Shown here piece after piece: positions 1 through 40,612 of a stretch of 40,612 bases of DNA (position 1 is the first letter of the stretch; each line of letters starts with the position of its first letter). This DNA comes from Erysipelotrichaceae bacterium. GTDB taxonomy: Bacteria; Bacillota_I; Bacilli_A; Erysipelotrichales; Erysipelotrichaceae. Position numbers and translations under genes: made by a program. The DNA lies in contig JAAXXT010000021.1 of the NCBI GenBank assembly GCA_013334325.1, positions 1-40,612 on the forward strand, read 5' to 3'. The notes below the pieces were generated by a model that searched no databases, was not told the DNA's origin, and was given only the letters and a program-made list of their open reading frames with translations.

Positions 1-183
1 GTAGCGGCCTATTCGATGCTAAAAAGCGTGTTAAAAACGGATTATGTTTTCTCGATCATTTTGGTCATCTTGTCCTTTATCGTAGGATATTTTACTGACA
101 TCTCGATTGCGTATGTGATGTTGAGCGCCGGGATCATTGGTTATCTTTACTTTACCTATATCTCTAAGGAGAAACTCTCATGA
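1..183 (+). CDS. Chromate transporter subunit, C-terminal end (partial)
   Basis: The frame is open from the first base of the window and ends with TGA at 181-183; the start lies upstream. About 60 residues are visible, with two hydrophobic stretches and a short charged tail. The last base of its final sense codon is the first base of the ATG of the next gene (ATGA overlap), and that next gene is a clear short chromate-transporter-family protein. Split chromate transporters occur as adjacent pairs of about 190-residue halves, so this is most likely the first half. The fragment itself has no diagnostic motif, so the call rests on context. Confidence 0.6.
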   Translation, partial: VAAYSMLKSVLKTDYVFSIILVILSFIVGYFTDISIAYVMLSAGIIGYLYFTYISKEKLS

Positions 184-746
184 GTGAAATCCTAGATCTG
201 ATCATAACCTTTCTATTGATTGGGGTCTCAGCTTTTGGGGGAGGCTATGCAGTTATGCCTCTTATTCAAAAGTATGTGGTGACTGGCCATCAGTGGATCA
301 CCATGATCGAACTGGTTGACATTACATCTATTTCTCAAATGACACCAGGTCCTATTATGACCTGTTTAGCGACTTTCGTTGGCTTAAAAGTAGCTGGTTT
401 TTGGGGAGGCATTTTAGCGACTTTCGCAGTTGTCTTGCCTTCGTTTTTCTTAGTTTGGATCTTATCAGTCGTCTTTGAGAAACATGGGAATCTTAAATTC
501 ATCCAAAACATCTTAAAAGGTTTACGTCCTACCATCATAGGAATGATCTTTGTAGCGGCAGTAGGTCTCATCAAAGCTTCGATGTTTGGGAATGTATTTC
601 CTTGGGAATCATTCAAATTAGATTGGGTCGCCATCATTTCATTTTTAATCGTTTTAGGACTAAGTTTAAAAACGAAATGGGACGTGGTGATCATGGTTGG
701 ACTAGGCGGTGCCTTAGGATTGATACTAACGTTTCTACAATTATAG
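180..746 (+). CDS. Chromate transporter family protein, second short subunit
   Basis: 188 residues, nearly all hydrophobic, with about five or six membrane segments. The N-terminal stretch FGGGYAVMPLIQ (about residues 19-30) followed by QMTPGPI (about 53-59) is the signature of the CHR family. The length fits one half of a split, short-chain CHR transporter, which works as a heteromeric pair with the product upstream. The start overlaps the upstream stop (ATGA), so the two are translationally coupled. In this family the substrate is chromate or another oxyanion; the sequence alone does not show which. The gene ends shortly before asnA, with no terminator visible between them. Confidence 0.85.
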   Translation: MSEILDLIITFLLIGVSAFGGGYAVMPLIQKYVVTGHQWITMIELVDITSISQMTPGPIMTCLATFVGLKVAGFWGGILATFAVVLPSFFLVWILSVVFEKHGNLKFIQNILKGLRPTIIGMIFVAAVGLIKASMFGNVFPWESFKLDWVAIISFLIVLGLSLKTKWDVVIMVGLGGALGLILTFLQL

Positions 747-771
747 TCAGTAAACCGTGTGGGAGGATCCA

Positions 772-1782
772 ATGACACAACTACAGATTCCTAAAGATTA
801 TGATCATTCATTAGATATACGAGAAACAGAGATCGCCATCAAATTCATCAAAGATTTTTTTGAACACGATCTATCCAAACAACTCAATCTTACAAGAGTT
901 TCTGCGCCTTTGTTTGTGAGAAGATCGACGGGTCTAAATGATGATCTTAATGGGATAGAAAGACCTGTGGCTTTTGAGGTCAAGTCTTTAGACAACAGCG
1001 TTGTCGAAGTGGTCCATTCTCTTGCGAAATGGAAAAGAATGGCCCTAAAACGCTATGGTTTTAAAATCGGTGAAGGTCTATATACCGATATGAATGCGAT
1101 CAGACGTGATGAAGATGCGGACAATCTGCACTCCATCTATGTCGATCAATGGGATTGGGAAAAAAGCATTTTAAAAGAAGATCGTAACCTAGATACTTTA
1201 ATGACCACAGTCAAACATATCTATGACGTCATGAAAGATACAGAACTTGCGGTCTATCAACGCTATCCTCAACTAAAACCAATCTTACCTCATGAGATTA
1301 CTTTTATCTCGACTCAAGAACTAGAAAATCGTTGGCCTGATATGAGCCCTAAAGAACGCGAAGATGCGATCTGTTTCGAAAAGAAAGCAGTCTTTATCAT
1401 AGGCATTGGAGATCTCCTAAATTCAGGTGTTAAACATGATGGTAGAGCTCCTGATTATGATGACTGGACCTTAAATGGAGATATCGTCGTCTATAATCCA
1501 CTGCTTGATCGTTCATTTGAGCTTTCTTCAATGGGGATTAGAGTCGATGAGAAAGCCCTTGATGAACAACTCACCAAAGCCAACGCTGATAATCGAAGAA
1601 GTTTACCTTTTCATAAAGATCTTTTAGAAGGACGTCTGCCATATTCAATGGGTGGAGGTATAGGTCAATCTAGACTATGTATGTTTTTCTTAAAGAAGGC
1701 TCATATAGGAGAAGTTCAAGCTTCTGTTTGGGCAGAAGATCTAGAAGTTGCCTGTCAGAACGCAAAAATAAAGTTACTATAG
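772..1782 (+). CDS. asnA: Aspartate--ammonia ligase (ammonia-dependent asparagine synthetase)
   Basis: 336 residues, close to the 330 of E. coli AsnA. The enzyme makes asparagine from aspartate, ammonia and ATP in the cytoplasm and belongs to the class II aminoacyl-tRNA-synthetase-like fold. Recognisable blocks are the [20 protein letters not shown] region near the N-terminus, [22 protein letters not shown] and the C-terminal [22 protein letters not shown] chose ATG 772 over a GTG fifteen bases earlier because GGGAGG at 761-766 lies just upstream of it and would fall inside the longer version. A second, glutamine-dependent asparagine synthase sits at 13537, so the cell has both routes. No T-box precedes this copy. 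Confidence 0.95.
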
Positions 1783-1836
1783 ATCGACTGGCTGTATAAA
1801 GTAAAAATGTATGCGAGAGATCGCTCAGGAGAATCC

Positions 1837-2172
1837 ATGAAACAATCCATAAAGCCTTTGATGATCGTCGCAGGTGTTGCGGTCGTTGTCTATGCCTTTC
1901 TTATCTATAATGATCTATTGGCGGGACAGTGGATGTCTGCATTTATGGATCTAGAATTTATCTTAGCGGTCATGTATATTGTCTTCATTTATCCAACTCG
2001 TAAAGCTCAACTTCAAAATGCGATGTTTCTGCTTATCATCATCCATTTTAGTGTGTATATCGTTTATGGGATTACCTTGAATAGTCCTGCGATCATTATA
2101 GGATCTGCGTGCGTTGTCTTAGGGGTTGCCTTGTATCTCTTTATTAAGCGTCCTAAAAAAGAAATCAAATAA
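1837..2172 (+). CDS. Small four-helix membrane protein, unknown function
   Basis: 111 residues with four hydrophobic segments (about residues 6-25, 34-53, 62-80 and 84-103) and a lysine-rich C-terminus, suggesting a cytoplasmic tail. I do not recognise a family. ATG 1837 is preferred over an ATG ten codons earlier because CAGGAG at 1826-1832 sits at proper distance from it. It follows asnA by about 50 bases on the same strand and ends at a strong bidirectional hairpin, so it is probably the last gene of a chromate transporter-asnA transcript. Nothing in the sequence suggests a specific role. Confidence 0.7.
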   Translation: MKQSIKPLMIVAGVAVVVYAFLIYNDLLAGQWMSAFMDLEFILAVMYIVFIYPTRKAQLQNAMFLLIIIHFSVYIVYGITLNSPAIIIGSACVVLGVALYLFIKRPKKEIK

Positions 2173-2194
2173 TCCATAAATATTATTCAAACTA

Positions 2195-2223
2195 AAACAC
2201 GAGCGATGATCGCTCGTGTTTTT
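2195..2223. terminator. Bidirectional intrinsic terminator
   Basis: A perfect 12-bp stem (AAACACGAGCGA against TCGCTCGTGTTT) closes a three-base loop and runs into T residues. It lies between the convergent small membrane protein gene and the pilT-like gene. The A-rich left arm provides a U-rich tail on the minus strand, so it can end both transcripts. Confidence 0.9.
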
Positions 2224-2237
2224 ATGTGTGTTAGGAA

Positions 2238-3299
2238 TTATTCAGCCATTCTTTTCTTTAGAAGATGAGGATCGAAACTATGATCGAGGGCTTCTTGAGA
2301 AGTGATCTTACCGCTTTTAACGAGATTACCCAACATAGAATCCATTGAGATCATACCTTCGTTTACTGAAGAAGAGATCGCATTCATCAACTGATGGGTC
2401 TTGCCTTCACGAATTAGATTTCTTACTGCCGGGGTAGAATTCATGACCTCAAAGACAGGGATCAATTGACCTTGCTTATCGGAAATCAACTGTTGAGAAA
2501 TGACCGCTTGTAGGGTCATAGAAAGCTGGACTCGGATCTGTTGCTGCTGAGAAGGTGGGAAGACATCGATGATACGATCGACGGTATTCGCTGCGCCTAA
2601 AGTATGTAGGGTAGAGAAGACAAGATGACCAGTTTCTGCGGCTGTTATGGCTAAGGAGATCGTATCGAGATCTCTCATTTCACCTACGAATAAGACATCA
2701 GGAGCTTGTCTAAGCGCTGCTTTTAGCGCAGATGAGGTTGATGCACAATCTGTCCCAATTTCACGCTGAGAGACCACGGATTGATTGTGAGCGTATAAGA
2801 ATTCAATAGGATCTTCGATGGTGACGATGTGGGCTTGTCGACTACGATTGATATGATCGATCAAGGTCGCAACTGTCGTTGATTTACCACTACCTGCAGG
2901 ACCGCTGATGATGACGAGACCTTTTCTCATGTTTGCGAATTGTAGGATCTCTGATGGGATATGAAGATCTTCTGCGTTAGGGATATCGAATTTAACGATT
3001 CTTAAGACAGCTGCCAGTGATCCTCTTTGTCTATAGACATTGACTCTAAAACGAGCTAAGTGAGGTATCGAAAACGAGAAATCATCATCGCCTTGAATCT
3101 GTAAGGTGTCTTTACTGTTTCTATGGGCTAAGACATAGATCTCATTGATGAGGTTCTCACTGATCACAGGCATGGTTTTCTCTTGGGTCAATTGAGTTAG
3201 TTTATTATTGACCTTGATTTCGATAGGACAACCCGCAACGATGAAGATGTCGGAAGCTTTGGCTGAAAGTGCGCTTTGGATGATTTCTTGGATGTTCAT
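2238..3299 (-). CDS. PilT-type type IV pilus / twitching ATPase
   Basis: 353 residues, the usual PilT length. PilT ATPases are cytoplasmic hexamers that power pilus retraction. Visible motifs are Walker A GPAGSGKST (133-141), the Asp box IEDPIE (161-166), Walker B VLFVGEMRD (202-210), the His box TGHLVFSTLHT (223-233) and the PilT-specific AVRNLIREGKTHQ in the C-terminal third. The tetracysteine zinc motif of PilB/GspE extension ATPases is absent. It is the last gene of a seven-gene operon and starts in an ATGA overlap with the gene before it. No second, PilB-like ATPase is in the window, so this may be the operon's only motor, or an extension ATPase is encoded elsewhere. Confidence 0.9.
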   Translation of the reverse strand: MNIQEIIQSALSAKASDIFIVAGCPIEIKVNNKLTQLTQEKTMPVISENLINEIYVLAHRNSKDTLQIQGDDDFSFSIPHLARFRVNVYRQRGSLAAVLRIVKFDIPNAEDLHIPSEILQFANMRKGLVIISGPAGSGKSTTVATLIDHINRSRQAHIVTIEDPIEFLYAHNQSVVSQREIGTDCASTSSALKAALRQAPDVLFVGEMRDLDTISLAITAAETGHLVFSTLHTLGAANTVDRIIDVFPPSQQQQIRVQLSMTLQAVISQQLISDKQGQLIPVFEVMNSTPAVRNLIREGKTHQLMNAISSSVNEGMISMDSMLGNLVKSGKITSQEALDHSFDPHLLKKRMAE

Positions 3300-3769
3300 T
3301 GTGGACCTTTCCAGATGGGATCTCCGTCTAGGGAGTAATCTTGATTGTTTTCTATTTTAAGCGTTTGACTTAAGATGATGAAATCATTTCCTGTTTTAAT
3401 AGGATTGATCTTAGCGATGATGGTTACAGTAAAGTTGCCTGTTGTCTTTACGATGGTAAAGGTGGTATTGTCCCAGTTGAGTTCAGGATGAGAAGCAGCG
3501 AAACCAATTATCCAATTTGTTTGATTTATCCCTACTGGAAGAAACTCAAAGATGATCTCATATTCATTTCTGATTTGATTAAAGAGTGTTAGGGCTGAGC
3601 TTTCTGCCTCATAGCTGCCTTCTATTAAACTTAGGCTTCGTTTAAGGGCTGTGTTTTCAGCTTTAGCGCTCATTAGTGATAAACTGGCGAAACTTAAGAC
3701 ACTGATGATGATCAAGACAGTCAAGATACTGCTTAAGCCAAAAAGGCTAGGGGTCTTACTTTTTCTCAT
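3296..3769 (-). CDS. GspK/PilX-like minor pseudopilin candidate
   Basis: 157 residues. A short basic leader (MRKSKTPSLFG) is followed by one long hydrophobic helix (about residues 12-33) and a soluble domain with predicted beta strands. The leader ends in Gly11, and the helix lacks the glutamate expected at position +5 of a mature pilin, as in GspK-type tip pseudopilins. That likeness is inferred, because overall similarity to GspK cannot be measured here. It overlaps both neighbours by four bases (ATGA), so translation is coupled. Position between a pilin-like protein and the PilT ATPase supports a role in the same envelope machine. Confidence 0.6.
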   Translation of the reverse strand: MRKSKTPSLFGLSSILTVLIIISVLSFASLSLMSAKAENTALKRSLSLIEGSYEAESSALTLFNQIRNEYEIIFEFLPVGINQTNWIIGFAASHPELNWDNTTFTIVKTTGNFTVTIIAKINPIKTGNDFIILSQTLKIENNQDYSLDGDPIWKGPQ

Positions 3770-4161
3770 GGGTTGACCTCTGATAAGACATTGACCTTAA
3801 GTGTAAGTAAGGCATTGTCTTCTTTATCTGTCAAGATGATCTCTGCTTCATGGAAATCAGATCGTGCATCATAAGTGATCGATAAGGTATATTTGATTTT
3901 CGTTGAACTAGGATACCCATTGAGATCATAGGTGGTGATGATGGTTTTGAGTTCATTTTCTACTGGCCACAGGGTCATAGGATTGCGTAGTGCTTCTGCA
4001 TTCATCATGATCTCTTCTGAAAGCTTTCTTAAGACTTCGCTTTCTTTATGAAGCTTAGCTGCACTGGTAAAGATCGTAAAAGCACCCACCAATGAAACAC
4101 TTAGAATGATCAAACTCAAAGAGAACTCTAAGAGAAAGAAATGGAATTGTTTATTTCTCAT
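3766..4161 (-). CDS. Type IV pilin-like protein with non-canonical leader
   Basis: 131 residues. The N-terminus MRNKQFHFFLLEFSLSL reads like a class III/IV signal: a short basic leader, then an aromatic residue, then Glu five positions into the hydrophobic helix (F8 to E12). The invariant glycine before the cleavage point is His7, so normal processing by prepilin peptidase is doubtful. One membrane helix (about 8-32) is followed by a mostly beta C-terminal domain. It is coupled by ATGA overlaps to both neighbours, with GGAG upstream of the ATG. Most likely a minor pilin-like component of the operon's pilus or secretion complex. Confidence 0.6.
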   Translation of the reverse strand: MRNKQFHFFLLEFSLSLIILSVSLVGAFTIFTSAAKLHKESEVLRKLSEEIMMNAEALRNPMTLWPVENELKTIITTYDLNGYPSSTKIKYTLSITYDARSDFHEAEIILTDKEDNALLTLKVNVLSEVNP

Positions 4162-4619
4162 GAGGGAAGCTCCAGTGCGTTTAAGGTGTATTTTAAAGTA
4201 ACGGTTTGATTGGTTTGATCAAGATAGGTAATGGTTATCCCATGATTCTCTAGTGTAAAAGTTAAATGCGTTAACTCTAAAATGTTTTGAGCTTCTAAAG
4301 GTTTGATTTCTGCACTTTCAGAGCTCTGCTCAACGAGATGACCATCTTGTTCATAAATCAAGGTCGTATAACCATCTTGAACTAAAACCAAGGCTTGGAT
4401 ATTGTCTTGGGTGATGATGTTTAATAAACCTTGTCCATCATGTTGTTTGATGCGATTGTTGAAATAGAGAAGGATGCTTTGTCGATTGATACTACTCTTG
4501 CTTTCTTTGATCATATTCGTATAGAACTGTGATCCATAGAGGATCACAAAAGCAGATCCTGTGATAAAAAGGGTCATAAGTAGTAAGGTCATCAAGGATT
4601 GAAGTGAGGATCTTTTCAT
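4158..4619 (-). CDS. DUF4860-like single-helix membrane protein of pilus operon
   Basis: 153 residues with one N-terminal hydrophobic helix (about residues 8-28) and an extracytoplasmic beta-rich domain. From memory, the pattern of helix, FYTNMIKES, YFNNRIKQHDG and ALVLVQDGYTTLIYEQDGHL resembles DUF4860 proteins, which sit next to prepilin genes in Firmicutes; I could not search to confirm. ATG 4619 is chosen over a TTG one codon earlier because it overlaps the upstream TGA by one base (TGATG) and has GAGG before it. No Gly plus hydrophobic plus Glu5 pilin signal is present. Probably a structural or assembly partner of the pilin-like proteins. Confidence 0.55.
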   Translation of the reverse strand: MKRSSLQSLMTLLLMTLFITGSAFVILYGSQFYTNMIKESKSSINRQSILLYFNNRIKQHDGQGLLNIITQDNIQALVLVQDGYTTLIYEQDGHLVEQSSESAEIKPLEAQNILELTHLTFTLENHGITITYLDQTNQTVTLKYTLNALELPS

Positions 4620-4906
4620 CAAGGATTCCTCTCATAGACACTGACATCAGGTCTTATGTTGGCTCCTATGGTTTTATAGTAGACAAAGTATTGATCTGCA
4701 CTGATCTGTATCCCATAGTGATCGATCAGATAATCCAGTTGAGCAGGATAGAACCCTTCCTGGGCATAACATAGACTCAGTGCGCTTTCGATGGCGTTTT
4801 CTACTTGAAGACGACGTTCTTCTTGGGTCGATCTTTGAATCATGAACGAGAAAAAAACGAGACCCAATATCGATAGTGGAAGGATCAACCAGCGTAAAGC
4901 TTTCAT
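4619..4906 (-). CDS. Short membrane-anchored pilus-operon protein, unknown family
   Basis: 95 residues: one N-terminal helix (about 4-23), a helical linker and a small extracytoplasmic domain with the blocks CYAQEGFYP, LDYLIDHYG, YFVYYKTIGANI and PDVSVYE. The YAQEGFYP to YLIDHYG section resembles the start of the globular domain of GspG-like pseudopilins and pilins, but the prepilin cleavage site and Glu5 are missing. I recall similar unnamed proteins beside GspF and DUF4860 genes in Clostridia, but cannot verify that. It begins one base after the PilC stop, so it is tightly coupled to that gene. A pilin-fold subunit anchored by an uncleaved helix is my reading. Confidence 0.5.
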   Translation of the reverse strand: MKALRWLILPLSILGLVFFSFMIQRSTQEERRLQVENAIESALSLCYAQEGFYPAQLDYLIDHYGIQISADQYFVYYKTIGANIRPDVSVYERNP

Positions 4907-4907
4907 A

Positions 4908-5933
4908 TCAACTCAGTGAACTCATGATCCCAATCAATGGAATGATCAGTGAAAATAAAACCAAGGCCACAAAACCACTGAGCGTCAGGATCAGTATCGG
5001 TTCAAATCGATTGAGTAAAACCATTAAGCTATTTTCAGAGTCTTCTAAAGTCTTTTGTGATATGTGTTCAAGGACCTCATCGGTCTTGCCTGTTTTATGG
5101 GCGATGTTTAATGTGTTTTGAAGTAAAGGAGGATAGATCTGTGCACTTAAGAGTAAGTCATATAAACCTTGAGAAGGTTTTAGTTCTAAAGCGAATTTAT
5201 CTAATTTAGTCTTTAAAGGACCTTCACTGATCTGAGCTAAAGCTAAATTCATGGCTTCTCTTTGATTGAGTCCTGCTTTTAAAACCAATTGGGTCATAAA
5301 ACTAAAACGAGCGAGGTCAGCTTTATCTTTTCGTTTAGGAAATAGTCGTAGGATTTTTTCACTTAAATTGAGGCCATGATGACTAAAGATGCCTTTGATG
5401 GATTCGATGATGACCCAGATCAACGCAAAGCTCATCATCACCAAGGTTACGATCACAACACCTTTTGAGATAAGCAGTAAGATCTCTATCCAAGCATCCA
5501 ATGATCCACCTAGACTCGCATAGACATCTTGAAAGACTGGAATGACCACAAAACTTAAGACAGCCATGACTAGAATCAAGATACTCATCAACATCATAGG
5601 CATAAATAAGATCTCTTTTAAGAAAGCTTTGGATTCATTTTGTCTTTGATAGAAGTGAGCTAAGTGTGTAGACACAGCGCCTTCTTGACCGATCATTTCT
5701 GCAGCTTTAAACGCTAAGACTGCTTCCTTAGGAAAATGACCATCTTTTTCCATCGCCAAAGATAATTTACCAGTATCTTTGAGATCAGCTTTAAGCTGAT
5801 CGATCTTAAATTTCTTATCGCTGACAAGAAAACTTAATCCATCTCTAAGATCCATCCCTGATTCATAAATGAGGGCAACTTGAGTCATAAAGAGGTTTAA
5901 GATCTCATCATCATAGACAGCATTCTTTCTCAT
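4908..5933 (-). CDS. PilC/GspF-like inner-membrane platform protein
   Basis: 341 residues. Two GspF-type cytoplasmic domains (about residues 10-100 and 205-315) alternate with hydrophobic segments near 112-138, 158-182 and 316-338. PilC/GspF proteins are the membrane platform that couples the hexameric ATPase to pilin movement. It is somewhat shorter than the usual 400 residues, mainly at the N-terminus. ATG 5933 is chosen over a TTG five codons upstream because AAAGGAG sits seven bases before it, in the 11-base gap after the upstream stop. It lies between the transglutaminase gene and the four pilin-like genes, whose machine it should anchor. Confidence 0.85.
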   Translation of the reverse strand: MRKNAVYDDEILNLFMTQVALIYESGMDLRDGLSFLVSDKKFKIDQLKADLKDTGKLSLAMEKDGHFPKEAVLAFKAAEMIGQEGAVSTHLAHFYQRQNESKAFLKEILFMPMMLMSILILVMAVLSFVVIPVFQDVYASLGGSLDAWIEILLLISKGVVIVTLVMMSFALIWVIIESIKGIFSHHGLNLSEKILRLFPKRKDKADLARFSFMTQLVLKAGLNQREAMNLALAQISEGPLKTKLDKFALELKPSQGLYDLLLSAQIYPPLLQNTLNIAHKTGKTDEVLEHISQKTLEDSENSLMVLLNRFEPILILTLSGFVALVLFSLIIPLIGIMSSLS

Positions 5934-5944
5934 AGTGTCTCCTT

Positions 5945-6859
5945 TCAATAGGTAAGTTTCTTCTGATATTTCCCAAAATAAGGTCCTTGAGCGTCAAAGG
6001 TAGGATCTATTCTTTTCCACGTTTCATTTTCGAAATAAATGGAAGGATTGATCCAACCGACCCCATCGATGTAGGTCTCTACCCAAGCATGATAGCCTGG
6101 ATCCGTATAGCCTGTGATGAGTCGAGTAGGGATATGTTGTACCCTAAGCATCGCCGTCATAAGGGCCGCATAATCGAAACAGATGCCTTTACGTTTTGTG
6201 TAGGCATCATCTAGATCAGGAATCATGAAGGTCGATAAGGCTTCTGCGACTTTATCATAATCATAGTCGATGTTGGTAACGATCCATTGATAGATATCAT
6301 GGACCCTTTCAAGTTGACTATGGGAATCCTGTGTAAGTTCAAATGATAAAACGACTGCTAGGGTATCTTTGTCATAATTGACGATCTGATTGGGATAAAG
6401 ATAGATACTCAATTCATTATCTAAATTAACATTAAGTTCTAAGGAGGCAGTTACACTATAGGCTGTATCTTGTTTTTGTTTTAAGGATCGAATCGTATAA
6501 GCTCCTGATCCATTCATAAGAGGAAGTATCGTAAAGGAATCATCGAAGAGGTCATAAGTGTAAGTAAGATCTCCTTGGATGACTTGGACCTTTTTCTGGA
6601 TCCCATCACTGGGTCCTTTTATACATACATAGCCATCTTTACTATTGGAGGTATCGAATATGACTCCGTTTTTTGAAAGTGTAGTGACTTGTGGACAAGA
6701 AGGTAAGAGGATCTCATCGATCTTATATTGTCTGCTTTCTAAAGAGTTGCTGGGATAAGTCCTAAAAGGATTATAAAAGCGAAGTACCACAAAGGAACCA
6801 ACGCCTAAGAGAAGGACGATGATCAGTAGTATAATGATGATTCGTCTGCTTTTTATCAT
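5945..6859 (-). CDS. Membrane-anchored transglutaminase-like protein
   Basis: 304 residues. An N-terminal membrane anchor (about 7-27) is followed by a beta-rich region and a transglutaminase-like fold in the C-terminal half. The triad is visible: Cys227 in KGICFDYAA, His257 in YHAWVETY and Asp285 in RIDPTFD. The family includes extracytoplasmic cysteine peptidases and cross-linking enzymes; the sequence does not show which reaction applies. It is the first gene of the pilus-like operon, with GGGAG before the ATG and an extended -10 promoter upstream. In this position it could process, cross-link or anchor the pilin-like subunits, but that is inference. Confidence 0.8.
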   Translation of the reverse strand: MIKSRRIIIILLIIVLLLGVGSFVVLRFYNPFRTYPSNSLESRQYKIDEILLPSCPQVTTLSKNGVIFDTSNSKDGYVCIKGPSDGIQKKVQVIQGDLTYTYDLFDDSFTILPLMNGSGAYTIRSLKQKQDTAYSVTASLELNVNLDNELSIYLYPNQIVNYDKDTLAVVLSFELTQDSHSQLERVHDIYQWIVTNIDYDYDKVAEALSTFMIPDLDDAYTKRKGICFDYAALMTAMLRVQHIPTRLITGYTDPGYHAWVETYIDGVGWINPSIYFENETWKRIDPTFDAQGPYFGKYQKKLTY

Positions 6860-6887
6860 TATTTATACTCCCGTTTATCCTTTCAAT

Positions 6888-6896
6888 ATTATAACA
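6888..6896 (-). promoter_or_regulatory. Extended -10 promoter of the pilus-like operon
   Basis: On the minus strand the sequence reads TGTTATAAT, an extended -10 (TGn plus TATAAT), about 30 bases before the start of the transglutaminase-like gene. No good -35 is seen at 17 bp; TTGGTT at 19 bp is the best candidate. Confidence 0.6.
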
Positions 6897-6979
6897 CAAG
6901 CAAACAACGCTAAACCAAGGCCAACACTCGATGAAAACTAGTAAGATTGAAAATATTTGAAGATAAAAGAAGCGTCCTT

Positions 6980-6988
6980 TGATATAAT
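6980..6988 (+). promoter_or_regulatory. Extended -10 directly before orphan EIIC gene
   Basis: TGATATAAT is an extended -10 that ends seven bases before the ATG at 6996. Transcription would start at or next to the ATG, and there is no Shine-Dalgarno, so a leaderless mRNA is expected. Confidence 0.6.
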
Positions 6989-6995
6989 AAGACCT

Positions 6996-8246
6996 ATGAA
7001 AGCCTTTACCATGAGAACCCTAAGGTTCATCTCAACCCATCATTACGTTAAAGCCCTACAGAAATCAATGGTTTCTGTCATTGGGATCAGTTTTGTCGCA
7101 GGCATTTTAATGATCTTACAAAATCCTCCAGTCAGTTCATTAACGAATTTTGAATTCATTACTGTACATTGGGTCAACTTCGCCATAGAAAATGCAGACC
7201 TTTTAAACTTAGCCATTCAATTGACCTTAGGCTTGATCGGTGTCTATACCTTAGTAGCCTTCATCATCACCTTAAGCCATCATTATCAACTCAATCCTTT
7301 TCATCCTATCGTATCAGGTTTGATCGCGTATTTGTTTTTGTCAGTAGGGTTTATCCCAACCATGACAGGACTTCGTTTAGACTTGACTTACTTAGGTTAT
7401 TCTGGGGTCTTTGTGGCCTTTATCCTTGGGATCTTCGTAGTAGAATTCAATCGATTAAGCATCAAGATCTTAGAAAAAATCAAATCTAGATCAAAAGCTC
7501 CTCAAAGATTGAGCTTACCTATAGAATCGACCTTAAGTTCATTGGTGATCATCGTGGGTGCTTTAATCATTCGTTTCTTTCTTCAACAAAACAATGTCTT
7601 ATTGCCTGATATTATCTTCAACGCATTAACACCTTTCCTAAGAAGTTCAAATACTTTAGTGTTTGTCTTAACGGTGATCTTATTGAGTAAACTACTTTGG
7701 TTTATTGGGATCAACGGAAATAGTTTGATTTTGTTAAGCTTGACTCCGATGATGGTTATGTTTAGTGCGAAGAATCTCTTCGCTTATCAAAATGATCAAG
7801 CTTTGCCTTATATCTTTGCGAGTGGATTTATTTTCTTTGAGTTTGGGGTCTTGCCTTGTGTAATGGCCATCTTATTATTCTCTAAAAATAAAGCCCATAT
7901 GAGTAGTGCTAAACTAGGTCTATTACCTGCCATCTTTAATTTCCAAGAGACCTTGGTTGCGGGTCTTCCGTTGACCTTTAATGGGCTCTTCTTGGTTCCG
8001 TTTATATTAAGCAGTGTGATCTCATTAGGTGGAGCATATTTAGCGATGATGAACTATTGGGTCAATAAACCTTTGTTTGTGTTCTCAGAAACATTACCTT
8101 CTCTATTGGGTGCTTTCTTGAGCACTGTCGATTGGAGAGCTATCGTTTTATGGATCGGTCTATTTATTCTAAGTACTTTGGTGTATTATCCTTTTATTCG
8201 CTATGCGAATAAAAAAGTAGCCAAGGTCGTCCTTCCTAGCGAATAA
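6996..8246 (+). CDS. Orphan PTS EIIC-like membrane protein with altered active site
   Basis: 416 residues, multi-spanning, exactly the length of the lactose/cellobiose-class EIIC encoded at 39019. Conserved blocks align: GINGN here against GIHGN there (Asn240 for His237), and IFNFQETLVAGLP against IFGINEPLIFGIP (Glu318 for Glu319). The catalytic histidine of the EIIC substrate site is thus Asn, and the NEP signature is Q-E-T. No EIIA or EIIB gene is adjacent. ATG 6996 is chosen over an upstream TTG because the latter precedes the -10 box. It may be a transporter without phosphorylation, a sensor or a decayed EIIC; the intact reading frame argues against decay. Confidence 0.75.
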   Translation: MKAFTMRTLRFISTHHYVKALQKSMVSVIGISFVAGILMILQNPPVSSLTNFEFITVHWVNFAIENADLLNLAIQLTLGLIGVYTLVAFIITLSHHYQLNPFHPIVSGLIAYLFLSVGFIPTMTGLRLDLTYLGYSGVFVAFILGIFVVEFNRLSIKILEKIKSRSKAPQRLSLPIESTLSSLVIIVGALIIRFFLQQNNVLLPDIIFNALTPFLRSSNTLVFVLTVILLSKLLWFIGINGNSLILLSLTPMMVMFSAKNLFAYQNDQALPYIFASGFIFFEFGVLPCVMAILLFSKNKAHMSSAKLGLLPAIFNFQETLVAGLPLTFNGLFLVPFILSSVISLGGAYLAMMNYWVNKPLFVFSETLPSLLGAFLSTVDWRAIVLWIGLFILSTLVYYPFIRYANKKVAKVVLPSE

Positions 8247-8273
8247 ACACAGAGATTTACTTTGTGTTAAAAT
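8246..8273 (+). promoter_or_regulatory. Hairpin and extended -10 upstream of nfeD-like gene
   Basis: Arms AACACAGAG and CTTTGTGTT (one G-T pair) flank a five-base loop at 8246-8268, right after the EIIC-like stop. TGTTAAAAT at 8265-8273 overlaps the right arm and reads as an extended -10 for the NfeD/SPFH genes. The hairpin has no T-tract, so termination would be weak. Confidence 0.45.
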
Positions 8274-8291
8274 AAACGTAGAGGTAAAACT

Positions 8292-8720
8292 ATGCAAAAT
8301 TGGTTTTGGATCATCGTAGCCTTAGTTACTTTAGGGCTAGAGATCGCCACCGTCGGTACATTAGTATCGATCTGGTTTTCGATTGGGGCAGTTGTAGCTT
8401 ATGGGGCAAGCTTACTAAATTTTAATTTCGAGATCCAATTATTGGTCTTCATTACTGTAAGCATCTTAGCTTTTTTAACCATACGTCCATTGGCTAAGAA
8501 ATTCTTATCTTCTAAACAAGTGCCCACAAACGCAGACCGTTATATCGGACAAACGATGACCGTGACAGAAGAGATCACCCAAGAACATTGGGGCGCTGTC
8601 AACATCCAAGGGGTTCGATGGAGTGCTCGTGAAGTGAATCATCAAACTGTAATGGTTGGTGAAGTCGTAAAAATCATTGCCTTAGAAGGCGCTAAACTAT
8701 TGGTCAAGAAAGTCCAATAA
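8292..8720 (+). CDS. NfeD-like membrane protein (short form)
   Basis: 142 residues: hydrophobic segments at about 3-22, 26-44 and 49-66, then a soluble C-terminal OB-fold domain (about residues 80-142). This is the layout of short NfeD proteins, which pair with SPFH/flotillin-type proteins in membrane microdomains. GAGG precedes the ATG at good distance. The SPFH gene follows 12 bases after the stop, which is the classical partner arrangement. Residues such as RYIGQTMTV and WSAREV in the OB fold fit the family. Cellular role is probably membrane organisation or quality control. Confidence 0.85.
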   Translation: MQNWFWIIVALVTLGLEIATVGTLVSIWFSIGAVVAYGASLLNFNFEIQLLVFITVSILAFLTIRPLAKKFLSSKQVPTNADRYIGQTMTVTEEITQEHWGAVNIQGVRWSAREVNHQTVMVGEVVKIIALEGAKLLVKKVQ

Positions 8721-8732
8721 AGAAAGGAACCT

Positions 8733-9665
8733 ATGGATACCATTGGTACAATTTTAACAGTATTCTTTATTCTTATGATCGTTATTGTCTTGAGCTTATC
8801 CGTAAAGATCATTCCTCAATCTCATGCCTATGTCATTGAAAGACTAGGAGCTTATTCTCATACCCTACAAAAAGGACTTCATATTATTCTTCCTTTTATC
8901 GATAGAGTAGCTTTAAATGTTCCTTTGAAGGAACAAGTCTATGATTTCCCACCTCAACCTGTCATCACGAAAGATAACGTTACGATGATGATCGATACGA
9001 TCGTATTCTTCCAGATCTTAGATCCTAAGCTATTCGCTTATGGGGTCCAAAATCCAATCAAAGCGATCGAAGCTTTATCCGCAACTACTTTAAGAAACAT
9101 TATAGGTGATCTTGAACTCGATGATACTTTGACTTCAAGAGAAGTCATCAATACGAAAATGAGAGTCATCTTAGATGAAGCAACTGATCCTTGGGGCATT
9201 AAAGTTGGCCGTGTAGAAGTTAAAAACATCTTGCCTCCTAAAGACATCCAAGAAGCTATGGAAAAACAGATGCGTGCTGAACGTGAAAGACGTGCAGTCA
9301 TCTTGACCGCTGAAGGGGAAAAACGCGCTGTTATTTTGACCGCAGAAGGCGAAAAGGAATCTGTAGTCTTAAGATCTGAAGCTAAGAAACAATCCTTGAT
9401 CGCAGAAGCTGAAGGTCAAGCCCAAGCGATGGAAAGAGTATACCTCGCCCAATCACGTGGGATCGAAATGATCAAGAAAGCCAACCCTGGCCAAGCCTAT
9501 CTAACACTAAAAGGTTTTGAAGCTTTAGAGAAGGTCGCCAATGGTCAAGCAACCAAGATCATCATTCCTTCTGAACTACAGAATTTAGCCTCTGTCATAG
9601 GAGCTGCCCAAGCCATACTAAGCGAAGATAAAAAACCTGAGAAGAAAGAAGTTGCAAAAGTTTAA
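8733..9665 (+). CDS. SPFH-domain (stomatin/paraslipin-like) membrane protein
   Basis: 310 residues. An N-terminal anchor (about 5-27) is followed by an SPFH domain (about 30-190; VIERLGAYSHTL, GLHIILPFIDRV, LRNIIGDLELDDTLTSRE) and a long charged helical region. The sequence ERERRAVILTAEGEK is typical of stomatin/slipin proteins. Residues 187-208 hold two identical copies of an 11-residue unit. A C-terminal hydrophobic segment with a Lys/Glu tail ends the protein. SPFH proteins oligomerise at the membrane. It is preceded by its NfeD partner and followed by a strong terminator, so the two genes form one unit. Confidence 0.9.
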   Translation: MDTIGTILTVFFILMIVIVLSLSVKIIPQSHAYVIERLGAYSHTLQKGLHIILPFIDRVALNVPLKEQVYDFPPQPVITKDNVTMMIDTIVFFQILDPKLFAYGVQNPIKAIEALSATTLRNIIGDLELDDTLTSREVINTKMRVILDEATDPWGIKVGRVEVKNILPPKDIQEAMEKQMRAERERRAVILTAEGEKRAVILTAEGEKESVVLRSEAKKQSLIAEAEGQAQAMERVYLAQSRGIEMIKKANPGQAYLTLKGFEALEKVANGQATKIIIPSELQNLASVIGAAQAILSEDKKPEKKEVAKV

Positions 9666-9681
9666 TCATTGACTCACTTAT

Positions 9682-9721
9682 GAACTAACTTTGATTTTTC
9701 TCAAAGTTAGTTCTTTTTTTA
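9682..9721 (+). terminator. Strong intrinsic terminator after SPFH gene
   Basis: A perfect 13-bp stem (GAACTAACTTTGA against TCAAAGTTAGTTC) with a TTTTTC loop is followed by a run of T residues. Confidence 0.93.
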
Positions 9722-9772
9722 TTTTAATTTTAAAAGGATAAGTATAAAAGACGTTTTAATCATCAATAAGGA

Positions 9773-9802
9773 TTGAATAAATCTTAGTGGTAGACTACAC
9801 TA
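9773..9802 (+). promoter_or_regulatory. Promoter with overlapping dyad upstream of natAB-like genes
   Basis: TTGAAT at 9773-9778 and TACACT at 9796-9801 are spaced by 17 bp. The near-palindrome TAGTGGTAG-A-CTACACTA (9785-9802, one base unpaired) fills the spacer and covers the -10, as an operator would. No regulator gene is adjacent. Confidence 0.55.
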
Positions 9803-9825
9803 AAATTTGTCAAGACGGAGAAAAT

Positions 9826-10740
9826 ATGAAATTAGAAATCAAGAACATCAATAAGAGCTTTTCAGGTAAACAAGTATTACACGATATTTCATTTACAGTC
9901 ACTTCAGGTAAAGCCATGGGCTTTTTAGGTCGTAATGGGGCAGGTAAAACCACCACAATACGAGCTTTAATGGATGTCTTTAAAGCAGACAGTGGAGAAT
10001 TCTTACTGGATGGACAAACCTTTGATCCTAGTACCAGTAAAGTAGGTTATCTTCCTGAAGAGCGAGGTCTCTATGGGAAAGAAAAGATTCTTTCTCAATT
10101 GATCTATTTTGGGACCTTAAGAGGTGCCACATCAACTGAAGCTAAAAAGAGCGCTGAATATTGGTTGGAAAGATTTGGATTGACCTATGCGAAGAATCAT
10201 AAGTTGGAAACCTTATCCAAAGGTAATCAACAGAAAGTCCAAATCGCTCAAGCTTTACTCAATGATCCAGACATCATCATCTTAGATGAACCTTTTAGTG
10301 GTCTTGATCCAGTCAATTCCATCGTCTTAGAAGAAGTCATCCAAGAATCCATCCAAAAAGGTAAATTGGTCATCTTCTCGAGTCATCAAATGGGTTACGT
10401 TGAAGCCTTCTGTGATGAGATCACTTTGATCGATCATGGGCACTTCATTTTAAGTGGTAACCTTCAAGACATCAAAAGTAAGATGGGCAACTCAAGACTA
10501 AGAGTAAGTTCACTTGATAAAGATCCAAGCGCATTACACCAACAACTATCAACTCAAATCTCTGATATAGAGATCGAAGAAGATGATCATTCCCTCATTA
10601 TAGAATTGAAACAACAGAAATCAAAACAAGCGTTCTTAAAAGAATGTTTCGACAAAGGCATTATCTTGGATAGTTTTGGCCCCTATGAACCATCACTTCA
10701 AGAAGTCTTTATCAAACTGGTAGGAGAAGAAAATGCATAA
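9826..10740 (+). CDS. ABC transporter ATP-binding protein, NatA-like
   Basis: 304 residues. Walker A GRNGAGKTT (about residues 36-44), signature LSKGNQQKVQIAQAL, Walker B IIILDEPFSGLDP and the switch histidine in FSSHQM are all present, so it should be an active ATPase. A C-terminal domain of about 90 residues follows, as in NatA and DrrA-type exporters. Start 9826 is preferred over a GTG at 9787, because GGAG lies just before it and the GTG falls inside the likely promoter. The next gene, its ABC-2 permease, overlaps by eight bases. Family members export Na+ or drugs; substrate unknown here. Confidence 0.9.
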   Translation: MKLEIKNINKSFSGKQVLHDISFTVTSGKAMGFLGRNGAGKTTTIRALMDVFKADSGEFLLDGQTFDPSTSKVGYLPEERGLYGKEKILSQLIYFGTLRGATSTEAKKSAEYWLERFGLTYAKNHKLETLSKGNQQKVQIAQALLNDPDIIILDEPFSGLDPVNSIVLEEVIQESIQKGKLVIFSSHQMGYVEAFCDEITLIDHGHFILSGNLQDIKSKMGNSRLRVSSLDKDPSALHQQLSTQISDIEIEEDDHSLIIELKQQKSKQAFLKECFDKGIILDSFGPYEPSLQEVFIKLVGEENA

Positions 10741-11965
10741 TACCTCTAAAGTTTTTAAGTTTGAACTACAAAGTATTTTTAATCGAAAATCTGTAAGGGT
10801 AGTAACGGTCATTATGGTCATCGTTTTCTTTGCGGCGACCTGTATCCCTACGGTCTTGACCTTCTTTGAGGATAAGACACCTGATGATACAGAAAATCCT
10901 ATTGTTGATTTAGAGAGATCAGGCATCGTGCTTATGGGTGAGGATCTTACTAAAGCTGAGTTGGTTGTCTTTATCGGAGATAAGGTTGAATTCTATACCG
11001 ATGAATCTACTTTACGAAAAGCTGTAGAAGAGGGAAAAATAGACAGTGGATTCGTTATTTCTAGTGTTACTTCATTTAAAACCATCTTAAAAAACAAGGA
11101 TATGATGAATTTTACTTCTGATATGGTTTCATATATTTTAACCACCATCAAGACAGAAAGGAATCTTGTCTTAGCGGGAATTGATCCTGTGAAAGTGAAA
11201 GAAGCCTCCAATGTGAAAATAGTTTCTACTGAAGAAATCTTAGGCAAGGATGCGAATCAAAGCTTCTTGATCAGTTATATCTTGATGTTTGCGGTCTATA
11301 TGTTGGTCATCATGTATGGGTCATTTGTCTCTACGTCAGTAGCTCGTGAAAAAGACAATAGAACGATGGAGATCTTGATCACCTCAACCAAACCAGATGC
11401 CTTGATCGTAGGTAAGGTCTTGGCCAATGGGGTCGCAGGTTTGGTTCAATTCACTTTGATATTCTCTGTGGCCTTGATCGGGTATTTCCTCAATCAAGCC
11501 AGTTTCCCAGAAGTAATCAACCAGATGCTTTTTGGATCACTCACTTGGGATGCGATCTTGGTCTTCTTGATGTTTACTTCCTTAGGTTATCTACTGTATC
11601 TCTTTGTCTATGCATCCCTTGGATCTTTGGTTTCTAAACTCGAAGATGTCAGCAGTTCGGTATCAGTGGTTACTTTACTCTTTATGGTTGCCTATTTGAT
11701 GGCCAACTTAGGCTTGAATATGCCCAATAGTTTGATCATTAAGATTGCTTCATATTTTCCTTTTACAGCCATTCTAAGTATGCCTATACGATACTTCATG
11801 ACTCAAGTATCCATCATCGAATTATTGATCTCACTTGCGATCATGGCGATCACGACTTGGTCATTGGCGATCTTCTCGATACGAATCTATCGATTTGGAT
11901 CCTTGTCTTATGGGAATAAAATGAGCCTAATAAAGGCTATGAAAGCTATATTTAGTAAAGCATAA
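10733..11965 (+). CDS. ABC-2 type permease, NatB-like
   Basis: 410 residues. One N-terminal helix (about 21-43), an extracytoplasmic domain of about 140 residues, then five or six helices from residue 180 onward form the NatB architecture. The block SVAREKDNRTMEILITSTKP is the typical coupling region of this permease family. It overlaps the ATPase gene by eight bases and GGAG lies within the overlap, so the two are made together. The substrate cannot be told from sequence. No terminator is obvious before the following gene, which has its own -10 box. Confidence 0.88.
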   Translation: MHNTSKVFKFELQSIFNRKSVRVVTVIMVIVFFAATCIPTVLTFFEDKTPDDTENPIVDLERSGIVLMGEDLTKAELVVFIGDKVEFYTDESTLRKAVEEGKIDSGFVISSVTSFKTILKNKDMMNFTSDMVSYILTTIKTERNLVLAGIDPVKVKEASNVKIVSTEEILGKDANQSFLISYILMFAVYMLVIMYGSFVSTSVAREKDNRTMEILITSTKPDALIVGKVLANGVAGLVQFTLIFSVALIGYFLNQASFPEVINQMLFGSLTWDAILVFLMFTSLGYLLYLFVYASLGSLVSKLEDVSSSVSVVTLLFMVAYLMANLGLNMPNSLIIKIASYFPFTAILSMPIRYFMTQVSIIELLISLAIMAITTWSLAIFSIRIYRFGSLSYGNKMSLIKAMKAIFSKA

Positions 11966-12020
11966 GTTGACGCTTTGAGAATCATCCAAGTGTTGACTAT
12001 TGTATAATAATGAGGTGAAT

Positions 12021-12554
12021 ATGATTAAAAAACGTTCCAAGCTAAAAATAAGAAAAGCAAGACCCAGTGACGCACAAATGATACTGGACTATTTAGCGAT
12101 CATCGGTTCTGAAAGCGATAATTTGACTTTCGGATCTGAAGGATTAGGCTATAGTTTTGAAGATGAGATGAAAACGATAGAGACCATCTCTAAAAGTAAA
12201 AACTCTGTGATGTATCTAGGGTTTAAAGATGAGGTCTTGGTTTCAGTCGCTAATCTAGGTGGAAAAAGCAGAGATCGAATGAAACACTACGCTACCTTAG
12301 GACTTTCTGTAAGACAAGCTTACTGGAATCAAGGTGTAGGTAAGGCCATGATGGCTAAACTGATGGACTTTGCGGATAGAAATAAAGTACTAGAAATGAT
12401 CGATCTCGAAGTAAGAAGCGATAATCATCATGCGATTCATCTCTATGAATCTTTTGGATTTGTAAGAACTGGAGTCATGCCTAAGTTGATGAAGATCAAT
12501 GACTCTTATTTTGATACCTTAGTGATGATCAGGGAAGGTGGACTAAAATCATGA
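12021..12554 (+). CDS. GNAT family N-acetyltransferase
   Basis: 177 residues. The acetyl-CoA binding region is visible as LGLSVRQAYWNQGVGKAMMA (the Q-x-x-G-x-G/A loop is NQGVGKA) and the C-terminal IHLYESFGFVRTGVM is typical of GNAT enzymes. It likely acetylates an amine of a small molecule or protein; no closer substrate class is visible. ATG 12021 is used because GAGGTG stands just before it; a TTG start at 12000 would overlap the TATAAT at 12003-12008. The leader would be only about six bases. A second, different GNAT gene follows. Confidence 0.88.
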   Translation: MIKKRSKLKIRKARPSDAQMILDYLAIIGSESDNLTFGSEGLGYSFEDEMKTIETISKSKNSVMYLGFKDEVLVSVANLGGKSRDRMKHYATLGLSVRQAYWNQGVGKAMMAKLMDFADRNKVLEMIDLEVRSDNHHAIHLYESFGFVRTGVMPKLMKINDSYFDTLVMIREGGLKS

Positions 12555-12604
12555 TAGAAGCCAAACATAACAGGAAATCATGTATAAAATAGCCTAAATT
12601 TCAC

Positions 12605-12633
12605 TTGAAGTGGGTGTGGCTAGAACGTATAAT
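12605..12633 (+). promoter_or_regulatory. Promoter of second GNAT gene
   Basis: TTGAAG at 12605-12610 and TATAAT at 12628-12633 are spaced by 17 bp, giving a leader of about 27 bases before the ATG at 12667. Confidence 0.75.
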
Positions 12634-12666
12634 GAAGACTACTTTACCTAAGAAAAGTGTGACCAG

Positions 12667-13200
12667 ATGACCTTACCTACACTCCAAACAGCTCGTTTGA
12701 GCTTGAGACCTATAGTATTGACAGATCTAGAAAATCTGTTTTTATTGAGATCTGATGAATCTTCCAGTAATTTCAATGACTCAGTTCCTGATCGTTGTGA
12801 AGAAGAAACCTTAGGTCATCTCACTCAAACATTGAAGGACGTTGAAGAAGGAAAGTATTGGAAATGGGCCATTGATCTAGATGGGGCATTGGTTGGGACG
12901 ATTGCCTTATGGAACCATGATTTACTATTAGACAGTGCTGAATTTGGTTATACCTTAAGATCTCCTTATCGAGGTAATGGCTATATGAGCGAAAGCGTCG
13001 CTAAGATATGTGAATATGGACATCACGTTTTAGGAATCAAAAATCTCTATGTCTATACAGAATCGTGTAATGAGAGATCCATTAATTTGATAAATAAATT
13101 AGACTTTGTCTTTCAAGGTACCTTCGATGAGAAAGGGATACATAAAGCTAAGACCTTCCACTATAATGTCTATCTTCATACTCAAGTTGACTCTAAATGA
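12667..13200 (+). CDS. GNAT N-acetyltransferase, RimJ/RimL type
   Basis: 177 residues. TARLSLRPIVLTDLENLF at the N-terminus, EFGYTLRSPYRGNGYMSESV (acetyl-CoA loop) and ESCNERSINLINKLDFVFQG are the hallmarks of the RimJ/RimL-type acetyltransferase subfamily, which modifies protein N-termini or small amines. The two GNAT genes in this stretch differ clearly and are not a recent duplication. It has its own promoter and ends at a hairpin terminator. The Shine-Dalgarno is weak. The target cannot be named. Confidence 0.88.
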   Translation: MTLPTLQTARLSLRPIVLTDLENLFLLRSDESSSNFNDSVPDRCEEETLGHLTQTLKDVEEGKYWKWAIDLDGALVGTIALWNHDLLLDSAEFGYTLRSPYRGNGYMSESVAKICEYGHHVLGIKNLYVYTESCNERSINLINKLDFVFQGTFDEKGIHKAKTFHYNVYLHTQVDSK

Positions 13201-13215
13201 AAATAATGTAAATGA

Positions 13216-13250
13216 TGCAAGAAAGATTGAAAAAGTTCTTGCATTTTTTA
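13216..13250 (+). terminator. Intrinsic terminator after second GNAT gene
   Basis: Stem ATGCAAGAA / TTCTTGCAT (9 bp) with a 12-base loop, followed by six T residues. Its right arm doubles as the -35 of the next promoter. Confidence 0.85.
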
Positions 13251-13267
13251 CATCCTTAGCGTAAACT
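13240..13267 (+). promoter_or_regulatory. Promoter of the asnB T-box transcript
   Basis: TTGCAT (13240-13245) and TAAACT (13262-13267) are spaced by 16 bp. The -35 lies in the right arm of the preceding terminator. Transcription should begin near 13275, just before the T-box stem I. Confidence 0.6.
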
Positions 13268-13274
13268 GTAAAAA

Positions 13275-13517
13275 ACGAAGAATAGGATATGTGGATTTAA
13301 GGACTTCTGTTTAGCGAGTTGGAGAAGGTGAAAGCCAACCTGAAGCTTAGATTTGTAACCCCTATGAGTGCTTTGGTGAACCAAGAGTAGCCATTGCCGC
13401 AAGTCAGCGTTATAGGACTAGAGTTTGATTGAACTCGAAAAAAGTGACCTTTTGGTAAACAGGGTGGTACCGCGGAGCTAATACAGCCTTCGTCCCTACG
13501 GACAGGCTGTTTTTTTA
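13275..13517 (+). promoter_or_regulatory. T-box riboswitch leader of asnB
   Basis: The conserved antiterminator core AGGGTGGTACCGCG is at 13461-13474. A terminator follows (13483-13516: ACAGCCT/AGGCTGT outer stem, GTCC/GGAC inner stem, T-tract). Upstream, ATAGG (from 13282) and CCTAT (from 13360) can close stem I, with GTTGG/CCAAC (13318-13338) as its apical helix around GGTGAAAG. T-boxes bind uncharged tRNA and then let transcription continue. AAC at 13357-13359, in the 3' strand of stem I, is my best specifier codon (Asn), in keeping with the downstream asparagine synthase. The bulge reads TGGT, which pairs with a tRNA discriminator A or wobbles with G. The 13201-13536 gap between genes is filled by this leader, its promoter and the previous terminator. 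Confidence 0.92.
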
Positions 13518-13536
13518 TTCTCTGGAGGAAAAAACC

Positions 13537-15114
13537 ATGTGTGGAATTCTATTTGTAGAAGGTAAAGTAAAACAAGACGATTTTTTAACCTCATTTGAAA
13601 AGATTCATCATCGAGGACCTGATATGAGCCGTATCTTAGAGAACGAACTAGGAACTTTTGGGTTTCATCGTTTAGCGATCATGGATGTGACTGAACATGG
13701 GATGCAGCCCTTTATCGATTCTGATTCTATGGCTGTTTGTAATGGGGAAATCTATAATGAGTTAGCGCTTAAGACGATGTTTCCTAACTATCCTTTTCAA
13801 GGTCATAGTGACTGTGAAGTCTTGATCCCGATGTATGAAAAACTAGGGATCGAGATGGCCAGATATCTAGATGCGGAGTTCGCCTTCGTCATCACCGATC
13901 TCAAACATAAAAAAGTAATCGCCGCAAGAGATCCAATAGGCATAAGACCTCTTTTCTATGGTTATCAAAAAGACTCTAAGAAGATCGCTTTTGCCTCTGA
14001 GGCAAAAGCATTGATAGACTTATGCGATCAAGTCAAACCTTTCCCAATAGGAACCATTTACGATAATGGGACCTTTATAAAGTATTATGACATCACCAAG
14101 ACTTCTAAAGAAACCATCACCGATGAAGCTTTGATCAAGTCACGTATACGAGAGAAGCTTACCTTAGGTGTCCAAAAAAGAATGATGTCGGATGTTCCTG
14201 TAGGCTATCTCTTAAGTGGAGGACTAGATTCATCCTTGGTATGTGCGATCGCCGCGAGAAGTTCTGATAAACCACTGACGACTTTCGCCATTGGGATGGA
14301 AAATGATGCGATCGATTTGAAGTATGCCGCTCAAGTCGCAGCGCATCTTCACAGTGATCATCATGAGATCATCATGAGTTCTTCTGAAGTCTTAAAAGCT
14401 TTACCTGAGGTTATTAGAATGCTGGAAACGTATGATATTACTACGATAAGAGCTTCTTTAGGGATGTATCTCTTATGTAAAGGAATCAAAGAAAGATCTG
14501 ACATTAAAGTGTTATTGAGCGGAGAGATCAGTGATGAACTCTTTGGTTATAAATACACTGATTTTGCACCAAGTGCCCAAGCCTTTCAACTTGAAAGCGA
14601 AAAACGCTTAAGAGAGCTGTATGAATATGATGTCTTAAGAGCGGATCGTTGTATCGCTGCTTGGTCACTAGAAGCTCGCGTTCCTTTTGGAGATCTAGAT
14701 TTTGTGTCAACGGTATTGGCTATCGATCCTTCGATGAAGCTCAATACACGTAAGATGGGCAAGTATTGGCTAAGAGCGGCTTTTGAAGAAGGTAATTACT
14801 TGCCAGAATCCATTCTATGGCGTGATAAAGCGGCTTTCTCTGATGCGGTAGGACATTCTATGGTCGATGGCTTAAAAGCTCAAGCAGAGCTTCTCTACAG
14901 TGATGAAGCCTTTAAAGAAGGCATCAAACGCTATAAAGATGTGACACCTATTACGAAAGAAGCCTTATGGTATAGAGATATTTTTGAAGGTTTCTATCCT
15001 GATCAATCTCATTGGATCAGTGCCTATTGGATGCCCAATGCCTCTTGGGATGGATGTGCAGTCAATGATCCTTCTGCCAGAGTATTAAGTAACTATGGTT
15101 TAAGCGGAGTATAA
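13537..15114 (+). CDS. asnB: Asparagine synthase, glutamine-hydrolysing
   Basis: 525 residues, slightly shorter than E. coli AsnB (554). The N-terminal glutaminase domain begins with the nucleophile Cys2 (MCGILF) and shows HHRGPD, FGFHRLAIMD and CNGEIYNE. The synthetase domain carries the PP-loop LLSGGLDSS (about residues 226-234) and ARVPFGDLDF. It makes asparagine from aspartate, glutamine and ATP in the cytoplasm. TGGAGG lies before the ATG, just after the T-box terminator, so expression should rise when the cognate tRNA is uncharged. A bidirectional terminator follows. The ammonia-dependent asnA at 772 lacks such control. Confidence 0.96.
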   Translation: MCGILFVEGKVKQDDFLTSFEKIHHRGPDMSRILENELGTFGFHRLAIMDVTEHGMQPFIDSDSMAVCNGEIYNELALKTMFPNYPFQGHSDCEVLIPMYEKLGIEMARYLDAEFAFVITDLKHKKVIAARDPIGIRPLFYGYQKDSKKIAFASEAKALIDLCDQVKPFPIGTIYDNGTFIKYYDITKTSKETITDEALIKSRIREKLTLGVQKRMMSDVPVGYLLSGGLDSSLVCAIAARSSDKPLTTFAIGMENDAIDLKYAAQVAAHLHSDHHEIIMSSSEVLKALPEVIRMLETYDITTIRASLGMYLLCKGIKERSDIKVLLSGEISDELFGYKYTDFAPSAQAFQLESEKRLRELYEYDVLRADRCIAAWSLEARVPFGDLDFVSTVLAIDPSMKLNTRKMGKYWLRAAFEEGNYLPESILWRDKAAFSDAVGHSMVDGLKAQAELLYSDEAFKEGIKRYKDVTPITKEALWYRDIFEGFYPDQSHWISAYWMPNASWDGCAVNDPSARVLSNYGLSGV

Positions 15115-15121
15115 TCCATTA

Positions 15122-15149
15122 AAAAACGATTCAGAGATGAATCGTTTTT
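15122..15149. terminator. Bidirectional terminator between asnB and the minus-strand genes
   Basis: AAAAACGATTC and GAATCGTTTTT form an 11-bp stem around the loop AGAGAT, with A and T tracts on the two sides, between convergent genes. Confidence 0.9.
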
Positions 15150-15155
15150 GTTTGT

Positions 15156-15806
15156 TTAGAAGATATAGACGAAGTAGATCAAGGCAGTAATCAAAGGTAC
15201 GAATAGATTGTCTAATCCATAAGGTGATATCGCTTCGATCAAGGTCGATAAGATAGGGATCATAAGAACCATCCATAAACTGACCACTGGTGTCGTTAAA
15301 CTGAGATACCCATACACAACGATCGCAGAGACGACCCACATCGCCAAAGATCCTTCGATCGTCTTATGACCTTTAAAGATCGTATAGGTATGTTTACCTA
15401 GAAGTTGTCCAATCAAGGCCGCAAAGCCATCCCCATAACCCATCACTAAGATCCCTAATCCTGCAGCGATCTTAAGATTAGGATCGAAGAAGAATAATTG
15501 TAGAAGGATAAATACTGAGAAGGCATAATAAACGGTGCCTAGATTACTGGTTCTGGATTTAGAGTTTAGACATGGTATCCAATTAAAGTAAGCATTTAAG
15601 ATATTAAACAAGATAAAGAAGATGGGAGTCGCCATAACGACCCAATAAGATGCCATCGTATAGGAGGCTATAAACCACCAATTGGCGGTCATAATATGGG
15701 CAAAGGTACGACTGATCTCATAAGGAAACTTCGCCAAAGACATCGCAATGACGATGACTACGACGATGTAGATGAAACCTAGACCAAGTCCAGCGAGTTC
15801 AGACAT
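15156..15806 (-). CDS. Dolichol/phytol kinase-like membrane protein (polyprenol kinase family)
   Basis: 216 residues with about seven membrane segments. Signature blocks GYGDGFAALIGQLLGKHTY, KTIEGSLAM and the C-terminal EAISPYGLDNLFVP match the CTP-dependent lipid kinase family that includes SEC59, VTE5 and bacterial polyprenol or diacylglycerol kinases. The likely reaction is CTP-dependent phosphorylation of a prenyl or lipid alcohol at the membrane; the substrate is not evident. AAGGAG precedes the ATG, and a consensus promoter (TTGCAT-17-TATAAT) overlaps the end of the upstream rlmA gene, so it can be transcribed separately. Confidence 0.82.
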   Translation of the reverse strand: MSELAGLGLGFIYIVVVIVIAMSLAKFPYEISRTFAHIMTANWWFIASYTMASYWVVMATPIFFILFNILNAYFNWIPCLNSKSRTSNLGTVYYAFSVFILLQLFFFDPNLKIAAGLGILVMGYGDGFAALIGQLLGKHTYTIFKGHKTIEGSLAMWVVSAIVVYGYLSLTTPVVSLWMVLMIPILSTLIEAISPYGLDNLFVPLITALIYFVYIF

Positions 15807-15831
15807 TGAAAGCTCCTTAGTTTGTTTTTCT

Positions 15832-15860
15832 ATTATAGACTATGTTCATGAAGCATGCAA
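15832..15860 (-). promoter_or_regulatory. Promoter of the polyprenol-kinase-like gene
   Basis: On the minus strand TTGCAT (15860-15855) and TATAAT (15837-15832) are spaced by 17 bp. The -35 lies inside the last codons of rlmA. Confidence 0.75.
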
Positions 15861-16634
15861 GAACTGAAAAATACTGATATGAAATTGAGCCAAGATGGAT
15901 AAATGATCCAAAGCTCTTACTTTATGTAAACCACTTTGAGGAGAAGTATGCGCATAAGGGGTCATATTCAAGAGATCGTTTAGGGAATCATGATCTAGAT
16001 TCATCATAAAGCTGATCTCTTTTTCTAGTATACATAAAGATTGTGGAAATTCTGTGACAGGAAGAGGATTTTCTAAGATCTTTTCATACAGTGTTTCTTT
16101 AAGCTGAAGCAGATGTTTAGGATTGGGTCTTACTAAAATAAGGTAACGACTAGAAATCCGCTGAGCTTCTTTTAGATCGAAAGGAGAAAAGATCGATAAG
16201 ACCGCATCTGTGCTTTGATCTTCTATTGGGGTCTTGGTGATGTTGGCTAAGACATAATCTATGTTTTGATTCGCTTTAGATGCGATCTTAAGGGCTGACT
16301 TAGAAAGATCTATGCCTACTACAGGGATATTAAGGGCTCTCTGTATGTGATCTGTATAATAGCCTTCTCCACATCCTAGATCGATCAAAGAGTTTATCTT
16401 AAGGGATCTAAGGAGTTCTAGTAAGGCATCGACTAAAGGATCATAGTGTCCTTGACTTAAGAAACGATGTCTAGAAAGGATCATGGCTTCTTCATCTCCA
16501 TGAGATTTAGAAGAAGAGCCTACTAAAAGATTGACATAACCAGATTTTGCTTTATCATAGGCATGGCCCTGCATACAGCAAAAACGCTTTGGTTCTTCTA
16601 GTAATTTAGTTTTACATAAGGGACAGATCAGCAT
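15846..16634 (-). CDS. rlmA: 23S rRNA (guanine-N1)-methyltransferase, RlmA family
   Basis: 262 residues. An N-terminal zinc site is formed by Cys4, Cys7, Cys20 and His24, and HAYDKAKSGYVNLL that follows is diagnostic. The S-adenosylmethionine motif DLGCGEGYYT lies at about residues 85-94. RlmA enzymes methylate N1 of G745 (Gram-negative) or G748 (Gram-positive, linked to macrolide and tylosin response) in 23S rRNA; the Gram-positive setting favours the second type. The ATG follows an extended -10 (TGATAAAAT) by six bases without a Shine-Dalgarno, so the message may be leaderless. It is divergent from the exoA-like gene. Confidence 0.9.
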   Translation of the reverse strand: MLICPLCKTKLLEEPKRFCCMQGHAYDKAKSGYVNLLVGSSSKSHGDEEAMILSRHRFLSQGHYDPLVDALLELLRSLKINSLIDLGCGEGYYTDHIQRALNIPVVGIDLSKSALKIASKANQNIDYVLANITKTPIEDQSTDAVLSIFSPFDLKEAQRISSRYLILVRPNPKHLLQLKETLYEKILENPLPVTEFPQSLCILEKEISFMMNLDHDSLNDLLNMTPYAHTSPQSGLHKVRALDHLSILAQFHISIFQFLHAS

Positions 16635-16640
16635 GACTCT

Positions 16641-16649
16641 ATTTTATCA
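16641..16649 (-). promoter_or_regulatory. Extended -10 directly before rlmA
   Basis: Minus strand TGATAAAAT ends six bases before the rlmA ATG (16634). No Shine-Dalgarno lies between, so a leaderless transcript is expected. Confidence 0.5.
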
Positions 16650-16652
16650 CAG

Positions 16653-16681
16653 ATGACAAACCCTTTGACTTTGAGTATACT
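16653..16681 (+). promoter_or_regulatory. Promoter of exodeoxyribonuclease III gene
   Basis: ATGACA (16653-16658) and TATACT (16676-16681) are spaced by 17 bp; AAGGAG then precedes the ATG at 16701. Confidence 0.6.
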
Positions 16682-16700
16682 GATACAAGGAGCGTGCTTT

Positions 16701-17450
16701 ATGAAATTTGTATCATGGAATGTCAATGGCTTAAGAGCCATCTATACTAAAGGATTTCCTGAGATCTTTGCCTCATTCGAGGCTGATTTTATTTGTCTAC
16801 AGGAAACCAAAATGCAAGAAGGACAATTAGAATTCAATCCAGAAGGCTATACTTCATACTTCAACTCAGCCGTTAAGAAAGGCTATTCTGGTACAGCCAT
16901 ATGGGCTAAACAGAAACCTCTTAATGTCTATAGAGGCATCGATATGGAAGAACATGATCAAGAAGGAAGGGTGTTGACCTTAGAGTATGATAACTTCTAT
17001 TTGGTCAACGTCTATACCCCTAACTCTCAAGATGAACTGAGAAGGTTGTCTTATCGTATGGTGTGGGAAGATGAATTTAGATTGTTTCTAATGCGTTTGG
17101 ATCAGAAAAAAGGTGTGATCTTATGTGGAGACCTTAATGTGGCTCATGAAGAGATCGACTTAAAGAATTCTAAGACCAATCGTAATAGTCCTGGCTTTAG
17201 TGATCAGGAAAGAGAAAAGATGACCCGTTTACTGAAGAGCGGTTTCATCGATACGTTTAGATCCTTGTATCCCACGAAGATTCAGTACTCTTGGTGGAGT
17301 TATCGCATGGCTGCTCGTGAAAAGGGCGTTGGTTGGAGAATCGATTATTTCGTGATCTCTGAACGATTGAAATTGGCTTTAAAAGAAGCCAAGATCCATG
17401 ATGATATATTTGGATCGGATCACTGTCCGGTCAGCATCGAGATCTTCTAA
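16701..17450 (+). CDS. exoA: Exodeoxyribonuclease III / AP endonuclease
   Basis: 249 residues, typical for ExoA/XthA of Gram-positives. Catalytic blocks of the family are present: SWNVNGLRA with the metal-site Asn, CLQETKMQE with the metal-site Glu, NVYTPNS, CGDLNVAHEEIDL with Asp and Asn, and the terminal GSDHCPVS with the Asp-His pair. It repairs abasic sites in DNA and trims 3' ends in the cytoplasm. ATG 16701 has AAGGAG eight bases upstream; an earlier ATG in frame would start before the promoter's -10. The next gene begins inside its stop (TAATG), so the two are coupled. Confidence 0.95.
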   Translation: MKFVSWNVNGLRAIYTKGFPEIFASFEADFICLQETKMQEGQLEFNPEGYTSYFNSAVKKGYSGTAIWAKQKPLNVYRGIDMEEHDQEGRVLTLEYDNFYLVNVYTPNSQDELRRLSYRMVWEDEFRLFLMRLDQKKGVILCGDLNVAHEEIDLKNSKTNRNSPGFSDQEREKMTRLLKSGFIDTFRSLYPTKIQYSWWSYRMAAREKGVGWRIDYFVISERLKLALKEAKIHDDIFGSDHCPVSIEIF

Positions 17451-18664
17451 TGCAAGACGAAAGTTATTTTGAGTTAAGAATAAGCAATACTGATCTAGAA
17501 TCCATTAAAAATACAGTGCCTTCTAAAGAACACTACTGTCCTCATTTTTTAAAGTGTGGTGGTTGTCAACTGCTCAACTGGGATTATGAAAAACAAGTTG
17601 AATGGAAAAGCAAACAAATGGTTGCCTTATGTAATGACATCCAATTGACTCCACAAGCTTTTCTAAAAGCAGATGAGATCTTTGCCTATCGTCATAAGAA
17701 TACCTATACACTAAAAGCCTTCAAGACTCAGATCTTGGGTGGTTTTTATGCGATGAATTCTAAGAGCTTGGTCACCATCAATCATTGTTTGATCCAAGAT
17801 AAGAAAGCTGAAGCTATTTTTAACTCCTTGAAACTCATCTTAAAACAACAGAAACAACAAGTTTATGAACCTGATTACGATGAAGGCTATCTTAAACACA
17901 TCGTCATCAGAGTCTCCAGTTCAACGGATGAGATCATGGTCATCTTGGTCAATGCTTCTTCTGAGTTTCCTGGAAGAAAAAACGTGGTCACTGCCTTAAG
18001 AAAAGCTCATCCTGAGATCACATCGATCTATGAGAATACCAATCCTGATCAAGGTCCTTATGTCTTATCCAATACAAATAGATTGCTATATGGAAGAGAG
18101 ACCTTGACCGATAAGATGGGTGGTTTAACCTTTCATCTAGGTCCTTCCAGCTTCTTTCAAGTTCATCCTAATCAAGCAGAGATGATGTTTAAAGAAGCAC
18201 TATCTCATCTAGATCTACGTCCTACAGATACTTTAGTGGATCTGTATTGTGGAGTAGGGGTTATGGCTTTGATGTGTGCATCTAAAGTGAAGACTGTCAT
18301 AGGCATAGAAAGCAATCCTGTTGCGGTAAAATTCGCGACGGAAAACGCAGCGCTTAATCAAATCACCAATGCGAAGTTCTATAAGAAAAAAGTAGATGAA
18401 TATATGGGAAGTGCAGAAGGGGCAGACATCGTATTGATGGATCCTCCTAGAGAAGGTGCTTCTATGGCTTTCATCAATAATCTCATCAAGATGAATCCTA
18501 GACAGATCCTGTATATCTCCTGTAATCCTTTGACTCAAGTCAGAGATCTTAAGCAATTGGCCCTACAATATAAAGTAACATGGATCCAAGGCGTAGACCT
18601 TTTTCCTCAAACCAAACACATCGAATCTTTCGCCATCCTAGAAAAAAAGGTCCGTAGACCTTAG
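17450..18664 (+). CDS. 23S rRNA (uracil-5-)-methyltransferase, RlmD/RlmCD type, TRAM-poor
   Basis: 404 residues. An iron-sulfur site is formed by Cys30, Cys36, Cys39 and Cys113. The methyltransferase domain shows DLYCGVGVMAL, MDPPREG and SCNP with the nucleophile Cys358, plus the C-terminal FPQTKHIESFAIL with the general-base Glu. These residues define the RumA/TrmA family that makes 5-methyluridine in 23S rRNA. Usual members carry an N-terminal TRAM domain of about 60 residues; only some 29 residues precede the first cysteine here. Translation is coupled to exoA by TAATG. Its stop overlaps that of the facing small gene by four bases. Confidence 0.9.
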   Translation: MQDESYFELRISNTDLESIKNTVPSKEHYCPHFLKCGGCQLLNWDYEKQVEWKSKQMVALCNDIQLTPQAFLKADEIFAYRHKNTYTLKAFKTQILGGFYAMNSKSLVTINHCLIQDKKAEAIFNSLKLILKQQKQQVYEPDYDEGYLKHIVIRVSSSTDEIMVILVNASSEFPGRKNVVTALRKAHPEITSIYENTNPDQGPYVLSNTNRLLYGRETLTDKMGGLTFHLGPSSFFQVHPNQAEMMFKEALSHLDLRPTDTLVDLYCGVGVMALMCASKVKTVIGIESNPVAVKFATENAALNQITNAKFYKKKVDEYMGSAEGADIVLMDPPREGASMAFINNLIKMNPRQILYISCNPLTQVRDLKQLALQYKVTWIQGVDLFPQTKHIESFAILEKKVRRP

Positions 18665-18957
18665 AAATGATATTTTTTTGAACTTGGATAATCTTCAGTA
18701 ACAAGGCCCCAATACAGTAAGCCACCAGATCCCAATAAGAAGAGATCACTTACTAAGATAACCAAGAATAAAGAATCTTTTAAAACTTCATATCCTACAT
18801 TAAAGAAGGTAGGAAATATCCATAAGAAATACATATTGGTTGGGGTATCATAGATCCCCGCAAGACTCAGCCTAAATAGTGCGATCAGATCGAGTTGAAG
18901 CAGTATTGCAAAAGCCAATACGACAGCAGCACATAAGAGTATCAATAGTTTTTTCAT
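18661..18957 (-). CDS. Small membrane protein, unknown function
   Basis: 98 residues with a signal-like N-terminal helix (about 2-22) and two further hydrophobic segments (about 45-58 and 62-85). I recognise no family. The gene has a strong Shine-Dalgarno (AGGAGG) and an extended -10 (TGGTATGAT) upstream, which supports expression. Its stop codon (TAA) overlaps the stop (TAG) of the convergent methyltransferase gene, leaving no space for a terminator between them. Confidence 0.65.
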   Translation of the reverse strand: MKKLLILLCAAVVLAFAILLQLDLIALFRLSLAGIYDTPTNMYFLWIFPTFFNVGYEVLKDSLFLVILVSDLFLLGSGGLLYWGLVTEDYPSSKKYHF

Positions 18958-18978
18958 AGGATCCTCCTAACTTCATTT

Positions 18979-18987
18979 ATCATACCA
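18979..18987 (-). promoter_or_regulatory. Extended -10 of the small membrane protein gene
   Basis: Minus strand TGGTATGAT, about 20 bases before the ATG at 18957. No good -35 is visible. Confidence 0.5.
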
Positions 18988-19001
18988 TGAAAAATGTATT
19001 C

Positions 19002-19027
19002 ATAAAGCACACCTAGGGGTGCTTTAT
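19002..19027. other. Perfect hairpin without T-tract
   Basis: ATAAAGCAC and GTGCTTTAT form a perfect 9-bp inverted repeat with an eight-base centre that itself contains CC-TA-GG. It lies between two divergent genes and lacks a terminator tail, so an operator or a structured leader element is possible. The rest of 18988-19181 shows no further clear feature. Confidence 0.5.
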
Positions 19028-19181
19028 AATAGAGTTGGCTATTGTTTTGGGATAAGCTACTGTACTGAAAACGGATTGGCTTACTTCAGACTCTGTATTT
19101 TTTTAATCTCCTCAAGTTTGTTTATGTCATAATTGATATTGTAATTATTGAGATTTCTAAATCAATTGGGGGATGAGATGA

Positions 19182-19652
19182 ATGAATAAAAAGAAATGGT
19201 ATTTAGTAATTATTCTTAGTTTTGTTTTGAGTTTATGTTTTCTGGTATTCTCTTCTTCTAATGGAGTATCATTCTATACAAAACAGACTTTCTACTTTAA
19301 TCATAATCAAAATATCCATCTAGATAAGATCGAATACGAACTTGTATCTATGAGATCCACTGATGAATTTGGGAGTTTTTATATTATGGAATTAAACAGT
19401 CAGAAGGATGTTCAATACCTTGAATCTTTATTTCAATTAGATTTAAACATAAATAAATACAATAGTGTTCAAGATGACACGTACTCACTGGAAGTTTTCA
19501 ATTTATTTTATGAAAAAAGTGATCTTCCATTCGAGCTGGATTGTAACTGTTATTCGTTCTATGCGATCAATGAGCGTTCAGTTGATGGTGGCTATTTATA
19601 CCAGATATTCATTTTTAATGAAAATGTTTATATTTATTTCACTTCAAGATAA
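19182..19652 (+). CDS. Membrane-anchored protein of unknown function
   Basis: 156 residues. An N-terminal hydrophobic segment (about residues 6-24) with a basic MNKKK start acts as a signal anchor; the rest is an acidic, aromatic-rich extracytoplasmic domain rich in Tyr, Phe and Asn, with two cysteines (CNC). I recognise no family. Its base composition is visibly more A+T-rich than its neighbours, which could indicate recent acquisition. GGGGGATGAGATGA before the ATG offers a purine-rich binding site. No terminator is clear after it, and the CCA-adding enzyme gene has its own -10 box. Confidence 0.65.
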   Translation: MNKKKWYLVIILSFVLSLCFLVFSSSNGVSFYTKQTFYFNHNQNIHLDKIEYELVSMRSTDEFGSFYIMELNSQKDVQYLESLFQLDLNINKYNSVQDDTYSLEVFNLFYEKSDLPFELDCNCYSFYAINERSVDGGYLYQIFIFNENVYIYFTSR

Positions 19653-19719
19653 ATAGAATCAAATAGACTTTAAATCTATGTTTTATATTCTATAGTAGAT
19701 AATTCTATAGTTTTGCTCA

Positions 19720-19728
19720 TGGTATAAT
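19720..19728 (+). promoter_or_regulatory. Extended -10 directly before cca
   Basis: TGGTATAAT ends ten bases before the ATG at 19739; an in-frame ATG at 19727 lies inside it. No Shine-Dalgarno follows, so the leader would be at most a few bases. Confidence 0.6.
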
Positions 19729-19738
19729 GAAATCAAAC

Positions 19739-20911
19739 ATGACAACATCCTTTGTTATCCCAAAATCAGCTCATCATTTAATGACCTTACTGGAAGATAA
19801 GGGTTTTGAAGTCTATATCATCGGTGGTTATGTCCGTGATCATTTGATCCATAGACCGTCCTCAGACATCGATATGGCCACCAATGCTTCTCCACTTCAA
19901 ATGATTGAGATCTTTAAAGACTATACCTTATCTAGAATAGGTGAAAAACTAGGGACGATAGGGGTAAAGATCCATAACCAATGGATAGAGATCACCACCT
20001 ATCGAAGTGAAAGCACCTCGAGTAATTTTCGTCATCCTGATGAGGTTCGCTTCATCGGTTCATTAAAAGATGATGTCTTAAGAAGAGACTTTACGATCAA
20101 TGCCTTGGCCGTCAATATCTATGGAAACCTCATCGATTATACCGATGGTTTAATTGATTTAAAGAAGAAACAGATCAAAGCGATAGGACATCCAGAAGAT
20201 CGATTCAACGAGGATGCCTTAAGACTATTAAGAGCGCTTCGTTTTTCTGCCCAATTGGGTTTTAGTATCGAAAAAGAAACCTCATTGGCGATCTTGAAAA
20301 AACAGGAACTTATTTCGACCTTACCAGTAGAGCGTATCTCTGGTGAGCTTGATAAATTGATCAGTGCTTCACAGATTCAAACCACCTTTGAGACTTATCA
20401 TGAATTACTAAGTCGATGTATCTCATTCAATACAACTCATCTTCATCAAGTTGAACGATTTGAATCTCGTGAACTAAAATATCTTAGTTTACTTGATCAT
20501 TTAAGTGCTGAAGCAATAAAAGTCGAACTTTTAAGATTGAAGATGGGGAAATCGTTTATCCAAAGGGTCTGTGATCTAAAAGGTTTAAGTGAAACCCAAA
20601 CCAAAGATCTCTATGAGATCAAGGTTCTATTGGGTCACTATGGATTTGATCTCGTTCAACAGGCACTTCAATATCAGAAATCATTAAACATTGATGGAAT
20701 CGATCCTGAGATCGCTAAGCGATGTATCTTTGAAAATGTGTGTGTCTCACTAAAGACCCTCGCCATCAATGGGGATGATCTCATGGCGATAGGACTATCT
20801 GGTAAGAAAATAAAAACGGTCCTCGATGGCTTGCTTGAAAAGGTCATGAGAGAAGAAATCAAGAATGAGAAAACATACTTATTACTGAGCGCTATTAAGG
20901 AGCTTCCTTGA
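19739..20911 (+). CDS. cca: CCA tRNA nucleotidyltransferase
   Basis: 390 residues, class II. The head domain shows GGYVRD, SSDIDMAT with the catalytic aspartates, RRDFTINALA and EDALRLLRALRF. It adds or repairs the 3'-terminal CCA of tRNA using CTP and ATP. The C-terminal half is helical and divergent, as usual. ATG 19739 is chosen because the earlier in-frame ATG at 19727 lies within the -10 box. A promoter for the next gene (TTGACT-17-TATCAT) begins in the last codons. Confidence 0.95.
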   Translation: MTTSFVIPKSAHHLMTLLEDKGFEVYIIGGYVRDHLIHRPSSDIDMATNASPLQMIEIFKDYTLSRIGEKLGTIGVKIHNQWIEITTYRSESTSSNFRHPDEVRFIGSLKDDVLRRDFTINALAVNIYGNLIDYTDGLIDLKKKQIKAIGHPEDRFNEDALRLLRALRFSAQLGFSIEKETSLAILKKQELISTLPVERISGELDKLISASQIQTTFETYHELLSRCISFNTTHLHQVERFESRELKYLSLLDHLSAEAIKVELLRLKMGKSFIQRVCDLKGLSETQTKDLYEIKVLLGHYGFDLVQQALQYQKSLNIDGIDPEIAKRCIFENVCVSLKTLAINGDDLMAIGLSGKKIKTVLDGLLEKVMREEIKNEKTYLLLSAIKELP

Positions 20912-20936
20912 CTATGAAGGATAAACTGTGTATCAT
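20908..20936 (+). promoter_or_regulatory. Promoter upstream of CNNM gene
   Basis: TTGACT (20908-20913) overlaps the cca stop; TATCAT (20931-20936) follows at 17 bp. Transcription should start near 20943, giving a leader of about 90 bases before ATG 21033. Confidence 0.65.
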
Positions 20937-20949
20937 AAGGTCATATTTT

Positions 20950-21033
20950 ATGGAGAAAAACATGAGTGATGAGGGTAGTGGCGAGCGAAGATTCGCAAAG
21001 ATGAATGATCAGATGAAATGGGGACAGGCGTAA
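20950..21033 (+). CDS. Possible 27-residue leader ORF
   Basis: An ATG at 20950 opens 27 codons that end in TAA at 21031-21033, and the last base of this stop is the first base of the next ATG (TAATG). The peptide is polar (MEKNMSDEGSGERRFAKMND). Such stop-start contact often means translational coupling, and the downstream ATG has only a poor Shine-Dalgarno of its own. It could as well be untranslated leader. No family is recognised. Confidence 0.25.
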   Translation: MEKNMSDEGSGERRFAKMNDQMKWGQA

Positions 21034-22355
21034 TGTTTCAAGTCCTATTTCTATTGGGCTTAATTGCCTTAAATGCTTTTTTCGCAGCCAGTGAAATGGC
21101 CTTTATTACCTTAAACGATAACAAGATCAAGATGATGGCAGATGAGGGAGATCCCAAGGCCATCCTTTTAGAGAAAGTCTTATCTCATCCTACAAAATTC
21201 TTATCGACCATTCAGATCGGTATTACGATGGCAGGATTCTTAGCCTCAGCTTTTGCCTCGGATAGTTTTAGTGGACCATTGGTTACTTTGATTTATCCTT
21301 ATCTACAAATTTTTACAGAAGCTACGGTACGCACTATCGTCATGGTGGTGATCACCTTGATTTTATCACTTGTATCTTTGATCTTTGGAGAGCTTGTGCC
21401 TAAGCGTGTCGCCATGAATTATTCAGAAGGCATTGCTTTTAGTGTGGTTAAAGTCATCTATTGGATATCTATCTTATTTCATCCTTTCGTTAAGTTTCTT
21501 ACCTTTAGTACCAACATCATCGTTCGTTTATTTGGGATAGATCCTAATAAGGAACCCAATGCGGTCACTGAAGAGGAGATCCGTATGATGGTGGATGTGG
21601 GAGAAGAAAAAGGATCTATTCGTGATACTGAAAAAGAGATGATCAACAACATCTTTGAATTCGATAACATCAATGTCTCTGACATCATGACCCATAGGAC
21701 CGATGTGTCTGGGATTGAACTAAATGCCTCTTTCGATGAGGTCAAAAAGATCGTCTTTGAGGAACAATACACTCGTTTTCCTGTTTATGAGGAAACCATC
21801 GATGACATCATTGGGATCCTACACGTGAAAGATCTACTTCAATTCATTGAGCATCAACAGATCATCAACTTCAATTTAAAAGCACTTTTAAGAGAACCTT
21901 ATTTCGTTCCAGAATCTAAGAAAACAGATGAATTATTTAGAGAATTACAAAAACGTAAAGTCCATATCGCGGTCGTCATTGATGAGTATGGGGGAACCGC
22001 TGGGATCATCACCATTGAAGATCTGATCGAAGAGATCGTAGGAAACATCTTCGATGAATACGATGATGAAGAGAAACAGATCCTCGTTTTGAATCATTAT
22101 ACCTTTGATGTCGAGGGAGGCATCGATCTAGAAGACCTCGATGAGGAATGTGAGCTCAATCTACCAAGTGAAGTGTTGGATGACTATGATACTTTAAGTG
22201 GTTTCTTGACGGGTTTATTAGGTCATATCCCAGAAGACAATGAGACTGTAGAGATCTCTTATCGTGATCTAAGATTCAAGATCTTAAAAGCAGAAGATAA
22301 GGTCATCGAAAAAGTACGTATCATCAAGAAAGATAAGAATCTAGAAAATCATTAA
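21033..22355 (+). CDS. CNNM/hemolysin C-type transporter with CBS pair and CorC domain
   Basis: 440 residues. An N-terminal CNNM membrane domain (about residues 1-180; [38 protein letters not shown]) is followed by two CBS domains (about 200-330; [51 protein letters not shown]) and a CorC/HlyC domain. CNNM proteins are linked to magnesium efflux or transport regulation; the older hemolysin name is misleading. ATG 21033 is used because it touches the preceding small ORF stop; a start five codons earlier is possible. A hairpin terminator follows. Confidence 0.93.
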
Positions 22356-22358
22356 TCT

Positions 22359-22381
22359 AAACGGGAGACTATTCCCGTTTT
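22359..22381 (+). terminator. Terminator after CNNM gene
   Basis: AAACGGGA and TCCCGTTT pair around the loop GACTAT, followed by a short T/A stretch. The tail is modest. Confidence 0.75.
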
Positions 22382-22411
22382 ATATTATAAAGAAGAAACA
22401 TTATTATAGCG

Positions 22412-22417
22412 TATAAT
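22412..22417 (+). promoter_or_regulatory. -10 box directly before the c-di-GMP protein gene
   Basis: TATAAT ends six bases before the ATG at 22424; no Shine-Dalgarno and no clear -35. A leaderless start is likely. Confidence 0.5.
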
Positions 22418-22423
22418 GAATAT

Positions 22424-24409
22424 ATGGGTAAGTTAGGTTTCAATCGTAAGCATCATTCCATCAAAAAAATTACTCCGAATCGATCGGCTTTTAATATTGC
22501 GTTCATCTACCTCATCTATGGGGTTGTTTGGATCATGACGACCGATACATTACTCGAGTGGATGGTTGGTGGAAAATATGAGACATACGCTCAGCTACAA
22601 ACTTATAAAGGATGGGTCTATGTCGCATTGACTGCAGTCTTTATATTCGCTTTGGTTCAAAGAACTTTAGGTTTGTATGAAGACGCCAAGACCAAACTAC
22701 AAGATTCAAAAGATGCCTTACAAGATCAATTCGAAAAGACCTTGACCTCTGAACAGCGGTTTGAACTTGCGGTTAAAGGATCAGCTGATTCCATATGGGA
22801 ATATGATGGGCTAAGCGCTCGCTACTATATGTCTAATACTCTATTAATCAATATGGGGTATTTGGATCAAGAAATCAAATTGGTTGGTTTAGAAGACTGG
22901 GTCGCTTTCATCATAGAAGAGGATCGTTTAAGCTTCTTGACCTATGTCAGTGAGTTTACTGATGTCCCTACAGAATCTTTTCAAGTATCATATCGAGTAA
23001 AACGTAAAGATGGAAGCATAGCTTGGATCAGAACCAAAGGTTCTGCCCAGATCAGTGACAGTGGAAAGATCATGAAAGTAGCTGGATCACATACCGACAT
23101 CACTTTATTTATCAACCATCAAGATGAACTTACCAAGATCGCTTACTATGATAGACTATCTGGTCTTTTAAATTGGCATGGCTTTAAGCTTGAAGTCCAA
23201 AAACGTATCGATAATGATCCTGATCGATCATTTACTTTACTATATATGGACATCGATGATTTCAAGAACATCAATGATTTCTATGGTTACACCATAGGCG
23301 ATGCCTTATTGGTTGAAATATCCAGAGTCATCAAGAAAGATTTCTCAAGTTTAGGTTTGATTGCGAATTTAGGAGGAGATGGTTTTGGATTCTTGATTGA
23401 TGGGGATGAAACACCGGTGGTCTTAAGATTCATCGAAGCTATCTATCATACACTGACTAAGATTAGACCTATAGAAGGACGACAGATCGATGTGAGTGCT
23501 TGTATAGGTATCGCTCAATATCCAAAAGACGATAATAATTTTGAGGAACTCATGCAATGTGCTGATGAAGCCATGTTTGAAGCGAAACTCAAAGCGAAGA
23601 ATACTTATGTCTTTTTCAGTGATGATCTTCATGATGCCCACTTAAAACGAATCGAGCTTGCCAATACATTACGTAAAGCAGTCGATAAAAAAGAGTTGTT
23701 TATGATGTATCAACCTGTTTATGACCTTACGGATAAACATGTCGTATCTATGGAAGCCTTATTAAGATGGAGACCTTATGGGAAAGACTTGATCTCTCCA
23801 GATATCTTTATTCCATTGGCTGAAACTTCAGGTTTGATCAATAAGATCGAATTGTGGGTCTTTGAAGAGGTATTTAAACAGATCGTAGAGTGGAGAAAGA
23901 TTAGAAGTAGAAATATTCCTATTGCGATAAATCTATCCACTAAGGGCATCACCGATGATCATTTTATCCATTCAATCATCAGTCTAATGGAAAAATACGA
24001 CATCAAAGCAGGTGAGATCGAAATCGAAATCACAGAGACTTCTCTTATTGAACAAGCTGAAACCGCATTGGCTAATCTGCGCTTATTAAGTGGACAAGGA
24101 ATCAAGATTCTATTAGATGATTTTGGGAAGGGCTACTCATCTTTAACTTATTTGGTGTCACTACCTATCGATGTAATCAAGATCGATCGTGGATTTACCC
24201 AAAGAATCCATAGTTCAAAAGAAATCGATGCGGTTATTTCAACCATTATAGAATTGGCTCATTTGATCGAGATTGAAGTCGTCGCAGAAGGCATCGAATT
24301 CGAGAATCAAATGAATTACTTGAAATCATTGGGAACAGATTATGGCCAAGGTTATCTACTACATTATCCTGCTTTACCTAAAGATCTTGAAGACATACTA
24401 AAACAATGA
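22424..24409 (+). CDS. Membrane PAS-GGDEF(degenerate)-EAL c-di-GMP protein
   Basis: 661 residues. Two N-terminal membrane helices (about 21-40 and 62-83) enclose a short outside loop, followed by a coiled region, a PAS domain (about 108-230), a GGDEF domain (about 240-400) and an EAL domain (about 408-660). The GGDEF signature reads GGDGF (317-321), so cyclase activity is doubtful. The EAL domain keeps E444-A-L, INLS, EITE, LLDDFG, IKIDR, AEGIE and YGQGY, so it should hydrolyse c-di-GMP. It likely lowers c-di-GMP in response to a signal read by the PAS domain. The only visible start follows a -10 box by six bases. Confidence 0.93.
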   Translation: MGKLGFNRKHHSIKKITPNRSAFNIAFIYLIYGVVWIMTTDTLLEWMVGGKYETYAQLQTYKGWVYVALTAVFIFALVQRTLGLYEDAKTKLQDSKDALQDQFEKTLTSEQRFELAVKGSADSIWEYDGLSARYYMSNTLLINMGYLDQEIKLVGLEDWVAFIIEEDRLSFLTYVSEFTDVPTESFQVSYRVKRKDGSIAWIRTKGSAQISDSGKIMKVAGSHTDITLFINHQDELTKIAYYDRLSGLLNWHGFKLEVQKRIDNDPDRSFTLLYMDIDDFKNINDFYGYTIGDALLVEISRVIKKDFSSLGLIANLGGDGFGFLIDGDETPVVLRFIEAIYHTLTKIRPIEGRQIDVSACIGIAQYPKDDNNFEELMQCADEAMFEAKLKAKNTYVFFSDDLHDAHLKRIELANTLRKAVDKKELFMMYQPVYDLTDKHVVSMEALLRWRPYGKDLISPDIFIPLAETSGLINKIELWVFEEVFKQIVEWRKIRSRNIPIAINLSTKGITDDHFIHSIISLMEKYDIKAGEIEIEITETSLIEQAETALANLRLLSGQGIKILLDDFGKGYSSLTYLVSLPIDVIKIDRGFTQRIHSSKEIDAVISTIIELAHLIEIEVVAEGIEFENQMNYLKSLGTDYGQGYLLHYPALPKDLEDILKQ

Positions 24410-24423
24410 CCCTAAAATAATGT

Positions 24424-24474
24424 TTGACATACCTAGACCTACTAATTATAATGATACTTAGGAGGTCTAAGTAT
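24424..24474 (+). promoter_or_regulatory. Consensus promoter with tandem dyad operators before padR
   Basis: TTGACA (24424-24429) and TATAAT (24447-24452) are spaced by 17 bp. Two dyads of the same 8-5-8 layout surround them: ATACCTAG-5-CTAATTAT at 24429-24449 (imperfect) and ATACTTAG-5-CTAAGTAT at 24454-24474 (perfect), 25 bp apart. The second encloses the Shine-Dalgarno. They fit PadR autoregulation. Confidence 0.75.
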
Positions 24475-24810
24475 ATGGACAAAAATTTAGTAGGTGGTAG
24501 TTCCAATATGATGATCCTATCGTTATTATCACGTAAAGAAATGTATGGCTATGAGATCATCAAAGAACTAGAGCTCTTATCTAAAACAGTATTCCAATTT
24601 AAAGAGGGAACCCTTTATCCCATTCTGTATCGTTTAGAGAAGAATGGATTTTTGACGTCTTCTACAAAGATTGCAGAAAGTGGTAAAGAGCGTCGATATT
24701 ACGCCATTACCCTTAGTGGTCAACAGATGTTGGCCAATGAGAAGAAACAATGGGAAAGCTTTCAAAGCTCAGTCAATTCTGTCTTAGGAGGTCATTATGT
24801 CCTCAATTAA
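24475..24810 (+). CDS. PadR family transcriptional regulator
   Basis: 111 residues. The winged-helix pattern is clear: MMILSLLSRKEMYGYEIIKEL, FKEGTLYPILYRLEKNGFL and KERRYYAITLSGQQMLANE. PadR repressors are small dimeric DNA-binding proteins that usually control a neighbouring membrane or efflux gene. ATG 24475 has GGAGG ten bases upstream; a start seventeen codons earlier would fall on the -35. The next gene begins before this one ends (14-base overlap) and encodes the typical PadR partner with a HAAS-like N-terminus. The tandem dyads at its promoter suggest it represses itself. Confidence 0.93.
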   Translation: MDKNLVGGSSNMMILSLLSRKEMYGYEIIKELELLSKTVFQFKEGTLYPILYRLEKNGFLTSSTKIAESGKERRYYAITLSGQQMLANEKKQWESFQSSVNSVLGGHYVLN

Positions 24811-25708
24811 GAAAGACTATATCCACGATGTTACGACCCATATCAATAATCCTTTCTTACGCAGAAGACTTAAGAAAGAACTAGAGGCTCATTTTGAGGA
24901 TGCCTTAGCTTTAGAGAAAAACTCAAACGAAGAAACTCAAGAAAGAATCAAAGTTGAGATGGGAGATCCTGAAGAGATCGCTGAGATCGCCAATGACGGA
25001 AAACCTTCACTGATGTTTTATTTTAAGAAGTACTTTAAAGGTAGTCTTATCACCGTCTTAGTGCTCATCATAGGTGGTCTATCCTTGTGTATCAACCTCC
25101 TATTTGATCGACTTAATGAGAATGAAGCTTATCTAAAATCTCTAGATAGAAAAATCGCTCTCTTAGAAAAAGAGGATTTAAGACTCGATGTCTTACAAGA
25201 ACAAATCTCGAAAGTAAGTCGTGGTGTAGATATGGTGTACGATCTTACTGAATTGTCCCATCATGGGGAAGGTCCTGGAACCTTAGCTTCAGTTATGCTT
25301 CTGGACTCACTCAACACAACAAGCCCAGATGAAGATGTGACGGGCATTTACCCCACAGGAATTCCATATATCTTACATTTTAGTGGAAAACTACCAAGCG
25401 ATATGGTGGTTCGAGAAAACTTTGGTGAGTTGACTTTCTGGGTAAAGACCAGTGGTGGAGAAGAACTGATCTGTCGATACAAACTTTATTCTGGGAATAC
25501 AATAGGCCAAATGAGAGGTTGGATTAATGGATCTGTCGTTTTGACTGAATACGATGCAGATTTGGACAATGGACTCTATTTATTAAGGACGATCTATGCC
25601 TTGACCCCAAGCTCCAAGATGACTCAAGATCAGTTTACTCAAGCAGAAAATTTCATAAAAAGACAAACCTTGCTCGCAAGGATCCCATTTAGAATGATCT
25701 CAAGATAA
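24797..25708 (+). CDS. PadR-coupled membrane protein with HAAS/DUF1700-like N-terminus
   Basis: 303 residues. The N-terminal 60 residues (FLRRRLKKELEAHFEDALA, VEMGDPEEIAEIAN) form the helical domain seen in DUF1700/HAAS proteins that accompany PadR regulators. One hydrophobic helix (about 78-99) follows, then a coiled stretch and an extracytoplasmic domain of about 190 residues that I do not recognise. AGGAGG lies before the ATG, inside the padR gene. The pair probably forms an envelope-sensing unit, with the helical domain contacting partner proteins, but the ligand is unknown. A terminator follows. Confidence 0.75.
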   Translation: MSSIKKDYIHDVTTHINNPFLRRRLKKELEAHFEDALALEKNSNEETQERIKVEMGDPEEIAEIANDGKPSLMFYFKKYFKGSLITVLVLIIGGLSLCINLLFDRLNENEAYLKSLDRKIALLEKEDLRLDVLQEQISKVSRGVDMVYDLTELSHHGEGPGTLASVMLLDSLNTTSPDEDVTGIYPTGIPYILHFSGKLPSDMVVRENFGELTFWVKTSGGEELICRYKLYSGNTIGQMRGWINGSVVLTEYDADLDNGLYLLRTIYALTPSSKMTQDQFTQAENFIKRQTLLARIPFRMISR

Positions 25709-25738
25709 AAGGACGCACAAGCGTCCTTTAGTTTTTTT
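25708..25738. terminator. Terminator after the PadR operon
   Basis: AAAGGACGC and GCGTCCTTT form a 9-bp stem with an ACAA loop, followed by a T-tract at 25732-25738. It overlaps the last codons of the convergent CapA-like gene. Confidence 0.88.
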
Positions 25739-26849
25739 CTACACCACCAAATGTAACATTGGCTCCCATCGAATTGACGATCTTTAAGAAACGATCCTCC
25801 CAATAGGTCTTATCAGCTAAGATTGAAGTAGGTAGCTTATCCCAAGGATAGATCTTAAGATTACGTTTACGAGAATCATAATAGGTATAGTTGAGATCTA
25901 CTTTTAGATCACTCAGTTGGATCGTAGTCGTATTCCCATAGGTGACTTTATTGATCTTGATGGAAGAAGTTAAACCGATGATTTGGGCAGTTCCTTCTTG
26001 TCCAGATATGAAATTACCTAAGGCATAATACACTAGAGTATTACCGACATAGGTGATGGGTTGGATCGCATGGGCATGATTGCCTATGACGATATTCACG
26101 TCCCATTCAGCTAATTTCGCAACGACATTTTTTTGATAAGAATTTGGATAGTTTTGATACTCAGATCCAAAATGAACTGAGACGATCAAGACATCCACTA
26201 AAGGTCTTAAAGCTTTGATTTCGACTTCCATTTTAGCGAGATCAATACGATCCACCATGAATTGGTTTTCAGGGGCTAAGTAAGTTCCGTTGATCCCATA
26301 GGTATAGGCAAGGAAACCATAACTGATCCCGTTTTGAGAATAGATATGGACCGCATCAGCTTCTTCTTGGGTCACATAAGCACCTGAAGTGACTGCTGCT
26401 TTTGTTTTCCAATACGTGTCTGATGCCTTGATGGCTTTTACTCCAGTGTCATTGGTGTGATTGTTGGCTAAGGAAACAAGGTTGAATCCCGCATCTACCA
26501 TCGCATCCCCAAATTCTTGAGGAGAGTTGAATCGAGGATAATTAGAAAGCGTAAGGGCTGTTCCTCCTAAGATGGTCTCTTGATTATAAAAGGCCAGATC
26601 ATAAGGCTCGATCACAGGTTTCATCAGTTCAAACATATCGGTGAAATCATAAACACCACCTTGATACGCATCTTTATACACATTACTATGAACGATCGCA
26701 TCGCCTACCATCACCAAATCAAAACTACTGATGACAGGAAAGGCAACCATATCCGCATCGATCTGATCATCAGGATAAATGATCACAGGTGGTTTTTGAG
26801 AAACACAGGCAGTTAATAAGAGTAATAGGATCAAGCTTAGTTTTTTCAT
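25728..26849 (-). CDS. CapA-family (PGA_cap) lipoprotein, metallophosphatase-like
   Basis: 373 residues. A lipoprotein signal (MKKLSLILLLLLTAC) with lipobox LTAC gives a lipidated Cys15. The rest is a CapA/PGA-cap domain, a calcineurin-like fold: LVMVGDAIVHSNV, YNQETILGG, LVSLANNHTND, IVSVHFGSEYQ and VIGNHAHAIQP carry the metal-binding residues. CapA proteins take part in poly-gamma-glutamate export or act as surface hydrolases; no capsule genes are near, so the role is open. The start overlaps the upstream oxidoreductase stop (ATGA), so the two are one transcript. Confidence 0.88.
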   Translation of the reverse strand: MKKLSLILLLLLTACVSQKPPVIIYPDDQIDADMVAFPVISSFDLVMVGDAIVHSNVYKDAYQGGVYDFTDMFELMKPVIEPYDLAFYNQETILGGTALTLSNYPRFNSPQEFGDAMVDAGFNLVSLANNHTNDTGVKAIKASDTYWKTKAAVTSGAYVTQEEADAVHIYSQNGISYGFLAYTYGINGTYLAPENQFMVDRIDLAKMEVEIKALRPLVDVLIVSVHFGSEYQNYPNSYQKNVVAKLAEWDVNIVIGNHAHAIQPITYVGNTLVYYALGNFISGQEGTAQIIGLTSSIKINKVTYGNTTTIQLSDLKVDLNYTYYDSRKRNLKIYPWDKLPTSILADKTYWEDRFLKIVNSMGANVTFGGVEKN

Positions 26850-27856
26850 TTTCGAAAACCTCTCATATAAGATTTAAAGACATGGTCTAAATCGCCTTCT
26901 TCAGCCATTAAGCCATTGACCCAGTTTGGGTTGCGTAAGAGCTCTCTTCCTAAGGCGACAAGTTCTACGTCTTCTAAAACTTTTTCTACTTCTAGTGGGC
27001 TCGTAATAAGACCTACAGCGATAACTGGTTTATGAAGAATAGATTTGATGGTTTTTGCGAAGTCTACTTGATATAAAGGGGCTAAAGGAATCTTACGGAT
27101 AACTACAGCGCCTGATGAGACATGGATCAGGTCGAGTTTATCCTTAACAGGTTTTAAAATCTCTGCGACATCTTCTGGATGATTGCCTTGCGGATCATAT
27201 TCTTCTGCGGAGACTCTGATCAGTAGCCACTTATGTTTAGGCCATACACTGGATACTGCGTCGATGACTTCTCTTACGAAACGAGCTCTGTTTTCTAAAG
27301 ATCCTCCGTATTCATCTGTTCTGGTATTGGTTAAAGGAGACATGAATTGATTGATGAGATAACCATGGGCTCCATGAAGTTCTATCGCATCGAAACCTGC
27401 TTTATCCGCTCTTATCGCGGCTTCTTTGAAGGCTTCTATGACTTCTTTGATGTCTTGATGATCCATCTCTTTTGGGATTAAGTAATCTTCTGAGAAAGCA
27501 ATGGGAGAAGGGGCTAGATGAGGCAATTGTGTCGTCTCTGATTTTCTTCCCGCATGACCCAATTGGATACCGATCTTAGCGCCATATCTGTGTGCCTCAT
27601 CGACGATCAACTTCAATCCTGCGATGTGTTCATCATAATAGATGCCTAGATCATTATCGGTGATACGTCCATTAGGTGTTACGCCTGAGGCTTCCATGAT
27701 GATGAAACCGACATTTCCCATAGCTCTGGTCCCATAATGGGCAATATGGAAAAGGTTGATGAAGCCATCTTTGGCTTGATACATACACATAGGAGGCATG
27801 ACGATGCGGTTTTTTAAAGTGATTTCGTTTAGTGTATAGGGTTTAAGGGCGTTCAT
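26846..27856 (-). CDS. namA: Old yellow enzyme family NADPH dehydrogenase, NamA/YqjM-like
   Basis: 336 residues, close to YqjM (338). FMN-binding and active-site blocks are present: PPMCMYQ with the redox-sensing Cys24, QLGHAGRK, ELHGAHGYLINQF with the substrate-binding histidines, and DEYGGSLENRARF. These enzymes reduce activated C=C bonds of electrophiles with NADPH. The gene is divergent from a pirin gene, with a 9-bp inverted repeat between them, and is coupled to the CapA-like lipoprotein gene downstream. GGAG precedes the ATG. A second, different OYE-type protein starts at 40335. Confidence 0.92.
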   Translation of the reverse strand: MNALKPYTLNEITLKNRIVMPPMCMYQAKDGFINLFHIAHYGTRAMGNVGFIIMEASGVTPNGRITDNDLGIYYDEHIAGLKLIVDEAHRYGAKIGIQLGHAGRKSETTQLPHLAPSPIAFSEDYLIPKEMDHQDIKEVIEAFKEAAIRADKAGFDAIELHGAHGYLINQFMSPLTNTRTDEYGGSLENRARFVREVIDAVSSVWPKHKWLLIRVSAEEYDPQGNHPEDVAEILKPVKDKLDLIHVSSGAVVIRKIPLAPLYQVDFAKTIKSILHKPVIAVGLITSPLEVEKVLEDVELVALGRELLRNPNWVNGLMAEEGDLDHVFKSYMRGFRK

Positions 27857-27861
27857 AAGGC

Positions 27862-27913
27862 TCCATCAGTCATTCGACTGGGCTATGATTAGTTTAGCGT
27901 TTATACTGATGGA
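27862..27913. promoter_or_regulatory. Inverted repeat in divergent OYE/pirin promoter region
   Basis: TCCATCAGT (27862-27870) and ACTGATGGA (27905-27913) are perfect 9-bp inverted arms 34 bp apart. The right arm overlaps TATACT (27902-27907), a possible -10 for pirin; the left arm lies next to the OYE Shine-Dalgarno. A shared operator is plausible. Confidence 0.5.
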
Positions 27914-27933
27914 TGTAAAGCGAGGAACTATAT

Positions 27934-28764
27934 ATGAATAGAAACATAAAGAAAATCATCAAAGGAATGGCTACTCAAGATGGGGCAGGAGTTAAACTGA
28001 CTCGAGTCTTAGGGGCAAGAGAAGTAAGAGACATTGATCCTTTTTTAATGTTGGATGCCTTTGATTCTAAAGATCCTAAAGATTATACCAAAGGCTTTCC
28101 TTGGCATCCTCATAGAGGCATAGAAACCTTTACCTACTTGATTTCAGGTAAAATCGAACATCAAGACTCCCTAGGCAATAAAGGCATCCTAAGCGACAAT
28201 GAAGCCCAATGGATGACCGCAGGAAGTGGTATCATCCATCAAGAGATGCCTTTAGCGGCTGAAAGGATGCTGGGACTACAGCTTTGGATCAATCTACCTA
28301 AGGTCCATAAGATGACCCAACCTGCCTATTGGGACATCAAAGCGAAAGATATTCTAGAAATCAAAAAAACTGATCAAACGATACGTGTCATCTCAGGTGA
28401 ACTTGAAGGTAAGAAACCTCTAGTTCAACCTAAGTATGTCCAAGCACGTATACTGGATGTCGCACTTGATTCAGGTGCTACTTTTGAACTGGATACACCA
28501 AGCGATAAAACGATCTTCATCTATCTATTTGAAGGACTCTTAAAAAATACATCGGATCAAACTTCAGTCCATGATCATTCTGTCGCCCTTTTTGAGAAAG
28601 GGGATAAGCTTGTCCTACAAGCCCAAGTCTCAAGTCGGTTCGCTCTTTTTGAAGGTCTACCTTTAAATGAACCTGTTGCTTTTGGAGGACCCATCGTTAT
28701 GAATACCCAAGCTGAGTTGATGGAAGCATTTAAAGAATTGGACGAAGGGACCTTCATACGATAA
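27934..28764 (+). CDS. Pirin family protein
   Basis: 276 residues, a bicupin. The metal ligands of the N-terminal cupin are in place: His58 and His60 in WHPHRG, His102 and Glu104 in IIHQEMP. Pirins bind iron; some are quercetin dioxygenases and others regulators, so the activity is not fixed by sequence. GCGAGGA precedes the ATG. It is divergent from the OYE-type reductase gene, a pairing that suggests a shared response to quinones, flavonoids or other electrophiles. No terminator is obvious behind it. Confidence 0.92.
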   Translation: MNRNIKKIIKGMATQDGAGVKLTRVLGAREVRDIDPFLMLDAFDSKDPKDYTKGFPWHPHRGIETFTYLISGKIEHQDSLGNKGILSDNEAQWMTAGSGIIHQEMPLAAERMLGLQLWINLPKVHKMTQPAYWDIKAKDILEIKKTDQTIRVISGELEGKKPLVQPKYVQARILDVALDSGATFELDTPSDKTIFIYLFEGLLKNTSDQTSVHDHSVALFEKGDKLVLQAQVSSRFALFEGLPLNEPVAFGGPIVMNTQAELMEAFKELDEGTFIR

Positions 28765-28777
28765 GTTCAGCTCTTCA

Positions 28778-28806
28778 TTGACAAGCATCCTTAGCTCAAC
28801 TAAACT
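28778..28806 (+). promoter_or_regulatory. Promoter of ECF S-component gene
   Basis: TTGACA (28778-28783) and TAAACT (28801-28806) are spaced by 17 bp. The leader of about 75 bases has a small GCCTT/AAGGC hairpin before the Shine-Dalgarno but no riboswitch class that I recognise. Confidence 0.75.
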
Positions 28807-28888
28807 TGAATTAGGAGTTCTTCGTTTATTAATTTATCTAGTTATTATGACGTCTTATCTGGCCTTCGTTTAAGGCTAAAGGAGCACC

Positions 28889-29467
28889 ATGACAAGAAAT
28901 AGACAACGTTTGATGATGATCACCAGTTTAGGTTTACTGATGGCCATGATCATCATTATGACTTATATCCCTAATCTAGGCTACATTACGACAGGCTTCT
29001 TTTCGATCACCATCGTTCATATCCCTGTCATCATCGGCGCCATATTAACAGGTCCAATAGGTGGCCTTGTCTTAGGCGTGACCTGGGGTGTGACCTCTTG
29101 GCACTACGCAACGACCTTAGGAACCATTGAAGCAGCCATCTTCGTCAATCCTTTAGTGTCTATACTGCCTAGGATCTTGGTAGGTTTGATCATCTCTTAT
29201 TCATCTTTAGGACTAAAGAAAATCATTCGATTTGATTTCGCACGTAACTTAGTGGTATCGATCTTAGGAGCCCTCTCAAATACAGTATTGGTCTTAACGG
29301 CCATCTTCTTATTTGCCTCTAGTGGTCTTGTGACCTTTAATCAAGGTCTTTCTTATATCTTTACCTTTGTGATCTCCTTGAATGGATCTTTAGAGATCCT
29401 CTCAGCTGGTCTTTTAGCCCCTACGGTATTAAAGGCACTCTCAAAAGCCAGTCTAGTTAAAAAATAA
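28889..29467 (+). CDS. ECF transporter S component, substrate unknown
   Basis: 192 residues with about six membrane segments. The block GFFSITIVHIPVIIGAILTG followed by PIGGLVLGVTWGVTSW is typical of ECF S components of the vitamin-uptake class; the small N-terminal region with the A-x-x-x-A-like helix contacts the shared EcfT. The substrate cannot be read from sequence; pantothenate- or folate-type S components are the closest I recall. AAAGGAG precedes the ATG. The gene has its own promoter and a strong terminator, so it is monocistronic and would use an EcfAAT module encoded elsewhere. Confidence 0.85.
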   Translation: MTRNRQRLMMITSLGLLMAMIIIMTYIPNLGYITTGFFSITIVHIPVIIGAILTGPIGGLVLGVTWGVTSWHYATTLGTIEAAIFVNPLVSILPRILVGLIISYSSLGLKKIIRFDFARNLVVSILGALSNTVLVLTAIFLFASSGLVTFNQGLSYIFTFVISLNGSLEILSAGLLAPTVLKALSKASLVKK

Positions 29468-29474
29468 ATTCTAG

Positions 29475-29498
29475 AAAGACACTTCGGTGTCTTTTTTT
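29475..29498 (+). terminator. UUCG-loop terminator after ECF S-component gene
   Basis: AAAGACAC and GTGTCTTT form an 8-bp stem closed by a TTCG tetraloop and followed by seven T residues. Confidence 0.95.
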
Positions 29499-29522
29499 AT
29501 GGGTCTTTCTCGGTCATCTCAA

Positions 29523-29551
29523 TTGAAAATAGGGTGTAGAAAAGGTATGGT
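29523..29551 (+). promoter_or_regulatory. Promoter of sodA
   Basis: TTGAAA (29523-29528) and TATGGT (29546-29551) are spaced by 17 bp, about 25 bases before the ATG. Confidence 0.65.
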
Positions 29552-29576
29552 TAGGGTACATACAGGAGAACACATA

Positions 29577-30182
29577 ATGACCTATACTTTACCCCACTTG
29601 CCTTATGAGGTGGCTGCTTTAGAGCCCCACATCGATGCGCAAACCATGACTATCCATCATACGAAACACCACCAAGCTTACGTAGATAATCTCAACGCAG
29701 CCTTGGATAAACATCCAGAACTCTACGATGTTTCTTTAGAAAAATTGCTTCAAAATCTATATTCGGTTCCTTCCGATATTAGAATGGCAGTTACCAATCA
29801 TGGGGGAGGCCATTATAATCATTCCTTGTTTTGGAAACTATTGACACCTACCTATAAAGATCCTTCAGCTAAACTGCTCCATTTAATCAATAGAGACTTT
29901 GGTTCATTAGATGGCCTTAAAGATAAATTCAATACTGCAGCTAAGACCCGTTTTGGCTCAGGTTGGGCTTGGGTCGTTTTAACCAAAGAAAACACTTTAA
30001 AAGTAACTTCAAGTTCTAATCAGGATGTCCCCTTCGATGAAGGAACCCCTGTTTTGGCTCTAGATGTTTGGGAACATGCCTATTATTTGAAGTATCAGAA
30101 TCGTCGTGTAGATTACATTAGTGCATTCTGGAACATCGTTAATTGGGAAATGGTAGAAACTTTGGTCGATGCTGCGTTATAA
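29577..30182 (+). CDS. sodA: Superoxide dismutase (Fe/Mn type)
   Basis: 201 residues. Metal ligands are visible: His27 in MTIHHTKHHQAYV, the His of NHSLFW, and Asp and His in LALDVWEHAYY. It converts superoxide to oxygen and hydrogen peroxide in the cytoplasm. Fe versus Mn cannot be decided with certainty; GGHYNHSLFW is common to both. ATG 29577 is supported by CAGGAG and by agreement with the family N-terminus; a longer reading would include terminator sequence. The -10 box for the next gene overlaps its stop codon. Confidence 0.95.
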   Translation: MTYTLPHLPYEVAALEPHIDAQTMTIHHTKHHQAYVDNLNAALDKHPELYDVSLEKLLQNLYSVPSDIRMAVTNHGGGHYNHSLFWKLLTPTYKDPSAKLLHLINRDFGSLDGLKDKFNTAAKTRFGSGWAWVVLTKENTLKVTSSSNQDVPFDEGTPVLALDVWEHAYYLKYQNRRVDYISAFWNIVNWEMVETLVDAAL

Positions 30183-30183
30183 T
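30178..30183 (+). promoter_or_regulatory. -10 box at the sodA stop, before trhA
   Basis: TATAAT overlaps the sodA TAA stop and ends six bases before the ATG at 30190. No Shine-Dalgarno lies between. Leaderless transcription is possible alongside read-through from sodA. Confidence 0.45.
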
Positions 30184-30189
30184 ACAAGC

Positions 30190-30840
30190 ATGACAAAACA
30201 CAAAAACAAATACATCCGCCTCTCCGTAGGCGAAGAAATAGGAAACGCGATTACCCATGGGGTAATGGCGTTTCTTCTTTTATGGCTTAATCCGTTTATT
30301 GCGATCGAAGCGTATAAAAAAGGAGGCTATCTCTTAGCTGTATCAGAATCCATCTTTATTATCAGTTTATTCTTGATGTTTATTGCGTCTTGTCTCTATC
30401 ATTCTATGGCCTATGACACCAAACATAAACGGGTCTTTCAGATCCTAGATCATATCTTCATTTATGTGGCCATTGCGGGATCTTATACACCAGTTGCCTT
30501 AAACATCATTGGGGGATGGTGGGGCATCTTGATCATGTTTATCCAATGGGGCATGGTTCTAGCGGGGATCTTGTATAAGTCGATCTCAAGAAGATCTATA
30601 CCTAAACTTTCTGTCACGATCTATTTGATTATGGGTTGGACTGCGATCTTGTTTATGCCTTTGATCATACAAAGAGCTTCGCCTTGGTTCATCTTCTTTA
30701 TTGGCTTAGGAGGCGTCTTATATAGTATTGGTTCTTGGTTCTATGCCCAAAAAGAAAGACCTTATTTTCACTTCGTTTGGCACATCTTTATCAACATTGC
30801 AGCGATTACCCATTTTATCGCCATTGTCTTCTTCATTTAG
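30190..30840 (+). CDS. trhA: Hemolysin III / PAQR family membrane protein
   Basis: 216 residues with seven membrane segments. Family residues are GEEIGNAITHG near the N-terminus, ASCLYHSM, QILDHIFIYVAIAGSYTP and the C-terminal FHFVWHIFINIAAITHF; the conserved His, Ser and Asp residues form the PAQR metal site. Bacterial members (TrhA) affect membrane-energy and lipid homeostasis; haemolysis is not established for most. It starts seven bases after the sodA stop. The in-frame ORF could begin earlier within sodA, but ATG 30190 fits the family start. Confidence 0.9.
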   Translation: MTKHKNKYIRLSVGEEIGNAITHGVMAFLLLWLNPFIAIEAYKKGGYLLAVSESIFIISLFLMFIASCLYHSMAYDTKHKRVFQILDHIFIYVAIAGSYTPVALNIIGGWWGILIMFIQWGMVLAGILYKSISRRSIPKLSVTIYLIMGWTAILFMPLIIQRASPWFIFFIGLGGVLYSIGSWFYAQKERPYFHFVWHIFINIAAITHFIAIVFFI

Positions 30841-30884
30841 TCGTGAATCGTGAATTTTTCTTCACAAAAAAACAAGAAGTTCAA

Positions 30885-30893
30885 TGATATAAT
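30885..30893 (+). promoter_or_regulatory. Extended -10 of the MFS gene
   Basis: TGATATAAT, about 25 bases before the ATG at 30919, with AAAGGG as Shine-Dalgarno in the leader. No clear -35. Confidence 0.6.
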
Positions 30894-30918
30894 GAGAATA
30901 ACTTTGAAAGGGTAGAAT

Positions 30919-32172
30919 ATGAAATTCACTAAAGCTGAGAAGAGTTGGATTTTATACGATGTTGCGAATTCCGCGTTTACACTGGTGACTTCCGCAACGC
31001 TTCCGATTTGGTTTGCTTATCTGTATGGATTAAATCCTATAGGGGAAATCCCAGCGACGACCTTCTTCGCCATCACGACTTCCTTGTCTGTGGCGATCAT
31101 TGCTTTCTTAAGTCCTTTGATGGGGGCCATTGCCGATCATAAAGGGATGAAACGCAAATTGTTCATTGGATCTATTGCGATCGGTATCTTGGGAGGCTTG
31201 GCTTTCTCAGGGATCACCAATTGGGTCTTATTCTTGGTCTTATTTGTTATCTCACGAACAGGCTATTCTTTAGCCAATGTCTTCTATGATTCGATGTTGG
31301 TCGATGTGACCACCGATGAAAAGATGGATAAATTATCGGCTTATGGATATGCCTTCGGTTATGTAGGTTCAACCATTCCGTTTATTTTAGGAATCGTCTT
31401 AGTTATGATGCCTGAAACCTTTGGAATAACGACTTCTACAGCCACCCAATTGTCCTTTGTCATTGCTTTGGTATGGTGGTTATTGTTTACGATTCCTTTG
31501 CTTAGAAATGTTAAACAAACCTATTATAGAGAAAAAGAAACACACATCATCTCAAAATCATTTAAACAGATCGCTATTACATTTGGGAAGATCAGAGCGA
31601 ATAGAAAAATGTTCTTGTATATCATTGCTTACTTCTTCTATATCGATGGGGTCTATACGATCATATCGATGGCTTCAATCTTTGGAGCTGAAGTAGGTCT
31701 AGAAACCAATGGCTTAATCATGGCCCTCTTGTTGACTCAATTCGTGGCTTTCCCCTTTGCGATCTTGGCTTCTATTTTAGCGAAGAAGTTTGGGGTCTTA
31801 ACGATGTTGAAAAGTTATGTTGCGATCTATGGCTTCGTTGCGGTCTTCGGTTTTACGATCACTGCTGCTGAACCATGGAAATTCTGGATGTTAGCGGTTA
31901 TCGTTGGTTTGGCTCAAGGCGGGGTTCAATCACTGTCTAGATCTTACTTCGGTAAACTGGTGCCTAAGGAAAACAGCAATGAATACTTTGGCTTCTTCGA
32001 TATCTTTGGGAAGTATGCGGATCTATTAGGCCCATTACTGATGGCTCTATCAGGATTCCTCTTCCATGAGACTCGTTATGCGATCTTGTTTATGGTTACC
32101 TTCTTCATCTTTGGCTTCTATCTCTTAAATAAGATCTCTAAGATGGAAAAAGAAGAAAAGCTCGCTAAGTAA
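30919..32172 (+). CDS. MFS transporter, UMF1 / Atg22-like family
   Basis: 417 residues with about twelve membrane segments. The N-terminus SWILYDVANSAFTLVTSATLP is the signature of the UMF1 family, which is related to the yeast vacuolar effluxer Atg22. SPLMGAIADHKGMKRK is the MFS loop between helices two and three, and QGGVQSLSRSYFGKLVPKE is typical of the C-terminal half. The substrate is unknown; amino-acid or drug efflux has been proposed for relatives. The gene has its own promoter and a strong terminator. Confidence 0.9.
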   Translation: MKFTKAEKSWILYDVANSAFTLVTSATLPIWFAYLYGLNPIGEIPATTFFAITTSLSVAIIAFLSPLMGAIADHKGMKRKLFIGSIAIGILGGLAFSGITNWVLFLVLFVISRTGYSLANVFYDSMLVDVTTDEKMDKLSAYGYAFGYVGSTIPFILGIVLVMMPETFGITTSTATQLSFVIALVWWLLFTIPLLRNVKQTYYREKETHIISKSFKQIAITFGKIRANRKMFLYIIAYFFYIDGVYTIISMASIFGAEVGLETNGLIMALLLTQFVAFPFAILASILAKKFGVLTMLKSYVAIYGFVAVFGFTITAAEPWKFWMLAVIVGLAQGGVQSLSRSYFGKLVPKENSNEYFGFFDIFGKYADLLGPLLMALSGFLFHETRYAILFMVTFFIFGFYLLNKISKMEKEEKLAK

Positions 32173-32198
32173 AGTTCTGAAAATAAAATGAAACAAAT

Positions 32199-32230
32199 GA
32201 AAACATCTTGCATAAGCGAGATGTTTTCTT
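32199..32230 (+). terminator. Terminator after the MFS gene
   Basis: AAAACATCTTGC and GCGAGATGTTTT (12 bp, one T-G pair) close an ATAA loop, followed by TTTTCTTT. The loop side also holds the -35 of the next promoter. Confidence 0.85.
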
Positions 32231-32236
32231 TATGAT
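32208..32236 (+). promoter_or_regulatory. Promoter of DUF5058 cassette, nested in terminator
   Basis: TTGCAT (32208-32213) and TATGAT (32231-32236) are spaced by exactly 17 bp. The -35 lies in the left arm and loop of the preceding terminator. The leader would be about 16 bases with AAAGG. Confidence 0.65.
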
Positions 32237-32258
32237 GATACAAAGGAAAGGTAACGAA

Positions 32259-32954
32259 ATGAACTTTTTACCGATGTATTTGATTGGGGCGATCCTAATT
32301 GGTTATGTTTTGATTCAATCTTTTGTTTTTTATAATAAAGCGTATAAACGAGGTCTTGAGATGGGGATGACCAAACATCAACTCAACGAAACGACTCGTA
32401 GTTCAGCGATCTTCTCGATCGTACCTTCTATTCCTATTTTAATAGGCTTGGTTGCGATGGTGCCTTTGTTTGGAGATGCGGCCATACCTTGGATTAGATT
32501 AAGCGTATTAGGTTCTGTCAGTTATGAAACTTATGCGGCTTTGGCGATTAAAAATGCGGCAGGGGTCGTAAGTTTACTCGAAAATATGAGTGTTTATTCT
32601 TCTGCTGTTTGGACGATGACCATTTCGATCATGAGTGGAATGATCATATTGATTTTCTTTTATCAAGGGTATACAAAGAAACTCGATGAGATACGTAAGA
32701 AAGATGCCCGCTGGTCAACCTTGTTGATCGCAGCCATGTTTATGGGTCTTGTAGGTACCATAGGTGCTCAACAAATCGTCTTAGGAGGCTATAACCTGAT
32801 TGCCTTGCTTATCAGTATGGGCATCATGGCGATCTTAGGAGGTCTATCGTTTAAGTTTAAATGGCTGGAAGAATTTGCCTTACCGGTTTCTATCTTAGGG
32901 ACCTTAACGGCACTTTACTTTATCATGCAGATCTTCGGAGAAAAAATCGTATGA
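32259..32954 (+). CDS. DUF5058-like membrane protein
   Basis: 231 residues with about six membrane segments (near 5-25, 50-72, 115-135, 150-165, 175-195 and 205-225). I recall similar proteins annotated as DUF5058, but cannot confirm by search. Polar stretches inside membrane regions (SVLGSVSYETYAALAIKNAAG) suggest a transport path. AAAGG lies before ATG 32259; longer starts would enter the promoter. Its stop overlaps the ATG of the next membrane protein (ATGA), and that one overlaps a peptidase gene. The three-gene coupling implies a single functional unit, perhaps peptide or acyl-amino-acid uptake. Confidence 0.6.
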   Translation: MNFLPMYLIGAILIGYVLIQSFVFYNKAYKRGLEMGMTKHQLNETTRSSAIFSIVPSIPILIGLVAMVPLFGDAAIPWIRLSVLGSVSYETYAALAIKNAAGVVSLLENMSVYSSAVWTMTISIMSGMIILIFFYQGYTKKLDEIRKKDARWSTLLIAAMFMGLVGTIGAQQIVLGGYNLIALLISMGIMAILGGLSFKFKWLEEFALPVSILGTLTALYFIMQIFGEKIV

Positions 32955-33610
32955 AGCAAGAACAATACATCACCAGTCTACATAAACTAGGTAAACGTTT
33001 CGTTATCATATCGGCTTTATTGATGCTGGCCGTACCTTTGACTTTTAGTATCGTGTATAACGCATGGCCTACCTTAGATCTGATGATAAAAGGTATGTTG
33101 TCGGTAGGGGCAATCTATATCCCGATCGCAATCATTGAGACCTACAATTATGCCCCTATGATGGGCATTGGGGCGACCTATCTATCTAACGTTACTGGAA
33201 ATATCGCGAATATGAAACTACCTGCTGCGTTGACAGCGATCAGATTGGCCAAAGTTGAATCAGGTTCTGATGAAGCCGAGATCATTGCGACCTTAGCAGT
33301 AGCCACTTCATCGATCGTTACCACAGTGATCATCATCGTAGGGATGTTGGTACTGCTTCCTTATATCAGTGTCATCGAAGGTTTCTTAGGGTCTTTGACA
33401 GACTACTTGGTCCCTGCGATCTTTGGGGCCTTAGGCGTTGTCTTTGTGGTCCGTAATTGGAAACTTACGATCGCACCTTTTGTGTTGATGATGCTCTTGT
33501 TTATGTTTGTGGTCAAGAGTCCTACAGTTCAACCTGCTTTGGTTCCTGTAGCCTCTGTCTTTTCAATCGTGGTTGCTCGTCAACTCTTTAAAAAAGGATG
33601 GGTTAAATAA
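32951..33610 (+). CDS. Membrane protein partner of the DUF5058-like protein
   Basis: 219 residues with about six membrane segments. The middle section (ATYLSNVTGNIANMKLPAAL, then a charged loop KVESGSDEAEIIATLAVATSS) is polar for a membrane protein and probably forms part of a substrate path. I do not recognise a family. ATG 32951 overlaps the upstream stop (ATGA) and the TAA overlaps the next ATG (TAATG), so it is translated with both neighbours. A reading that begins thirty codons earlier would run inside the upstream gene and is unlikely. Confidence 0.6.
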   Translation: MKQEQYITSLHKLGKRFVIISALLMLAVPLTFSIVYNAWPTLDLMIKGMLSVGAIYIPIAIIETYNYAPMMGIGATYLSNVTGNIANMKLPAALTAIRLAKVESGSDEAEIIATLAVATSSIVTTVIIIVGMLVLLPYISVIEGFLGSLTDYLVPAIFGALGVVFVVRNWKLTIAPFVLMMLLFMFVVKSPTVQPALVPVASVFSIVVARQLFKKGWVK

Positions 33611-34947
33611 TGAAACAAAGCAGTTCGCTTGAACATCTTCAAAAAGCCATTCAATGCGAAACCATCTCTTATCCTGATCGGTCTCGGATCGATTTCAAAG
33701 AATATGATAAGTTCATCGATTTCGTAAAGAAAGCTTATCCTTTGCTTCATAAGAAAGCGAAACTAGAATTCGTAGAGAAACATAGTCTTGTCTTTCATCT
33801 TAAAGGAAGCACTGATAAAGATCCTATCGCACTGATGGGTCACTATGATGTGGTACCTGTCAATCCGGCGGGCTGGAATGTGGGGCCTTTCTCAGGTGAG
33901 CTTATTGATGGCTACATTTATGGACGAGGCACTTTAGATATGAAAGGCCAAGTCATCGCTGTATTAGAAGCCGTAGAAGCTTGTCTAGAAGAAGGCCTTG
34001 TCTTTGAGAGAGATGTTTATCTCTTATTTGGACACAATGAAGAAACAGGTTCTGAGATGCCTGATTCTGGAGCACGATTGACTCGTGATCTCTTAAAATC
34101 AAGAGGCATACATTTTAAGTTGGTTCTTGATGAAGGAGGCGCTTTCATCAATGGGAAAGCGATGGGAGTCAACTCTACTGTAGCTTTGATTGGGGTAGGA
34201 GAAAAAGGCTATCTCGATGTGGAACTAACTGCAACCCAAAACGGAGGCCATGCGTCTATGCCTCCTGTCACCAGTGCCTTATACGATGTCTTCCAAGCCG
34301 CGATGAAGATGGAGTCGCATAAGTTTCAAGCCGATTTCAATCCCGCCACAAACGCAATGTTTGAAGCCTTGGTGCCCCATATGTCTCAACCTTTGAAGTT
34401 TCTATTCAAATATAAACAGTTGTTTAAACCGATCTTACTTTTGGCTTTGGTGAAGTCACCTGAAACTGCTTCTACCGTAAGAACCACCTCAGTCATGACC
34501 ATGGCTTCAGGCTCTAGTGCCCCTAATGTCTTAGCTCAAGTCGCAAAGGTCAACATCAACTGTCGTATCATACCTGGAGACAGTATCGAAAAAGTAAAGA
34601 GAAGGATCGAAACCAGAGTAGGTCCTAAGATCAAAGTTTCGATTGGACACGGTACTGAACCTACAGACATCTGTAGATCAGATACCCCACAATTTGAATT
34701 GGTCAAGAAAGCTTTGTCTTCTGTCTATCCAGAATTCTCAGTAGTAGCCCCTTATTTGATGGTGGCCGCAACGGATAGTCGCGTCTATCATGGGATGAGC
34801 GAAGCGGTCTATAGAGTAGGACCTTTTGGATCTATGAAAGATGATCGAGGCACCATCCACGCCGACAATGAACGCATCAGCGTTGATTCCTTTCTTAAAG
34901 GCATAGAATTCTTTAAGATCATCTTAAAAGAAGGCAGTAAAGCTTAA
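33610..34947 (+). CDS. M20 family metallopeptidase (carboxypeptidase / aminoacylase type)
   Basis: 445 residues. Zinc-site blocks of the M20 family are visible: MGHYDVVPV (His), GRGTLDMKG (bridging Asp), GHNEETGSE (catalytic Glu-Glu), LVLDEGGAF and the C-terminal IHADNERIS (His). The dimerisation lid lies near 200-330. Overall layout is closest to the CPS1/PM20D1 group, which cleaves dipeptides or N-acyl amino acids. There is no signal peptide, so it acts in the cytoplasm. Its start overlaps the stop of the upstream membrane protein, which suggests that it hydrolyses what the two membrane proteins bring in. A strong terminator follows. Confidence 0.9.
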   Translation: MKQSSSLEHLQKAIQCETISYPDRSRIDFKEYDKFIDFVKKAYPLLHKKAKLEFVEKHSLVFHLKGSTDKDPIALMGHYDVVPVNPAGWNVGPFSGELIDGYIYGRGTLDMKGQVIAVLEAVEACLEEGLVFERDVYLLFGHNEETGSEMPDSGARLTRDLLKSRGIHFKLVLDEGGAFINGKAMGVNSTVALIGVGEKGYLDVELTATQNGGHASMPPVTSALYDVFQAAMKMESHKFQADFNPATNAMFEALVPHMSQPLKFLFKYKQLFKPILLLALVKSPETASTVRTTSVMTMASGSSAPNVLAQVAKVNINCRIIPGDSIEKVKRRIETRVGPKIKVSIGHGTEPTDICRSDTPQFELVKKALSSVYPEFSVVAPYLMVAATDSRVYHGMSEAVYRVGPFGSMKDDRGTIHADNERISVDSFLKGIEFFKIILKEGSKA

Positions 34948-34949
34948 TC

Positions 34950-34976
34950 AAAACGGATCACTTGATCCGTTTTTTA
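34950..34976 (+). terminator. Terminator after M20 gene
   Basis: AAACGGATCA and TGATCCGTTT form an inverted repeat with a two-base centre (effectively a shorter stem with a four-base or larger loop), followed by a T-tract. Confidence 0.88.
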
Positions 34977-35036
34977 ATAAACACTATAAATCACACTCAT
35001 CGTGTGTAGTTTATGGATTTAAACTGTGCGAGAATA

Positions 35037-35054
35037 ATGATGAGGTCTCATCAT
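35037..35054 (+). promoter_or_regulatory. Perfect dyad covering the Shine-Dalgarno
   Basis: ATGATGAG-GT-CTCATCAT is a perfect 8-bp inverted repeat that spans the GAGG binding site and the first two bases of ATG 35053. As RNA it would hide the ribosome site; as DNA it may be an operator next to the likely -10 (AATAAT, 35033-35038). Confidence 0.55.
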
Positions 35055-35586
35055 GAATAAAAACAACTTTGCGTCTAGTCTCTTATTTGGATTATCTTTG
35101 GTGGTCTTTATCGTTGGTTTATTTTTAGGGGCTTTGTTTTATTTTGCCATACACATCGCCGTCATCATATGGATCTTGACCATCGTACTTTGGGCACTTT
35201 TATATGGGGTCGCAGAGCTATTGGGACTTGTTCAAAGCATCTCAGATGATCTTAAAAGCACTCAACAAAGACTTTCCGCCATTGAACATCCTCATCAAGA
35301 ATCAGAAAGTTTTGATGAAGAACCAAGTTCAACTTTAATCATTCATGGCTATACAGAATCCTATTTAGATAATCCTGATGTGACTGTATCGATCGATGGG
35401 GAAAACATAGGAGAAGTTAAACATAAAGGTACACTTCAGATCGAAATCAAAAAAGATTGTGATCTACAATTCAATATGATGATGAAGCAACGTGAGATCC
35501 ACGTGGTCAAAGGGAAAACCACTGATCTTCAACTGTCTATGGCGTATAAGACTTTAAGCGTAAAAGATATAACGGATCATCAATAA
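35053..35586 (+). CDS. Two-helix membrane protein with C-terminal beta domain, unknown
   Basis: 177 residues. Two adjacent hydrophobic helices (about 7-29 and 32-60) are followed by a helical linker with SDDLKSTQQRLSAIE, an acidic stretch and a C-terminal domain (about 95-170) of alternating beta strands (TLIIHGYTESYL, VTVSIDGENIGEVKHKGTLQ) that resembles PEGA-like or carbohydrate-binding-like small beta folds. With the two helices forming a hairpin, both termini should be on the same side. I recognise no family. A strong hairpin overlaps its ribosome-binding site and a bidirectional terminator follows. Confidence 0.65.
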   Translation: MNKNNFASSLLFGLSLVVFIVGLFLGALFYFAIHIAVIIWILTIVLWALLYGVAELLGLVQSISDDLKSTQQRLSAIEHPHQESESFDEEPSSTLIIHGYTESYLDNPDVTVSIDGENIGEVKHKGTLQIEIKKDCDLQFNMMMKQREIHVVKGKTTDLQLSMAYKTLSVKDITDHQ

Positions 35587-35601
35587 AATTGTATTCAAAT
35601 T

Positions 35602-35632
35602 AAAACTGCCATTGTTCGCTGGCAGTTTTTTT
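35602..35632. terminator. Bidirectional terminator between convergent genes
   Basis: AAAACTGCCA and TGGCAGTTTT form a 10-bp stem with an eight-base loop and A/T tracts on the two sides. Confidence 0.92.
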
Positions 35633-35648
35633 ATGTTCACTTACAAGT

Positions 35649-36242
35649 CTACTTAGAAAGGGGAGTTTGTTCGTGAGAAATCATCCGAGTATGACTGATG
35701 AGGTCATGGAAAGTTTGTTTTTGTCTCCCAAAGAGGAAGAATAATGTAGATGCAAAGACAACGATATAATAAACTGACTGGAAATAAGGGACCACATCTG
35801 CTTGAGTGATCATCTGTGTAATCGACATAATGTAGATATTGACACTAGTGATAACCCCTTGCAGGATCAAGACACCAATGAAGTCTCTTATAAACAAGAT
35901 TTCGAAAGTCAATGGTTTATTGTCAGTTCTAACAACTTTAATGTTGAGTAATTTTCTGCCTATGGTCATCCCTGGAGTAAATCTTGAATTTGATCTTAAA
36001 GGTATAACACAGAAATATAAAACATAAATTATCAAAGCACAAATTGTGACTGTCATAGCCCAGCCGAAAGGCAAGGTATCAATACGATTAAGGATGACGA
36101 GATCATTGCCCATGATGGATTGAGCAATGACAACTGGAATCAAGGCAAACATTGAACTGAAATACCAGTCAATAATAAAAGCCATAAATCGTCTTGTCAA
36201 AGATGCTGAACTAATTTGTATAATTGTTTTTGTTTTCTTCAT
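35649..36242 (-). CDS. RDD family membrane protein
   Basis: 197 residues with four membrane segments. The name-giving residues are visible: Arg in LTRRFMAFIIDW with its Asp, the mid-protein PGMTIGRKLLNIKVV and FIRDFIG, and FHDLIS near the C-terminus. RDD proteins are membrane proteins of uncertain role; some act in Na+ or osmolyte transport. It begins eleven bases after the LicR-type regulator stop, with AAAGGAA in that gap, so the two genes are likely co-transcribed. A link with sugar uptake is not established. Confidence 0.85.
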   Translation of the reverse strand: MKKTKTIIQISSASLTRRFMAFIIDWYFSSMFALIPVVIAQSIMGNDLVILNRIDTLPFGWAMTVTICALIIYVLYFCVIPLRSNSRFTPGMTIGRKLLNIKVVRTDNKPLTFEILFIRDFIGVLILQGVITSVNIYIMSITQMITQADVVPYFQSVYYIVVFASTLFFLFGRQKQTFHDLISHTRMISHEQTPLSK

Positions 36243-36253
36243 AGGTTCCTTTT

Positions 36254-38176
36254 CTATTTGGCATATGATGCAAATAGGGTGATGAATTCATCAAATGACT
36301 TAACTTCTAGAATGGCTTTAAGCTGTTTCTCCTCTGAGATAATTTCGGTGATGAAATCAAACAGGTCCTTAAAGAACAAGCGGTCTTCTTCATGAATCGC
36401 TAACATAAAGATAATATTAACTTTACTGTTATGCCAAAGAATGCCTTCAGGATGGATTGAAACTGCAATTGTCGATTTTTTAGCACACATCTCTAGCGGA
36501 TGAGGCATCGCAATGTTGATATAGGCACTAGAACTGATGGCTTCTCTTTCAAATAATTTTCGTTTGAAGTCTTGATCGACGACACCATACTGATGAAGTT
36601 TATTAGATAAGACTTCTATGGTGTCTTTTTCGTTTTTAAAAGATGGATTCACAAAGAAAAAGTCTTCTTTAAACAAGATCTCCAGTTTAGATTGCATCTT
36701 TTTGCGACTTCGAGCTTTGAGGGTCTCATCGATCTTATGGGAGATATTGGAAATATCTTTGTTAGAAAAATAGTTTGAAACGATAATGAATGGTTTATCA
36801 GGGAATAAATTTAAGGGGATCGTAGAGATCAAAAGGTCATAATCTATATTGTTTTCAATTTCATCTTGTGAGGCAATCATTCCAGAAACCAAGATAGAAT
36901 CACCGAAGATGCCTGTACACTTGTTGACGATATTGGGTTTACTGAAGAAATATTGTGGACACAGAAAGAGGACCTTAAGCTTTGTTTTCATGGCTTTCTT
37001 TTCTTCAATAAGAACACCGATATGTAAGGCAATATAAGCAATCTCGTCTTCTGATAAAACATATCCAGATTTTTGGGTAACGATGTTGGAGATGAAGACA
37101 GAGACATCATAGATAAAAGGATACGTATTCTTAATTTGGATCATCTGAGGATTTCTTAAAATGATCTTGTTTTCTAAGCGAATCAACATGTTTCTTATGT
37201 GTAGTGAGAAACGAATCGTAAAGTCATGACTCTTGAGCGAAAGATTAAAGACATCTTGAGTACGCTGTTGAATCTGAGAAACCAAATCGACTATGCTAGA
37301 GCCTACCACTTCACTAAGGTGATCAATCGTAAGCTGATCAACATAATCACTTAAGACACGGGTCATGATCAACAAAGCTAAATCATAGGTCTCGACTTGA
37401 GTAAACTTGATATTGAATTGGGTATAAATCTCAAGCAAGATATCATCAATAATGGATATGATATTAGAATCGATATCAATCTTGTTTTTAACTTCAATAC
37501 TTTCTTTCGTGTTTTCATTGGATAAGGATCGCTCCATAGTGATTGCTATGTGTAAGATAAGATTCAGTAAAGAAAAATCATCGAGAAAGTAATGTTTGTT
37601 TAGTAAAACATCAGATACGATCTTCTTAACGATCTTAAGATCAAAATGAGGTAAGTATTCTTGAATCAAATCCATTGAAATGAAGTTTTCTTTGGATTCT
37701 TCATAGATCAATCGACTGATCATTTTCTTTTTATTTTTCTCAAGGCCTTCGATGAAGGCAAAGTTATTTTTCGTTCTAAAAATCAAATCAAAATCAACAA
37801 GGTCCAATTTTATCTTAGAAAGTTCATTGTTTAATGTGACAGGTGAAATAAATAGTTCAGAGGCCAAGGTATCAAGATCGTAATTTTCCTCTTCGAGTAA
37901 GAGTTTCTTTAGGATAACCTTCTTACGCTCTTCTACTGTTTGAGGAATGAAGTCGTTTTTAAAGGATTTTAAGATCATTGATAATTTTATTTTGTCTATG
38001 ATCTGGTAACCAAGTCGTGACGACTCAATGAGATCTGGATAGTCTGCATTGATATTATTGGTGTAATTTTTTATGCTTCTTACTGAAAAACCAAGGGTTG
38101 AAGCACACTTAAAAGCGGTTGTCCAGCCTTCTTGACAGCCTAGGAAATCTAGTAGTGCATGTTCTTTATCCTTCAT
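36254..38176 (-). CDS. PTS-regulated transcriptional activator, LicR/BglG-type (HTH-PRD-EIIB-EIIA)
   Basis: 640 residues. N-terminal helix-turn-helix domains (about 1-150), PRD1 (about 175-280), PRD2 (about 290-395), an EIIB-like domain (about 400-490; VLFLCPQYFF) and an EIIA-like domain (about 500-640; INIAMPHP with the phosphorylatable His) follow in order. Such activators are controlled by PTS phosphorylation of PRD histidines. PRD2 retains both His (SLHIRN, IALHIG), PRD1 seems to keep only one (LILHIA). ATG 38176 is chosen since AAAGG precedes it, while the ATG at 38200 overlaps a TATAAT. It faces the PTS operon and is its likely activator. Confidence 0.9.
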   Translation of the reverse strand: MKDKEHALLDFLGCQEGWTTAFKCASTLGFSVRSIKNYTNNINADYPDLIESSRLGYQIIDKIKLSMILKSFKNDFIPQTVEERKKVILKKLLLEEENYDLDTLASELFISPVTLNNELSKIKLDLVDFDLIFRTKNNFAFIEGLEKNKKKMISRLIYEESKENFISMDLIQEYLPHFDLKIVKKIVSDVLLNKHYFLDDFSLLNLILHIAITMERSLSNENTKESIEVKNKIDIDSNIISIIDDILLEIYTQFNIKFTQVETYDLALLIMTRVLSDYVDQLTIDHLSEVVGSSIVDLVSQIQQRTQDVFNLSLKSHDFTIRFSLHIRNMLIRLENKIILRNPQMIQIKNTYPFIYDVSVFISNIVTQKSGYVLSEDEIAYIALHIGVLIEEKKAMKTKLKVLFLCPQYFFSKPNIVNKCTGIFGDSILVSGMIASQDEIENNIDYDLLISTIPLNLFPDKPFIIVSNYFSNKDISNISHKIDETLKARSRKKMQSKLEILFKEDFFFVNPSFKNEKDTIEVLSNKLHQYGVVDQDFKRKLFEREAISSSAYINIAMPHPLEMCAKKSTIAVSIHPEGILWHNSKVNIIFMLAIHEEDRLFFKDLFDFITEIISEEKQLKAILEVKSFDEFITLFASYAK

Positions 38177-38198
38177 ATCGCCTTTGCTTTCTACACTC

Positions 38199-38365
38199 AT
38201 TATACTAAGAGTATTGTAGTTTCTGCTTCTAGATAATAAAATACTCGTCTTTGCCTACTCAAGGTGCAAAAACTAAACTATAATTTATTCACATTAATAA
38301 AGATAATGAAAGTGTAGTTTAATGCGACACTCAACAGTCCTATTAAACAGCATTTCTTGCAAGAA
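38199..38365. promoter_or_regulatory. Regulatory region between licR-type gene and PTS operon
   Basis: The minus strand has TATAAT at 38204-38199. On the plus strand TATAAT at 38279-38284 is a -10 for the PTS operon with no good -35, as expected of an activator-dependent promoter. ATACT-AAG-AGTAT lies at 38202-38214; GAGTATT (38209-38215) and AATACTC (38240-38246) form a 7-bp inverted repeat. TTCTTGCAAGAA (38354-38365) is a perfect 12-bp palindrome just before the EIIA gene. No clear cre site was seen. Confidence 0.5.
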
Positions 38366-38386
38366 TCAGAAAGAGAAGGTTGAAGA

Positions 38387-38698
38387 ATGGATGCTGTCCA
38401 AGAATGTATGAATATGATTGCACATGCTGGAGAAGCGAAGAGTCTTGCTTTATTGGCCATAACGCAAGCTCGCGAAAGCAACTTCACAGAGGCAGCGGAG
38501 ACCTTGAAAAAGGCGGATGAAGCTTTATTGTTGAGCCATCAAGCTCACGTAAACTTGTTATTTCATGATGCTCAGCATCAAGATCTACAAGTCACGATCT
38601 TTATGGTTCATGCAGCCGATCACCTCAGCAGTGCAGAAACCATCAGGACAATAGCCGACGAAATGATTATGCTTCATAGGGAGGTCAAACATGCTTAA
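38387..38698 (+). CDS. PTS lactose/cellobiose-class EIIA
   Basis: 103 residues, the normal length. The phospho-acceptor His75 and metal-binding Asp78 are in the block VHAADHL (VHAQDHL in LacF). EIIA carries the phosphate from HPr to EIIB as a helical trimer in the cytoplasm. GAGAAGG precedes the ATG. EIIB overlaps it by eight bases, then EIIC follows, so this is the first gene of the PTS operon. The substrate is most likely a beta-glucoside or N,N'-diacetylchitobiose-like disaccharide, as for the class; no phospho-glycosidase is in the window to narrow it. Confidence 0.92.
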   Translation: MDAVQECMNMIAHAGEAKSLALLAITQARESNFTEAAETLKKADEALLLSHQAHVNLLFHDAQHQDLQVTIFMVHAADHLSSAETIRTIADEMIMLHREVKHA

Positions 38699-39005
38699 AA
38701 TTGCTTTGATTTGTCAAAACGGTGCAAGTACCGGTTTGGTTGTACGCAAAATGAGGGAAGCTGCGTTAAAAAACCAACTCGAGATCGAGATTTCTGCCTT
38801 CCCGGATTCTCAGTTGCCCAACATCATCGAAGACAAAGATTTGATCCTTATGGGACCGCAATTGGCTTTTAAGAAAGTATCTTTTAAGAATCTTTATCCT
38901 GTCTATGCTTTTAAGATCGAAGTGGTTAATACCATGGATTTCGGCATGATGAATGGGGAAAAGATTTTGAAAGATGCCCTTGCCTTGATTGAAAAAAACA
39001 AATAA
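38691..39005 (+). CDS. PTS lactose/cellobiose-class EIIB
   Basis: 104 residues. The phospho-cysteine is Cys8 in the P-loop ICQNGASTGLVVRKM; the usual sequence is C-S-x-G-M-S-T, so the loop is slightly unusual (Gln9, Asn10, Ala12). MGPQLAF and YPVYAFKIEVV match the family. It passes phosphate from EIIA to the sugar held by EIIC. GGGAGG precedes the ATG, which overlaps the end of the EIIA gene. EIIC starts fourteen bases after the stop with its own AAGGAG. Confidence 0.92.
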   Translation: MLKIALICQNGASTGLVVRKMREAALKNQLEIEISAFPDSQLPNIIEDKDLILMGPQLAFKKVSFKNLYPVYAFKIEVVNTMDFGMMNGEKILKDALALIEKNK

Positions 39006-39018
39006 AAAAGGAGAAAAA

Positions 39019-40269
39019 ATGAATAAGTTAATGGAAACGTTGCAAGTTAAATTGATGCCTTTAGCCAATAAACTTGCAGACAATAAGTTCCTTAGTGCTT
39101 TAGGTTACTCGTTCCAGATTTTATTACCGATCATTTTAATTGGATCATTTGCTTGCTTAGGAGCCTTCATTAATATCGCACCTTGGCAGTCCTTCATTGC
39201 CAGTACTGGTTTGAATATGATCTTGATGAATACTCAGTCCTTGACACTAAGCTTGATTGCTTTCTATCTGGTCTTGGTCTTGCCTTATCAATACGGTCTT
39301 AAATTAAAAATCAATCCTATATCAGCCGTTGTTTTATCTGTTATGGGATTCTTAATTTTGACCCCAACGGTCTTGTATACCTCGATTCCGACTCAATGGT
39401 TAGGCTATCCTGGTTTATTAGGCGCTATGTTGGTTTCTGGTTTAGTCCCGCTTTTGATCAAAACCTGTATCGATAAGAAAATCTATATTCGTATGCCTGC
39501 TGGGGTTCCTTCAATCGTTGAAGATTCCTTTGCATCCTTGGTTCCTGCATTCTTCGTCTTAGTTCTTGCGACCTTGATTTCATGGTTGTTGGCTAAAACA
39601 AGTTTTGGTAATTTCCACGCTGTAATTTACCAGTTGATCCAAACACCATTACAAGGTTTCGGTCTATCCTTGCCTGCTTACTTGACCATCCAAGTCTTAG
39701 CTACTTTGTTGATGTTCTCAGGGATTCATGGTAACACCATCTTCAGTACAATTACTCCTTTGACGATGGCTGCTTCCGCACAAAACTTGGCCGCTTTGGC
39801 TGCTAATCAACCTTTGCCTAACATCATTACGAGTTCTTTCTCCGTTTTCTGCCAACCTGGTGGAATCGGTGGTACTTTAGGTCTTGCCTTCATGATGGCT
39901 TTCTTTGCGAAGAGCAATCGTATGAAGACTTTAGGTAAATTGTCCTTGATCCCTGCGATTTTTGGAATCAATGAACCGTTAATCTTCGGTATTCCTATTT
40001 TGCTTAATCCTTTGCTGTTCATTCCTTATATCTTGTCTCCAATCGTATGTACGGTCCTAAGTTATCTCACGATTGCCATTGGGATCGTTCCACGTTTGAC
40101 CGGAGTTGAAGTCAATTGGACCATGCCACAAGTTATCTCAGGCTTCTTGGCTCAAGGTTGGCAGGCTTCTGTCTTACAAGTTGTATTGATTCTCATCACG
40201 ACTGCGATTTGGTTCCCGTTCTTCAAACTGGTTGATAAACAAACTGTTCAAGAAGAATCTGTCGCTTAA
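39019..40269 (+). CDS. PTS lactose/cellobiose-class EIIC
   Basis: 416 residues with about ten membrane segments. The substrate-site residues are intact: His237 in SGIHGN and Glu319 in FGINEPLIFGIP. It binds and translocates the sugar while EIIB phosphorylates it. ATG 39019 follows AAGGAG; an earlier ATG in frame lies in the EIIB gene. It is the same length as the degenerate EIIC at 6996, which makes a useful internal comparison. A hairpin terminator separates it from the oxidoreductase that follows. Confidence 0.94.
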   Translation: MNKLMETLQVKLMPLANKLADNKFLSALGYSFQILLPIILIGSFACLGAFINIAPWQSFIASTGLNMILMNTQSLTLSLIAFYLVLVLPYQYGLKLKINPISAVVLSVMGFLILTPTVLYTSIPTQWLGYPGLLGAMLVSGLVPLLIKTCIDKKIYIRMPAGVPSIVEDSFASLVPAFFVLVLATLISWLLAKTSFGNFHAVIYQLIQTPLQGFGLSLPAYLTIQVLATLLMFSGIHGNTIFSTITPLTMAASAQNLAALAANQPLPNIITSSFSVFCQPGGIGGTLGLAFMMAFFAKSNRMKTLGKLSLIPAIFGINEPLIFGIPILLNPLLFIPYILSPIVCTVLSYLTIAIGIVPRLTGVEVNWTMPQVISGFLAQGWQASVLQVVLILITTAIWFPFFKLVDKQTVQEESVA

Positions 40270-40280
40270 TTGAATTCAAA

Positions 40281-40311
40281 AAGGGAATAGGCAACTATTC
40301 CCTTATTTTTT
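40281..40311 (+). terminator. Terminator or attenuator after EIIC
   Basis: AAGGGAATAG and CTATTCCCTT form a 10-bp stem with a GCAA tetraloop, followed by ATTTTTT. The next gene begins 24 bases later without a clear promoter, so partial read-through is likely. Confidence 0.85.
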
Positions 40312-40334
40312 AGAAATTTGAAAAAGGAGCAGTT

Positions 40335-40612
40335 ATGAAATATCCACTTTTATTCAGTCCTATAAAAATAAATAATGTGATCTCTAGAAATCGTATTGTT
40401 GCGACGCCTGTGGGCGATTATTTCGAAGAGAAGGCTTTAGGAGGTGCTGGTATCGTTGTTTGTGGTCATACCTTGGTAGAACCAGGTAGATCAAGTTTCT
40501 CCAGCGCTGATGAACCATATGCCTTCCATAAGTATGAAGTAGAACATACCCAATCTAAAATAAGAAGAGCACATCAAGCTGGCGCAAAAGCTTCGATAGA
40601 AGTCTTTCATGC
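40335..40612 (+). CDS. OYE-type NADH:flavin oxidoreductase, N-terminal part (cut by window end)
   Basis: About 92 codons are visible with no stop. The start YPLLFSPIKINNVISRNRIVATP is the N-terminal FMN-barrel signature of the old yellow enzyme family, in the style of the larger two-domain 2,4-dienoyl-CoA reductase or BaiH-like enzymes; GGAGIVVCG and AHQAGAKASIEVFHA follow in the expected order. AAAGGAG precedes the ATG. It comes right after the PTS operon terminator, with no promoter seen, which suggests that it is expressed from the PTS promoter by read-through. It differs from the NamA-like protein at 26846. The remainder lies outside the window. Confidence 0.85.
   Translation, partial: MKYPLLFSPIKINNVISRNRIVATPVGDYFEEKALGGAGIVVCGHTLVEPGRSSFSSADEPYAFHKYEVEHTQSKIRRAHQAGAKASIEVFH

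Follow-up and report, generated by a model that had tools for sequence, protein, structure and literature searches.

The window, a stretch of 40,612 nucleotides from an Erysipelotrichaceae bacterium (contig JAAXXT010000021.1), contains a compact cassette of three genes, referred to here as A, B and C. Gene A (32259..32954, + strand) encodes a DUF5058 membrane protein of 231 aa, B (32951..33610, +) a membrane protein of 219 aa with no named family, and C (33610..34947, +) an M20 metallohydrolase of 445 aa that is without an N-terminal anchor. The overlaps between the genes, ATGA for A/B and TAATG for B/C, can be read directly from the sequence. The trio is bounded on both sides, as a hairpin at 32196..32228 (+; fold z-score -6.3, with a terminator-like scan match at 32199-32228) ends the upstream MFS gene, and a second hairpin follows C at 34950..34978 (+; z-score -5.2, -12 kcal/mol). 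The first-pass annotation had therefore been right in giving the cassette a terminator of its own, but its proposed promoter was not recovered, as a consensus scan for sigma-70-like sequences upstream of A found none. A good Shine-Dalgarno sequence precedes A. Further along the window, positions 36254-38200 encode a PTS-type regulator with HTH and EIIA domains, and a gene of similar size and type lies directly after the M20 gene, on the same strand, in a related genome (L013:1507-3444).

Protein A is a full-length member of DUF5058 (Pfam PF16481), matching model positions 3-221 of 222 with 184 bits against a curated cut-off of 28.2 (E 4e-54). No Pfam or NCBIfam model matched B. The earlier suggestion that neither membrane protein belongs to a known transporter family was borne out by the HMM and profile searches, in which A and B matched none. 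Neither matched the Gate domain (PF07670), and an origin in the Gate family, represented by YjiG/YjiH and SpmA/SpmB, was rejected at hhalign probabilities of at most 4%, with the profiles for YjiH and YjiG consisting of single sequences; that for YjiH was one sequence deep because no relatives were present in the 195 Bacillota genomes searched. Nor were A and B recognisable as homologues of one another, the best alignment (hhalign E 0.015 over 29 columns, 3% probability) being no better than control pairs. Five weak matches to the C-terminal part of DUF5058 were also discarded: three (L017, L049 and L052) appear, from their sequence motifs, to be undecaprenyl-diphosphatase (UppP) and so unrelated, and the scores of the other two (L050 and L051) were too low to count. 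A search of the literature outside most subscription journals found no paper on DUF5058 or PF16481.

Both proteins have six hydrophobic segments in their hydropathy profiles, in agreement with their first description as six-helix proteins, and in both a long conserved stretch of about 50 residues separates segments 2 and 3. Across the family members, A has an average of 2.4 lysine or arginine residues on the N-terminal side of the membrane versus 14.8 on the other side, and B has 7.4 versus 0.9, each bias having the same sign in 53 of 53 members. Hydropathy and the positive-inside rule consequently predict opposite topologies, with A N-out/C-out and B N-in/C-in. The conserved stretch of A, which includes P-W-x-R-L-S-V-L-G, an invariant R80 and an E90 found in 96% of members, is predicted to be outside; that of B, with a motif of G83, N84 and P91, is predicted to be inside. 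Such opposite-side segments would be the arrangement expected of two inverted carrier halves, with hairpins entering the membrane from both sides. Hence a split elevator-type transporter is possible, given that each protein keeps a conserved stretch linking helices 2 and 3, predicted on opposite sides of the membrane; the pair of halves with opposite topology that characterises such carriers is present in A and B at the level of prediction. Single-sequence structure models of the two proteins, with pLDDT values of 54 and 62, were too poor to use.

The third protein matches the M20 peptidase family (PF01546; 113 bits, E 1.8e-32) and its dimerisation domain (PF07687; 41.6 bits), both over the cut-offs. 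All the metal-binding and catalytic positions typical of M20 (HxD, D, EE, D/E, H, H) are occupied in C, and residues H78, D80, D110, E144, E145, D174, H214 and H417 are invariant in the alignment. The first-pass annotation had described C as a CPS1/PM20D1-like hydrolase. This label is based on sequence motifs and on the nearest NCBIfam models, the PRK08262 series (E 1e-85), which we read as that group, but it fails as a statement of membership, since the score of 288 bits is under the curated cut-offs of these equivalogs, which range from 503 to 825. The roles of the M20 metal ligands and catalytic residues are described in PMC11511702. No signal peptide was found in C. Of 38 full-length C relatives, 32 begin with a hydrophobic helix that has neutral or acidic residues before it and approximately four lysines or arginines after it; in L102 an over-extended open reading frame obscures the start. 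This charge distribution predicts an N-out/C-in anchor, such that the enzyme would face the cytoplasm, tethered close to where the presumed importer would release its substrate. The tether is absent from C in the window's genus, and from L011; the anchor is therefore a feature of most C relatives that has been lost in the window's clade.

Among 98 sampled relatives, DUF5058 turned up in 9, of which 8 scored over the cut-off; at the phylum level, 15 of 392 genomes carried it over the cut-off. B, sought independently with its own profile, was present in 39 of the 395 genomes examined from the class. A search of genome contigs with one protein returned one near-identical lake-metagenome contig, and viral contigs returned no relatives. 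In total, 59 loci were compared, from Bacilli, haloarchaea, Proteobacteria, Actinobacteria and human-gut contigs, with all distinct neighbourhoods being read; one (L016) is near-identical to the window. They include plasmid records from haloarchaea, Paracoccus, Vibrio and bacteria of the Arthrobacter group, as well as four human-faecal contigs labelled as phage. The database entries of the latter (L149-L152; MT835800, MT839493, MT838272 and MT836200) name them 'Bacteriophage sp.'; their genes are those of ordinary bacterial metabolism, and a bacterial source is probable.

The observation set beforehand as telling against a shared system was that the membrane proteins should occur mostly apart, or without an M20 gene. 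The opposite was found: A and B adjoin in 59 of 59 loci, the exception in form being a contig end (L090), at which A would fall off the contig, and an M20 gene adjoins in 54. With only four M20 genes over the cut-off in the 1.95 Mb of the window's own genome, we estimate that adjacency by chance would be of the order of 1%. Nor does the trio reflect general synteny, as the flanking genes differ between families. The pair of membrane proteins is found in bacteria and archaea alike, and the hydrolase accompanying it has been exchanged: 43 of the 54 M20 partners are M20A/PRK08262-like, and 11 are M20D (nine of these eleven were assigned through TIGR01891, either by a direct tool match or by profile similarity to proteins so matched). 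The order of the genes varies too, between A-B-C, C-A-B (L111 and L152) and M20D-A-B (L137, L151 and L012). On a maximum-likelihood tree of B, in which several deep branches are long and exact placements correspondingly uncertain, three changes are required to account for the M20D label, and well-supported branches force at least two of them. Hence the link between the A-B pair and M20 enzymes is functional, rather than mere synteny. Both M20A and M20D contain aminoacylases, and M20A also contains dipeptidases (PMC11511702). The cleavage of amides being common to both partner subfamilies is the main argument that the substrate class comprises amides of amino acids.

Taken together, A and B probably constitute a heteromeric importer of N-acyl amino acids or dipeptides, working with a cytoplasmic M20 hydrolase. 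The two membrane proteins would together form one secondary importer for small amino-acid amides; C, as a cytoplasmic amidohydrolase or peptidase, would cleave the incoming amide, and this cleavage would both keep the gradient directed inward and supply the free amino acid. A two-part importer feeding the peptidase had been proposed at the outset, and is supported by the opposite predicted topologies of A and B, the cytoplasm-facing anchor predicted for most C relatives and the exchange of M20 subfamilies. That A and B touch each other and transport a solute, in which direction, with which ion and for precisely which substrate, is our inference. A more specific proposal is that the pair represents a new transporter family of the elevator type, with its two inverted halves encoded as separate proteins, which handles N-acyl amino acids or dipeptides in bacteria and archaea in association with interchangeable M20 hydrolases, often membrane-tethered at the cytoplasmic exit. 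This we advance tentatively, regarding it as possible but on balance doubtful.

The genes surrounding the trios give some indication of the amino acids involved. On haloarchaeal plasmids, trios of DUF5058, B and M20D (L132, L133, L135, L136 and L138) lie beside genes for glycine cleavage, lipoate metabolism (lipoyl synthase) and serine hydroxymethyltransferase, which suggests that glycine is a product released there. A TRIC-family channel gene is also near several of these trios, and a literature search found no paper supporting glycine specificity of these TRIC neighbours. An apparent operon in L012 (2688-8242) instead combines a YheO-like regulator, an M20D amidohydrolase, DUF5058, B, a protein of the ATC hydrolase family and a serine-dehydratase-alpha protein; this suggests a sulphur or hydroxy amino acid, in a context resembling the catabolism of cysteine or a related amino acid. 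Both settings are ones in which amino acids are released or used, in keeping with the importer reading, and their differences imply that the substrate probably varies with the hydrolase. The window's own genome encodes a glycine-cleavage P protein that is unlinked to the window, and glycine is not assigned to the window's trio. Among 46 loci, neither a glycine riboswitch nor any other RNA control was found near the trio, the sole riboswitch being of the lysine type (L111:4827-4997), located downstream of a C-A-B operon and ahead of an ABC transporter gene set.

The same contexts bear on the possibility that the flow is outward, with C either working in the direction of synthesis or trimming membrane N-acyl amino acid lipids, and the A-B pair acting as an exporter or lipid flippase that moves the amphipathic product out of the cell or across leaflets. 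PM20D1 is a reversible synthase and hydrolase (PMC11511702, PMC7145423), and a membrane anchor on most C relatives would suit amphipathic substrates. However, synthesis by M20 enzymes requires high levels of fatty acid and amino acid, the haloarchaeal and L012 contexts are catabolic, and the neighbourhoods read show no recurrent acyltransferase or lipid gene next to the trio, making this explanation unlikely.

The five loci in which the A-B pair lacks an adjacent M20 gene are of different kinds. One is at a contig end (L010), and in another B is broken (L140). On a Vibrio plasmid (L134:7226-10037), A is broken across two reading frames, and IS630 and ISL3 transposases border the pair, which is a decayed copy. 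One pair (L047) is without any hydrolase, and another (L149:1866-6807) follows genes for glycerol dehydrogenase and dihydroxyacetone kinase, from which the A-B pair may have other substrates. The latter two loci favour a two-subunit transporter for something other than an M20 substrate, for instance the amino acid that the hydrolase sets free or some unrelated solute, with the M20 enzyme being only a frequent metabolic neighbour. Yet the adjacency of M20 in the great majority of loci, and the confinement of hydrolase swaps within M20, rather than to other enzymes, make such a role improbable. Still less credible is a role without transport, in which A and B would serve as a membrane scaffold, sensor or channel to regulate or position the hydrolase. 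This would fit the anchoring of most C relatives in the membrane, but not the retention of A and B where the anchor has been lost in the window's clade or, judging by annotation length, is absent from the M20D partners. Moreover, two large polytopic proteins whose conserved segments lie within the membrane would be unusual for a scaffold.

If A and B are indeed an importer, then DUF5058 and the unnamed family of B could be assigned a testable function, taking up N-acyl amino acids or dipeptides in microbes of soil, lakes, salt lakes and the human gut. With their opposite topologies, the two proteins would also represent a naturally occurring counterpart of inverted-repeat carriers, encoded by two genes, in which the evolution of such carriers through gene fusion could be studied.

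The cassette has parallels among known systems. AbgT imports p-aminobenzoyl-glutamate alongside the M20D hydrolase AbgA/AbgB, and so provides a precedent for an N-acyl amino acid importer being encoded with such an enzyme; AbgT, however, is a single large protein from a known family, whereas A and B match no transporter family. The yjiH-yjiG-iadA operon of Escherichia coli similarly unites two small membrane proteins with a cytoplasmic (isoaspartyl) dipeptidase, but YjiH and YjiG match the Pfam Gate family, unlike A and B, to which no profile links them, and IadA is not an M20 enzyme. SpmA and SpmB, next to a D-Ala-D-Ala carboxypeptidase gene (loci L142-L147), likewise form a small membrane-protein pair beside a peptidase gene, yet they belong to the Gate family, and have no profile similarity to A or B. 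As for the hydrolase, C has its M20 fold families and its catalytic residues in common with the M20A group that includes CPS1, PM20D1, ArgE and DapE, but is under the curated cut-off of every named NCBIfam model. Hence the logic of coupling an importer to a hydrolase is already known from AbgT with AbgAB, and possibly from YjiH-YjiG-IadA, while the membrane pair formed by A and B is not a known one.
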